Source: Isoetes taiwanensis | Taxonomy: Eukaryota; Streptophyta; Lycopodiopsida; Isoetales; Isoetaceae | DNA length: 64,000 nt | Direction of reading: 5' to 3' | Assembly (NCBI GenBank): GCA_021234155.1 | Contig: JAJEKV010000098.1 | Location: 547,084 to 611,083 of the forward strand | Part shown: positions 1-64,000 of the stretch, one piece after another | Position numbering within the stretch: position 1 is the stretch's first letter | Layout: every line of letters starts with the position of its first letter | Made by a program: the position numbers and the translations under genes | Notes under the pieces: model-generated | Told to the model about the DNA's origin: nothing | The model's input: the letters and a program-made list of their open reading frames with translations, nothing else | The model's database searches: none

Positions 1-933
1 TTATCTTTTGAAGAGTATGAAATGGCCATTTTTGCTTTTTTATTTTTCCAACATAGGTCTAACCCAAATGGCAATTTCTTCTTCGAAGTTTTAGCACTCA
101 AAGTGGCCAAATTTAGACAAGCACAAATTTAGATAACAACACAGCAATAACCTAATTCTGACATTGCAAACTATATACCCACTAAATCTAACAATTCAAG
201 TCATAAGTCGATAAATACCGAGAGGTGAATGCATTCATTTCCAGAAATTACTATCTTTAATAAGTAAGTACAGCCTCTGATAAGAACCCACATGGATATA
301 GCGAAAGTTATTCCCGAAGAAAATGTCCTAAGCTTGAAATTGCCATTTTTTTGGTCATTCTCCTTCGTCCATGGAATTCAAATGGCCAAAATGTTATATG
401 TACTAAACCATCAAATGATGATTGGCCATTCCAATCATTTAGCTGCCAGTAAGCTACTACAAAATGGCAAATTTGCATCTATTACATGGCTAGCTCACCC
501 TACCCAAGCTGACTAGGGAATTTTGCCAAAATTGATAATTCATTGCCAAATGGCCCATCGACTATTAAAATTTATGTTGCTAATTATAATGGTCTGAATT
601 CCACGAAGACATGGAGCATCTCAGTGGAAACTTTAGAGGCGATGGACTCGCGATCCGCAGGCCAGTCCATGTTGAGGTGGAAGTGCAAACTACAAAATGT
701 ATCTTGAGCAGGGAACCTCGGTATCGGAGGATGAGGGAAGATCATGACTTAAGCAGAGTTTTGAATCTACATATTATATGGATTAGAGAGCCTTGAGACA
801 TGCATTCACAAGATATGAATGAGACCATTTTTACAGTATAAATGCTTATACATGTTATCAATGTTGTATCTTCTTGTTGGTTAGGAATTGTAAGACCTGA
901 TCGTCCTCGCACTTAGTCAACTCCATATTAGGC
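1..933. other. Gene-free stretch with recurring TGGCCATT/TGGCAA words
   Basis: I see no convincing gene here. The short open frames lack codon patterns or motifs I recognise. Variants of TGGCCATT, TGGCAATT and TGGCCAAA recur about nine times within the first 570 bases, which suggests a worn repeat rather than coding sequence. Confidence 0.4.
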
Positions 934-1170
934 ATGGCAATCATCTCAAGGATACTAGCTATATAACAAAGGAAGACCCCTCTCTCCTCTTAGGTTATTG
1001 CAAGGCGTCGAGAACTATGTAAAAATAGAAGAAGGCTCTAAAGAAATTTGAGCCATTTATTATTAAGGCAAAACAACTATTCAAGACCACTGGCCGTGAA
1101 CCCTTGGTTTGATTATGTTTAGATAGCATGAACAATATAGTATTGCATATAACTTTACAGTTGATGTAAT
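934..1170 (+). repeat. Left copy of a ~240-bp direct repeat flanking the copia LTRs
   Basis: This segment abuts the left LTR. It is repeated in the same orientation just outside the right LTR (about 21288-21507). Shared stretches include CTCAAGGATACTA, GCCATTTATTATTAAGGC, CGTGAACCCTTGGTTTGATT and TGTAATTGTTTGG. A copia target-site duplication is normally about 5 bp, so this repeat is not an ordinary one. Both copies differ by substitutions and small indels, so the duplication is old. Confidence 0.75.
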
Positions 1171-1834
1171 TGTTTGGTTTTGAGAATCAAACAATCTCAA
1201 CACCAATGCATAACATATGCATTTGTAACACTAACCACATCAATTTGCATTCACAATGCCAACCACATTAATTTAATGATTAGCTTTCATAGCATAGTAA
1301 TTTCACTATGCATTTAAAGGAACCATTAAACCTATAGAATGCAAATTATATACTATCAATACATTCAATCCAAAGGTGAATAGAGACCTTTCACAATATG
1401 ATTCGATCTTTCCTCTCTCTTCAAAGCCGAGCTCTGTACATCTTAGATTACAATTATATGGTCAGTTCCGGCCTCTCTGTCGGACTGACCTCTTGCCTTT
1501 CTCTGGTTTGTCATAGACTGTCATAATGTGTCTTTCTATAAATACCTTTTCCAAAGGTTTAAAACAAAGTATACAATGCTTCTCTATAACATATTCACAT
1601 CGTAAAACTATCATTAGGATTTAACATATGGCTAGTCATGTGTATGTCTTTAACCCCAAACAATTCAGTGTTGAAAATCCTTTGTATAATTCTGTATTGT
1701 TTTCTTCATCTGAACTGTTTACTTCATTAGTCTAGACAACTTTCTCAGTTTGACACTTGCTCCCCTAAAGTCTTAAGTTCCTATTTCTGCCAGATTATGA
1801 TATGAACCTATATGTTTCTGACATATTTCTTATA
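1171..1834 (-). repeat. 3' LTR of the copia element
   Basis: About 664 bp, closely matching the 20609-21287 LTR. Both share TTTTGAGAATCAAAC near one end and GACATATTTCTTA near the other, plus CTTTCCTCTCTCTTCAAAGC and CTATAAATACCTTTTCCAAA. The minus-strand start reads TATAAG where the other LTR reads TGTAAG, so the terminal TG seems mutated. Confidence 0.9.
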
Positions 1835-1846
1835 TTCCCCTTTCAT
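1835..1846 (-). other. Polypurine tract next to the 3' LTR
   Basis: Read on the minus strand, GAAAGGGGAA lies immediately before the LTR start. This is the usual place and composition for the plus-strand primer of a copia element, and it fixes the element's direction. Confidence 0.8.
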
Positions 1847-1849
1847 ATC

Positions 1850-2311
1850 ATAATCTTATGTTTCCTTGCAGTTTAACTCTTCTGCCAATTTCATCAACCT
1901 ATTATAATTCAGACCCTTTGTGAAGATGTCTGCCAACTGCCTTTCTAAACTTATATACTTGAGTTCTATCACACCTTTGTTCACCATTCCTCTAATGAAA
2001 TGCATCTCCATTTCTATGTGTTTTGTTCTTTCATGCATCATTGGGTTATTGGTCATTGCTATTCAACTTTGATTATCACAAAACAGAGTTGTACCTTTCT
2101 TTTGCGATTCTGTCGTTGACAATGCTATAGATGATTGTTTCTTTGTTCTCCAGCATATAGGGCCTCCTCCAAACATCAATGTAAAACCAGAAGTTGATTT
2201 CCTCTCATCTAGATCTCCACACCAGTCAGCATCTGCATAAGCCTTTAACTATAAATCATCTCCACAATAAATAATCTCTGTTGTTTTTGTCCCCTTTAGA
2301 AATCTCAAGAC
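1850..2311 (-). pseudogene. Copia RNase H (C-terminal Pol) remnant
   Basis: Minus-strand translation gives AYADADWCGDLDERKSTSG, then CWRTKKQSSIALSTTES, then HERTKHIEMEMHFIR and QLADIFTKGL, the standard order of copia RNase H and Pol C-terminus. The Asp in ADADW and the Glu in TTES match the catalytic acids of the family. At least one stop precedes the IAMTNNPMMHERTK segment. The upstream end at about 2311 (LRFLKGTKTTE) is where the 2.3-4.0 kb insertion separates it from the rest of Pol. Confidence 0.85.
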
Positions 2312-4015
2312 CCTTTTTTTTTTTTGAAGAACTGTGTCATCAATATATTAAAAGAATGGTAATGTTACACAAAGCAAATTTGAGGAGGAAGGCGCCCCAA
2401 AGAGGCGAATACCACCGACACTCCACAACAAACTCAGGAAAAACTGCAACTCACTAGCGTACAAACCGACCATCACCATCTACAACACCCAAAGGGAGTC
2501 CATGGAGAATGACTTCCTCTACTAATCCGGGAACACGAAGCTTTTGAAATAGTTTATGCCAGAGCGTGAGAAAAGCTTGAGAAGGCGATGGCGGCTAGGG
2601 TTTAGCGACTAAGGCTTCGCCCATGGCGGCGACCGTTCTTCGTCGCGAGAACTTCACGACCCGGTCGATCTTTGGAAGGACACGGATTCTCGGCCAGTCT
2701 TCTGGCGCCCCTCTCTTGATTTGTTTTCGATCAGTGGTACGTAGGCTTGGAATTTAGCTGTAGGCTTAGATCTCTTCCGGAAGTTCGAGAACCAGCAGCA
2801 AATCCGCGACCAAAGGTAATTCCAACTTGGTTTTCAGCTCTATTAATGCGGGGTTGTTATATGAGTAAGTCTGAGAATGCGGTACGGGAAAGCCGGCACC
2901 CGATGCGGGCTGCCATGCTTCATGAGCACTCGGTGCTAAAAGGATTTTCCATGCATCATGTATATATTGGCGTTAGTTGCCAGCTACTTCTTGAGTGCGA
3001 ACAGTAGAGGCCCTCCACTGTCCCAACAAGGGGAGGATTATGTATGACTTGAATGTTAACGCTCGAATCATTCTGGAATAAGCTACGGTGGTTTGCCATG
3101 GGATTCCACAGCAGGCGGGAGACTAGGGAGGCCGAGGGCATTGTGGGAATGAAGCCCATATTAACGCGATGGGATGAAGTTCAGCGGGCATGTCTTCTTT
3201 TCTTAGCGGAAGAAGGTTATGCAATAATGCTACTTGATAATGGAATCAGTAGGATTGTCGTATGAGCCTGTGGATGCTGGGAATATTCTTAGGAGAATGC
3301 TTAAGTATGGCTCCTTCTTACTAAGATCTCTTATGGCCATTCTAGAATGGGAAGTGGCGAGCTGAATATCTCTTGATCTGGTGATTGAGACATGATTACT
3401 TACGTATATCACGGTGACGGGTGCTTAAAATCTCTTAATGGAGACCCTATTGAGCCTTTGTAATAAGGTGCAGACCATTTTATAAATTTAGCCTAAGGCC
3501 CGAGCCTTCTCTCTTATAGTATCCTATGGAGAAGAAGTTGAGAGAGGCTCTAAATCTCTTGGGTTTAGAGTCACGAATTTTCATGGATTTGAGAAGTAAT
3601 AGCGGCTACGTACTCCTTTGTAATATTGTAAACCTCTCTTATCTTTTTTTGAATACAATGAGGATCATTCTTGCCTTCAAAAAAAAAAAAATAGTTTGTA
3701 CGAATTAGAATGGAGAGGGCTGCTTGGTGTGAATCCCCATGAAGATCTAGCCATTGCTGAAGCTTCCAAATCCAGCAACCAACCAAGCCCACTTTGCCTG
3801 CGGATGCTGGCTGGCGCTTTAGCATAGGCGGCATCAGGATACATGAAGGCGGCAAGCTGGCGGCTAGTCAATCTCACACAGCTTGAGCAGCGACCCAATC
3901 CCGGGCTGACACGCAGGAGTGAGGGGCATAAACGGAACAATGCTCCGCGGTCTCGCGATGAAGAGAGGCCACAACAAAGGGGCTGAGAGGGGCTCGCGCA
4001 TCTGAGCACCTTTTG
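2312..4015 (+). mobile_element. Inserted block inside copia Pol; poly-A-tailed retro-insert plus unknown DNA
   Basis: The block separates copia VLR (about 4016) from LRFLKGT (about 2311). The plus strand carries a 13-base A run at about 3680-3692 after GAATACAATGAGGATC, as expected for the 3' end of a retrotransposed copy. I do not recognise coding motifs in 2400-3680. The GC-rich 3705-4015 part differs in composition and may be a second insert. Words near the edges, GGTGCTCAGAT and GGGTCTTGAGAT, could be a diverged target duplication. Confidence 0.5.
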
Positions 4016-4720
4016 CGCCATCCAAAGATTTTTTTCTGGATCACTATTGTATCTGCTTAACATATTCACAATATATGTTACGTCAGGTCTGGTGATATTG
4101 GCAATATGCAATAAACTTCCTACCAACTGTCTATATGGTATCTTTGTCATTTCTTCTCTTTCTTTGTCATTCTTGGGACACATGTGCTTTGATAATTTAG
4201 CTCCTACTGCCACTGGTATTTTTACTGAGTTGCAATTCTTTCTTTGTTGAGAGAAATTCTTTTATTTTCTCTATCCTTTTTAACCTGTATTCCCAAGAAT
4301 TTAGACAACTCACTTAGATCTTTTCATTTTATACTTTCCGGGGGAATCTCCTTGCATTGTTTTTAGAAGATGTTCATCTTTGTTGGTACCCTGTCGATCT
4401 ACATAGATGGCCATTATGCAATAATCATTTTCCCTTCTAAGAACATAAATATTTTCATCATTTTCCAGCTTTGCAAAACCCTATTCCTTTAGATATTTAT
4501 CAATACATACGTACCATTACTGGGGAGCTTTGTTTTGATCATAGCTTGACTCTTTTCCGGACCTTAGATTTTCCATTTTCATATCCTTGTGCTTGTTTCA
4601 TGTAAGCTCTAATTGTGCATTTAGGAAGGTTGTGCATACGACCATGTGATGCAATTCCATATTTAAAGCATTTGCCATGGTAATTATCATTCTAATACTA
4701 GACATCTTTACCACTGGAGA
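4016..4720 (-). pseudogene. Copia reverse transcriptase remnant with lost catalytic residues
   Basis: Minus-strand frames give SPVVKMSSIRMIITMANAL, then HHMVVCTTFLNAQLE, then FAKLENDENIYVLRRENDY, MAIYVDRQG, and finally YRQLVGSLLHIANITRPDV. These follow the order of copia RT blocks. Two catalytic sites are changed. The block-A Asp (family form QMDV) is Val, encoded by GTC at 4640-4642. The YVDD box reads YVDR at about 4393-4406. Frameshifts separate the pieces, so no active enzyme could be made. Upstream Pol is displaced to 8991-9225. Confidence 0.85.

Positions 4721-4721
<1 letters not shown>

Positions 4722-4757
<36 letters not shown>
4722..4757. repeat. (GATA)n microsatellite
   Basis: About nine GATA units lie exactly between the copia RT fragment and the 4.8-9.0 kb LINE-derived block. 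Read on the minus strand they sit at the LINE's 3' end, so they may be its tail. Confidence 0.9.
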
Positions 4758-4758
<1 letters not shown>

Positions 4759-7700
4759 GAATGATACATTATTGTCCCTTGTACCCTAAGGCCCGTGGAC
4801 TTATGTAGCATAAGGAAACTCCCTTCGACGGTGCTACTAGCACATCATGCGATTTTACAATGTAGCCTTTTAGAGGCTTGACTTTTTTCTAATATCTGCA
4901 GGCACCCGGCTTTGGATGGCGGCTTCATGGCGCGGCGGCGTCGTTATCAATCGACTTTGGTGAGCGTTTTTCGGGGTGTTTATGTTTGCGCCTCTCCGAC
5001 GTTCATCGCGAAACCCTTTTTCTTTGTGTACTTCTTCGGTGCCTGGCCGTCATTTCGGTATTGCGTCGCGGATCCCTCTTGTTTCGACTTTGTCATCATG
5101 ATGTGTCTGGACTGACCCACCTTATATTTACGTACTTATTCGATGCTTTCCATATCACCCAGGGCAATCATTTAGCATATGATTCTCATCTTCCACTTTC
5201 CCTTTATTCTGAGATTACGCATATTCGATCTCTCTCTATCCCTCGCCACTTTGTCCTTTTCAATCCTCATTTCGTGACTTCCCATTACGAATCTTGCTAG
5301 AGTGTCTTCTTGGCTTTCCTATTATGTCATCACGGTATATGTTTGCCTTCTCTGTTGTCCGGGTTGAAAGCATCATAAACCACATTGTCTTGGGGCCCGT
5401 GTGGGTTTATCGACCGGCCATGTGTCGCGTGGCTTTGTCGACCCTTTCGTCTTTTCCATTCCCCTTAGGTGATAAGGGTCAGCTCAAGTTCATCCCCAAT
5501 TTCCCTGCGTCCACATTGCTACATCCATCCGAACCACCGTTGCCTTCGATTATATGGGCTTTTTTGGGATTACATTTGATTCTCGATTAATGTTTGCTAA
5601 CTTGCTTACAGTTTCTTTGCATTGTTCCTTATAAGATATCGATGGTCCTTTCCCATGCCATTACTTCCATCCGGTTTTTGCCACTGTCTCATATACTATA
5701 GTTGTTTGTGATTGTATTGGATTTCTCGGCTTAAATTCACGATTTTATGCCATTGTCACGTACGTCCCCTTCTTGTTTTTCCCACTTTTCTCGTCCGGAC
5801 AGCCCCGGGCTTACGCCCCCATATAGGTTGTGGTTGCCTTCTGCCTTTGGAACAAGTAGCATTTAATTTCAGGTTATTATCCTTGCTTTTTGTTGCGAGA
5901 AATTTTTCATATTGTAGTAACTTCCGATGGTTTTGCTTGGAATCTTTGTGTCTGCTCCTTTAGCCCATTTTCCTATGCCAGCGCGCGTCATATCCGGAAT
6001 AACCATGCTCGGTGATTCTTCTAATTATGTTCCCAAGTATGAATCCAGCGGTTTGTCTACCTTTTGCGAAAAAAGACTATTTTGTTTTTTCAGAGATTGA
6101 ACCAACCAACCCTCGCCTTTTCCGCGAAATTTTCGCTTGAGTTTAAGTAACACAGGTATCCCTTTGTTCTTTGTATCATGCTCAAGTCATGCATATAGCA
6201 TGATGGGTACTTTGTGTTCCCTAGGGTAGAGTGATGCCTTGTCCCCTTCTTTGTTCTGCTATATAAAATCTCGGAGGGCATCTATGTATATCCCAAATAA
6301 TGTGGGAGATAGTGGGCATCCCCTGTTTGACCCGTCACAATCCATCGCTTTCCCTTCTTCTTCCATTTTCGTGATAAACATTATAGTATAATCTCGCACT
6401 GCCCCCACCATATCCTTTGGTGCTGCATATCTATAAGCCTCCCAGATAGCTTTTCCCTTGGGGGTCGTGTCGGCTTTCCTAAAATCCACAAAAGCGACAT
6501 ATTATTTTCTTCCTTGGTTTCTATTACGTTTCGGTATACGAGGTGTCACTAAGTGGTGCGTTGTTGTTGGTGATCCGCCTAAACCACCTTCGTCACAGTT
6601 AATATAGATTCCCCTTGCCCAATTCTTCCAGCTTGTTGTCTAAAACTTTTCCAAACCATTTTGCAAAATGGAGCTCACCATTATAGTTACGTAATTTCCT
6701 GGTTCACATGCGCCTCCCCCTTTTGTGTAGGGGTATCCCCTCGCTATGTTACTCGCCCACCGGATGGTAGTCCATTGTGTATGATGCCATTAAAAATATC
6801 CGTCACTTGCTTTTAAGATTATTGCATCTACACTCTTTAATAGTTCCAATTAACATTGTTATAGGTGCGGGGCTTTGTTATTAGCCATTTCTATTCAATG
6901 CCATCATCACTTCACATCGTATTAAAACGAGTTTGTCCATCCCTTGTAGTTACGGTACTTCCGGTCTTTTGCGGGAGATGCCTGATTTTTATAAAAGTTT
7001 CTCCAAAATATTTCTCCCCAACCAGATGCGTCCCAATTTCCTCTTGTGAACTACTATTTTTCCGATTCCCGATCGCTTTCTTTTTGACCCCTTTCAATTT
7101 CCTGGTTGTTTTTCGTGAGCTTAGCCAGCCCCATTGGTGTTGTATCGGATTGCGTTTCTCTTGCTCTCGACGCATTTTGGGGTATATCTTTTTCTCTCGG
7201 TTTGGTATGTTTCCTCCCTTTATGCTCGACCCTTCTTTTACGTTTTTACGATTCGTCATCATACCATTGGGGGCTTTGAGCGATCTTTCCCTCTTTTTTC
7301 TTTTTCTCTTCCGAATACTTCCAACACTGCTACTTTTCTTTGTTATGTCATTAAGCCCGTCTCCATTCTCATAAAAATCACCTTTCATTGTGCTCCCCAA
7401 TTCCATTTTCCCATTTCTTCTGAATGTATTATACAAATACATCTATTTTCTTCCCTGGAACCGTATTTTCATTTTTCCCATTGTTAATTTCCTCGTCTCT
7501 TGTTTGCATACCTTCGGGGTGTATCCATCCCCATAAGTGTTAGGCTGTATTACGTGCACTCTCTCTTTTGCCGGCCAGTAGATCGAGGCTGATGAATCCC
7601 AGATTACCATTTCTGCTGAAGTGTCATTCATTATCCGTAGTCCACTATACTTTCCCCATGTGCATGCGTCAGGAATTGCGACTCAAGGACTCAAAGAGCT

Positions 7701-8990
7701 CCGGTAGGTGAGTGATCTTGAAGTGGGTTTTCTTGTTCTTGCTTCTTTGTTATATGGTTCTAGGGTTAAGAAGATGCGAGAAATGCAGATTCCCGCTAAT
7801 TTTTCAGTAGATCTACCTTAAATCTTTACGGTCTTTGTCGTAGTCTTGTCCCTATTTGTCTTTTAATTTAAATGCGGTGGATATTAGCCACACGGCTCCT
7901 AGCTACTTAGCTTACCCTCACGTTTGTTTAGATCCTCTTCTATATTCTCATTTCATTCTTACGCCTCCCTTTAGCAGCTTCAAAACGTGGTCCCAGCCCC
8001 TTTAAATGTGTGGTCTATACTGTTATCTCCACATAAATACATTGTTGGTGCCTCTTTCTTTTCTTATTTTATATTTTTTTTTTCATGTAATTTTAAACTC
8101 AGCGATATTTATCTCACGTTTATTATTCCCTCACCCCATTTCCTTTTCTTTTATTTTTGTTATTATTTCATAATATTATATTTCCTTAGATAAAAGTCTA
8201 CTGTATTCTGCCTCTATGCCGTAATGCCATGTGCGTGCCCTTCTCCTTTATGTTCACGTATCACTGTCTTATCACGTCCCACTGCCACGGTTTAATTTCC
8301 GTTGGAGTCTCTGAGTTCCTCACCCATGCTGCGTTTGTTACTAACATGTATTTTTATATTGATTTGCGTTCGTGTCGCCTACTATTTGTCATGGCCCTCT
8401 TACGCGCGCCTTACCTCAACCCCCCTTTCTAATCTAGTCATACCATTCATGAGTGGACACGTAGTGCCGAGTAGGTCCAGTTGGTCGACGCGTACCCTTT
8501 GTGTCCTCCTCGTCATGCTTGACGTACCGTTCCTATGCCAATACATAAAATTCGAATTTTCATGACCGTTGTGTACCCGTTGACGAATATGCTTCCGATT
8601 CTCGTCCTCCATCCTGCCCCTCGGCCCATAGCTCCGTTAGCTATGCTGTGCTGATTGGCGTTCCTCCTTCTTCTGTTCCATTAACCTTGCCCCCTTCTAG
8701 TATTAAGATTAACACTCTGATACTCCCATTTTCGAACCTCTCATGGATCCGGCTGCAGTTCTTTTGTATTTTTAGCTTTTTAAGTAATTTAAAATAACTA
8801 TCTGGATCTCCGACTACAATTGGCTACTTCTGCTAGACCTAACTTACAAACATACTGATAACAAACACAGATTGGAAAGTAAATCACAGATTACTGACCT
8901 GTTTATCGCTATCTTCCCTCGATTCCCCATTTACCATCGCCCATCGCCCATCGCTTTTTGATGAATGCCCATCGCCCATCGCCCATCGCT
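4758..8990 (-). mobile_element. Decayed LINE inserted in the copia element
   Basis: This block separates copia RT parts at 4720 and 8991. The only clear coding trace is the RT core at about 6520-6100. The remainder is T-rich on the plus strand with short minus-strand open frames that I cannot assign. Orientation follows from the RT fragment: 5' end near 8990, 3' end near the (GATA)n tract. It resembles the RT of the 52-55 kb LINE, so the two may belong to one family. Confidence 0.6.
6100..6520 (-). pseudogene. LINE reverse transcriptase core fragment
   Basis: The minus-strand frame reads YVAFVDFRKADTTPKGKAI and later GCPLSPTLFGIYIDALRDF. In non-LTR retrotransposon RTs the first is the motif containing the first catalytic Asp, normally followed by a DTV/DTVP step. 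The second is the GxxQGCPLSP block, here GSNRGCPLSP. The following catalytic YADD region is reduced to LYA then a stop, so the enzyme is dead. About 75 residues are in one open frame, with stops on either side. Confidence 0.8.
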
Positions 8991-8996
8991 TTATGA
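8932..8996. repeat. CCCATCG short tandem array
   Basis: Five to seven copies of CCCATCG, in two clusters separated by CTTTTTGATGAATG, lie at the junction of the LINE block and the copia RT fragment. They may have arisen at the insertion boundary. Confidence 0.85.
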
Positions 8997-9225
8997 GTAT
9001 CCCTGAGCCACCAATCTTGCTTTGTACTTTGGGCTTCCATTAGCATTTTGTCTCAATTTGAATATCCATTTATTCCCAATAGCTTGTTTTTCCTTTGGCA
9101 GGTCTGTAATTTCATATGTTGAGGTCCTTTCAAAAGATTCTATTTCTTCATTCATGGCCTCTCCATTTCTCACTTTCAAAGCCATTTATTGCATCCTCAA
9201 AGGTTTCTAGTACTCTTGCTTCCAC
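8991..9225 (-). pseudogene. Copia reverse transcriptase N-terminal fragment
   Basis: Minus-strand translation contains EEIESFERTSTYEITDLP, KQAIGNKWIFKLRQNANG and KYKARLVAQGYS. This is the start of copia RT, and the normal continuation is found at 4720. A shifted frame upstream reads VLETFEDAINGFESEKW, so at least one frameshift is present. The fragment is bounded at about 8990 by the LINE block and at about 9226 by another repeat. Confidence 0.88.
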
Positions 9226-9370
9226 TAATATCTAGCATTATAACAGGAAGTTTTTTTTTTTGTAATTTTATACGCTTTTCTGCATGGTTTTCATATGATT
9301 TAATGGCCGTAGTTCATGATGTCTACTAAACCGTACTTCTAGAGTGCTCACCCTATTTTATTGGTTAAAA
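9226..9370 (+). repeat. Single copy of the TIR-X terminal repeat
   Basis: Starting TAATATCTAGCATTATAACA and continuing through CATATGATTTAATGG and CTTCTAGAGTGCTCA, this matches the left terminus at 24087 and, inverted, the right terminus at 29508. It marks the exact break in the copia Pol gene. I do not find its inverted partner near 18.0 kb. Confidence 0.65.
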
Positions 9371-9489
9371 ATCCATGCGCCCAATGGTTTATCCCCCTTT
9401 GTTTTTATTTCCCTTACTTTTTGTGTGCATGTAAACCTCAAGCCTTTTTTATTTTAGGGTTAATTGTTTTAGGTTTTGCATATCTTTAT

Positions 9490-10460
9490 AGTATCGAAGT
9501 ATGTAGCCGAGGCAGAAGGCGTTGAAGCAGAAGAGGTGTTGGGGTTTCAACTGATGCAGACTGTGCAGATATCCGGGAAGCAAAATAATGTAGGCTATTT
9601 TATTACCAAGTTCAAGCTCATGCTAGCGCCTGATTATATTGCAGAAAATCTTCCTCATGGTTTATCGCCAGAGAAACTGATCTCCGACTATTTGAGAGGC
9701 ATGTCTGAATTTGCTTTGGAACATCTCAAGGAAAAGTATGGCAAATATATTAAGAAATCTAATGTTTCAGTGCAATATGGAATGAAAATGCAAAGCAGAG
9801 AATGAAAATCTGCTGTGAAATGGCTGGAATGATCCAAGGGAAATACCGCGAACATCTACCCGGTGGCTCCAGCCCGCATCCCTACGAGATAGTCGTTGAA
9901 CCAAGCCGCTTCTATCTATTGCCGGGAAAAGTTGCACGAGGTTCCTCTAAAATCGGTGACAAGTTTATGGTTGTGGATATATATGGCACCATTGATTTGT
10001 TCCGCACCAAGTAGTAAATTCTAAGCTTTGTCAAGTTCGTGAAGTTGCAATAAGCTGTGGTGAAATGGGCGGTGGTACATTTGTGGGACGAAATTTTTTA
10101 ATTATCCGCACTGTGAAATTGACAAGTTTTCAAGGATTTCATCTGCGTAAGATAGGTGGAAGCTTTGGAGGGTTACTTCTTGGATTAGTGGCTTTGCTAA
10201 CAACAAAATCGAACATTCAAGGCACCAGCTTCCATGGTTTTAGCCGGTTTTTTTATGAGCATAGTATGGTTTTATTTAATTGCCGAAGAATTGGTGGTGC
10301 ACTAGTGAGCCTAGGTATTATTTTAGATATAGACCTGCTATACTTGGACTTATAAAATCTAGCCTGTGGTAACTCCATGGGGGTTTAATGGGAAATATTG
10401 CAATTGCTTGCCATGATCAAGGAGATGGAGTGCAGATTGTAATGTGCGGTCATCTATCGC
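9490..10460 (+). pseudogene. Hsp70-like (HSPA12 type) ATPase-domain pseudogene
   Basis: Successive plus-strand frames resemble the divergent Hsp70 family called heat shock 70 kDa protein 12: FKLMLAPDYIAENLPHG, LISDYLRGMSEFALEHLKEK, then RMKIC-like MKICCEMAGMIQGKYREH, SPHPYEIVVEP, GDKFMVVDIYGTIDL, GEMGGGTFVGRNFF, SFHGFSRFFYEHSM and NIAIACHDQGDGVQIVM. The phosphate-binding loop, a Gly-rich VVDxGGGT in the family, is damaged to VVDIYGT, and at least four frameshifts or stops separate the blocks. No introns are apparent, so it could be a retrocopy or a decayed single-exon gene. It lies in DNA that splits the copia element. Confidence 0.65.
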
Positions 10461-11900
10461 GGGAGCTATGTTTAACACTCTAGTTGGTCTTGACCTTTCT
10501 TTGATCTTTGCAAGTCGGCAAAACCTATCTGGCGCATTTTCAAATTCTTGAAGACAACGTACCGTTCTATACTCTTGGCTTTCTAGTTGCAAAGATTCTT
10601 GCGCTCGCGGTCCTTCCATCAAATAGGATGCGCCCGACAAGACTTCTAGAATTGGCCAGTTTTTTGCTGATGGATTCTTTCTTGCTCGATTATGCAGTGC
10701 CATGGGTTACATCTCTTACAAGGTTTGTGACAGGAGTAATTTCACATACTAACTCATTCGAAAGCAAAAGAATTTCAGATTCTCCAAAAGAATCTTTGTT
10801 TGGCATCGAGGGTCTGTTTGACTGATGTATGCAAGCCCGTCGTGTTTTCCACCGTGTATTGGATCGTGATAACATGATGTGTTTTGCCTTGCGTGTCGAT
10901 TGTTCTCGCTAGTCAGCCAATTTAATGGAACGAAGCCGATGGCTCCAAATGCTACATATCCAAGTAAGTGTGGCCTTCATTATTGCATTGCAGTGGAATA
11001 GACAATATTAATTGTATCCTTGTTTGTTCTCCTGAGACATAACATTAATTGTATCCTTGTTTGTTCTCCTGAGACATTTCTTTTGCAGGAATGAATCTTC
11101 ACTCTATTTCCAAATACTCTATTTTGGTGCAATTGTCCAGCCTGTTATCTTATGTAGCACTATGTTCAACTCATATCATGATGGATGGTTAAACTCGGGT
11201 TCAAATTCCGCACTAAGTTTACTATGGCTCTAAGCCATTGCTTTCCACCTGTGAATTTCATGCACATGAATTAGGTGCAAAACTATTTTAAAAATTGCAG
11301 TTGCTCTTCATAGCATTGTGATGAAGAGACAAATTATGCTTTTATGCCATTCATATACAGGATACAATGTTGTGGTGAAGAATCAAATTCTATTTCTATA
11401 CCATTCTTTGTTTCTCAACTTGGTCCTTTACTCATTCTTCTTGCTCTTTTATTATTATACATCACCGTAGTTTTTTTCTTTTTTTTCTTTACATTTAGCA
11501 AAGACACTAGGTGAATTACGTTTCTCCATGGCATTCAACTCAACCTACAGGAGGATTCTTGCCATTCAACTCAATCTAGAGGAGGATTCTTGCTATTTTG
11601 TTCCATTTCTCTGCCTCATTTAATAAAGTCTCTCTCTTTGTTTCTAACACTAGAAACGTGTGCCCGGCGAGGCATTGGTCATGGACGTATGAAGGCATTT
11701 ATGTGTGTTAGTCATGGTTGTGTCATGAACGTGCGCAATGCATTTAAGACAATATATGTTTTAGGTGCAATAGACACATATAAATAAGGAACAAACTTTA
11801 CCTTTAAAATGTACGCATAATATGAAGTTCAAACAAAATCTTACACAAGTATACAAATACAAACTATTTAAGGTGCAAATAGAGATTATATTCGTCTGCC
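10461..11900. other. No recognisable gene; two short tandem duplications
   Basis: Open frames on both strands at 10359-10875 show no motif I know. At about 11006-11078 a 34-37 bp unit containing GTATCCTTGTTTGTTCTCC is present twice in tandem. At about 11530-11595 an AGGAGGATTCTTG unit is duplicated. At about 11200 GGTTCAAATTCC looks like an isolated pol III B box, without a convincing A box. Confidence 0.45.
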
Positions 11901-12194
11901 TCAATCGATCCACATCATGAAGAACCTATCCCAAACTACTCTAGGGTCGTCTGTCGGCTCGATGTGAAGCTCATTTGTGAGGCTGGCAGGTATAGAAGCT
12001 CCTCCCGTCGTGCCTATGGTGGCGAACATGATTGTGTAGACATGCTCTAATATCATGTCCCACACACGTGACTCAGGTCTACAAACGACAATGTTATACT
12101 TTGTTAGAAATTGGGGAAGCTCATTATCATCAATTGCATTATGTCGGATCGATGCCCAAGCTTTGAACTGTCTCCCATCACAAACGCAACACAA
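11901..12194 (-). CDS. Hypothetical 97-residue ORF, unrecognised
   Basis: This open frame has a balanced, protein-like composition, with segments such as NAIDDNELPQFLTKYNIVV, WDMILEHVYTIMFATIG and DDPRVVWDRFFMMWID. I do not recognise the family. No start context or splice signals confirm it, and it lies inside a block that interrupts the copia element, so it is probably a transposon fragment or a relic exon. Confidence 0.3.
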   Translation of the reverse strand: MCCVCDGRQFKAWASIRHNAIDDNELPQFLTKYNIVVCRPESRVWDMILEHVYTIMFATIGTTGGASIPASLTNELHIEPTDDPRVVWDRFFMMWID

Positions 12195-13360
12195 TGTGTG
12201 TGATGCCTCATGACCTAAAGCAAGTTCCCCTGCATGTGTACTTGGACGGGAATTTTTTTTACTCTTAACACAACGGGTGTTATCAAGTGCCCCATAACTC
12301 CCTACAATATTAAGATATCATTCCAAAAGAAGATAGAATAGATAGATAGTATTTTTTTTAAATGCATTGATAAACTCCTCGTTGTTGTTGTTAATAAGTA
12401 ATATTGTGGTGAGATATGCATTTGATAGAAAATTGCATATTCTGGTAGTTAATTGTTAAGAGTGGATGAATGTTTTGCACTCATGTACATCACAATAGTT
12501 TTCAAAATCATTGATACGAAATCCATTAGCTATATTTTTTTAGTATCTAGTTTTTAAAATTCTTGATACAAAACCATCAGCTATAATTTCATAGTATTGC
12601 CTCTAAAAAGCCCAAACATTATTACACTGCGTTATTTTCTTGGTCATCCCATAACATTTAGTTTTGTTTAATATTGAGCCGGCCTTGTCATCATGGCCTT
12701 CTGCATATTGCATTTGGTTCATATACTGCTATTTCGAATCCTTCTCCAACTATTAGAAAAGCAGCCAATAATGTCATGTCTCTTTCACTATATCCATGTT
12801 CGTTGGATCAATTAAACTGAGTTTCATGCACAATAGCACGGACAAAAGGATAAAGAGGCCTGGCCTGCCGAACATCTACCTATATCACAACATCAAATTA
12901 TCAACGAATAGAAGAACCATCGACTATGCTTACACATTGGTTTGCAGTTCTACCAGAAACTGCAGCTCTAAGTTTGTAGTTCTACTAGAAACCTAAGCTT
13001 TACTCACCTATTGCTCAATGGAAGATGTTACGACAGTCTGCAAGTGCTACTCCTTCCGAATAGCTGAAATCCGACCTGAAAAAAAAGTAACAAAAAAAAA
13101 AATCATGCTAGAAGACCAGTTAGAAAAGATGTCCAGAAAATGCATAGAAATGACATTTTGAATAAAAGGACGCAAAGACAACAATTACAATTGCTAAGAA
13201 TAGTGAATATTCATAGCTACAATTGCTTGTTGCTATAGAAAGAGTCTGATGTTGAAAGCTTAATGTCCTCACTGGCTCAAAAGATGTTTCAACTGCCAGA
13301 CCACTGAATAAGTAGAACTTCGTATTGGGTGATGTCAAAGCCTAAAGAGATAGTTCAAGG
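12195..13360. other. No recognisable gene
   Basis: AT-rich sequence with short open frames and no motifs I recognise on either strand. It may be the 3' side of the PPR pseudogene that follows on the minus strand. Confidence 0.4.
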
Positions 13361-13364
13361 TAGA

Positions 13365-14060
13365 TAATCTAAGTGCCGATGCAACAACAGGGGATGCCGA
13401 ATCTGGTAAAATGCAAATACGAAAAATGCACACAACATAGAAAAACTGAATCAAAAAGGACAGTAAGAACAGTCAACTTGTCTGTACATATGCCTCTTCC
13501 TTGCATTTTTGAAAGACCAATGGCACCATTGACTGGCTCTTGTTTAACAACCTGAAATAAGTGCAGTCCAAGATACCACATTTGCATAGGTATCATGTTA
13601 AAGGCTTGCCTCGCCTTACATACCTTCGCATTTGGCATACATATTGATACTTGCATTTACAAAGAAAGTTCCAAACCACACTATGTTTCTATAGCTGCTT
13701 ACCCTGCTCCAAAGCTACTGTATTGGCATATGCAGCAATATTAGAAGCAAAGGTAACTTTCTCCAAGCTAGTCTGTTCTATTTGTCTGAGTAGTTCAAAG
13801 GCCTTGTTATCACACCCACACCAGCTATCGTCCTTGTCCAGGTGAACACAATATGCCCGGACTATTTCTCAAACACATGGTATGCATCCTCCACACTTCC
13901 ACATTTCAAGTGCATGTTCAAGACTATATTCTCAGGATAAATTGTATGCTCAATGTGACTCCTTACTAAATGTGCATGAATTTGCTTGCCTTCTGACAAA
14001 TTTGCTACGTTCGTATACTCAAGCAAGAGGAAAACGTAGATAAGCTATGTCAACTTGTCT
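13365..14060 (-). pseudogene. Pentatricopeptide repeat (PPR) protein pseudogene, PLS type
   Basis: Minus-strand frames spell diverged PPR units in order: ANLSEGKQIHAHLVRSHIE, then NIVLNMHLKCGSVEDAYHVF followed by a TAG at 13864-13862, then DNKAFELLRQIEQTSLEKVT, and further on ARQAFNMIPM and GAIGLSKMQGRGICTDKLT. The GKQIHAHLV, KCGSVEDA and DAYxVFEK signatures are those of plant PLS-class PPR proteins, which bind organellar RNA and often direct C-to-U editing. Several frameshifts and one stop break it. No E or DYW domain is visible. Sequence at 14200-15540 may hold more decayed repeats, but I could not confirm any. Confidence 0.75.
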
Positions 14061-15585
14061 TGTTTATCCATGTGTTATGCTTTCTAGGATACCCAATCAT
14101 TGGTGCTACAGATCATGTTTATTTCTTGCCTTCTCCATCTCTGGCCTGTTTATCTCTGGCCTGCTGCAAATTATGAATAGCACGTACCCTACTTCCAACA
14201 CGTGCCTGATTCTGCCACTATTGACATGTTAATCAAATTCCTAAAACATCATTCGAGGAAGAGAAAAGATTGCCACCCTTTGGATTCTTTGCATCTATTC
14301 ATGCTGATCAGAGATCGATCTCAATCCGAACAATGCAATGGATCTTTTGCTCTCCAAAATATGACCTTATTCTCATTTGAAACTAAGCTGAACAACCCAC
14401 CTGGAAATGCACAGTCTAAAGAAAAAGAGGCATAGAGAGCAATCCTCTAACTGCTGGACATGTCTACAACTTGCTTATCTCCTGCAAAACCACACAAACA
14501 TCATGCTAAACACAACCAAACAAAGAAACACAATAAAGTACTATCCTATAGTCGAATGTTGTCTTGCATTTGAAATTAGAACAATGATGGTATGCCACTG
14601 CTCAAAACCAATTTCCAGCAGATTACCTTCCCTTTTTCATAGAGAAGATTTGCTCATGGCATGCTGGAACCATCAATGTTATTTTAATTATAACTGATGA
14701 TTTCAGTTGCTGCAACCATGCAGCTTTTTCAACATATGTATCTCTGATTTCCATAATTACAGCTTACCAGATGCTCATCTATGCGGCAAACAATGTGGCT
14801 TAACATCTTTGTCGTTCATAAATGCTCTTGTTCTTCTCTAGTAGCAATGGTTATCTTACATGCCTGCATTTCATTAGCCTATGCATTTAATGCCTGCATT
14901 GCATTAGCCTACATGCCTGCATTGCCAACATAATCTCAAAAAAGACATGCAAACAAAATCTGAACCCATCGTTCAATACACTTTAGGTAAAATGCATAAT
15001 ATCAAATTTTTACTATAATAATTGCCTTACCTAGCATTATGATTTTGAACTTTCAACCCTTTGGGCAGCTTTCGAAACGATGTTTAAACTGGACACCAAG
15101 CTGCAACAACTGCAACAACTCCAACTTCTGCCAAAATATTTTTCAAATAAGAGAGGTTCAACAAAACAAAAACAATCGCTTTTGAACTGATGCAAATTGT
15201 GAGAAAGATGGTCAGAAGAATGCTACAATATTTTACAGCAGGTTAAACATACATAGCCTTCTACTAACAGAGCGGCTATGAATATAGAGAACACTGTCTT
15301 AAAGGCAATGCAAAGATCTAACGCTGGCAGGGATAAAACATTGAAGAAAATAAGGGATAGTATAGCATGGAAATGTGATTATTTCGTATTTTTAATATAA
15401 TTTTGTGCATGCATGGGAGGGTTTGTGGGCAGACTTCAGACACAATGAATGCCTTACCTAGCACTATGATTTCAAATCTCTGACTCTTGCATCTCCTGCC
15501 ATACTTCAACTACATTCTTCAGTAGTACTGCAGCAGATAAATTTATTTCAGGCAAGGAGCTTCAGATGCATTACTTTGGAAAAAA
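14061..15585. other. No confirmed gene; short tandem CATGCCTGCATT words
   Basis: Around 14860-14930 the phrase TGCCTGCATT(G/T)CATTAGCC is repeated in tandem about three times. A GCCTTACCTAGCA(T/C)TATGAT phrase occurs at about 15025 and 15452. Otherwise I see no supported gene. Confidence 0.4.
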
Positions 15586-15587
15586 GG

Positions 15588-15765
15588 AGGAGCCATAAGC
15601 GCACTGAGAACGAGGATAATTGGAACCATAAACGTATGGAGCGACAGCTACAGAAGGCCAATCCTCGGATTTAATTTGTGAAGTCTCTATGCCTTGGTAA
15701 TCGAAACCCAAGGATCTATGAGCTAACCTATGTTTGGTTAGCCAAGCTGATAATCGGCCCTACAT
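15588..15765 (-). pseudogene. ndhJ: Truncated plastid ndhJ (5' part)
   Basis: NdhJ is a subunit of the plastid NADH dehydrogenase-like complex. The minus strand has ATG at 15765-15763 followed directly by TAG (15762-15760), then [34 protein letters not shown] and RSQCAYG. About 59 codons of a protein of about 158 remain, then homology stops. The second-codon TAG replaces a conserved Gln (CAG), the pattern expected of a U-to-C editing site. Ser in IETS and Pro/Ser in [11 protein letters not shown] sit where other plants have Leu or Phe, as expected for unedited C-to-U sites. Confidence 0.88.
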
Positions 15766-15857
15766 TTCATTATCTGTAGAAGTATTTGTAGAAAAATCCA
15801 ACGTATTAATTAAAGTAAAAATTTTGATGGCTCGTTCTTTCGTATCAGATCCCTCTC

Positions 15858-16610
15858 TTATTCATTAATCCTTGGAAAGATACTTAACTCTTGTATTCCA
15901 GTTGTTTCGGGAGGTATTTCTGAAAAAGGGTCCAATTGAGTTTCGGGAAACTGACGAAGTAACCGTTGATTATATTCCCCAGTACGAATATTGGATATAA
16001 ATTCAAACTGATGATCTGAAGTAAAGAATCTATTTCCTTGTTCAAGCTTAGTTTCATATTCATGCGTTTCCCGAGCTACCCTTTTACGAAGTTTCACTAT
16101 AGCATCTATAATAGCCTCTGGTTTTGGTGGGCAACCCGGTAAATAAACATCTACGGGAATTAATTTATCTACTCCGCGAACAGTGCTGTAAGAATCTGTA
16201 CTGGACATACCTCCCGTAATGGTACATGCTCCCATAGCAATTACATATTTGGGCTCGGGCATTTGTTCATACAACCTTACTAAAGAAGGAGCCATTTTCA
16301 TGGTCACGGTGCCAGCCGTTATTATGAGGTCAGCTTGTCTGGGACTGGATCTTGGCACCAGACCATAGCGATCGGAATCAAATCGTGAACCAATTAACGG
16401 GGCGGATTCGATAAAACAACAACTGGTACCATAGGGAAGTGGCCATAAACTGGAAAGCCTAGCCCGATTCGGAAGATCATTAAAAGTAGTTAAGACAATC
16501 GAATTTGGAGTTGTCCGATCAAGTAAAGATGAATCTATTGAATTTATCACTGGCTTTATAAAATTATCAATCTTATTTTCACAGCTAAAATATTTGTAGT
16601 TTAAGACCAT
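15858..16610 (-). pseudogene. ndhK: Plastid-derived ndhK, complete open frame but unedited and out of context
   Basis: The 250-residue frame is full-length NdhK, the iron-sulfur subunit (homologue of NuoB/PSST) of the plastid NDH complex. Cys64, Cys65, Cys129 and Cys160 are in the positions that bind the 4Fe-4S cluster, and [15 protein letters not shown] and [18 protein letters not shown] are typical. Pro59, Ser69, Pro71, Ser79, Ser136 and probably His183 replace residues that are Leu, Phe, Ser, Phe, Phe and Tyr in most plants. Each is one C-to-U change away, so they look like editing sites. In the nucleus it has no plastid promoter or visible transit peptide. It is probably silent and was transferred recently enough to remain open. 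Confidence 0.9.
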
Positions 16611-16937
16611 TCCGATGCTCCTCTCCGCCGTGCATAAACCGAACCAACGATTGAAATAATAACAGGAATTAAAGCTTCGATGAAAGGTGTATACCCACTA
16701 CAAAAAACTCATAGCCCATGGATAAGGGAAAACTGCTTTTAACATCGGAGTAACAGAACTGAGCAAACATATAATAACGAACTGAATTGATCCGAGCATC
16801 TCCCATAGGTTCTATACCTGATTCAGAATACAATAAACTTTTCTCGTCCTTACTAACAAAGCAAAAGCACCTAAATTGGAAAAGCTAGCTATTGGTAAAA
16901 ATAGCAAGAAAAAATTGTATTTCGGGATTGAGAACAT
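16607..16937 (-). pseudogene. ndhC: Plastid-derived ndhC, frameshifted
   Basis: NdhC is a small three-helix membrane subunit of the NDH complex. From ATG at 16937-16935 the minus strand gives MFSIPKYNFFLLFLPIASF, and in other frames [28 protein letters not shown] and [20 protein letters not shown]. Several small indels break the frame, unlike ndhK next to it. The end overlaps the ndhK start, as usual in plastid genomes. Confidence 0.82.
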
Positions 16938-17170
16938 GAACACACTCCCGTGAAATAGAACTATATGGGATTGTTGATTCTATCGATTGAATCCCTATCC
17001 CTATCGAAGAATGAATAAACGGAGTATTTACTATACATATATATTATATATATATCCCCTTGTTTAAATTTTATTGATCATTAATCGAGTGGGACCATGC
17101 AGCATATAGAATACGAAAATTCTATCGATCAATCTATTTATTGAAGTAAAGTCTGCAAAAAAGACACCAT

Positions 17171-17879
17171 GAAGAGAATTCAGTTTACGTTTTTAAGACA
17201 TTTAAATGGCAAGTTTTTCGTGAAAAAAAAGGAAACTCCACTAAGAAGTAAATTAGGCATACCACTATTTTTCGCTTCAAATCGAGACTTCTCGCACCTA
17301 ACAATTCTTTCTTTTCTCATGGGCTGTTCAAATAACGTAGCTTGTAGAATCCCATTTGCAAAGTCCCTAAAGTGGGTCCTAAATCATCTTCTCGGTAACT
17401 GATGCTAGCAAAGTCTTGAAAATGCTCACAACACTTTCAACTCGAAAACTAATAAGTTAAGGTCATTAGTTTCGTAAAAAATAAAAAATTGCAGTGAAGA
17501 TCCCAATCCAGCCTTGAGCTCACCTTTGCAACTAATCGACTTCTAAAATACCGAAAATGAGATCTCGAGGCTAAAAAAATGAGACTAAGAGGAGTTCGAG
17601 GAGTCCTGAATGAGACTAAGAGGAGTTGAAGAGGAGTTCGGATTTTCAGATAGCAAAGATCCCTTCCTCGATTTTCCCATTTCAAACCGTAATCAAGCAT
17701 CGCGGCTACCGCTAGACCCGGAAATCACGGTGGCATTCTTGGCATTAAATTTGGCCATCCCTTGGTCTCCGCTAGGGGAACCCAAATCGAAGGAACGCCC
17801 AGATGCGGGCGTAAGATGCTGCTCCTTGGCACTCTGAACCCAAGGCACTCACAAAATAAAAAGAAATGTGAAATTTTTC
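17171..17879. other. Unassigned junction DNA between plastid block and foldback arm
   Basis: No gene is recognised. The frame at 17169-17402 could be plastid spacer, but I cannot place it. At about 17577-17640 the phrase GAGACTAAGAGGAGTT is present twice in a short tandem duplication. Confidence 0.4.
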
Positions 17880-18021
17880 TAAGGTCCCAAGGGCCCAATT
17901 TTTTTTTAATATAGCAATCAACACATAACTATCATTAACATTAATTAATAATGCACTCATTGCATCCAAATATATTTAATTTAAAATCCCCTTGAAACCC
18001 CTTGGTTTTGCATATTCACTG
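17880..18021 (+). repeat. Solo arm of the foldback element family
   Basis: Begins GGTCCCAAGGGCCC, then an oligo-T run, then AACATAACTATCATTAAC-like sequence and TTTAATTTAAAATCCCC, ending near TTGCATATTCAC. It matches the left arm of the element at 26370-26850. It directly abuts the copia linker sequence at about 18022, so it marks one edge of the 9.2-18.0 kb interruption. Confidence 0.7.
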
Positions 18022-18930
18022 GGTGACGAGGGCAAATGTAGAGTCGTTGTCCGTATTTTTCCATTTTCTTTTCTCCCATATAGATCAGTGTTGAACATAG
18101 CTTCTTCCCTAAATTTTTCACCTTCATTTTTCCTTTTTCTTCATCATCTTCATCCATGTTTGTATCCTCCTTTGTGTTTCCATTTTTAATTTCTGTAGGC
18201 CCCCTTTAAAGTTTATCATCTGCAATCATCTCACCATGCTCCTTGGTTGGCTCACAGCTCGTCTTGGGTTTATATAGCTGGTTTTCCACATATGTGACAT
18301 CTCTACTAATCAAGATATTTCTTTTTTTCAGGATTGTACATTCTATATCCTTTTGTTTGTTCATCATATCCCACTAAGAAACTTATGGTTGATCTATTAT
18401 CTAATTTTTGTCTCAATTCTTCAGGAACATGTGCATATCCGAAACACCCATATGCCATGAATTTATCATAACTTGGTTCTCTTCCTGACCACATTTGCTC
18501 AGGAGTTTTTCCATTTATGCTTTTAGATGGCAACACATTCTGTATCTCCACAGTTGTCTTAATAGATTCCTCCCAAAGGAAATTTGGTAGGCCAGTATGC
18601 TTAAGCATTGATCTAGTTGCATTCAAAATTGTTTTATTCATTCTTTCTGCTATCCCATTCTGCTGGGGTGTATAGCTACATGTGTATTGCCTTTTAATTC
18701 CTCTATTTATGCAATAACTTGTAAATTTGGATGACATATACTCACCTCCTCTATCAGATCGAACACATTTAATTTTTTTCTCTGTTGTGCACTCCACTTC
18801 TGCTGCAATTCTTTTGAAAGCTTCAAAAGCTAGGTTCTTTGTCCTGAGGCAGTAAACTCTTGTTTTCTTGCTAAGATCGTCTACAAATATTATGAAATAA
18901 CGCTTTGCAAAAAATCCTGTGACATTCAAT
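18022..18930 (-). pseudogene. Copia integrase and downstream linker
   Basis: The open frame 18929-18306 contains FIIFVDDLSKKTRVY, CVRSDRGGEYMSSKF and YTPQQNGIAERMNKTI. These supply the Asp, Asp and Glu of the DDE integrase core, all present. They are followed by the copia-type ELRQKLDNRSTISFLVGY and RMYNPEKKKY region. A stop at about 18306 follows. One frame over, the protein resumes as LISRDVTYVENQLYKPKT and a hydrophilic, Lys/Asp/Glu-rich linker typical of the integrase-RT junction. The homology ends at about 18022, at the foldback arm. Confidence 0.88.
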
Positions 18931-18952
18931 GGTCCACAGATGTTAATATGAA

Positions 18953-19285
18953 TTAATTCTTTGTTTTCCTCTTGGCCTTTGAGAAGGGCAACCTGCTATG
19001 TTTTCCCAACATGCAACCTTTGCAGACAAAATTATTTATTTTTCTATCAGCTGATTTTAAACAGCCTGGTTTAATCAACATTTCAAGATTTTTCACATTT
19101 ATATGCCCAAGTCTTTCATGCCATATTGCAATGTTTGGATTTATTACCAAGTTTGCACTTCCATAGCAGTTAGGACTGATACCAAATAGATTTCCAACTC
19201 GACTTCCTAAAAATTTCAATTCATTGCCTTCAAAAATCTTATAATGCATTTGCTCAAATACAACTTTGAAGCCCATGTCAACCAA
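18953..19285 (-). pseudogene. Copia GAG-pre-integrase domain
   Basis: The segment IAIWHERLGHINVKNLEML and then CKGCMLGKHSRLPF is the GAG-pre-integrase zinc-binding region (H, H, C, C), which precedes the integrase core in copia Pol. It is in the same frame as the upstream Gag-protease piece, separated only by a TAG at 19288-19286. The flanking residues (LISIA before, LVDMGF after) show that the stop replaces a codon in a continuous polyprotein. A further stop or shift separates it from the integrase core. Confidence 0.88.
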
Positions 19286-20059
19286 CTAAGCAATGGATAT
19301 CAAATTTTTGACTAGACTAGGAACACAAAGTACATCATGTAGGTTTACACTTCTTCCATTTAAATTAAATAACTCTATAACTCCTACATCTTCAATCCTC
19401 TGCAAATCTCCATTTCCCATTTGGATATGTCCTCCTTGATTTCCTTTGCATTCTTTAAAGATTTTGGCTGAGCATGCAATGGTTTTCTCAACTCCAATAT
19501 CTAAGATTAAAAGATCATCATTATTAGATCCAATTTCACATGATGAAAACATTGAAGTGCTTACATCTTCCTCCTCTTCTGCAATTTCCACTTCCAGTGG
19601 TATCTTCTCTGCCATGTGAGCTTCTGAGTTAAAGATTCCGTCCCTTCCTTTTCCCCTACCTCTAAAGTTTGTATTTCCCCTTCCTCCTTTTCCTCTACCC
19701 CTAGAGTCATCCTTTGGAATTGAGCAGTTTGAAGCATAATGACTTCTTCCTCCACAATTATAACAATTTACCTCCTTTGATAATTTGGGGCAGTTAATTT
19801 TAATATGGCCATACTGATTACAATTGAAGCAGGGACCTATTTTACCTCCTTGGCGAGTTTCACCTTTCCCTTTTCCTTTTGCCATTAGAATTTGTGATGC
19901 ATCATCTTCCTCCAAGTGCTCCAACTCAGTTTTGAACATCCTCTCAGCCTCTAATCTTGTTTTTGCAATGGTCCGAATAAACATTGCAATATTTCCAAGA
20001 CTTGTCACTTCTCTATAGATGGCCAGAACCTGTTTGTTGAGAATAGAACACTCCTGCAC
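19286..20059 (-). pseudogene. Copia Gag nucleocapsid and degraded protease
   Basis: Two CCHC zinc knuckles are visible, CFNCNQYGHIKINC and CYNCGGRSHYASNC, followed by an Arg/Gly-rich RNA-binding stretch. Next comes the protease region, where the family's catalytic D-[ST]-G reads LLILDIGVEKT. The Asp is present, but Ser/Thr-Gly-Ala is altered, so protease activity is doubtful. It ends VLCVPSLVKNLISIA before an in-frame TAG. Two CCHC knuckles are more than the single one usual in copia Gag. Confidence 0.85.
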
Positions 20060-20405
20060 CCTCCAAGTCTGCTATGATATTATCGACATTTTGAAAAAAA
20101 TCATTCACGTTATCTTTGTCATGGAATTTTAGTCTCCTCAGTTCATTTTCCAGCAAATCAATCTGGGAAGATGTCTTAGCCTCATAGGTTAGCAGCATAT
20201 AATTCCACATTTGTTTAGGACTCATGCCTCTTATTGTTAGTACAATACTAGAACTTACTTTGCTCGTAATGATACCTTGAGCTTCACGAATTTTTGCATT
20301 TTCACCAGTTATAGTTCCTCCAGAAGTTACATTAACTTCTCTAATCTGGTCTGCCACAGCTTGTCCTTCATTTGAAGAACAACTTCCTTCATTTACCACA
20401 GTCAC
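20013..20405 (-). pseudogene. Copia Gag N-terminal part
   Basis: Carries MSPKQMWNYMLLTYEAKT and LENELRRLKFHDKDNVNDFF, a typical copia Gag (UBN2-like) pattern of a W-x-x-L helix followed by LxxLKM-like spacing. It overlaps the next piece by 47 bp in another frame, so a frameshift lies near 20040. More N-terminal Gag sequence between 20405 and the primer-binding site is broken by stops. Confidence 0.75.
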
Positions 20406-20595
20406 ATTTCTCCTTCTAGAATTTTACCATGTTGTTTTCTTCTTTAGTTGACTCTATAAGATCCCAAAGATCTTCAACCTGAAGAACATGCTTCACCTTT
20501 TCTTTTTATACTTGAAAACCTGAATCTCCTTGAATATATCTATTGCATTCAATAACCCTGCACCAAATCTGCTAGTCATTTTTGTCTGCAAACTA

Positions 20596-20608
20596 GCTCT
20601 GATACCAA
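20596..20608 (-). other. tRNA-iMet primer-binding site
   Basis: On the minus strand TTGGTATCAGAGC lies immediately after the CA end of the right LTR. It is complementary to the 3' region of plant initiator methionine tRNA, the usual copia primer. Confidence 0.92.
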
Positions 20609-21287
20609 TGTTAGGTTTTGAGAATCAAACAATCTCAACACCAATATGCATTTGTAACACTAACCACATCAATTTCCAGTTACAATGCCAACCACATTAA
20701 TTTAATGATTAGCTTTTGATAGCATAGTAATTTAACTATGCATTTAAAGGAACCATTAAACCCATAGAATGCAAAATATATACTATCAATACGTCCAATC
20801 CAAAGGTGAATACAGACCTTTCACAATATGCTTCGATCTTTCCTCTCTCTTCAAAGCTGAGCTCTGTACATCTTAGATTACAGTTATATGGTCAGTTCTA
20901 GCCTCTCTGCCGGACCGACCTCTTGCCTTTCATTGGTTTGTCATGGTCTCATTAAACTATTTGGCCGATTAACTTCATAATGTGTGTTTCTATAAATACC
21001 TTTTCCAAAGGCTTAAAACAAAGTAAATAATGCTCCTCTATAACATATTCACATCATAAGACTATCATTAGGATTTAACATATGGCTAGTCATGTGTAGG
21101 TCTTTAACCCCAAACAATTCAGTGCTAAAAACCCTTTGTATAACTCTGTATTGTTTTCTTCATCTGAACTGTTACTTCATTAGTCTAGACAAGTTTGTCA
21201 GTTTGACACTTGCTCCCTGTAAGTCTTAAGTCCCTAATTCTACCAGATTATGATATGAACCTATATGTTTTTGACATATTTCTTACA
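20609..21287 (-). repeat. 5' LTR of the copia element
   Basis: About 679 bp, bounded by TG and CA (minus strand starts TGTAAGAAATATG and ends CCTAACA). It aligns along its whole length to 1171-1834, with scattered substitutions and a few indels. One is a short block around 20945-20970 that the other LTR lacks. Confidence 0.92.
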
Positions 21288-21507
21288 TATGGCAAATCTC
21301 AAGGATACTAACTTCTCATAACAAGAAGACCTCTGGGAGGAGCTATGTAAAATACAAGAAGAAAGGCTCTAACAGGAGTGGGCCATTTATTATTAAGGCA
21401 AAACAACTATTCAAGACCATTGGTCGTGAACCCTTGGTTTGATTGTGTTTAGATAGCCTGAACAATATAGTATTGCATTTAACTTTTTGATTCATGTAAT
21501 TGTTTGG
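21288..21507 (+). repeat. Right copy of the ~240-bp direct repeat flanking the LTRs
   Basis: Starts TATGGCAAATCTCAAGGATA and ends TGTAATTGTTTGG, matching 934-1177 in order and orientation. After it the sequence (CCTTGGGGTC) differs from the left side, where the LTR begins. Confidence 0.75.
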
Positions 21508-23085
21508 CCTTGGGGTCATGTTCATGTTTCATTTGGGCTTTTACCCATGCTTTGTATCGTCTCATGGCCATAATTGATCTCCATAAACATTAAAATTTTT
21601 TGTTCTATTCTACTTAAACAAGATATTATTGTTGTTGTCTACAAAATTTTTAGGAATGGTAAAAGTAGCTCAACACTTACAGCATGCTAGTAACAACATA
21701 TAACCACGATAACATGGCATAAATCATCAACAGAAGCAAACGACATATTACCTTTTAATATTCTTGAAATATTTGCTAAGATCAAATCATAGCGCATTGG
21801 TCTTTGATATTACGCAAATACACAATGAGATTCCAAACTCTCATTCAATCTATACATTGCCTCCACAGGTGCCATGGAACTCCTACAGTCTGAATATTGC
21901 CTCTAAAGGGGCAATCCAAAAAGAAGAATAGAATAGAATAGAATCTACCAATGTCAATTATCATCATAAATATATGTGTAGCATAAACAAATTTACTAGA
22001 CAAAATAAGAAGTAAAAGAATTTATCGTTTTGATCGGTGTGACTTAATCTAAATGCAACTAATAGCTTACCATTCAAACATCTGATTTTATGTTGTGAAT
22101 AAGACATGGCGAAGGTTCCACATAAAGGCATACAATAGTCATTTTGCATCAACTTCGTCTATTTAATTGTGTAAGTAGAAGCAAGGCACTTAGTATGGAT
22201 GAACTGGGCAATAAAACAGGAAGCTTTTTCTTACTTTTTTTCTGAAGTGATTCATCTATACCAAATGACTTGTTTCAACTCACGCAATTGGAGCTTGGAA
22301 TTTTAGGCAAGAAATGGCAATATGTATTCTCTTCCAGGGAGGACTAGACGTGAAAAGCATTAAAGTTTGCGACAATCCAATCTAATATGAAAGAGAATGT
22401 AAAATTAACACAAGACTTACCATAGATGCCCTTAATAATATTGAAGATATTGGACCATCACTAGATTATGGTCACTTATGTTGTGTCGTGCACGGCACAA
22501 TCTTTGATGATGATGAGAATCCTATGACTACAAGAAAAGTGTTATTTAATGTAGATGAGCTCCCTTCATGACCACATCCTGGGCTCCTTATATGCGTTTT
22601 GATAAAAACAATCTACTGAGGCCCCACATTATATAGGTTCATCGACATCTATTTAGAAGCTTCTATTCTGAGGAATCCTAATAGTCCCCATCTTGACTTC
22701 CTCAACTGCACATGTATGTAGTTTGTTCCTTTTGCTTAGATAAGCATGTCCCATCTTTCAAATGCTCTCGTGGTATTTGTCTTCGTGACAAGGTATAACT
22801 TCATCGTGATGGAAAATATATCATCTTTTTACTTTGTCTAAAGAGCGTGGAACTTGCTCTTAGTAGTAATGTATTGGCATCTTCATATGAAGACACACAA
22901 CCAAACTAGTACATTCGACACATCTAATTAATTTCTTGCTAGACCCTGTTTTGTTTGTTTGTTATGCTTATTCGCACTCATCACGCCATGGCCAGCACTT
23001 GACCAGTGCAAATACACTTAAAAATGATTGGTTGCACTGTATTTGTAATGAAATACCCTATGATTTGCAATGGTTTCTAATCCCA
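21508..23085. other. No recognisable gene
   Basis: AT-rich DNA with short open frames only. A GAATA run (five units) lies at about 21924-21943. I see no domain or splice pattern that supports a gene. Confidence 0.45.
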
Positions 23086-23165
23086 TCGATACAAGGACTC
23101 GAACCCCCATAAAAGAGGAACAAACCTCTACGTGCTCTAACCAACTCCACTAATACCTCTACGTG
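23086..23165 (-). repeat. tRNA-derived SINE head or tRNA pseudogene
   Basis: The minus strand carries a perfect pol III A box (TAGTGGAGTTGG) and B box (GGTTCGAGTCC) about 36 bp apart, as in tRNA genes. An anticodon-arm-like hairpin GAGG-TTTGTT-CCTC lies between them. The acceptor stem does not pair convincingly, so a functional tRNA is unlikely. Confidence 0.6.
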
Positions 23166-23496
23166 CTTGAGAAAGGTAATATCTGGTGTTACATGCTCTT
23201 AAGTTGAGCTTTAGCATATGTCCTAGAAGTGGAAATCAGATTTTGAATTTTGCAATGTACAGGTTATTTTGAACTACAAATTTGTGAAGACATGGAGTTG
23301 CATAATTTACACCTGTTGCTGATGCCATTGCCAGACAAATAGATCAGGATCCAAGGGTTTAGCTTCAGATTCAACAGAATGTATGGTTGTTCATTAAGTT
23401 TGTACAAATATGTAGTGCACAGTTTTCATGTCTGTATTTCAGAAGAATGTACAAATATGTAGTACACATATTTTGAGGAATCCTCTCAAATGCCAT

Positions 23497-23575
23497 ATTA
23501 AGGCATAAGGTTCTGAATAACTTGGGTCTGCCTCATAATGGCAGGGGGTTCAAGTCCCCGTTATTGCATGGTCGT
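23497..23575 (+). repeat. Second tRNA-like relic (B box and T stem)
   Basis: GGGGGTTCAAGTCCCC forms a clear T arm with a canonical B box. The upstream A-box region is weak. It may be another SINE head or a decayed tRNA. Confidence 0.4.
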
Positions 23576-23656
23576 TTCTCATTGACTTTTATGTTGACTT
23601 CTATCAATGGTTCACAAATCTTATGGTGAGGTGGAAATGCCAGTTTGACCCATCAC

Positions 23657-23847
<191 letters not shown>

Positions 23848-24224
23848 GGTTTTAAGAGAAGGAATGTTACAATGATCAATGGCTAGGAATGTTACAATGA
23901 GTGAAGGAATGTTACAATGATCAATGGCTAGGAATGAACGATAAGAAGGAATGAGCGATAAGAAGGGGAACTTATTATTATTATATAAACTTGCATCGAT
24001 TTGATGCAACAAGCAATGCATATGGAATGAATGGCTTAAATATTTTAATCCAAATGGCTGAGGACTTTCTTGATTAACCAGTACTTTAATATGTAGCATT
24101 ATAACAGGGGGTTGTTTTTGTATTTTTATACTTTTTTTCCTAAGGTTTTTATATGATTTGATGACAGTATTTCATGAGACGTACTAATTGGTACATCTAG
24201 AGTGCGCATACTCTCATGACGCTT

Positions 24225-24701
24225 TTAGTGGCATTTTTCAATGGTTACACCTATGATTTCACAAACTATCCCAAATTGAACATGCAAGCATTGAACATGG
24301 TATTTTAGGGTTTCGATTGTCCATGATTTTGCTTCTATGTTTTCTTTGAGGCGGTAAGGGGCATAAGGGCCGCGGGTCTCGCCGACCGGTATTGGAAGCC
24401 TAGTTTTGGGGCACATCGATGGCGTTCTAGGTCTGGGGGAAGCATCGACTGTTTTTGAAAAAAAAGGAGAACAAGAATCATATTGTATCTGTGTGGCCAC
24501 CACAAAGAACCAATTCTTCAAAAGCAACCAATTCTTCAAGGCAATGAATGCTTGAGATTCTTGACTTAACCCGGTAGCATCGATGACCTTTGCAATTTTC
24601 GGCCCTCTCCTCAACCGAAGCGATTTAGCCCTCGCGAATCCCCTTTGGTTTAGGGTTCTCGGTGTCGTGAGCACAATTTTCATATTCTTGTTTTCATGCA
24701 T
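24225..24701 (-). CDS. Hypothetical 158-residue ORF inside TIR-X, unrecognised
   Basis: The frame has a basic start (TPRTLNQRGFARAKSLRLRR) and a later RLPIPVGETRGPYAPYRLKE. I cannot assign it. It starts in the terminal-repeat side of TIR-X and reads outward. A telomere-like TTTAGGGTT word lies near its promoter side at about 24649-24657, as at plant housekeeping promoters. It may be a captured gene fragment or chance. Confidence 0.25.
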   Translation of the reverse strand: MHENKNMKIVLTTPRTLNQRGFARAKSLRLRRGPKIAKVIDATGLSQESQAFIALKNWLLLKNWFFVVATQIQYDSCSPFFSKTVDASPRPRTPSMCPKTRLPIPVGETRGPYAPYRLKENIEAKSWTIETLKYHVQCLHVQFGIVCEIIGVTIEKCH

Positions 24702-24754
24702 CCCTTGTTCTTAAAAAAGCCATGGAATACAAAGAATCTCTCTTCTTATTTTTG

Positions 24755-25118
24755 GCAAACAACCATATCATGTTATTCTATAGCAGGATCGTTTTCATGT
24801 GTTTGTTCTATCAAATATGAAAATATCATGGATAGCATTTGTGATCGCGCAGATACTTTGTTGTTACGCCTCCCAAAAGTCCTTAATTCTAGCAGCTTCC
24901 TATCTCTCATGCTTCCTTACATGATAGGAGGGCTACTCTTCTTATTTTTGCAAAAGAACCACATCATGGTATTCGTAGCTTATTTACATGTTTGTTCTAT
25001 CAAATATGAAAATATCATGGATAGCATTTGTGATTGCGGATACTTTGTTGTTCGACCACCCTTAAATTCCTTAATTCTAGCAGCTTTCTATCTTTCATGC
25101 TTCCTTACATGATAGGAG
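24755..25118 (+). repeat. Tandem duplication of a ~180-bp unit
   Basis: Units at about 24755-24935 and 24950-25118 share TTTGTTCTATCAAATATGAA, AATATCATGGATAGCATTTG, AATTCTAGCAGCTT and CTTCCTTACATGATAGGAGG. The copies differ by about 10 percent with small indels. No coding function is evident. Confidence 0.8.
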
Positions 25119-26369
25119 GGCTATGTGGGTTCAAACCACATAGGAAACAACCAAGCTCCAACAATTATGGGATTTACATCAGTTGGTATCAATTGCCACA
25201 AGTATGGCAATGCAGCTCCGGCACTATATGCGATGATGGCTCTTTGTATTTTCTGCTATTATCTTCGCATCCTTATCTGGTAGATGAGCATGAGTTGGGC
25301 ATGCAGATTTTGAGATGCTAACCTATTTGTTTCCAAGTTACTATGTTTTTTGTGCTTCTAATTGTGTACATCTTTTGGCATTTTTGTATGCAGGTCTTTT
25401 ACGTTGCCTGCAAACATTAATATCTAGCATAATGTATTTGCTTCTATGAATTTTGCCGAATTTGCTCAGGACCTATCAAGTAAAGATTGGAAAGATTTGA
25501 TCCACACTTGCAGGGGTTTCTCCAATTTTCTCAACCTATTTTGAACCGTAAAACGTCACTGGATGTCATGAGCACATCTTTACACTTGAATGCTGCAGCT
25601 CTAAGGACTATTGATAGACCCTATGTGCAAATACATTTCAAAAAACATACCTCAAGTCAATTACAAAGTTCTATGATTACAAGGTAAGGATTAGCAGATT
25701 ACATTAGTTTTAGACCATGGATGTGTTGCTTTATTATAGCTCTCATTTACCTGGGGATGCATCGTGACAAAAGCCTGGAGTTGCCACAAGGCAATCATAG
25801 GAGCTGGATTTGGTTCGTCGGAGCTGGATCAGATTTTCCCACAGGCCATCGGATTACAAAAGTCGGCTTCAATCATTGTCCAAAAGTTTTCTCCGCATGT
25901 GATCCGCGATGTCGATTCCTTAAAATATCTTACAAGGCTTTGCCTTTTGGCACAAACCTCTTCTAAAGGCCACAACTATCATTAAAGTATCCTTTCACTT
26001 GGCGTAGAAATACAAGGGTTATTATCCTCAAAAATCCACCAAATGGACTATCATTACATGGTGGCTTGTTCTTCATATACTTCCTTCCTTCCTTCCTTCA
26101 TCTCCAAATCTATTTGTCCTCTTCTGCATGTGGAGTAGTTGTAAATCACCCTTTTGTTCTTTTGTGTGGACACGTTTCAAAGTCCACTTGGAATGGAGGT
26201 AAAGTCAATCACTTGGACATGAGAAAAGTTCTAAATATTTGGATCAAACCATTATTGTTTGTGTTATCCTAGACAATTTTGTTCCCTAAACACTTGTGCT
26301 TGAATGGAGTTTCTCATATATTTCAGAGAAGTTGTGTTTCTTTTGAAGTTGAAGTGCCTAGGTATTTAC
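25119..26369. other. No recognisable gene
   Basis: Several plus-strand open frames of 65-80 residues (for example 25487-25687) carry no motif I can place. A CTTC run lies at about 26079-26099. Confidence 0.4.
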
Positions 26370-26850
26370 TAGGGCCCGAAGGGCCCAAATTTTTTTTCAG
26401 TATAACAACCAACTCACAACTACCATTAACATTATTAACACAGACCATTGTATCCAACACATTTAAATTAAAATCCCCCTTAAACCCCCTTTGGTTTGGG
26501 TGCATATTCACATGGGGGTAGATGCATGAAAGGGTGTCCAATATTTTTTGTATAATGATGTAAAAATATACACTAGCCTAAAGTGATTATAAGGTAAAAT
26601 TTAAATTCTACATTAGTTGCCCACAATTAATGCAACTTGTCCACGTGAGAGGTTTTCGCCATTATTATTGGCAACCCACAAATTTGGCGCAATTTTGAAC
26701 TCCCCCAAACCCCCCGTGTGAATATGCACCCAAACTAAAGGGGGTTTAAGGGGGATTTTAATTTAAATGTGTTAGACCCAATGGTTGTGTTAATGATAGT
26801 TATGTGTTGGTTGTTGTACTAAAAAAAAAATTTGGGCCCTTCGGACCCTA
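26370..26850. mobile_element. Foldback MITE with ~150-bp inverted arms
   Basis: The left arm (26370-26519) starts TAGGGCCCGAAGGGCCC and ends GGGTGCATATTCACATGGGG. The right arm (26711-26850) is its inverted copy, ending TTTGGGCCCTTCGGACCCTA. About 190 bp of unrelated DNA lies between. It has no coding capacity. Related single arms occur at 17880-18021 and 38284-38405. Confidence 0.82.
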
Positions 26851-28930
26851 AAAAAAGCAAACATACATAAAAACATGTAAAACATGCAAAACATGTAGCC
26901 TGGGATATTAGGGCTACTTTATGGTTTCCATTCGATCCGCATTCGATCATGGAGCTTACCAAAATTACAATAAGGTGGTAGAAAATACGAAAGCATAGCA
27001 AATATTCTACTACATGAAGTAAATGAAATAAGTGAGAATCGGAAGAATAAGCTTCAACAAATAAGAACCAACTTTCTTTGAATCTCGAAAAATCGCTGGA
27101 TTCTAGGTTAACAAACAATGAGAGCCAACTTTGCCAAATCTCAAAAAAGATCCCGAATTCTAGGCTATGTATCAAAGTTTCTTATTTTGATTTTCTTTCC
27201 AAGCCCGTTAGATGACAAGAAAAGCCACACATTGGCCATCTTTGACTTTGGTCATTATTCTCAACACCGCACGAGGCTAAAGTGCTAAAGAAAGAGAAAA
27301 CAAGAGCAAACAAGCAAAGAAAATAAATCAAAAGAAGTGTTACAAAGTCAAGTGCGTAACTCTTTTATCGCCCCTACATTATAATGCCATTTTGCAAAAG
27401 ACCATGATGCTTTTGGCGATGTTTTATTCTATAAAACCTAATACAACTTCATTCAAGACACCGCAGAATCGATTTGGGAATGCGTGAACCTCCTCTCAAA
27501 GCATTCTCCCACCGACTTACATGGAGGATTTATAAGTGGTACTCTCCAATCAGAAAGTAAGGAGAAAATTGTAATACTCCAAACAACGCCCTTACCCACC
27601 AGCCTCTCATGGTGAGAATCTCTATGAAGACATTGCTTTCTTTAATTGTCGTAGGCTATAAATCTCTACAAAGCCACTAAGCATAGCTCTTGGGCAACTG
27701 AAGTTCGTTAGCCCTCAACGTGGGGGTATCTTTGAGGTGCTTTTAAGCAGAATGGAACTCAAACGAAAAGAAAATGCAGTCCTCAATTCGAAGAATCAAT
27801 CCTCTAGTAGAACCCCTGGATGGTTTCATCTCTCCTTCGTACATATAATGGAAAACCCACTTTTGAATGCCATCGGTGCATCCCTTGAAAAGCACAAAAT
27901 GTTAAGTCTTAAAAAAAATGAACTTCCTTTTGCAATCCCATCATGCCAACTTCAATCTGATGGTTTGACTATTACCAAGGAGCTGTCATATCATTTGCAG
28001 AATGATTCAGCCATGCATCTTTCAGTTAGGCTGCATGAAACAAATGGAACTTGGAGCTGCCTCAGGATCTCAATATGACAAAATTCAAGATTTACACTAC
28101 TGGGACAGCAAACTACATGGACCTCTGATAGATGCCAGGCACAGCAGGGGAGATGTCCATAAGATGTCCCTTTTATAAGACGTCCATAACAGAGAAACAA
28201 GGAAGTAATTCTCTCTTTCCATTTCACAGATGTATGCACGTGCAAATGCTAAGAGGAGACCAAAAACAGTTCCAAACAAGACCATAAATCACATCTTGAA
28301 CCTTACCATCTTCATGCCAATCAACTCGACAACGTGAACAATGCACAATATCAAATGATTACGGGATAAGGCAACCGCTTTGTTCCCAAAACTGCAACCA
28401 TTGCAGTAGAATGCCACGCTCTAGAGCGAATCGTATTTGGTTTTTTGGTACGTTAAAAGTCCCCATTTCCATCGCTTGTCATTCTTTTCGAGCACAGATC
28501 ATGAAGTGGCCAACAGGATCGATCCACCGCATGAATTCCCTACAATTTCCATAGCATGTTCTAAACTCAAGTCTTATCAAACACATTTGCAGAGGAATAC
28601 GGATATAGTAAGATCATGCGTTTGAAGTGAGTACCACCACCGAAGCCACATTCTAGATCCGTTGGCATGTACCCGGTTCGACCCCTCTTCACTACTCGCT
28701 AAGTGCGTATGATTGACTCTTTAGGGTTTCAAAAGATTCGAACATGGCAGCTTACAAAAACAGATGCAAAAACCGACACGCTTTGTGATCATGGCTCTTA
28801 TTGCCAAACACCCTGACCCAAATCCAAGCGCAGAATCGTTTTGGACTCGTCCAAATCCATCCGAATATGTATGAATGGCCCGCATAAGAAATGCAAAAAT
28901 TGAATACCTTTGTGGAAGCTAGTTCACCGT
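26851..28930. other. No recognisable gene
   Basis: Short open frames on both strands, for example 27737-28078, show no motif I can name. The segment lies inside the TIR-X candidate. Confidence 0.4.
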
Positions 28931-29040
28931 ATAACAAGGGCCGAAATCTCCAATGAATTGAATGCTTACGTGTTTTGTCCAGAGCTCCAATAACCAAACG
29001 GCACAAACAAAACCTAGAGACCTTCTCCATTCTGTCGGAT
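28930..29040 (-). CDS. Possible first exon carried by TIR-X
   Basis: On the minus strand ATGGAGAAGGTCTCTAGG opens a frame (MEKVSRFCLCRLVIGALDKT) followed by a good donor, CACGTAAGC. Upstream, at about 29225, a related AGGTCTCTAGGTTATGGT phrase recurs, and a TTTTAGGGTT word is present nearby. This looks like the 5' end of a plant gene, but no downstream exon can be joined with confidence. Confidence 0.3.
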
Positions 29041-29508
29041 TAGCTTTTATACCTCTTTTTTCTGACGCCAAATCTATGTTCCAACGGGTTAATCAATCAA
29101 GCCGAAGATTTGAGTTGTGGGATTATAATAAAAGCTGCTTTGAATCACCACAAACTCGGCAGATTTTTTTTGATTTTCGAGATCGAGATCCCTACGGCAA
29201 AAACCATAACCTAGAGACCTAATTTTGGAGTTAACAAGAACCCTAAAATGAGCTGCTCGAGCTTTGCATGTCGAGCAAAATAAAATGTAATACGAAAAAT
29301 AGAACTTAACGGAGAAATATATGATATATGGGTCTACACTATTGAAAAGAGGCATTAAAATTCATTCAAGCCTATGCAAATACAATGCGCACTCTAGATA
29401 TACTAATTAGTAGGCCTTGTGCAACACGCCCATCAAATCATATAAAACCATTGGGAAAATCGCATAAAAAAAAAATACAAAAACCCCCTGTTATTATGCT
29501 ACATATTG

Positions 29509-31030
29509 GAATCCTCTTTCTTCACGACAGATCGATCTTTGCATATGGAAGAAATAATTTCGGATCATATGGAAGAAACAATTTCGGAAGCATCGAATTC
29601 TAATCCTTTTCTTGATGAGGACTTATCATGCATTTACGGGACAGCCAAAGAAGATCGAAAAAAAGGAATTGTGAAATTTGGATATGGGACAAAAACAGAT
29701 TAGAAGGAAGGTGAATCGGTCCAGCCGATCACATAGTAAAGCAAGTTTCCAAGTTGAATCCAAAACAACAAAAATACATTTGTCTGAAAGATTGCTACGG
29801 GATCATAGATTAAACTTTATTTGACCCGTTATTGGAAAGCCTAAAAGAGGCTATTGTAAAGAGAAATTTATTGGAAAACCTTAAGGATGGCCTTCAAGAA
29901 GTGAAAAGCTGCTAATAGCAATGATAAACTTGCTGACCAAATACTCCAATTCTTGCCATGGTAGTTGGAAAGGAAGGAGAATTACAACAAACTTCATTGG
30001 CGAAAATGCTCCAAATTACATCCTAGAAATATGAAGCTAGCGCAGAAAGAAGAAAAAGATGTCATTGTGTGGAGCAAATTTATGGGCATTGGCAGGTCGA
30101 AAAGCCAGAAGAAATGCCATAGATCAAGCTATGAAGGATAGAGTTGCTCAATTACGGTTAGATAATACAAAAAGTGTCACAAAAAAAGTCGGAGATGTCA
30201 TGAAGAAGAGGACTGAACCGAGTCAATACATTGACATTACTAATGTATGGTAGTATTTTTAGTCTAAATAGAATTCTAGGTTAGAATGTAAAAGTCAAGT
30301 AGATCACGTTTGCAAGATTCGGTGAACATCAAATGTACTCTAGTTATGATTTGCAGTAGTCATGTAGATCTATCCTACATTTCTTGTAGTGTAAATGCAA
30401 ATGTTTTTACGTAAATAACTTTTAAGATGTGCTCAAGATGTAGGCATGAATATGTAAAAAGTGTAGGATTGTAGTAGATGTCAATGTTGATATGATTTAC
30501 ATTTAGTCCAACTTGAAAACAAATTACAAAATGTGTTATAGATGTAAGCATGAGAAAGTGATGTACAATAATGTAGGACTGTAGATGTCAAGAAAATATG
30601 TGAATTCTTCCTATGGAGTACATTTTATGTAGGATGTGAGGTTTTGGGAGATAATTTACATAGATGTGAAATTTTTCAGAATGTGTGAATGATTCTAACC
30701 TTTGTAATTTTGAAGTTGAACCATACGAGCTTTGTTGATCAAAGATCCGTAAGTCAAGATCGGCATTAGACAGCTTTTGAATACTTAAAACCCTCTTGCA
30801 TACCAAAAGCTAAAGGAGAGAAATACATGTTGTTGTGAAGAAACGAGCGAACAGATTTTATTCAAGAAGGCATTCAATATGATGAGGTCAAATTTCTTGA
30901 GAATTGTTTTGCAATTGCATTGTGTGTGCTTTTCCGTGGCTAATGCTGAATTTGTCAAGCCAAGAAGAAAATTTTGATAATGTGAGCACGCTTTGGAGAG
31001 CCATGGTATGCCGAGAAGGCGGCGGTGAGG
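29509..31030 (+). other. AT-rich upstream part of the transposase-like region
   Basis: A 64-residue basic frame at 30059-30250 (GRKARRNAIDQAMKDRVAQL) may be an N-terminal piece of the gene that follows. From about 30290 to 30680 words such as GATGTAGGCATGA, GTAGATGTCA and TGTAAATG recur in a non-coding stretch. A similar TGTAA-rich stretch lies at 35950-36400, on the other side of this candidate element. Confidence 0.4.
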
Positions 31031-32480
31031 AGTGGCACAAGCTAGCATGTATCAACTCAAAATGTGAAAGTTGTGGGAAAAAATTAATTGAGTTGTGTCC
31101 TAGAGAAAAGGATGAAAGCGTTGAAGAATCTGTTGATTGGCAAGTTTATAATTATGTGTAAATGAACCTGAAGAAGGAACTTCGAAAAGGTGAAGTTAAT
31201 TGACAAGAATGGCGGTCTAAAGGATATATTGGACAAACATGTTTGATCATATGTCCAAGTTTATATATCACAACTTTGTGGCACATTGGCAAAGCAAGCG
31301 GTTTAAGGAATCCATCTGAACACCGTGATGATTGATGCTATCGGTTGTTGATTTCTCAAAGAATTATACCTTGAAGCCATTTAATGAGATTCAAAGCACA
31401 ACATTGGTACAATGAACAAATTAGTATTTTGGTTCATATTACCATGTTCAAGGTAAATGGAAAATTGAGGAAATGTGTGCATTCGTTTATTTTGGATGAC
31501 AAGATTCATGATACACACTGCATTACAAGATGCATTCAAGATGCACCTCAAATGGTTGCAAGAGAATGGTCTGGCCATATGATATATCATTTGGTTTTGG
31601 TCCGATGGGTGTGGACCCCAATTTAAGTCAAGGCGAGCATTCTATCATGTAACAAGATATCATCAACAATATAAAAATAAAAAATAAGGACATGGGAAAG
31701 GCACACCACGATGGAGAAGGGCAATTGATAAACCTGTGGCTTGAAGCTTTAACAAAGAAAAAAGGATGGAAAGGTAGTAAAAAATGCAGAAACCGCCAGG
31801 AGGTCTTGAGGAGAAAAAATGAGATGTGGAGAGGGTATTTTGGGAGGTGATTGACATTGATCGATCCCAAAAGATTTGATGTGCTTCCAGTAAAAGGGGT
31901 GCAATCAATTCATTGCGTGTCGTCAATAGCATAAAACGACCCAAAGTTATTCAGGCAGGCCTCTTTCATGTTTTTGCAAGGCATGCATAAATTTTGATTG
32001 GCTTTGCTTGTGAGGTCACACCATTGTAAGGTGGGAGTTGAGAAAACTAGAGCCTACTAATAGGATCGATCTTGGAGATGGTGAGAATGAGGTGGAGGAT
32101 TTATGGGCAAAATGACGCCACAATATCGATGAGACACCGGCAGTTGGTGATTATTTTGGAGCATTCTGACTCCGCACAATCATGAGGGGTCCTTATTATA
32201 TCCTCCAATGCACGTATTGAAACATGCACTTGAGGCAGATACTATGGATGACTATGGAAACTTATTTTATAGTGGTAATGAGGTTATTACGGGTAACTAC
32301 TTTGAGCTGATACACGGCCGCCATCGGTACAAGTTACTAAAAGGCAAAGCGTGTTTTTGTCCATCCCGAAGTCGGTAATAGGGTGAGATTTGCATTACAG
32401 CCAGTTAAACACAAGATAAAAGGTGTTGCTTATGCATATGAACTGTCTCAATACTAGCACGAGATGCTACTAGGAAGTCT
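31031..32480 (+). pseudogene. Decayed transposase-like gene (DFSKNYT / SDGCGPQFKS family)
   Basis: Plus-strand frames give, in order, a Cys-rich segment WHKLACINSKCESCGKKLI, then DFSKNYTLKPFNEIQS (Asp at 31350), SDGCGPQFKSRRAFYHVT (Asp at 31604), GHGK with AHHDGEGQLINL after a frameshift (about 31689-31735), and later HVLKHALEADTMDDYGNLF and ELIHGRHRYKLLKGK. I know this motif order (D-F-x-E/K-N-Y, SDGCxxQ[FY]KS, HGKGxxDG) from an uncharacterised, transposon-like protein family found mostly in animals. An RNase H-type transposase fold is my inference from the spaced acidic residues. Several stops and frameshifts make it a pseudogene. It converges on the Ulp1 gene at 33.9-37.8 kb. Confidence 0.6.
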
Positions 32481-33129
32481 GCCAGAGATTGTAGATGTTA
32501 TGTGAACTCTATTTTTACATCAGATTTACATAGTTAGATATTTCTGAATTTTTTTGTAGATGCGCCATGATTTGTAGTCTTATGTAATGTAATTAAGTGC
32601 ATGCAACTCTATAGAGTAATTAAGAGATGTTATTTGTTGTACACCCTTAATATTTTGGAATTGGCTCTAGGCGTAAGAAAGAGTTATTATTTAAAAAGAG
32701 TTGCTTGATTGTTGTACAAGGCAAACCCATAGTGAGGACATATTTATATGCAAATATGAAGATGCTGCAAAAGACAATAGTGTATTTATATATTGATATT
32801 CAATAGAAAAAAGATGTTCACATTGATTGTAGATTGTTATGAATATTACACAACTCTTGCATGCATGTACATATCATCCCATGGACCTAGCCTTAGCCGT
32901 GGACCTGCATCATAAGAATACAACATGAAGGATAGAAGATATAAATTGCATATGCACTTATGATAATACTCAAATACCTTGCTTTATGAAAACATGTCAA
33001 GGCTTATGAAAGTGTGTCCAATAATGCATCTACAACAAAGCAACCTCTTCATCATGTAATCCATGAAATGCCTGGAGTCAGAGGATGAGAGGTTGCCTCC
33101 GAAGTTTCCAGAACCATCACACTATGTCA

Positions 33130-33230
33130 GAATACAAGTGTTGGGGATTTAGCAAGCACCCATGTCATGAAGGCTTGTTGATTTAGCAAGCATGAAGATA
33201 TGTTGGGGATTTAGCAAGCAAGAGAGTCTT
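33130..33230 (+). repeat. Short repeat of GATTTAGCAAGCA
   Basis: The phrase GGGGATTTAGCAAGCA occurs at about 33143 and 33203, with GTTGATTTAGCAAGCATG at about 33177. It is a small degenerate tandem array between the two converging genes. Confidence 0.7.
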
Positions 33231-33869
33231 GTAGATGGAAGTAGCAACCAACATCTACTTCTATCAATAACACAATTGGGTCATGATCTATCTTTAGATT
33301 GAAGCCGCTCGACTAAAGGTTGGCTTGGTTTGATAGCATAAAATGATGGAGAATAAGTGTAAATGCAATTTTTGTGGCTTTCAATGACAACACATTGACA
33401 AGAAGAAAAAAAGTGCAAGCTTGGGACAAGAACATCAACTTGGATATATTCTGATAGGTGCAAGTCAAATGTTAAGAACTAAATACATACAACATTTTGA
33501 TCCCTTTGTGAATCTCTCTTTTTTATAGTTTAAGCATTGCAGGTGCAATTACATTCAAATTGAACTGAGTATTGAGATAAGTGTATGGCGAGCCAAATTT
33601 ATAACCCGTTACATGGTAGCAGATTATCAAACAAGGTAGCAAGTTATAGCCTTTAACATGGCAACAAATCTATCTCTATAACAATCTATCAAATACAATG
33701 GCAGCATCCAAGTAAGATTCAACTACCACTGGTCCCTTGAATAGCATCTCCATCTTCACAGTGCTTAAGTAGAGCATCTGCCAAAACTTCTCGCCGTGAG
33801 AGCGCATACTGATGTGAAATCCAGCTAGATGTAACCTATGAAATAAGCAATAAATAATACACCAATGTT

Positions 33870-34940
33870 AGAATCAGTTCCCTACATGAAGCGTACGCAA
33901 GTTGAGAAAAGAACTTACTTTCAATTCCCTTCCAGAGACAAGACAGTTGACAAATTTATGCATGAAGCCCATCACATACAACCCGCAAGACGTCAAGTCG
34001 GGCTGTTGAGGTACTTCGAGATGGTCAATCCCCTTCACATTGTTTCTCCTCACAAAATCCATGCCATTGGAGGTTTGACTCATTGATATAGTCAATATTT
34101 GTGTATGCAATCTGCACATGTAAAAACATTCATGTAAAATGGAAAAGAATAATTCTGAAAGAAAGAAGGTTGAAACATACCCTCTAATTGCCTTTTCGTT
34201 TGTCGGATAGCCTTTCAGGCTGTTTAAGATGTAAATTGATGGTGCATGGAGAATTTTATCATTACCTTCTGCGAAAGCAAATATGGCCAGCACAAAGTGC
34301 TCATTCTCAAGTACAGGTAGAAGAATATACTGCACTTTAGCCATAACTAGCCCTTTAGTTCCCTGTTTTACTATGTCTATAATAGATCTTGACGTGTCAA
34401 TTCTTCTCTTATTTTAGCCTCCTTGCGAAATAGTTATAAGATGGGTAAAAATAAATCTTACTTTTCCATTCAGGGCAAAGTATCAATACAGTTTAACAAG
34501 AGAATAAAACCTAACTTAATTACGTAATTACATACTCTATTTAAAGCAAAAGGCCAACCTTATTTTCTAAAACCCACTTTACCTTTTTTATCCCCTATCC
34601 CCGCACATTTAAACACTATCAAAACCACGCTTCTACCCCTCTCATAGCAACACCTAAGGCAAGACAGCTTAGCTGCAGCCTATTCTATCTCTAACCTCGG
34701 CAAGCTAACCTATTCTAGCCTACAAGGCAAAAGCACAAAGATATTACTCCCGCCATAGAGTTCCACAAGGCGACTAGTCATTTTTTGATTTGGTTGTACA
34801 CAAATCTTTCAACGCCAATATCCACCACTTTCATTGGAGGATCGGGGAGGATTTGTTCTTGAATGGCACAAAAGGAGTGTAGGAAGACAACTTCTTCGTC
34901 ACATCTCTACAATGAAGGATCAAAGTGTAAGTGTCAAATA
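33870..34940 (-). CDS. Ulp1-type (C48) cysteine protease domain, spliced
   Basis: The 34344-33874 frame reads ILLPVLENEHFVLAIF, SIYILNSLKGYP and LEVPQQPDLTSCGLYVMGFM. These are the His, Asp/Asn and Gln-Cys blocks of Ulp1/SENP-like peptidases, which cleave SUMO-type conjugates or are used by transposons. His16 and Cys120 are present; the central acid is Asn41, not Asp. A GT-AG intron of 69 bp (34180-34112) separates the Asn and Cys blocks. Upstream sequence (34900-34770) reads EEVVFLHSFCAIQEQILPDP and KVVDIGVERFVYNQIKK and may be the preceding exon. A further RLVELYGGSNIFVLLPCRLE-like frame follows with stops. Many plant MULE and CACTA elements carry such a gene. It may be partly decayed. Confidence 0.7.
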
Positions 34941-34969
34941 ATGCATGATCAATAGCATAAATATATTAA

Positions 34970-35615
34970 TACCTTGGACCAATCTTTGCTTCACCGATTT
35001 ATGCCTATAAAAAGAAGTATGAGTTATTAATCCCCACAAGAACATAGCTAGAAACCATTCAACTAGCATGTATGCTTTATTAATATGCTATAAGTGCATG
35101 TCTAGCAGTTTTATGCAACACACCTTTTAGCAGATGTTGCCTCCTTTCTATCTCGAGAATTTTTTAGTCTTTGGGGTAGCATCCTCCGCCTCCATAAACT
35201 TTTTGTGTGGCCTTGGCTACAAATCTCCAAGGCCCCTTCTACATCAAGACTCTTATCTTCATCCGCTATTGATTCAAATTACAACCTTGAATATAAGTTG
35301 TTGCAAAGTCGAGAGTACTAAGAAACACGCACCGCCATAGAATCTTCAATAGGTACTTGTTGAACTTCAGAGCAAAGATTAGGAAAATTTTTGTCATCAT
35401 TCTTGCAAGCTAATTCAAATGGGGCTTTGATCTTGAAAGTAACAACCTCAAGTTTAAAAATTATCACACGGTAAAAAAGATAATGAATGTGATCACTCAC
35501 CGATGGGCTCTTTCTCGCAATGAAGCCAACTCGGGTTTCCACATCCGGGATATCCGCTTGAGTTATGCTCTCACACGAATCACACATTTTCCCAATTAGT
35601 TTATCTAAAATACAA
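34970..35615 (-). CDS. Exons upstream of the Ulp1 domain
   Basis: Consecutive minus-strand blocks have good splice borders. Exon 35612-35501 follows TTTGTATTTTAG, encodes GKMCDSCESITQADIPD and more, and ends before GTGAGTG. The next encodes APFELACKNDDKNFPNLCSE and QQVPIEDSMA, ending before GTGCGTG. The next (about 35270-35125) encodes DKSLDVEGALEICSQGHTKS and a basic RRRMLPQRLKNSRDRK that could serve as a nuclear localisation signal. A small exon near 35008-34977 encodes HKSVKQRLVQ. The phases of the last two join correctly. I recognise no domain here, but the pattern supports a real multi-exon gene. Confidence 0.5.
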
Positions 35616-36545
35616 ATGGAGCTTATAGTCAAACTTATAATACAAGAACTTACCTAGTATGGTTTTTGTCATCTCCTCATGTTGTCCCGAACACGTTTAC
35701 GCCTTCTCATTGTGATCTGACGTTGCTTTTCGGAGATGACATGGATGTGGATGGACTCAAGAGACAAATGGCGTCATCTTTTAGTTGATTTTCAGCTCTT
35801 GAGACCTCTCGAAAATGATAACTTCAACCCTTTTCCAGCAAAGATACTCTTTACACCGCATTATGACAAGTGGCATGAACGTAAGTCATACGCATTTATC
35901 CTATATGTTGTTTACATTACCACTATGTAGCTTCGGGTTTCTTGATGCTACAAGATTCGCAATTGAGATAGTAAATGCAATAAGAAACAATGAGAAATGT
36001 AAATTAGAGATAATCATAACAATAATCAGTAAAACAGATGTAAACATACATAATCATAGCATTAAGCGTAAAACAGATGTAAGACAACTGTGAATCAAAT
36101 GCAATCAAAAGCAATGTAAGTAAATTTGAGAAATGCAAGAAATGTAAGGTAGATGTACCTAAAAAGAAGAAAGCAAAATATCATCCACAAATGTAAAGTG
36201 GAAACTTAGAAAGTACATTCATATGCATTATAATATGCATCCTAATGTTATATGTAAATGTAACAAGCAAATTCATAAGGTATTTATGACAGAAGATATG
36301 TACAAAATATGAAATGAATGTGTTCATGGGGTTACATCAAATTACACTGACCTTCAAATACATTTACTTTAAGGACAACAGAAGATAAATCCATGTAAAA
36401 GCTGAATGCCAATTTGGACTTTTACCTAACAAGCAACTAGATGTCTAGATAGTAATGAAAATCACACATGTTCAAATCAAAGCAGTTGCTACAGCAGAAT
36501 AGTAAAACAAATGTAATTAGTGAAGATAACATAATTAAAAATACC

Positions 36546-36854
36546 TTATTGAGTAGAGAGTTCCATGATTTGACGCAGATCTTCAGGCCATAAACACTCA
36601 TGTATATACTGGTTTGTTGTGGAAACCTTGTATGATAGACAAAATAGACAGTAGGGATGTCCACAACATGGTAAAACCAGCAGTATAGAGTCGAGGCACT
36701 CATTGCAATTGCTACATGTATTCACATGGCCAGACGTTAATGCCCTTGATTCTGATGCAAGTAGAGGAGTAGGATGCAAGGAAATTACATCAGATTTTTC
36801 TACATATAATATCATTTCCTTTATTCTACTCTCACTAGCATCATTTGCCTCCAA
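36546..36854 (-). CDS. RING-like zinc-finger exon
   Basis: CSNCNECLDSILLVLPCCGH followed by PYCLFCLSYK has the C-x2-C ... C-G-H-x2-C-x2-C arrangement of a RING finger (E3 ubiquitin or SUMO ligase type). The last zinc pair is not clear: the expected second CxxC reads CLWPED. It lies directly downstream of a coiled-coil segment, the usual order in coiled-coil/RING proteins, and upstream of the Ulp1 exons on the same strand. The exon ends at a stop (IMELSTQ) or splices out before it. Confidence 0.5.
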   Translation of the reverse strand: MEANDASESRIKEMILYVEKSDVISLHPTPLLASESRALTSGHVNTCSNCNECLDSILLVLPCCGHPYCLFCLSYKVSTTNQYIHECLWPEDLRQIMELSTQ

Positions 36855-37255
36855 ATCCCCTCGCTGATTTCTTGGATGGCGACCTCTAATGCATGCAATT
36901 CATTTGTCAAACTCTCAATTGGCATCTTTAAGCCATTCATTTCTTCAATGAAACTAGATTTTTCCTCTTCAAAGTGGGAGGCCAAGGCCATTTGCAAATC
37001 AGTTGGTCTTTTGTCACGAGCGAAAGTCATCGGTTTGTTTAACCGAAAGGCCGTCAGGCATCCTTGCTTTGCACAAGCCTATTCAAGGTATTTTCTCTCA
37101 CCTTCTAACTTGCATAAATCAGATTCTAATGTTTTGCTTTTCTCTTTCATATCCTTCATTTTGCTCATCAAGGTAGCAGCATCCATTGATCTTCTTTCAA
37201 TCAACTTCTTCATTGCATCTATCTCACGCCCCCAAATCCGAATTGTACCTTAGTT
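36821..37255 (-). CDS. Coiled-coil segment of the same gene
   Basis: Minus-strand frames give IDAMKKLIERRSMDAATLMS, KMKDMKEKSKTLESDLCKLE and, after a TAG near 37080, LASHFEEEKSSFIEEMNGLK and LTNELHALEVAIQEI. Heptad-like spacing of Leu, Met and Ile with charged positions points to a coiled coil. It could mediate dimerisation. The TAG may be avoided by splicing or may be a decay mutation. Confidence 0.45.
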
Positions 37256-37258
37256 GTT

Positions 37259-37762
37259 TTACATTGATGATCTCAAGGTAACAACATCGGTCCAAATCGA
37301 ATCCTTTTTTGTTCTTTCTTTGCATGTACAATTGGCACTCTCTTTCACCTCTTCCCAATCAATTTTTGATGCCTTTATAGTGGAGTGCATAAGCTCGAGC
37401 AAAGTATAGAGGAATGTGATGGTTTGCAATGTCTTTCCCGCTAAAACATGCTCATAGATTGAATAAAAATCCTGCATCCAAATTGGCTTGATCCTGTTGT
37501 CTTGGTAACCTCTCACTGCTGGTGCTTCAGAACCCCAGACTTCTTGGACCACTTGCAAAAGCCCTGGGTAAATAGTATCAAAGTTATTGGTTCTAAGCTG
37601 CTTAATGCTAACCTTATCAAACTCGGGCTGCAATGGAGGTCTTTTACGCCACAAATAGTCTTCGGGTTTCCTCATTGCCGGCTTAGGAGACCTCGCCATG
37701 GGCTTCAAGGGCTTATTTCTTGGTGATTTCCGTGGGGACGTCCTTGTTGCTGGCTTCGTCAT
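37259..37762 (-). CDS. Putative first exon: basic N-terminus of the Ulp1/RING gene
   Basis: The 167-residue frame begins MTKPATRTSPRKSPRNKPLK, a Ser/Pro/Lys/Arg-rich DNA-binding or nuclear-localisation-like tail. It continues into a folded-looking region (PGLLQVVQEVWGSEAPAVRG, MQDFYSIYEHVLAGKTLQTI) that I do not recognise. The upstream 37770-37920 sequence is GC-richer than its surroundings, as at many plant promoters. It is the 5'-most piece of the minus-strand series ending in the protease, so I infer one gene, although a single spliced mRNA is not proven. Confidence 0.5.
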   Translation of the reverse strand: MTKPATRTSPRKSPRNKPLKPMARSPKPAMRKPEDYLWRKRPPLQPEFDKVSIKQLRTNNFDTIYPGLLQVVQEVWGSEAPAVRGYQDNRIKPIWMQDFYSIYEHVLAGKTLQTITFLYTLLELMHSTIKASKIDWEEVKESANCTCKERTKKDSIWTDVVTLRSSM

Positions 37763-38283
37763 GATGCTCCTCCGAAAAGCTTCAAAAATGGCCTGGGGTT
37801 TTGCTCTATCTGGCTATGGCAAGGAAGGTACAGTAGTTTTGGGGATAGAGATGTGCCTGTTTGGCTATGGCGAAGTACAAAGTCTTGGGGAATGAGCGGG
37901 AGGAGCTAAACCTCGGCGAGGGATTTTCCCACGTTCAATTTTGAAACCCACCAAACCAATTAAGACATTCTAAAATTAATGATAATATAATAAAATATGG
38001 TAGTAGGGATATTGTTTAATTTTGCATTTGTAAATGTATAAAAGTGTCCCTTCTACCCACTAAGTTCATTGAAGCGTGAGCCCCCCTAAAACTTACAATA
38101 CATGTACAAAATTAACACTATTAAATTACATTACCTCAAATCTTATAGTATTTTGCAAACCTCAATATACGTTATACAAAAACTTGTACGGGGCATACCC
38201 ACAAGCGAGGATCGCTATGTACGGTCCAGATCTTGGAATAAAGGGCAAATATGCCCATCCGACAGCTCTCGTTGCCCGAAGTA

Positions 38284-38405
38284 ACCCCCCATGTGAATAT
38301 GCACCCAAACCAAAGGGGGTTTAAGGGGGATTTTAATTTAAATGTGTTAGATGCAATGGTCTGTGTTTATAATGTTAATGGTAGTTGTGAGTTGGTTATT
38401 TATAT
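38284..38405 (-). repeat. Solo arm of the foldback element family (inverted)
   Basis: ACCCCCCATGTGAATATGCA through TTTAAGGGGGATTTTAATTT and GTTGTGAGTTGG matches the right arm at 26711-26850. It lacks the terminal GGGCCC, so it is truncated. Confidence 0.75.
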
Positions 38406-39343
38406 AACAAAATCCACAATAAAGATTTGTTTAAATCTATCACTTGGACAAGTTATAAAAGCAATCACCTTCAACAACAATAAAAAACAATGTTACTGTG
38501 GTTGAAAGATAAAAGAAGAGAACAAAAACGCCAGCATGTCACAAAAGCCACAACTATTATATTTAAGATCACATCGTTTGGATTTTTTTTTTTCTGAATC
38601 ACCATCTTTTGTTCCAATAAGAGAGGTGTGGACCTTACTGCTTATAACAGACCATGGACAATGTCGTGTGACTCTACATGTCCATTTAAATTTTTAACGG
38701 TTTGTTTGTAGCTTTAATGCAAAGCCATTTGACAGACTTGCTATTTGACCAATGCCATCATCAATTACCAGCATTAAGAGCACTACAGTATATAATGTAA
38801 AAGCAGCTGCCACAAATCCACTGTTAAAAATGCAAAAAAATGAATGCCTTATCATGTCCAGGGCATCCAGCCTAACAGAATAAATGTTCACATCAACCTG
38901 TCTTATGCTAGGCATCATATCAACATGAAGACAAGAATTCTTTTTGTTTGTTTTGGAGCTATCATTCAGACAAAAAATTCTCGGCCGGTGCCTTTATACC
39001 TGCTCTTAGAAGTGTTTAGTCAGCTCTTAAAATAGTTGGATCAAGTGGATCACTACCTTTTGCGGTTGTAAGAAGGCCATACTTTTACAGTGAAGCATGA
39101 TCATGAGAAAAGGTTCCATTTTTTATACGATTTGCTCAGGCATATAGACATTCCAAACTGTGCATTTCTTGACAGAAATGTTATTATTCTCAAGGTTGGT
39201 GAATTACTATCCTTGTATGCAACAATCCACCAAAGATTCTGACTAATCCTCGCAATATAATATTATGTGTGCATGCTACCAAAATTCTCTGCACATATGC
39301 CGTAGTACAATCTTTCACAAATCCACAGCATTGACATTTGGCC
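38406..39343. other. No recognisable gene
   Basis: Short open frames only, no motif seen on either strand. Confidence 0.4.
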
Positions 39344-39549
39344 TCTTCTTCTTCTTCTTCTTCTTCTTCTTCTTCTTCTTCTTCTTCTTCTTCTTCTTCT
39401 TCTTCTTCTTCTTCTTCTTCTTCTTCTTCTTCTTCTTCTTCTTCTTCTTCTTCTTCTTCTTCTTCTTCTTCTTCTTCTTCTTCTTCTTCTTCTTCTTCTT
39501 CTTCTTCTTCTTCTTCTTCTTCTTCTTCTTCTTCTTCTTCTTCTTCTTC
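39344..39549. repeat. (TTC)n microsatellite, ~68 units
   Basis: About 206 bases of perfect TTC/GAA. Long poly-Glu, Lys, Phe and Ser frames here are artefacts. Long GAA tracts can form triplex DNA and silence neighbouring genes. Confidence 0.97.
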
Positions 39550-40702
39550 CATAATTGTCGACAACCCTCCTCTGCTATAATTGCGCTAAGTATTACACCT
39601 GAATCTGATCCCGCCCTTTCCAAAGACATGAGCTTTTCCATCATAAACAGATCATTTCCTCCGTAAGTTGTCCACAGCCTATATGCATTTGCAACTCAAT
39701 GAAAAAGTTGCATGCCCGCAACATGTATGCTCTTCTTTTCAAGTCTATTAACGAACAACTAAACAACTGCACAATAAGGCATGATTGGGCAAGAGAAGAC
39801 TAAAAAACTAGCCTTGTGCTAGTGCCTCCTACAAATCATCTGTACTCATGGTCAAACACGCAAAAGGGGTCCAAGCAAGTCTGCTGCCTCTTAGACAGGC
39901 TTTACGTTGCAAATCCTAATGCTCTCTTTCTGGACCAATTTTATGTGGAAGCTGATGTGGGGTTTATCCAGTCGAATCATATCCCCCAATACTTGTTCAT
40001 GGGACCATGCCAACAAGCTACTAGAGGTGCAAGCACCCCATTCAAATTCAATATATCCTACTTCTCCAAAAGTGAATTCTGCACTGCGTTCAGAGTTTTT
40101 TTTTAGCACACTTCCCGGCACAGCTAGAACTTCCCAGTATGATAAGATGGCAAAATAAACTTAAAGCTATGCAGGATTGGATAAAGGAATGGGGCAGAAA
40201 GAAAACTGCTGAGTTTAGAAGTCGGAAAGCAGATCTAAGCAGTAGGATCAACAGTAAAAATTTCAACAGGCGATAATGTGGATACATTCAATCAGATCAA
40301 AATGAGGCATACTTTCCCTAATGCACAGAATCAAAAGCAATCTTTGTAAAAAATGGGCTAGGCAATAGCATACCTGTTTGCTCTGCTTCGCCTCTTCTAG
40401 TTTCTGCAAGCTCAAAGCTTCAAATTGAAGCATGAAAGAGCTTAGCATCAGCATGACTCAATGCGGAGATTAGAACGAAGGGCCGAAAAGAATAAGGTCG
40501 AAGTAAAGGAGAGGTTGAGGTCGAGGTGCTACACTTATTTAGGGTTTGCCGGTTAGACGGTTTTGGAGCAGCTGCCCAGCAACAGGGGCAATTGAGAGTT
40601 TACAGGCTATTGGGAGTTTGGAGCAGTTTTTGGGATGTTCTTGGTATATACCGACATATACCAGGAATATGCCAAAAACCCATGTAAACAAGGGATTGCC
40701 CC
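39550..40702. other. No recognisable gene
   Basis: Open frames at 39816-40158 on both strands show no motif I can place. Nothing else is supported. Confidence 0.4.
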
Positions 40703-41002
40703 CTAGGGGCAACCCAAAAAATGAGTAAGCCCTAATACCGATGAGCGGAAATCAGGGCATTTCTTCGTAATAAGATCAACAGGATATAGTTCTCCACGCG
40801 CCCAAATATCAATGTTCATTGCTCCTGAACTACAGAGAGCATCCTCATCAATGTCCTCCGTTTGATTAAATCTATTCTTGTAAGGCAAGCAATTCTTAGG
40901 CACGTCCACTTAAAATTGTCCAATTTTGCTCTGAAAAATAAGAAAATAGTGAGAAAAAGTGTGAAATCTCCTCCATTTGCATGAGCTTCTTACCTCAACC
41001 AT
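40703..41002 (-). CDS. Possible small two-exon gene or pseudogene, unrecognised
   Basis: ATG at 41002-41000 starts MVE and is followed by a GTAAGAAGC donor. About 60 bp later TTATTTTTCAG precedes AGCAAAATTGG. The second exon would encode SKIGQF, a TAA, then VDVPKNCLPYKNRFNQTED, DALCSSGAMNIDIWARGELY and PVDLITKKCPDF before a stop. The single TAA in an otherwise clean frame means either a slightly different acceptor or a disabling mutation. The protein-like composition suggests a genuine relic or a small gene. I do not recognise the family. Confidence 0.4.
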
Positions 41003-41210
41003 GGTTCTCTAATATTCTCACTGCCAACAGTTCCGGCGACCAAATTGATGTGATTCTTTGCCGAAATCAGAGGGAAAACAGAGTCTTGTTATCGGATACA
41101 TCAAATCAAATTTGCACATAATCAAGTGATTCGATAAGGGGCAAGAGTGGGGATTGATTAATGTATATGCGCGTAATTGACCACATCAGAGAGGCGCATT
41201 ATGGGCTTCT

Positions 41211-41477
41211 TTGCGTTCCAAATTACTGAGGTTAGGCTCCCCTGTTGCATGGATCATGGTGGGTGATTTTAACATGGTCGAGCTTGAGCAAGACAGATGT
41301 GGCAGAGGTGCAGAGATAGTGCAGGGCTTTGAACGGGAGCAATGGCACCGCTTAATGCAAGATTGTGGCTTCATAGAAGTTGAGGGTCCCTCAAGTTTTA
41401 CTTGGTGTGATGGCTGGTCACTTCTTTCTCTCGGCACAGGGGCATGGCAGATATTGTTGACGCTCTTGCTGCTGTGA
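41211..41477 (+). pseudogene. LINE endonuclease remnant (internal deletion)
   Basis: AWIMVGDFNMVELEQDRCGR and EGPSSFTWCDG are the GDFN and FTW blocks of the apurinic-like endonuclease that nicks the target. The following catalytic SDH block is missing: after FTWCDG the frame shifts and goes directly into the pre-RT linker. The 88-residue piece overlaps the RT frame in another phase, so a deletion with a frameshift joined them. Confidence 0.82.
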
Positions 41478-42790
41478 AGTCTTTTGCTAAAGGTTGGGGT
41501 CATGAACGGGCGTCTGCTAACCAGAGCCTTTTGCTAGCTCTTTATCAACAACTTGAGGCATGCAGGTCTGTTGCCCCATCAGATGCTCAGGTGGAGAAGC
41601 AAATTTTGTGTAGCATTCGGAAGATGAAATCTAAACAGGTGCAATCTGCTCGCATTAAAGCTGGGTTGCAATGGTTTAAGGAGGGAGACCGGTGCACAGG
41701 TTTTTTCTTCAGAGCTTCCAAAACAAGAAAGCTTGCTGCATCTCTTCAGTCTCTGCATATTCAGAATGGGCTTGTTATTTCACATCCAGTTGAGCTTAGA
41801 GGCTTTTTGCTCAATCACTTTTTAGCTTTCTTCACTGCTCGGCATCTTCCCTTTCAGTCGGATTTTCAAGCGGCTTTGCTTGCTAAGGTTCATCCTATAG
41901 TCACCAATGAGCAAAGGGCCACTTTAGAGGCTGAGATCAGCCAAAATGATTTAGCTGAGGCCACATTTTCTCTCAAGAGGGGCAAGTGTCCGGGTCTTGA
42001 TGGTATTTCGGTGGAATTTTTTCAGGAGTATTGGGATTGGCTTAGTGCAGATGTGTATGATGCTTTCAGGGATTTTAAACGACAGAGGCACCTGAACAAA
42101 ATCCTCAACTCTGGTTGCATCTCCCTTATTCCAAAATGTAAGGATCCCTCTTCCATTTCAGATTGGTGCCCCATTACCTTGTTGTCCTTAGTGTACAAGA
42201 TCTTTGCTAAAGCTTTTGTTCAGAGGCTTTGTGGCGTGCTTATTGAGTCCATCTCTTCCACAAAGTCAGGTTTCTTGCCTCGCCGGTGTATCTTGAATCA
42301 TGTGACAGCAGCATATGAGGGTCTCTATTGGGCTAGAATGCATGGTTACCCCATTGTATACTTGAAGCTGGATTTTGCAAAAGCATACGACAGTGTTGAC
42401 TGGAGTTTCTTGAAGCAGTGCCTTTTATGTCTTGATTTTGGTGCCCAGTTCGCAACTAACGTTATGAAACTTCATTATTCTGCTCGTTCTTTAGTTCTTT
42501 TTCAAGGAGAACCATCGACGTTTGTTCAGGTGGGACGTGGCATTCACCAGGGCTGTCCTTTGGCACCACTGCTTTTTACAATTATGGCGGAGATTCTTTC
42601 TCAGGTATTCTCTCTTGCAGTGCAAGAAGGCATCTTGCATGGTCTTCCCATGAATAATGGGTCACAAGAGATTTGTAATCAGTACGCAGATGACACTTTC
42701 TTATTCTTAATGGCTGATGAGCAGAATTTGCAGAATGTCATTTCCTTGTTGGACATTTTCTCTTTGGCTTCTGGTATCTTCGTGGGATGA
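41444..42790 (+). pseudogene. LINE reverse transcriptase, long open frame
   Basis: The 448-residue frame has pre-RT sequence ending GLQWFKEGDRCTGFFFRASK. The RT blocks follow: GKCPGLDGISVEFFQEYW, LISLIPK-like CISLIPKCKDPSSISDWCPI, KSGFLPRRCILNHV, LKLDFAKAYDSVDW (catalytic Asp310), GRGIHQGCPLAPLLFTIM and QYADDTFLF (YADD at residues 414-417, bases 42683-42694). All catalytic acids are present. The first Met is probably not the original start, because the ORF is cut upstream. It stops at SGIFVG by a frameshift, after which homology continues in other frames. Confidence 0.9.
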
Positions 42791-43714
42791 CAAAAGTGTA
42801 CTGCCTTGTGGGCCCTAGACTCTCCAGGTCTTGTCTTACGTGGTTGCATTTCCATGGAAGATTCTTCCTCATGGGAAGGCAACTAGGTTTCCGGGCATTC
42901 GGTTGGTATACACCTCTCATCCGGAGATCGTGGGATGTCATTATTAAGGGGTTGGAAAGGCATTTGTTCCGGTGGTCCATGCCTAAGTTATCCATGGCTG
43001 GTCGCGGTAAGCGTGGCAAAAGCGGGAGTTGAAAGTGGTACACATGTCTATATGGCATCCATCTTTTTGGCACCACGCACAAAGATGCAGCTCATTGTTC
43101 GTATTGTCAGGAACTTCATCTGGGGTGGCACTGAAGAAGGAGCTGATGTTAAAATTAGTTAGGCGGGTGCATTATGCCTAAACTTTGTGGGAACGGGGAT
43201 GATTCACTTTCTTCTCGAACAGCGTGCTGATTTCTAAGTTCATATGGCGATTCTAAATAATGTTGATAATTCTTGGTGCGTGTCTCATTCACCAGTCTTT
43301 TACGGATGTGCATTTCCTCGGCTCTCCATCCATTAAGGCACTCCTCCCATGGGCATTATTCTATCCACTTTCTCCATATCCTAATGCATCTCCTTTCACG
43401 AAGGGGTTGCTAGGCCGCTTGGGAGATCGTGGCGCACTTTGTTTCAGTTCCATCCAATGGCCCACCTGCATCCTGACCGATTCTTTGGTGGATCCCTTTG
43501 GGTGACGGCGCGGGCAGTATTGTCCCATGGTCTCTTTGTCCATCCATTGACGTTAACGTCGCTTGGCGGCAGTGTGTGCTCCGCAGATTCCGCATGGTAT
43601 AATGAGACAAGATTGTTGACGTGGAATGAGTTCAAATTGAAGTTCCTCCTCCTTCGTTGGGACCGTGGCATTTAGGAAAAAGTAGCTGCTATACTTCCTC
43701 CACACCCACAAGAC
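42791..43714 (+). pseudogene. LINE thumb/connector region, frameshifted
   Basis: Pieces such as MQLIVRIVRNFIWGGTEEG (43085-43140) match the RNFLWGG block between the RT and the zinc region of plant L1 elements. Several frameshifts separate it from both neighbours. Nothing here would be translated as one protein. Confidence 0.65.
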
Positions 43715-44340
43715 GTGGCTCCCCATCTCTGGGTGGTTCATGGCAATGTTAAGGAGGAGCACCTGGTGCACTCGATGTATGTGGTCCTGCTTCATCCTGA
43801 AGTATTGCCTCCATCGCCAAAGTGGCCTTTAGTTATCCCTGAGCCTCATCGTAAAGCAGTTTGGCAATGGGTGTGGGATAAATTGCTCCATCCTAAGCTA
43901 TCTATTTTATGGTGGCAGATCACTCATAGATGCGTGCGGATAAACATGTTGTTCATCGATTTTGTCCAGAAGTCTCTGTGATCTGCCCTCTTTGCATGCA
44001 GAGGGATGAGACAATTGAGCACTGCTTTTTCTTATGTCACCATGTTCGACTTGCTTGGCAGTGGCTTTTGAGTCTTTTCCGTTGTGACTTGAATAGTCAG
44101 CAGGTCCTATTGTCAGTCTATCCTAGTTCTTGGGACAAGTTGGCAAAGAGGGCCTTCCACTTAGCATCTGCTTGGATCATCTGGTCCATCTGGAAGAGAC
44201 GAAATCTCCTCATTTTCAAGGGACATGTCTTTTCAGATGCGCAAGTGCTTAGCGATGCTCGTAGTCGCATTGTGAAGGCGTACAAGTGTTCATCCTTAAA
44301 GGATGACGTCAAGAGCTTCATTTGGAAGCAATATCTTTAG
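43715..44340 (+). pseudogene. LINE C-terminal zinc-binding domain (zf-RVT)
   Basis: WDKLLHPKLSILWWQITHRC, then CPLCMQRDETIEHCFFLC and ASAWIIWSIWKRRNLLIFKG, show the C-x2-C-x8-H-x4-C zinc region that closes plant L1 ORF2 proteins. Two frames overlap near 43950, so one frameshift lies inside. The stop at 44338-44340 is followed by about 190 bp of 3' untranslated sequence. Confidence 0.85.
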
Positions 44341-44539
44341 ATTCAGACCTACTCATAGCTAAGAGTTGTGCTCGTGGTGATATGTATTCTCTGCTTCTCT
44401 ATGTTATGTATGTGGTGGGTAGTGTTGCTCTAGTGGACATCTTCTCCACTGGGTTTTGAGTCCCCCATGTACTCTTTGTATTCTTCCACGTTCACATAAA
44501 AATATATATCAGTATATATATATAATTATTAGGAGTGGC

Positions 44540-44736
44540 TTCTAGAAGGTTCCATTATATCTATACCGCCAGATCCCGGCCGTCCATTCGCTCCCACGCG
44601 ATCTCGGCCGTCGGATCTGGTGGCTTCCAGAAGGTTCTTGGCGGAGATATGGTAGCTTCCAGAATGTCTTGAAAATTCTAGAAGATGGCAAGAAATTGTA
44701 GAACATTCTTGAATGTTCTGAATGCTGGTATATATA
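44540..44736 (+). promoter_or_regulatory. Cluster of heat-shock elements with TATA box
   Basis: Heat-shock factor sites (alternating GAA and TTC every 5 bp) occur at 44540-44552 (TTCTAGAAGGTTC), 44625-44637 (TTCCAGAAGGTTC), 44657-44668 (TTCCAGAATGTC), 44676-44683 (TTCTAGAA) and 44701-44718 (GAACATTCTTGAATGTTC, four perfect units). TATATATA follows at 44729-44736, 11 bp after the last element. This arrangement is that of a strong heat-inducible promoter reading to the right. Chance occurrence of two triple units, one four-unit element and a TATA box in 200 bp is very unlikely. It could belong to a host gene or to the LTR of a heat-responsive retroelement. Confidence 0.8.
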
Positions 44737-44746
44737 CGATTGTTGG

Positions 44747-45158
44747 ATGTCGAAATTGTTTTTGACGGTATGTGTGGCGCTGGCCCTCTTTGTGCTCGCA
44801 TATTTTTTCGACTTTGGAGCCACGCCTTACACATGCCATATGCCATGGCTATGCCATCGGGGTTCATTTATGGCGCCAATTTATTATCACAGGCGGGCGC
44901 TATGTTTATGTATGCCTAGCTATATGCTATCAGGGTTCATGGCGCCAATTTATTATCACTGGAGCCAGTTGGAGCGCGCTTATGGTTTACACCAGTTTCT
45001 ATTCCCTCATAATTTTCAATGATGGTGGAGAGTACGAGGGTTTCGATTTCCGGCTTGCATATCCAAGCCCAATAAATAAATATGGTTCCTCTTCAAGATC
45101 ATTTGAGCAGCCGATCTTTTTCTGCCAGCGATTCCTTTTGTTTATCCAAGTTCTGTAG
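44747..45158 (+). CDS. Unrecognised sequence downstream of the heat-shock promoter
   Basis: A 91-residue frame from 44747 starts MSKLFLTVCVALALFVLAYF, which looks like a signal peptide or membrane anchor. However, its ATG is only 11 bp after the TATA box, probably upstream of the transcription start, and ACGGTATGTG at about 44766 could be a splice donor. Another frame (44772-45158) runs longer. A GGCGCCAATTTATTATCAC phrase is present twice in tandem (about 44872 and 44940). This may be leader or first-intron sequence, not coding. I do not recognise any product. Confidence 0.3.
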
Positions 45159-45201
45159 CTTTCTTTTGAGTTTTCGTATTATTCTGATGTTTTCCTTCTT
45201 T

Positions 45202-45516
45202 TGTAGTTTTTCTGGAGGATCTTTCTAATGGCTGGAAGATCGGATTGCCTGAGGGAGATTATAGTCGCCATGTAAGTAGCCACAGGTTCGAGTTTTGGGC
45301 GGATAGAAAAATGAAATATGGCTGCTCTGTGTTTTTTCAAATTCCTGTTTGGATATCTGGACGCAATTATTCCCTTCTGATGTGTTTTGTTCTGTGGAAA
45401 ATGGAGAATCTTTGTGTTGTCGCAGAGCTTAGCAGGGTTATAGGAACAGGGCACGAAGAAATCGACCAGCTAACTCTGCGGATAAAAGCCTTTGCTTCAA
45501 TTTTTGAACTTGGCTA
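45202..45516 (+). CDS. Possible exon of about 103 codons, unrecognised
   Basis: It follows the acceptor-like CTTCTTTTGTAG. The open frame reads FLEDLSNGWKIGLPEGDYS, SHRFEFWADRKMKYGCSVFF, QIPVWISGRNYSLLMCFVLW and so on to FASIFELG and a TAA. The beta-strand-like pattern with Trp and Gly loosely recalls the C-terminal (C-JID-like) region of plant TIR-NBS-LRR proteins, but I would not assign it. It could be the last exon of a transcript started at the heat-shock promoter. A further acceptor-like TTTTATTTCAG precedes 45658. Confidence 0.35.
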
Positions 45517-45519
45517 AAT

Positions 45520-48275
45520 GGGTTTGATGCTAGATTGGAAGCAATTAGTAAATAGATTATGATTTGGCACTGATTTAAAGCTTTCTAAGTGCGAATATGG
45601 GCAAATTCTCAGCCTTAGCTGCATCTAATCCTGTGTTTGTTGGTATTTTTATTTCAGAGATGGGCTGCCAGTAGTACAGATGATATTCCCTGCTACTGGA
45701 CTACGAAAATAAAATTCAGCTTTCGCTCTCTCTGAATTGCTTCTTCGAAGGCCCAGCTATAGAGCCTGCTAGGCCAACATCTGCCTTTTTGAATTTCGTG
45801 GAAGAGGGCTTTCTGTTAGCGAAATTGCATGGCACATTATGCTTCTTCTAAGACTTAGTGTTTGGAATGTATCGGCTGCCTCATTCAGGCTTAGAGTAGG
45901 CTAGAATCAAATGTATAAGGGAAGCTTTGGCTTGAAGCTTGCCAAAATCCATGATCAAAGGCAGCTTTTAGAACTTAGTAATCTGGGCTTTTGAAGGACA
46001 TAATCTGCAAAAAGAAGTCAGAGCTACATAATGGTGGAATTTATGGAAGAAAAAGGCCCGGATTCTCTGCCGGATGAGGAGCGCAGAGATTTTTTTTGTA
46101 CCACCGCCTGCCTGTATTGGGTTCTATCTTTATTTTGTGCTAATTGCTAACGCCTTAAAGCTCATACCACAGGGGAGAGTTTCTGGCCGGCTACTGTAAT
46201 CAGAAGGAGGCGGCCAAAGGATGTGACCCGGGTGCACATGCATACTGGCATCATGCTGATTCATAGCTAGAAGCTCTTTTGTCTGTAAAGCTTTGATTCC
46301 GGAAGCTATGGCAGCTCAAATTTCGCAGGCTTCTTCAGGCAATAGAACTGGCAGCGTATGTTCTATGCCGTTTCTTTCTGTGTGATATCACAGACTGTCT
46401 AGATATTGCCATAGATATTTTGTTCATAGCTTTTAAATATGTCTGTCTTATTGTCAGAAGGAGACGAGGGTCGTTTTCATTAACCCATTTAGTGATTAAA
46501 TTCGAACCCAACGCAGCTTTGACTGGTTTTGGCTTTTGGGCTATGCCGGATTTGGGCGAATTTGCATAGGCCTACAGAAATCCAGAGTATGCAAGCAGAT
46601 AGAATTCAAAAATGATAGCAAATTTAGCTGAAATTTTGTCACTCAAAAGCAACTGGAATATATATTTGTTGATTGATTGGCATACAAAGGTGAACATGGC
46701 CCTGGCATTCCTTTTTTTGTATAAAATGCTTGGTGGCTTCCAATGATGATGTTATTTGTGGAAGTATGTTGGCTGGATAGAACAGTTTACAAAAATTTAA
46801 AACGTTTCCAGTTTTGATGCTGAGGACCATTTGCCTGTGACTTAACTTTTCTTTGAGAATTTGAATTTGCCATAGCAGAAAAGATGAATGTTGTGCAGAA
46901 AAAGGCCAGATTTTTCATATTTTTGCTTTTGGATTGGTTCCATTTTACATAAATAGAGATCTGGAGACCTGATTTAGCACAAAGATGAAACCCTATCTGC
47001 GAATCTCTTTACCTGTATTTGAAGTCAATTCAAACAAAAAATGAACAGAATTTAATAGATTAAGTGGATATAAATATTGAAGCATGTTTTTAGGAATAAT
47101 TTGAGCCAGATAATCTTGCTTCAAAATGCTTTGAATTCTTGATTAATTTTGACATCAAACGTGGAAATCCCATTAGATTTTGCCTTACATTCTTGCTATT
47201 CATAAAGGCAAAGACCAAATACATGTATCTTCAACATTTCCAAACGTTAAATTCCCTAAGATAAAATCATATTGCAAGTTTAATACATGTATCTTCCAAA
47301 TGTTAAATTCCCTAAGATAAAATCATATTGCAAGTTCTATTGCCAAAGTGGCCTTGCCACTCCATATGCCTATAATATTCTAAGCATTACATGTATGTAC
47401 TTGGTGTGTCCAATGTCAAACATACTCAAATAGTTAAAAAATAAAAATTAGCACCATTCTTTATGCCCTTAAGAGTGACCAAATATAAATTGTTAAGTCA
47501 TATGAATGTGAGAGTGGTTACTCATGGGATTCATGCAGGATAGCATATTCCCCAAATCCGTTCATCAGAGGCAAATTTGATGAAGTATCATTTGATTGAA
47601 AAATCGTGGATGAACAAATGGAATTTGTACCACTGCCTTTCTTTGTCAGATTCACCTGGCTACATGGCGGTGACGAGGCATCAATCAAGTCAATTTGCCA
47701 AATCGGCAAGACACATCGTGTTTCAACAGATTCACTCTCGAAATCGGTGTTAATAAGCCACCCACTTATCGGGTGCTCACGCTTTAACCCATGATATTTA
47801 AACCATGAAAAGCTAAATTATTTCTTAAGGGCAATTTGGCTTAAGATATAAAATGCATCATCCTTTGAAAAAAGCCTAATTCTAAAAGAGACTTAGCAAT
47901 GTCTTTTATAGGATTTCACCCTACACCTCTCATGCATCTTGGTTGCCCAGTGTTCCGGTACCTTTTAGTTTAGCACCTCAGGATTCATAGCTTACAATTT
48001 GTCTAATTGCACCGTTGGCTTTGGCTCCCTAAGGTGCATAACTTAACGTCTATAAATTCCCCTTAGCCTCAAAGGTCCTCAAGCCAACTGTGGCCACTAA
48101 TCCCCATGGGGTAGATGAAAAAATAAAATCCACAGAAAGAGTCCTTTATAGCACTGGCAAACGATAGTTTCTGCCCAGCTTTGAACTAAACACCATTTCC
48201 CTATAGGAAACAACATAAGCCTTATGAACTTCAACATACTAAGATAAGGTCAAACCCTTGAAATCCTCAATAGAT
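45520..48275. other. No confirmed gene; one short tandem duplication
   Basis: At about 46308-46358 ATGGCAGCTCAAATTTCGCA continues to GGCAGC and a GTATGTTC donor, resembling a plant first exon (MAAQISQASSGNRTGS), but no following exon is seen. At about 47225-47340 a unit of about 58 bp containing ATACATGTATCTTC and CCCTAAGATAAAATCATATT is present twice. No other support for genes. Confidence 0.4.
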
Positions 48276-48600
48276 CCTACAAAGGAATATTTGAGAATCT
48301 ACAAAATTTAATAGAATCTAAAGGAATCTTTATAGAATATCACGAGAATCTCATAAAGCTCAGGGAACCTCCATAGAATCTCTGGGGGATGGAATCTGAT
48401 AAAATTTAAGGTTGATGTTCAGAGAATCTAGGGGAATCTGAAGAATCTTGGACGGCAACACTCAAGAGAATCTAGAGGAATCAGGCAAAGATCCTTGGAA
48501 ATCTAAGAGAATCTCAAGAAAATCTTAAAAAATCTATAGAAATCTCAAAATAATCTAAAAGAATGTTTAGGAATCTTAAAATATGCACCATCTAGACATG
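48276..48600 (+). repeat. Degenerate GAATCT-rich repeat
   Basis: GAATCT occurs at least 12 times in about 320 bp, with irregular spacing and flanking A or G, far above expectation. No coding or hairpin logic is obvious. Confidence 0.7.
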
Positions 48601-48637
48601 CCAAACTTTGGAACAATCTTGTAGGACGTGCTAAATT

Positions 48638-48769
<132 letters not shown>

Positions 48770-50095
48770 AAAATTGGCGGAGCCGCTTGGCCTTTATGCA
48801 TCGTAGAGGGAGCAAATGTTGATCAGCTATGTTCTCGAGCACGACTTGACATGTACATACACATTTATTTCATGATGATGTATACCGCATGGTTTGACAA
48901 ACATTCTTATTATGCACGTTTTCCTCGAAAACCCGCCGGGCGGGGTTTTAAACGGGGACAATAATAAGTTTCTTTAAGCTTCTTTCCGGGTCCCATAGAT
49001 TGATTGGTCTCGATTGGGCGATAAAAACTATTCTATTCTATTCTATTCTATCAAGATATATACGAGATGAAAACTTTGACCTAAAATACATCTTGCTTGT
49101 TTTTTTTCTTTTGCCATGCCTTTAATTCCTCTATTTAAAATTTGAAGGTGCTTATTTTTCTTTATTTGTTAAATACATGGGGTTGGTTGATCGCATCAAT
49201 TATTGTTTGCTAAAATTTGGCGTAAAACTTATGAAATGAAATTGATTATGTTCACTGTTACAGAGAGTTTATGTAGAAGCTGTGATAAATCTGAATCCTC
49301 TTTGGGTCTCATATATTGTTTAAAGGGAGGTATTGACATCCTTAAAAGGGAAGGAAAGTTAACATCTGAATTGATGCTGCACATGAGATGATAAATACAC
49401 TGCAGACATTTGATTCGAGCACTGCAACATATTGATCTTGCATTCATATTTCTCATTCATATCAAGAGGCAATTTGTATTTTAAACTCTCTTATCTCCCA
49501 AATGCCGTATTCATAGTATTCAACAATATTTATTGAATGAATGAATTGGTTAGCGACTATAAACAAATTGGTTTACCATTAAACGCGCAGAAAGCTTGCC
49601 TTGAGCATCTTGTTCTCCTTTGGCAAGTAGTTTATCTGCCAAAGGCATTCGTTTGCAAAACTCTAGGTGGCTTCGGAAGGGAAAGCACGGCTCCTGTCTC
49701 AACAAATGCCAAAATGTCTCCCTCGCGACAGTTCACTTTAAGGCGGATGTGTATTGCCGATTTGGCGGGCGCACCTTATCACTGTCACATAGTCAGGGTC
49801 CAACACAGGGGGCGGAGGTACAAAATAAATGGGCACAAAAATCTACGCCCTCATTATCACCGGAGATCATCCACGTTTTTCTTCCATAAAATTCCACCAA
49901 ATCTTTTGTTCATCAAAATCTAGCCAACGAAAAAGGAAAAAATCGGCAACTCGCCTTTTGCATGGCATTCATCTTTCTGGAGCTGATACCTTTCCAAATT
50001 TCAAGCCTTAAAAAGCATAATATGCCATGCAATTTTATGCGCGAGAATCCCCTTCTATGAAATTCAAGAAGGCGGATGTTGGCCTTGAGCCGCAT
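48770..50095. other. No recognisable gene; (CTATT)n at 49026
   Basis: A pentanucleotide run of CTATT (about five units) lies at 49026-49051. Open frames at 49203-49391 and 49537-49923 show no motif I can place. Confidence 0.4.
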
Positions 50096-50850
50096 AGCTA
50101 GACCTTTAAAGGAGCAAATCGGATAGCCTTTGAAGTGTTGTGGCGGGGAATATCATCTACACTACGGTGCAAAAAGCGGCTATATGGATCAATAATCCAT
50201 AAATATGTATGTCGAAACTTCGTGTACAATTGAACCGGAAAGCTTAGGAATATCAAGAAGCTTAGAAACAAAGTTAAAATGCTTGAGCAGTTGACTCCAC
50301 ATTCTAATGGGATATTTTTAACATCGGCGTGCCGGAAATACCATTCTTTGCTGCCCATCTTTGCCTTCTCTCCACAAACAACAAAATCCAACATTAGATC
50401 ACGACTTTGCACGAGAATTTGCCCATAATCCCCGCTTTAAAAGCTTGAAATCATTGCGGAACCTACAATTATAACCCGGGCAAATTGGGCAAGCAAGGCC
50501 GCCTCGAAAAATCCATCATGCACTGCCATGCCAAAGTTGATTTTTGTGGCAATATGCTAAACAAACACCTTGTCAATCGAATCTGAAATTGATACGAGAT
50601 TAAGGCGATTTTTTGAATGCAAAATCCTAGTTGAGCAATCAGAGTCGCGACCATTTTTACTCAATATCTTTGAATTGTACAATGGAGTTTTGGCAATAGA
50701 GCAGCCTCTATTTGCAAAAAGTGCATTAATTTTGCAGAATCAAAGATAGCCTCACAAAGAAGTTGAGGACATGCCCATCCCAAATTTTGCAAAGATAGTC
50801 TTGTCAAGTTCTTTAAGCGTGTGAAGAAGCATAATGGAAGCATAATGGCG
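50096..50850 (-). pseudogene. Possible leucine-rich-repeat relic
   Basis: Minus-strand frames include RLKNLTRLSLQNLGWACPQL and AKLMHFLQIE, and in another frame CSIAKTPLYNSKILSKNG and LNLVSISDSIDKVFV. The LxxLxxLxLxxLG and LxSLPxSIxK-like spacing suggests leucine-rich repeats of a plant receptor or NBS-LRR type protein. Frameshifts and stops are frequent. The assignment rests on a weak pattern only. Confidence 0.3.
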
Positions 50851-55467
<4,617 letters not shown>

Positions 55468-58460
55468 TTGGTTGTTGTAATATATTGTTGTATGCTTGTC
55501 ATGAGAGTTATTCAGATCCGCAGGGTGGTGTGAATAATCTGATTCTATCCTTGCCATCTTCGGTCATTACGTCAGAGATTGATGTTAATCATTTAGATCC
55601 TGTTGTGTATCCAGCTGAGCTATAAGAGGCTTTCTCTGTCTAAGGTTGGTTGCCAATGTGGTACAAATAAGTACGGAGCCCACTACATAGTCGCATCGCT
55701 CCGCATCCTGAGATAACAACTTAGTGTATTATTTGTTTCTATTGATAATGCCATATCTAGTGTGGAATAGAAACAATTAGGTATGCCAGTTTCAATGTTA
55801 TATACTTTGCAGTCTTACATGCAAAAGCCAGATGGATGCTGTTATAAGGCATGTGTTATTTGGGCCAGCTATAAACTAGTGTTTAATATATGTTTATCTT
55901 GTGCGCTTTTAAGTTTTGATGTGGACATCACATAGAAACTTGATGCAATACAACACATATGGTTGGTGGTTGGCTGAGTTGAGGTTTCTTCAATGAAATG
56001 TATAGTGGTTTTTGATATACATCAGACATACTTTATCCTAAAACACAGTTTCTACATGCTACACATGCAATGCTTTCTGCTTCTCAGCTTTGAGCTACTG
56101 CCGTTTCTGTAAATTGGCAAGAGCTCTCCTACTTCTGCAATTAATGGAACAAAACTCAAAAGGCATTGCTTTGTATGTTACAATAACACTAGAAACGACT
56201 ACAAAAATTGGGCATGTTCATGCCACATCTTTGCTAAGCTATACCTATACCAACAAAATTATTATGTAAGATATATTTTCAAAGACTGCTAGCTGCATGT
56301 ATAATTTCAGTAGCCCTGTTGCTTCCTCCATCCCAAGAATCATGTGAGCAAGAGAAGGCTAACCAATAGCAAGTCTTTGCGGAAATTGAACTCATTGTAT
56401 CCTAGATATTATTTCTAGTATGCATAGAACTATACAGCAACATAAGAGTAGTTCATTTGCATGATAAGTTGCTTCTTACAGGAAGGAAAATGAGACATAG
56501 AATATTTCGGAGAGAAAAGCATGGGGCTTATTACATCTAACTATACAAGAAATTTGCTAGCGGCCAAGGCCGGCTGTAACATCTTTATTCATGCAGTTGG
56601 ACCCCAGTTAACGTCCAACATTTTCCTCTGCAATAGCCAAGTGATTCTAGATTGATGTGAAGCAACTTCGTAGGATCTTATGTTCCAACTCTAATTTAGA
56701 AATTACAAAGTACAATATTCAGTTGTCTTTTAAAAAGTTAAAGCTCTTTGCTCCTTGTTCTGGGCAACTTTGTTTACGGTAAAATATTTGAAATTTAGAG
56801 AAAAAAACTTAAATTTCTTATTTGACAGGTCCAGCTTCTGCATCGGCGATGCATTTCCTCTCATAATAGAAAATGTTGCCTCTCATAATAGAAAATGTTG
56901 CATTGAACCCATTCTGTGGGATGTAATGTCCTGCTCCGGTCATAATAGAAAATGTTACATTGAACCCATTCTGTGGGATGTAATGTCCTGCTCCAACTGG
57001 CCGAGATAAACCAGGGTATTGAGGGTTTCGATGCCTTTGTGGCATAAAAAACAGGTCCTTTGTTGTGGCATCAAACACAGGTCTCCTTTAATGGAATCTG
57101 GACATCTTCTCCACAAATTGTGTGATTTACGTATGCCAAATTACTTTTATAAATTGTAAAGGTTTTTTGCAAAAATCGATTTAGGTTTTAAAATTCCCTT
57201 TGCATTCTTGTGGTAGTGGCGGGCATACCGAATGGCCCCGGGCTGAGACAGATCGAATCTGCATGTTATAGCAGAAGAAATATGAAATGTGGTCGTACCA
57301 TGCCGGAAATAGTCTGGTCGGATTTATGGGATGCCAATATGGCTGCAGACTTACCGGTCCGATGCAAGATGAATGTTTGCCGCAAAACGGAAATCGGCGT
57401 TTGGGTGGCAAGCCTTTTGATATGAAATCCATTTCTTTCGGAATTTTATACATGCCTAAAGACTCAAGCTCCTCCTCGCTCGCTATTCATCACACCATCA
57501 TCCGATCCAAGAAGAAACAAAGTCCAATTTGGCAATGCAAGAAAAGTCGGATTTTAGGGCAAAGCCGGATTTAGATTGGAGCAATAGAGGGCGGTTGTTT
57601 GGGCTTAACCTGCTCGCCAACCGCATTGATTTGAAGCCATCTAGGCTTTGCTCCCAATAACCGCAAAAAACAAAGCCGCGATCTACTTGAACATAAGGCA
57701 ATTTCGGTCAGAGATTTTAAACTCGGCCATGCAAGACGATGGAAGGAACTCCAAACCCTTGTGATGCTTGCAGAGGAGATTTCTTGGGCTTGCTTGGAGA
57801 GGAAGGCAACGAAAAATCTACTACGGAGGAAAACTTTCAAACTGGTATTACATGTGGTGAAAAAAGCCGTGAACTAGATTGTAGGGTAGGAACAAAAAAA
57901 AGAAAGAAAAATGACAAAATGATTTATATATGTTTTGATAAATTTCAATCAGAATAAGCTTTACAACAGTTTTTGCCCTTCGTTAAAGAAACAAAACTTC
58001 TGTTGGTATTAAAATGGCACCAACTAGTCGAAAAATCATACATAGTCAGATGAGAGAAAAATCAAGATCTCAAGCGACAATTCAGAGTTACCTACCATCT
58101 TTCCATGAAGCACCCTCCTTTGCACTTTTTACAAGAGCAGAGGTATGTTTTAGACATGTACTTATTGATACAAGAAGAAGAAGAAGAAAACCGCAAAATG
58201 CGCAAAATTAATTTCATACGTACATGCTAAGCCACCAAAAAGCAATTCAGTCTCAGAAATTATCACTGGCAGGCAACCTTCAAGCCAAACCAGGAGGATT
58301 ACCCACAACTGGAAATTCTACATCGAAACTAGGGGAATTGGCACCAACCTGTGCTATTTTGATCAAAATGAAACTAAACAAGCAAGTTGGAACTGGGCTT
58401 TGTCAAAGGACCCTCCAGATCTTTTAAGTTCAAAGGCCAGAGCCCTTCTCGAACAATCCT
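55468..58460. other. No confirmed gene; ~60-bp tandem duplication at 56880
   Basis: At about 56858-56995 the phrase CATAATAGAAAATGTT plus CATTGAACCCATTCTGTGGG and ATGTAATGTCCTGCTCC is duplicated in tandem, with an extra short copy of its start. Open frames around 57181-57957 and 58014-58211 show no motif I can place. Confidence 0.4.
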
Positions 58461-58605
58461 TGACAGAGTGATGTGGCACAATCCTAACGGTTGGTGATTC
58501 CATCCCTTAGAATTTCCTACGGTCTTGATTTTGCCACGACCCACAACAAAGGTAACTTTAGGGTCATGTTATTCATAATTCGAACCTATGAAAAGGGTTT
58601 TGCTT

Positions 58606-58614
58606 TTAGGGTTT
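58606..58614 (-). promoter_or_regulatory. Telo-box upstream of IMP3
   Basis: TTAGGGTTT on the plus strand is AAACCCTAA on the minus strand, the plant telo-box found in many promoters of ribosomal protein and ribosome-biogenesis genes. It lies 80 bp upstream of the IMP3 start codon. A partial second copy (AGGGTTTTAG) is at about 58664. Confidence 0.6.
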
Positions 58615-58693
58615 AGGAGGTTCGGCATCGTCTCCCGGACATCTTTCATTAGGATCTAACACCAGGGTTTTAGAGGTCCGGAGCTGAAGCGAA

Positions 58694-59670
58694 ATGCGAA
58701 AACTCAAACATCCCGAGGTTAAATTGCTGAAGAAAGTTAATTTTTTGGAATGGAAGCAAGAAAAGGGCCATCGGGAGGCTATGGTTATGAGACGTTACCA
58801 TATTACTGGACGTGACGATTATAAAAAGTAGGCTTAGTGCTACTTCTTGTTTCAGTTTTGTTTTCCTGCTTTGTCGGTGACGATTTATAACATCCCAGGT
58901 ACAATAAATTGTGTGGTTTCATCACAAAGTTGACAAACATTTTGAAGAAGATGGATCCTCGAGACCCTTTCCGGATTCAGATGACTGATCAGATCTTGGA
59001 TAAGCTGTAAGTCAAATATATAAGATGTATATTTGTTTCTGACAAAATGAAAAGCCCATGTTAATATATAGTGTCTTTCTTATGCAGTTATAACATGGGT
59101 GTTATTTCAACAAAGAAAAGCCTTGCTCTTTGTGACAAGTTATCCGTGTCATCATTTTGTAGGTAAGTTCGGATTTTGAATCCTGCTTTCCCTTTCTTTG
59201 ACTACATGTTGAAGGGAACTACACATAAGTAAATTGTTTTATGCTTGGTATACGAATGTAACTGGCGGTTTTCAGGAGGCGGCTTGCTGTCGTGCTTATG
59301 AGGCTTCACTTTGCAGAAAACTTGAAGGAAGCAGTCACTTTTCTAGAACAAGGACGTATCCAAATTATAGTATTTAAATCATATGTTTGCTGTCATGCTT
59401 GTATGGCTTTGAGGTAGTTTGCTAGTCTTTGCCTACGTACACTCCATATCTCCAAAAATGAATTCTAAACCTAATGAGTGTGTTCCAATATGGATTCAAC
59501 TCCTTCACTTCATTTCAGATATTCGTGTTGGACCAGATACAATCACAGACCCAGCATTTTTGGTGACAAGAAGCATGGAGGATCTTGTTACATGGGTAGA
59601 CACTTCAAAGATTAGAAGAAAGGTGTTGCAGTACAATGATCGTCTCGATGACTATGACCTTCTCAACTAA
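58694..59670 (+). CDS. IMP3: U3 snoRNP protein IMP3, five exons, intact
   Basis: Exons 58694-58827, 58899-59006, 59088-59162, 59276-59355 and 59519-59670 join in phase, with GT-AG borders throughout, to give 182 residues; human IMP3 is 184. IMP3 binds U3 snoRNA with MPP10 and IMP4 in the SSU processome in the nucleolus and promotes U3/pre-rRNA pairing for 18S maturation. Conserved blocks are [70 protein letters not shown], the S4-like VTFLEQGHIRVGP and [20 protein letters not shown], ending [12 protein letters not shown]. The chosen start is the family N-terminus. No defects are seen. It is the only clearly functional host gene in the window. Confidence 0.97.
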
Positions 59671-59895
59671 TGAGGTGTGCTATGCTGTATCACCATGTCA
59701 AGCAAAAAATAACAAGGATGAAATTCTGAGAAGTCCAAGTTGCTGCTTGAACATATCTTGCTCTGCCAACTCTGAATTCAGAGCATTGAGCTAATTCCCT
59801 TCATTTTAACACCCTTTGTTCTTGTCTTCCATCCATGCTTTCCGTGGTATGGATTTCTCTGATACATAATGGATAAGCATTTGTAAACTTCAATC

Positions 59896-59901
59896 AATAA
59901 A
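59896..59901 (+). terminator. Likely IMP3 polyadenylation signal
   Basis: AATAAA lies 226 bp after the IMP3 stop, followed by TGTAA-rich sequence. A second candidate, AAATAAAC, occurs at about 59949. Both positions suit a plant 3' UTR. Confidence 0.55.
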
Positions 59902-60124
59902 ATGATGTAAAGATTTGATTATGCATGTAAGATGTAATTATGATTGCATGAAATAAACTTTTATCCATTAGCGCCTAGCATAGGACTGCACAAAGGTGGT
60001 TGCCGAAAGCCCTTGGAATGCTATCTAATCTTCAATTCAGAAATGTGCATCTGATTGTACATAAACTGAGCGCCTGATTTTGCATAAATTAATCATCTAA
60101 ACTTTATGGCCAAAAGCTGCCGCA

Positions 60125-60325
60125 TTAGATAAGCATGTGTCATGCTCGTCTCAAATGAGCTGGGAATCGATAGTGTCTCTTGCCGTATGTACGATTTCTC
60201 CACAAGATCTCCATTGAGAAATGCAGACTTGACAAAGTGGCCAGTATTTATGAGGTGCCAAAGCTGTAACTATTTTTAAAGTCTCAAGCGTTACAACAGG
60301 AGCAAACACCTCAGGTTATGAAAGA
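60125..60325 (-). pseudogene. Copia reverse transcriptase scrap
   Basis: Minus-strand frames read EVFAPVVTLETLKIVTALAP and HKYWPL, then FVKSAFLNGDLVEKSYIRQ, the VFAPVxRxET and KxAFLNGxLxE blocks of copia RT. A frameshift separates them and nothing else of the element is visible. It is of a different subfamily from the 1.2-21.3 kb element. Confidence 0.75.
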
Positions 60326-60389
60326 ACCTGAATGTCCTATAACGTCCTATTTGAAGTATTTGCTGCTTAAAGGTTTGAAAAAAAAAGGG

Positions 60390-61150
60390 ATACATCTATG
60401 ATGGGTATTGTGAAAGCTGCACCAAGCACAAGCATTGTGTTTATAAGCTGGCTTCTTAAAGTACCTACTTACTCTCAATCAGTTGATTCTATGATAGAAA
60501 TGTTGGCTGGCTATATTGGATCCTGCTAATGAACAACTAGCAGGCTAGTTAGGCAATACCTCAATCATCTTACAGGCTTGAAAGTTTAAGATGGATGGCC
60601 ATAACTTTGGCGTGATTATGTAATTTCAGGAAATAGTGTACAAGTTAATTGAGCAACTTGGCAAGACTCTCATAGGCGGGAGCAAAGATTATGACTGCGG
60701 GTGATAATTTGGTGGCAAACAACGTTTGTCATTTTAAGTTTCGACTTTTAAAGGAAGCAGGGCTGTGTTGTAAAAGTTGCGCCACAAGCATTGTATATCG
60801 CCTGGTATTCTTAAAAGTACAGCTGGACCAACTGATCCCTTCCTTGGTTGATGGAAGAGCCCAATGCGAGAAATCAAAACATATTTTCTAGGAAGAACAA
60901 AATTGAGCTGTTTCATCGAGACTGTCTATGGTTTGAATCCGTATGGCCCTTTATATGAAGCTGGTTTTATTGGATTGATGTGTATTTTGTTGCAAGCCTC
61001 AATCCTGTGAACAATTAGTAGGATAGGTGGGCCAAGGCCTCAATTATGATAGAAAGACAAGAAGTTAAAGATGAACGCCATTCTTTGGCGTGATTTTGGT
61101 TGCTGTACTTCTCGGAAACAATGCGGGAACTTGGCAGGGCCCTATAAGGG
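60390..61150 (+). repeat. Diverged tandem duplication, ~350-400 bp units
   Basis: Segments at about 60400-60680 and 60765-61150 share, in the same order, GCAC/GCC-AAGCA-CAAGCATTG, TTCTTAAA-AGTA, a GAACAA(C/T)TAG(C/T)AGG block, CCTCAAT(C/T)AT, and TTTGGCGTGATTNTG, ending with an AACTTGGCA phrase. Divergence is high with many indels. No coding assignment. Confidence 0.6.
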
Positions 61151-61403
61151 GCTATAGGCTCTTAAGGTAGAGAGAGAAACAAAGCAGAAGCTGCGAAATT
61201 TATTGAAAAAATTGAGATGGTTTCTTATATAACTTTTCTGTCTAGTCAGCATAATTGATTTACCTCTTGATAGGTTTCTGCTAGCCCTATGGTAGTCATG
61301 TTATCTGCACTGCTGAGGTTGAATTAGTTGTCCATTTTAAGCAACTTAAATGTTAACATGAAAATAGTAAATTCCTAAGTCCAACAACGGCTTGAGGAGC
61401 TAA

Positions 61404-61822
61404 GGCCCTTTTTCCACGGTAGTCTTATCTCTAAAAGTCATATATTTTATCCAATGATGTTTGACCACCTATTGTCTTAAAAGTAAATCACTTTTCCACT
61501 ATAAAAATAAGACATGTCTTATTTAGGTTCGGAATAGGTTTGGATACCAAATGGAGTCTTATTTTATTCCGGGGGATTTCCCCCGCCATAAAATAAGACA
61601 CCTAGTCTTATTTGAATATATAACTAAAAATAACTAAAAATAAAACGTGTCTTATTTTTTCAAGCTTTTCCACTAGCATTTTAGTGGTGTCATATTTTAT
61701 GACTACCATGCAGTGGAAAAACAAGTTTAGATTTGTGTGTCTCATTTTAGCCTTGGAGTCACAAATGGTGTCTTATATGGTATATGACAGCCATATTTTG
61801 TGACTGCTGTGGAAAAAGGGCC
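61404..61822. mobile_element. MITE with TAA target duplication (PIF/Harbinger-like)
   Basis: The ends are GGCCCTTTTTCCAC and its inverse GTGGAAAAAGGGCC, flanked by TAA at 61401-61403 and 61823-61825. The 419-bp interior is AT-rich with further internal inverted repeats (AAATAAGAC / GTCTTATTT and CTTTTCCACTA). A 3-bp TWA duplication is typical of Tourist-type MITEs. Confidence 0.85.
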
Positions 61823-62088
61823 TAAACCAATCTATAATTCACCAGAGCAAGCATGGAAAGCTGGACCAAAGAGCAGTTGGACAAGTTTGGATTGCATAAT
61901 CATCCGAATATTTGTTTTTCAAGAGTCGGGAGCAAAGCTGACCAACCGTTAACCCTTATGCAAGTGTATATTGTATATAATCATTCGAATATTTATTTTT
62001 CAAGAAATAGTCTTAAGTGATTATTCTTTCTTAGGAATCTGCAAAAGCTTCATTTTATATGATTGATCCTCAGCTTGGGCTAGAGTAT

Positions 62089-62323
62089 ATTATCCGGCCC
62101 CCCTGTGGCCCCCCTGTCACAGGCATGGTATTATCCGGCCCCCCTTCTGTGTATTTCTCTGTTGTATTGGAGGAGTTGAAGAGGTATTGGTGCAGGTTTA
62201 GGGTTCGACAAGGCTGCAGGATGGTTTTTTGTCCGGGTTTGGGTTCGCGGGCCTGGCTCATGCCCTGGCCGGGAGGGGCTGGATAATACCATGCCTGCGG
62301 ATGGGGGGGTGGGGCCGGATAAT
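62089..62323. mobile_element. Small MITE with GC-rich inverted termini
   Basis: It begins ATTATCCGGCCCC and ends GGGGCCGGATAAT. A second nested pair, GGCATGGTATTATCC and GGATAATACCATGCC, makes a strong hairpin. About 235 bp, with no coding capacity; part of the interior (TAGGGTTCGACAAGG) is unrelated. The target duplication is unclear, possibly TA. Confidence 0.8.
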
Positions 62324-62719
62324 AAACTTGATCCCCGCAAACAATGTCACCAATCTTTAGCTCTGTTTCGATCTTTAACTATTATGGCCGATTGTATCTG
62401 CCAAATAGATCTTGAGCTTTACAATTGGGAATAGCTTACGACCATAGCAAGTAGGGAAGAATGGTTAAATATGACAGAGCTTTTGAGCGAGGTCTGTTCC
62501 GTGAAAATGTTGCCGATGCTCACATGAATTGCTCCAGATAATCATTGTGATCAAACCACTTCCCCTCTAAGGAAGAGTAAATGCTCTGCTATACCGACAA
62601 TGCATCTCGAGAGATTTTAGAATTTTTATTTTCTGGTTATTGATCTGGGCCGTCCATCTTGAATCCAACGCTCAACATGCACAGTCCGATGTCTTTATGA
62701 ACAAACTAACTACAAATTA

Positions 62720-63005
62720 GAAATGGGGTAGAAATAGGGAGGGGAAAGGAGGGGAGGGGAGGGGAAAGGGGGGTAAAGAAAAGGGGAAAAAAGGAAAAAA
62801 GGGAAGAGAAAAAGTCGGTTAGAAAAAGAGGAACGAAAAATGGGAAAGGAGAAATAGAAGGGGAGGGGAAAGGAGGGGAGGAGAGGGGAAAGGGGGGTAA
62901 AGAAAAAGGGAAAAAAGGAAAAAAAAAAACATGTAGGGAAAATGAGAAATGGGAAAAGGAAAAAGAAAAGTGTGTACGGAAAAGAGAAAAAAGGGATACA
63001 TGGGA
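62720..63005 (+). repeat. Purine-rich tandem repeat, two ~122-bp units
   Basis: Almost pure G/A on the plus strand. A unit with GGGGAAAGGAGGGGAGG and GGGGAAAGGGGGGTAAAGAA occurs at about 62738 and again at about 62860. The opposite-strand Pro/Ser/Phe open frames are artefacts. G runs of 4-6 could form G-quadruplexes or triplex DNA. Confidence 0.85.
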
Positions 63006-63127
63006 TAGAGGGAAGGGAAGAGGGTGTCGAATGCACAACTGGGTTTGGTTTCTATTATATTAGATTTATGAAAAGGAGTCTGAGTTGAACAATCTCGTTC
63101 ACACAAGCTCCCAACTTATGCCCAGCA

Positions 63128-63391
63128 ATGCTGGGCACCATTACTAGTTATGGTCATATTTATGTATCATGGTGGATGTCTGTTGGTTGTGACTATACAG
63201 GTTGCTTAACTAAATGTTGGCGACCTAATCTATCAGATCCATCAAGGTATGAGAAGTTAGATGTTATACATTATGCATGGGATGCAAATGGCAAAAGACC
63301 CAAGACTATTCAGATTCCAAAATACATTGTTGACATGTGGGGGGATATAGCATTAGCTAAAGATTCTCAATCTCAGTCATGTTCTCGATAA
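63128..63391 (+). CDS. Hypothetical 87-residue ORF, unrecognised
   Basis: The frame contains SWWMSVGCDYTGCLTKCWRP, SRYEKLDVIHYAWDANGKRP and TIQIPKYIVDMWGDIALAKD, a protein-like composition. It ends QSQSCSR before a stop. Four Cys and several Trp suggest a small structured domain. I do not know the family. It may be the 3' end of a larger broken gene, because a start at 63128 is not supported by context. Confidence 0.35.
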   Translation: MLGTITSYGHIYVSWWMSVGCDYTGCLTKCWRPNLSDPSRYEKLDVIHYAWDANGKRPKTIQIPKYIVDMWGDIALAKDSQSQSCSR

Positions 63392-63454
63392 TCGTGTATG
63401 TAATTTCTCTTGCTATAATGGAATGCATCAATAGCTATATTTAGTTGGCATTTT

Positions 63455-64000
63455 TTGATGTAATACTTCAACATTTTGGTATAATACTTAAGCATTTTGG
63501 ACAATTAATACTCAGGTTCGATACATCAGATAATATTCATTATGCTTATACATCCTTACATCTTTAGTAGGTGCTTATACATCATTACATCTGATGCACA
63601 CACATTATAGGTGCACACATTATTGATGGCATACAGTCAATGATCACTCATCAACCTCTGCTAAGGTGATCCCATTCATCTCGTAGGTATGGCGCTCAGA
63701 AAGCCAAACAAGGTGGATCACAACACGATGAAACCCGAGGCAATCATACTCATGACCATTAGCTTTGGATTGTAGGTAGGGATCAATGTGAACACCCCTT
63801 ATAACGCATCCAACAAGATCATTGTAGCTCATGGAGCAAGTAATAGTCTCGATGTGATCTGGACGAGTAGGCAGATAAGCCATGGGAGATGAATGACTTT
63901 TATCACTGAATGGAGTTGCTTTTATAGTCATTGTAGCATTATTGATATAATACTTCATTATTGGTATTATACTTCAGCATTATTGGTATAATACTTCAGC
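63455..64000 (+). repeat. ATAATACTTCAGCATTATTGG minisatellite pieces
   Basis: The phrase GGTATAATACTTNAGCATT recurs at about 63478 and three times at 63940-64000, running off the window edge. Between these, TACATC(C/A)TTACATCT is repeated near 63545-63590. The minus-strand frame 63644-63958 is not assignable. Confidence 0.6.

Follow-up and report, generated by a model that had tools for sequence, protein, structure and literature searches.

According to the published Sola descriptions cited here, transposons of this superfamily have a DDD-type transposase, a 4-bp target site duplication (TSD) and terminal inverted repeats (TIRs) of 11-1124 bp, are mostly 2-9 kb long with some over 15 kb, and occur in Physcomitrella (PMC10741241), for which Sola1 is also listed in a table (PMC9033089). 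They are reported to be present in Azolla (PMC6786969) and, with 2739 elements, in Ceratopteris (PMC6890710), while giant Sola-1 elements are described from Ectocarpus (PMC12477816) and dictyostelid Sola2 elements with AT-rich TSDs (PMC3627910). Ginger1 elements have 4-bp TSDs and Ulp1 domains, and an Ulp1 domain is also found within certain Mutator elements (PMC2836005). AcademX is described as encoding a nuclease and generating TSDs of 3 or 4 bp (PMC10045372).

The locus analysed here lies in a 64,000-nucleotide stretch of Isoetes taiwanensis DNA (the window). It represents a DNA transposon copy in decay, most likely a cut-and-paste element belonging to the Sola superfamily. It resembles Sola in its putative DDD-type transposase (here by motif), its 4-bp TSD, its length of several kb and its short TIR of about 21 bp, which falls within the range given for Sola. 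It differs in carrying an Ulp1-type gene, which is unmentioned in the cited portions of the Sola descriptions. A 4-bp TSD is also no exclusive mark of Sola, as Ginger and Kolobok (TTAA) share it and AcademX has 3-4 bp. The published traits fit, and as the assignment is made by traits, it is worded as "Sola-like, probably Sola". The features of the window copy are compiled in Table 1.

Table 1. Features of the transposon copy in the window (window coordinates).
Feature	Position	Strand	Basis or remark
Whole transposon copy, nested and decayed	26516..38058	+	Common 5' boundary; 3' end via intact copies
5' terminal inverted repeat GGGTAGATGCATGAAAGGGTG	26516..26536	+	Copy comparison
5' part of first-exon open frame	26617-26709	+	Same open frame as 29506..30250
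Foreign insertion in element	26711..29504	.	Aligned copies jump from 26710 to 29505, with ~35 bp between
Transposase first coding exon, decayed	29506..30250	+	tblastn of C998 exon
Main transposase exon, decayed, frameshifted	30604..32505	+	tblastn of L010 and C998 open frames; profile match
Cys-rich lead-in WHKLACINSKCESCGKKLIELCPRE	31033-31107	+	Third frame
DFSKNYT motif	31350..31370	+	First conserved Asp of proposed triad
EIQS motif	31386-31397	+	Same frame as DFSKNYT and HHDGEG
SDGCGPQFKS motif	31601..31630	+	Second conserved Asp
GHGK and HHDGEG motifs	31688..31721	+	Third conserved Asp; GHGK 31688-31699, HHDGEG 31704-31721
Ulp1-type (peptidase C48) gene, decayed	33880..34506	-	tblastn to window
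RING-like Cys/His cluster, weak	~36.6-36.8 kb	-	By eye; Pfam E 0.73, below cut-off
Basic and coiled-coil region	36940..37813	-	Probably start of Ulp1 gene
3' end remnant	38044..38058	+	TIR internally deleted, ends TTCTACCC; other copies have CACCCCTTTCATGCTTCTACCC

The first-pass annotation had pointed to a transposase-like gene at 31031..32480 on the basis of a series of motifs. The gene could be identified as the transposase of a DNA transposon and the motif series is indeed present, but the proposed span was too narrow, as transposase coding remains occupy about 29.5-32.5 kb within an element that spans 26516-38058. The motifs are spread across three frames of the decayed gene: one frame contains DFSKNYT, EIQS and HHDGEG, a second SDGCGPQFKS and GHGK, and the third the Cys-rich lead-in. 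The window copy is thus frameshifted and cannot encode an intact transposase. Owing to this frame break, the pattern GHGKGxxDGxG is not found in the window itself. When a profile of other copies, one of which shows about 91% DNA similarity to that of the window, was compared with the three plus-strand frames of the window, E-values of 1.7e-85, 7.5e-63 and 4.9e-37 were obtained. The Isoetes taiwanensis assembly (1.66 Gb, 1110 contigs) contains at least 43 matches to the DNA of 31031-32480, with 79-100% identity and the window copy included (40 of 780 candidates scored). From these profile matches and genomic matches, the motif resemblance is far beyond chance.

At the protein level, at least 87 transposase matches were found in the genome (79 of 12,648 candidates scored), which are 54-100% identical except for one fragment with 41%. 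Several of the transposase frames are free of stop codons. The transposase is encoded by two exons, the first ending with ...YIDITQ and the second opening with AELYQ. The splice donor CAG|GT is present in copies C998, L010 and C439, and the acceptor TTTTGCAG|GC was read in copy L010. The main exon, which ends with EIVDVM and a stop codon, has an open frame of 551 aa in L010 and of at least 622 aa in L176; the first exon is broken in L010 and open over 269 aa in C439. Among the copies examined, none was seen with both transposase exons and the protease gene intact.

Nine family members were aligned (alignment A2); some of the rows are partial, so that the first Asp lies outside L181 and L182 and the third outside L180. 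The consensus order is DFxENY, QxxHW, HDxxFVQ, WSDGCAAQ(F/Y)K, GHGKGxHDG and the Cys cluster LSCFCxACINF, from which single rows depart. In all rows that span these positions, the Asp residues of (V/M)DF, SDG/TDG and HDG are unchanged. They form a D-x83-D-x40-D series, at positions 251/335/376 in L010 and 235/319/360 in L176. It had been suggested that the acidic residues of DFSKNY and SDG could belong to an active site with RNase H-like fold. In agreement with this, the Asp residues of DF(S/A)ENY and SDG and a further one in HDG are all conserved, and the three may represent the catalytic residues of a DDD-type active site. Purifying selection has acted on the transposase: among the open main-exon frames, dN/dS between subfamilies is 0.115, 0.120, 0.149 and 0.180, and 0.342 for a close pair (15 pairs were compared, 10 of which are too saturated at silent sites to give a value).

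To define the element boundaries, copies were fetched from the genome. Window position 26516 is the common 5' start of 15 of the 20 fetched copies, while in the remaining five the 5' alignment is absent, shorter or a few bases off. The 3' end was located with the downstream stretches of four copies, and 3' ends were placed by a tail search (best 40 of 399 candidates scored). Intact ends consist of GGGTAGAAGCATGAAAGGGTG and the complementary sequence, and they vary slightly from copy to copy. By the criterion of our script, both termini are present in 14 of the 19 copies examined, while five, including the window copy, are without one of them. In the 14 copies the TIR of about 21 bp has 0-2 differences from GGGTAGAAGCATGAAAGGGTG. 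The element is 8847 bp long in copy C998 and 9563 bp in copy C439.

Copies with both ends are flanked by a 4-bp TSD in 13 of 14 cases, the exception being C430, which has both termini and no TSD. The window copy lacks a TSD, and its 3' TIR is damaged. The duplicated sequences (TACA, GTTT, GACT, CACT, GGAT, TAAA, AGAA, AATT, AGCA, AATT, AGAA, TCTG and GACA) have no fixed motif and are not AT-rich, in contrast to those of dictyostelid Sola2 (PMC3627910). For two copies, the flanks were joined with one TSD and searched in the genome. For C1053, four matches were obtained, of which one, at C940, is an uninterrupted site over the full length (95%) and a further, partial one spans the junction, the remaining two being the copy's own flanks. 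Copy C998 sits inside an abundant repeat, and of its best 40 scored candidates (from 2975) all 40 span the junction, at 97-99%. These uninterrupted empty sites confirm the two insertions.

The surroundings of the window copy contain additional repeats. A repeat of about 120-150 bp occurs at 26370-26518, 26711-26850 and 38286-38404 (86-96% alike); it is inverted, flanks the 5' fragment of the element on both sides and recurs past the 3' end. It is probably another, nested transposon that scrambled the window copy. A second inverted repeat pair (29385-29507 and 24088-24209, 81%) terminates at the right border of the foreign insertion.

The element contains a second gene, which is convergent with the transposase gene. 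The homologous open frame in copy L013 matches the Ulp1 family PF02902 in Pfam with an E-value of 2.4e-9. The minus-strand gene probably starts with a basic coiled-coil region, followed by a Cys/His cluster and then by the Ulp1 protease domain. By eye the cluster may be a RING finger, with weak support from Pfam (E 0.73, below cut-off). We counted the cases where an Ulp1 match lies within 12 kb of a transposase locus. Among the matches listed, this holds for 31 of 79 transposase loci, and in all 31 cases the Ulp1 match is downstream and on the opposite strand. Random placement gave 1.67 pairs on average and 5 at most, compared to the 31 observed. The count is based on 79 of 87 transposase rows (eight second pieces of the same loci were dropped) and on 148 of 155 Ulp1 matches. 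Most of the listed Ulp1 matches contain stop codons, for which decay or introns could account. A candidate SNF2 helicase motif, AGKTLQTI, on the minus strand at about 37.45 kb was rejected, as the open frame of C998, a better copy, reads DFYTIYEHVVSRKDIANHH at this position, and AcademH, characterized by a helicase, was therefore dropped.

Relatives of the transposase were sought in several collections. In Pfam (E-value limit 10, with the HMMER filters on, which hide most hits above about 0.1), the nine A2 members had no meaningful match, the best one (E 0.0035) being to an unrelated family and below its cut-off. Transposase models exist in Pfam for MULE, hAT, CACTA, PIF/Harbinger and Tc1/mariner, and neither these nor any other standard plant transposase model were among the hits of these nine members. 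The A2 members did not match any NCBIfam model, no relative was found among the PDB sequences (best E-value 1.5), and plasmids and phages gave no match. Six of the transposase motif strings were absent from the literature text that was searched. Among the viral and genome contigs searched, in part with patterns from a poorly conserved stretch, no related locus was confirmed. Pattern GHGKGxxDGxG hit 3 viral and at least 119 prokaryote stretches, among which, as far as listed, only one (L101) looked related; two more patterns hit 2 and 19 stretches of viral contigs, none of them related.

L101 is a 3.1-kb contig (1-3099) from a Lake Erken metagenome that was binned as a delta proteobacterium. 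Its three minus-strand frames match the transposase profile with E-values of 0.0053, 0.23 and 0.28 and rank first when 143 loci are read in six frames (L121 follows with 0.59). They cover profile positions 144-259, 317-361 and 398-457 in this order. No counterpart of the conserved SDG was seen in the L101 readings. Each match is weak by itself, but the colinear order is persuasive, and to judge from these frames L101 may be a broken and very distant relative of the transposase. The contig is probably a stray eukaryotic one, a contaminant of the metagenome-assembled genome. The latter did not match the same profile, and this silence is uninformative since L101 itself had matched weakly.

The first-pass annotation had considered an under-described superfamily. 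This proposal is weakened, as a 4-bp TSD together with a DDD transposase already is the published description of Sola, which is reported in moss and ferns. It is possible, though we regard it as rather unlikely, that the element represents a separate and undescribed superfamily of land plants, protists and perhaps animals, devoid of a Pfam model and characterized by a D-x83-D-x40-D transposase with HGKGxHDG at the third Asp, by a 4-bp TSD and by a convergent Ulp1/RING gene. The lack of meaningful matches in Pfam, NCBIfam and PDB and the possible colinear relative in L101 speak for it, while the structural traits match those published for Sola. The absence from Pfam says little, as we know of no Pfam model for Sola.

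Another named superfamily with TSDs of 3-4 bp, such as AcademX or Ginger, would share the TSD length and, for Ginger1, the Ulp1 domain, but we consider such an affiliation improbable. All 13 TSDs are exactly 4 bp long. The nuclease of AcademX is of the XPG type, and among the Pfam hits of the element pieces scanned there is no nuclease model. Ginger1 has its Ulp1 domain at the C-terminus of an integrase-like core, whereas here it is encoded on the opposite strand and no integrase model is among the Pfam hits of the nine A2 members. Also, the Ginger1 TSDs are described as CCGG/CCGT-specific and the TIRs as 40-270 bp long (PMC2836005), in contrast to the unspecific TSDs, none of them CCGG or CCGT, and the TIR of about 21 bp found here. 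The Ulp1-carrying Mutator elements share the Ulp1 domain, but plant MULEs are described with TSDs of 7-12 bp (PMC10741241), compared to 4 bp here, and no MULE model was among the Pfam hits of the A2 members. Kolobok and piggyBac, which target TTAA (PMC9587614), were rejected, as this sequence is not among the 13 TSDs.

Horizontal transfer had also been raised, and this claim found no support. The only point in favour of a recent transfer from animals into this plant lineage is that similar motifs may be common in animal proteins, the first-pass annotation having named cnidarians, arthropods and fish. However, this genome contains subfamilies with protein identity down to 54% to the query, i.e. 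about 45% different. In alignment A2, identity to L176 is 51-58% for other subfamilies, and between deep subfamilies the synonymous differences amount to 0.73-0.82 of sites, which is near saturation. Such deep divergence implies that the element has long resided in this genome or has entered it many times. It speaks against a recent transfer, which we consider highly unlikely. An ancient entry from animals would be compatible with it.

For the Sola-like element we propose the following mechanism, which is based on sequence features. The DDD transposase, with Cys clusters before and after a putative RNase H-like core, would bind the inverted repeats of about 21 bp and excise the element by cut-and-paste. 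Insertion at staggered cuts would then create a duplication of 4 bp whose sequence is not fixed. The Ulp1-like protease from the convergent gene is probably accessory and might remove SUMO or mature proteins of the element. As no Pfam or NCBIfam model matches this multi-copy family, annotations may list its copies among the unknown genes of the host. With the ends, the TSD, the intron and the protease partner, a proper library entry can be made, and it can be tested whether animal relatives are vertically inherited or transferred. If the element belongs to Sola, the surprise is modest, as this kind has already been reported in moss and ferns.

Over the transposase region, a second subfamily (copies L019-L028) has a similarity of about 76-78% to the window copy. 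Its 5' ends are 97-100% identical (best 40 of 448 candidates), and judged by these near-identical ends the subfamily looks young, as after a recent burst. Downstream of copy C439 (L031 and L021 joined), there is an open frame of 565 aa (joined coordinates 14089-15783), which by eye resembles a plant receptor-like kinase. PF00504, the chlorophyll a/b-binding family, has 66 matches in the genome, which indicate a photosynthetic host; among 14 control genomes, Synechococcus was the only one that gave a signal.
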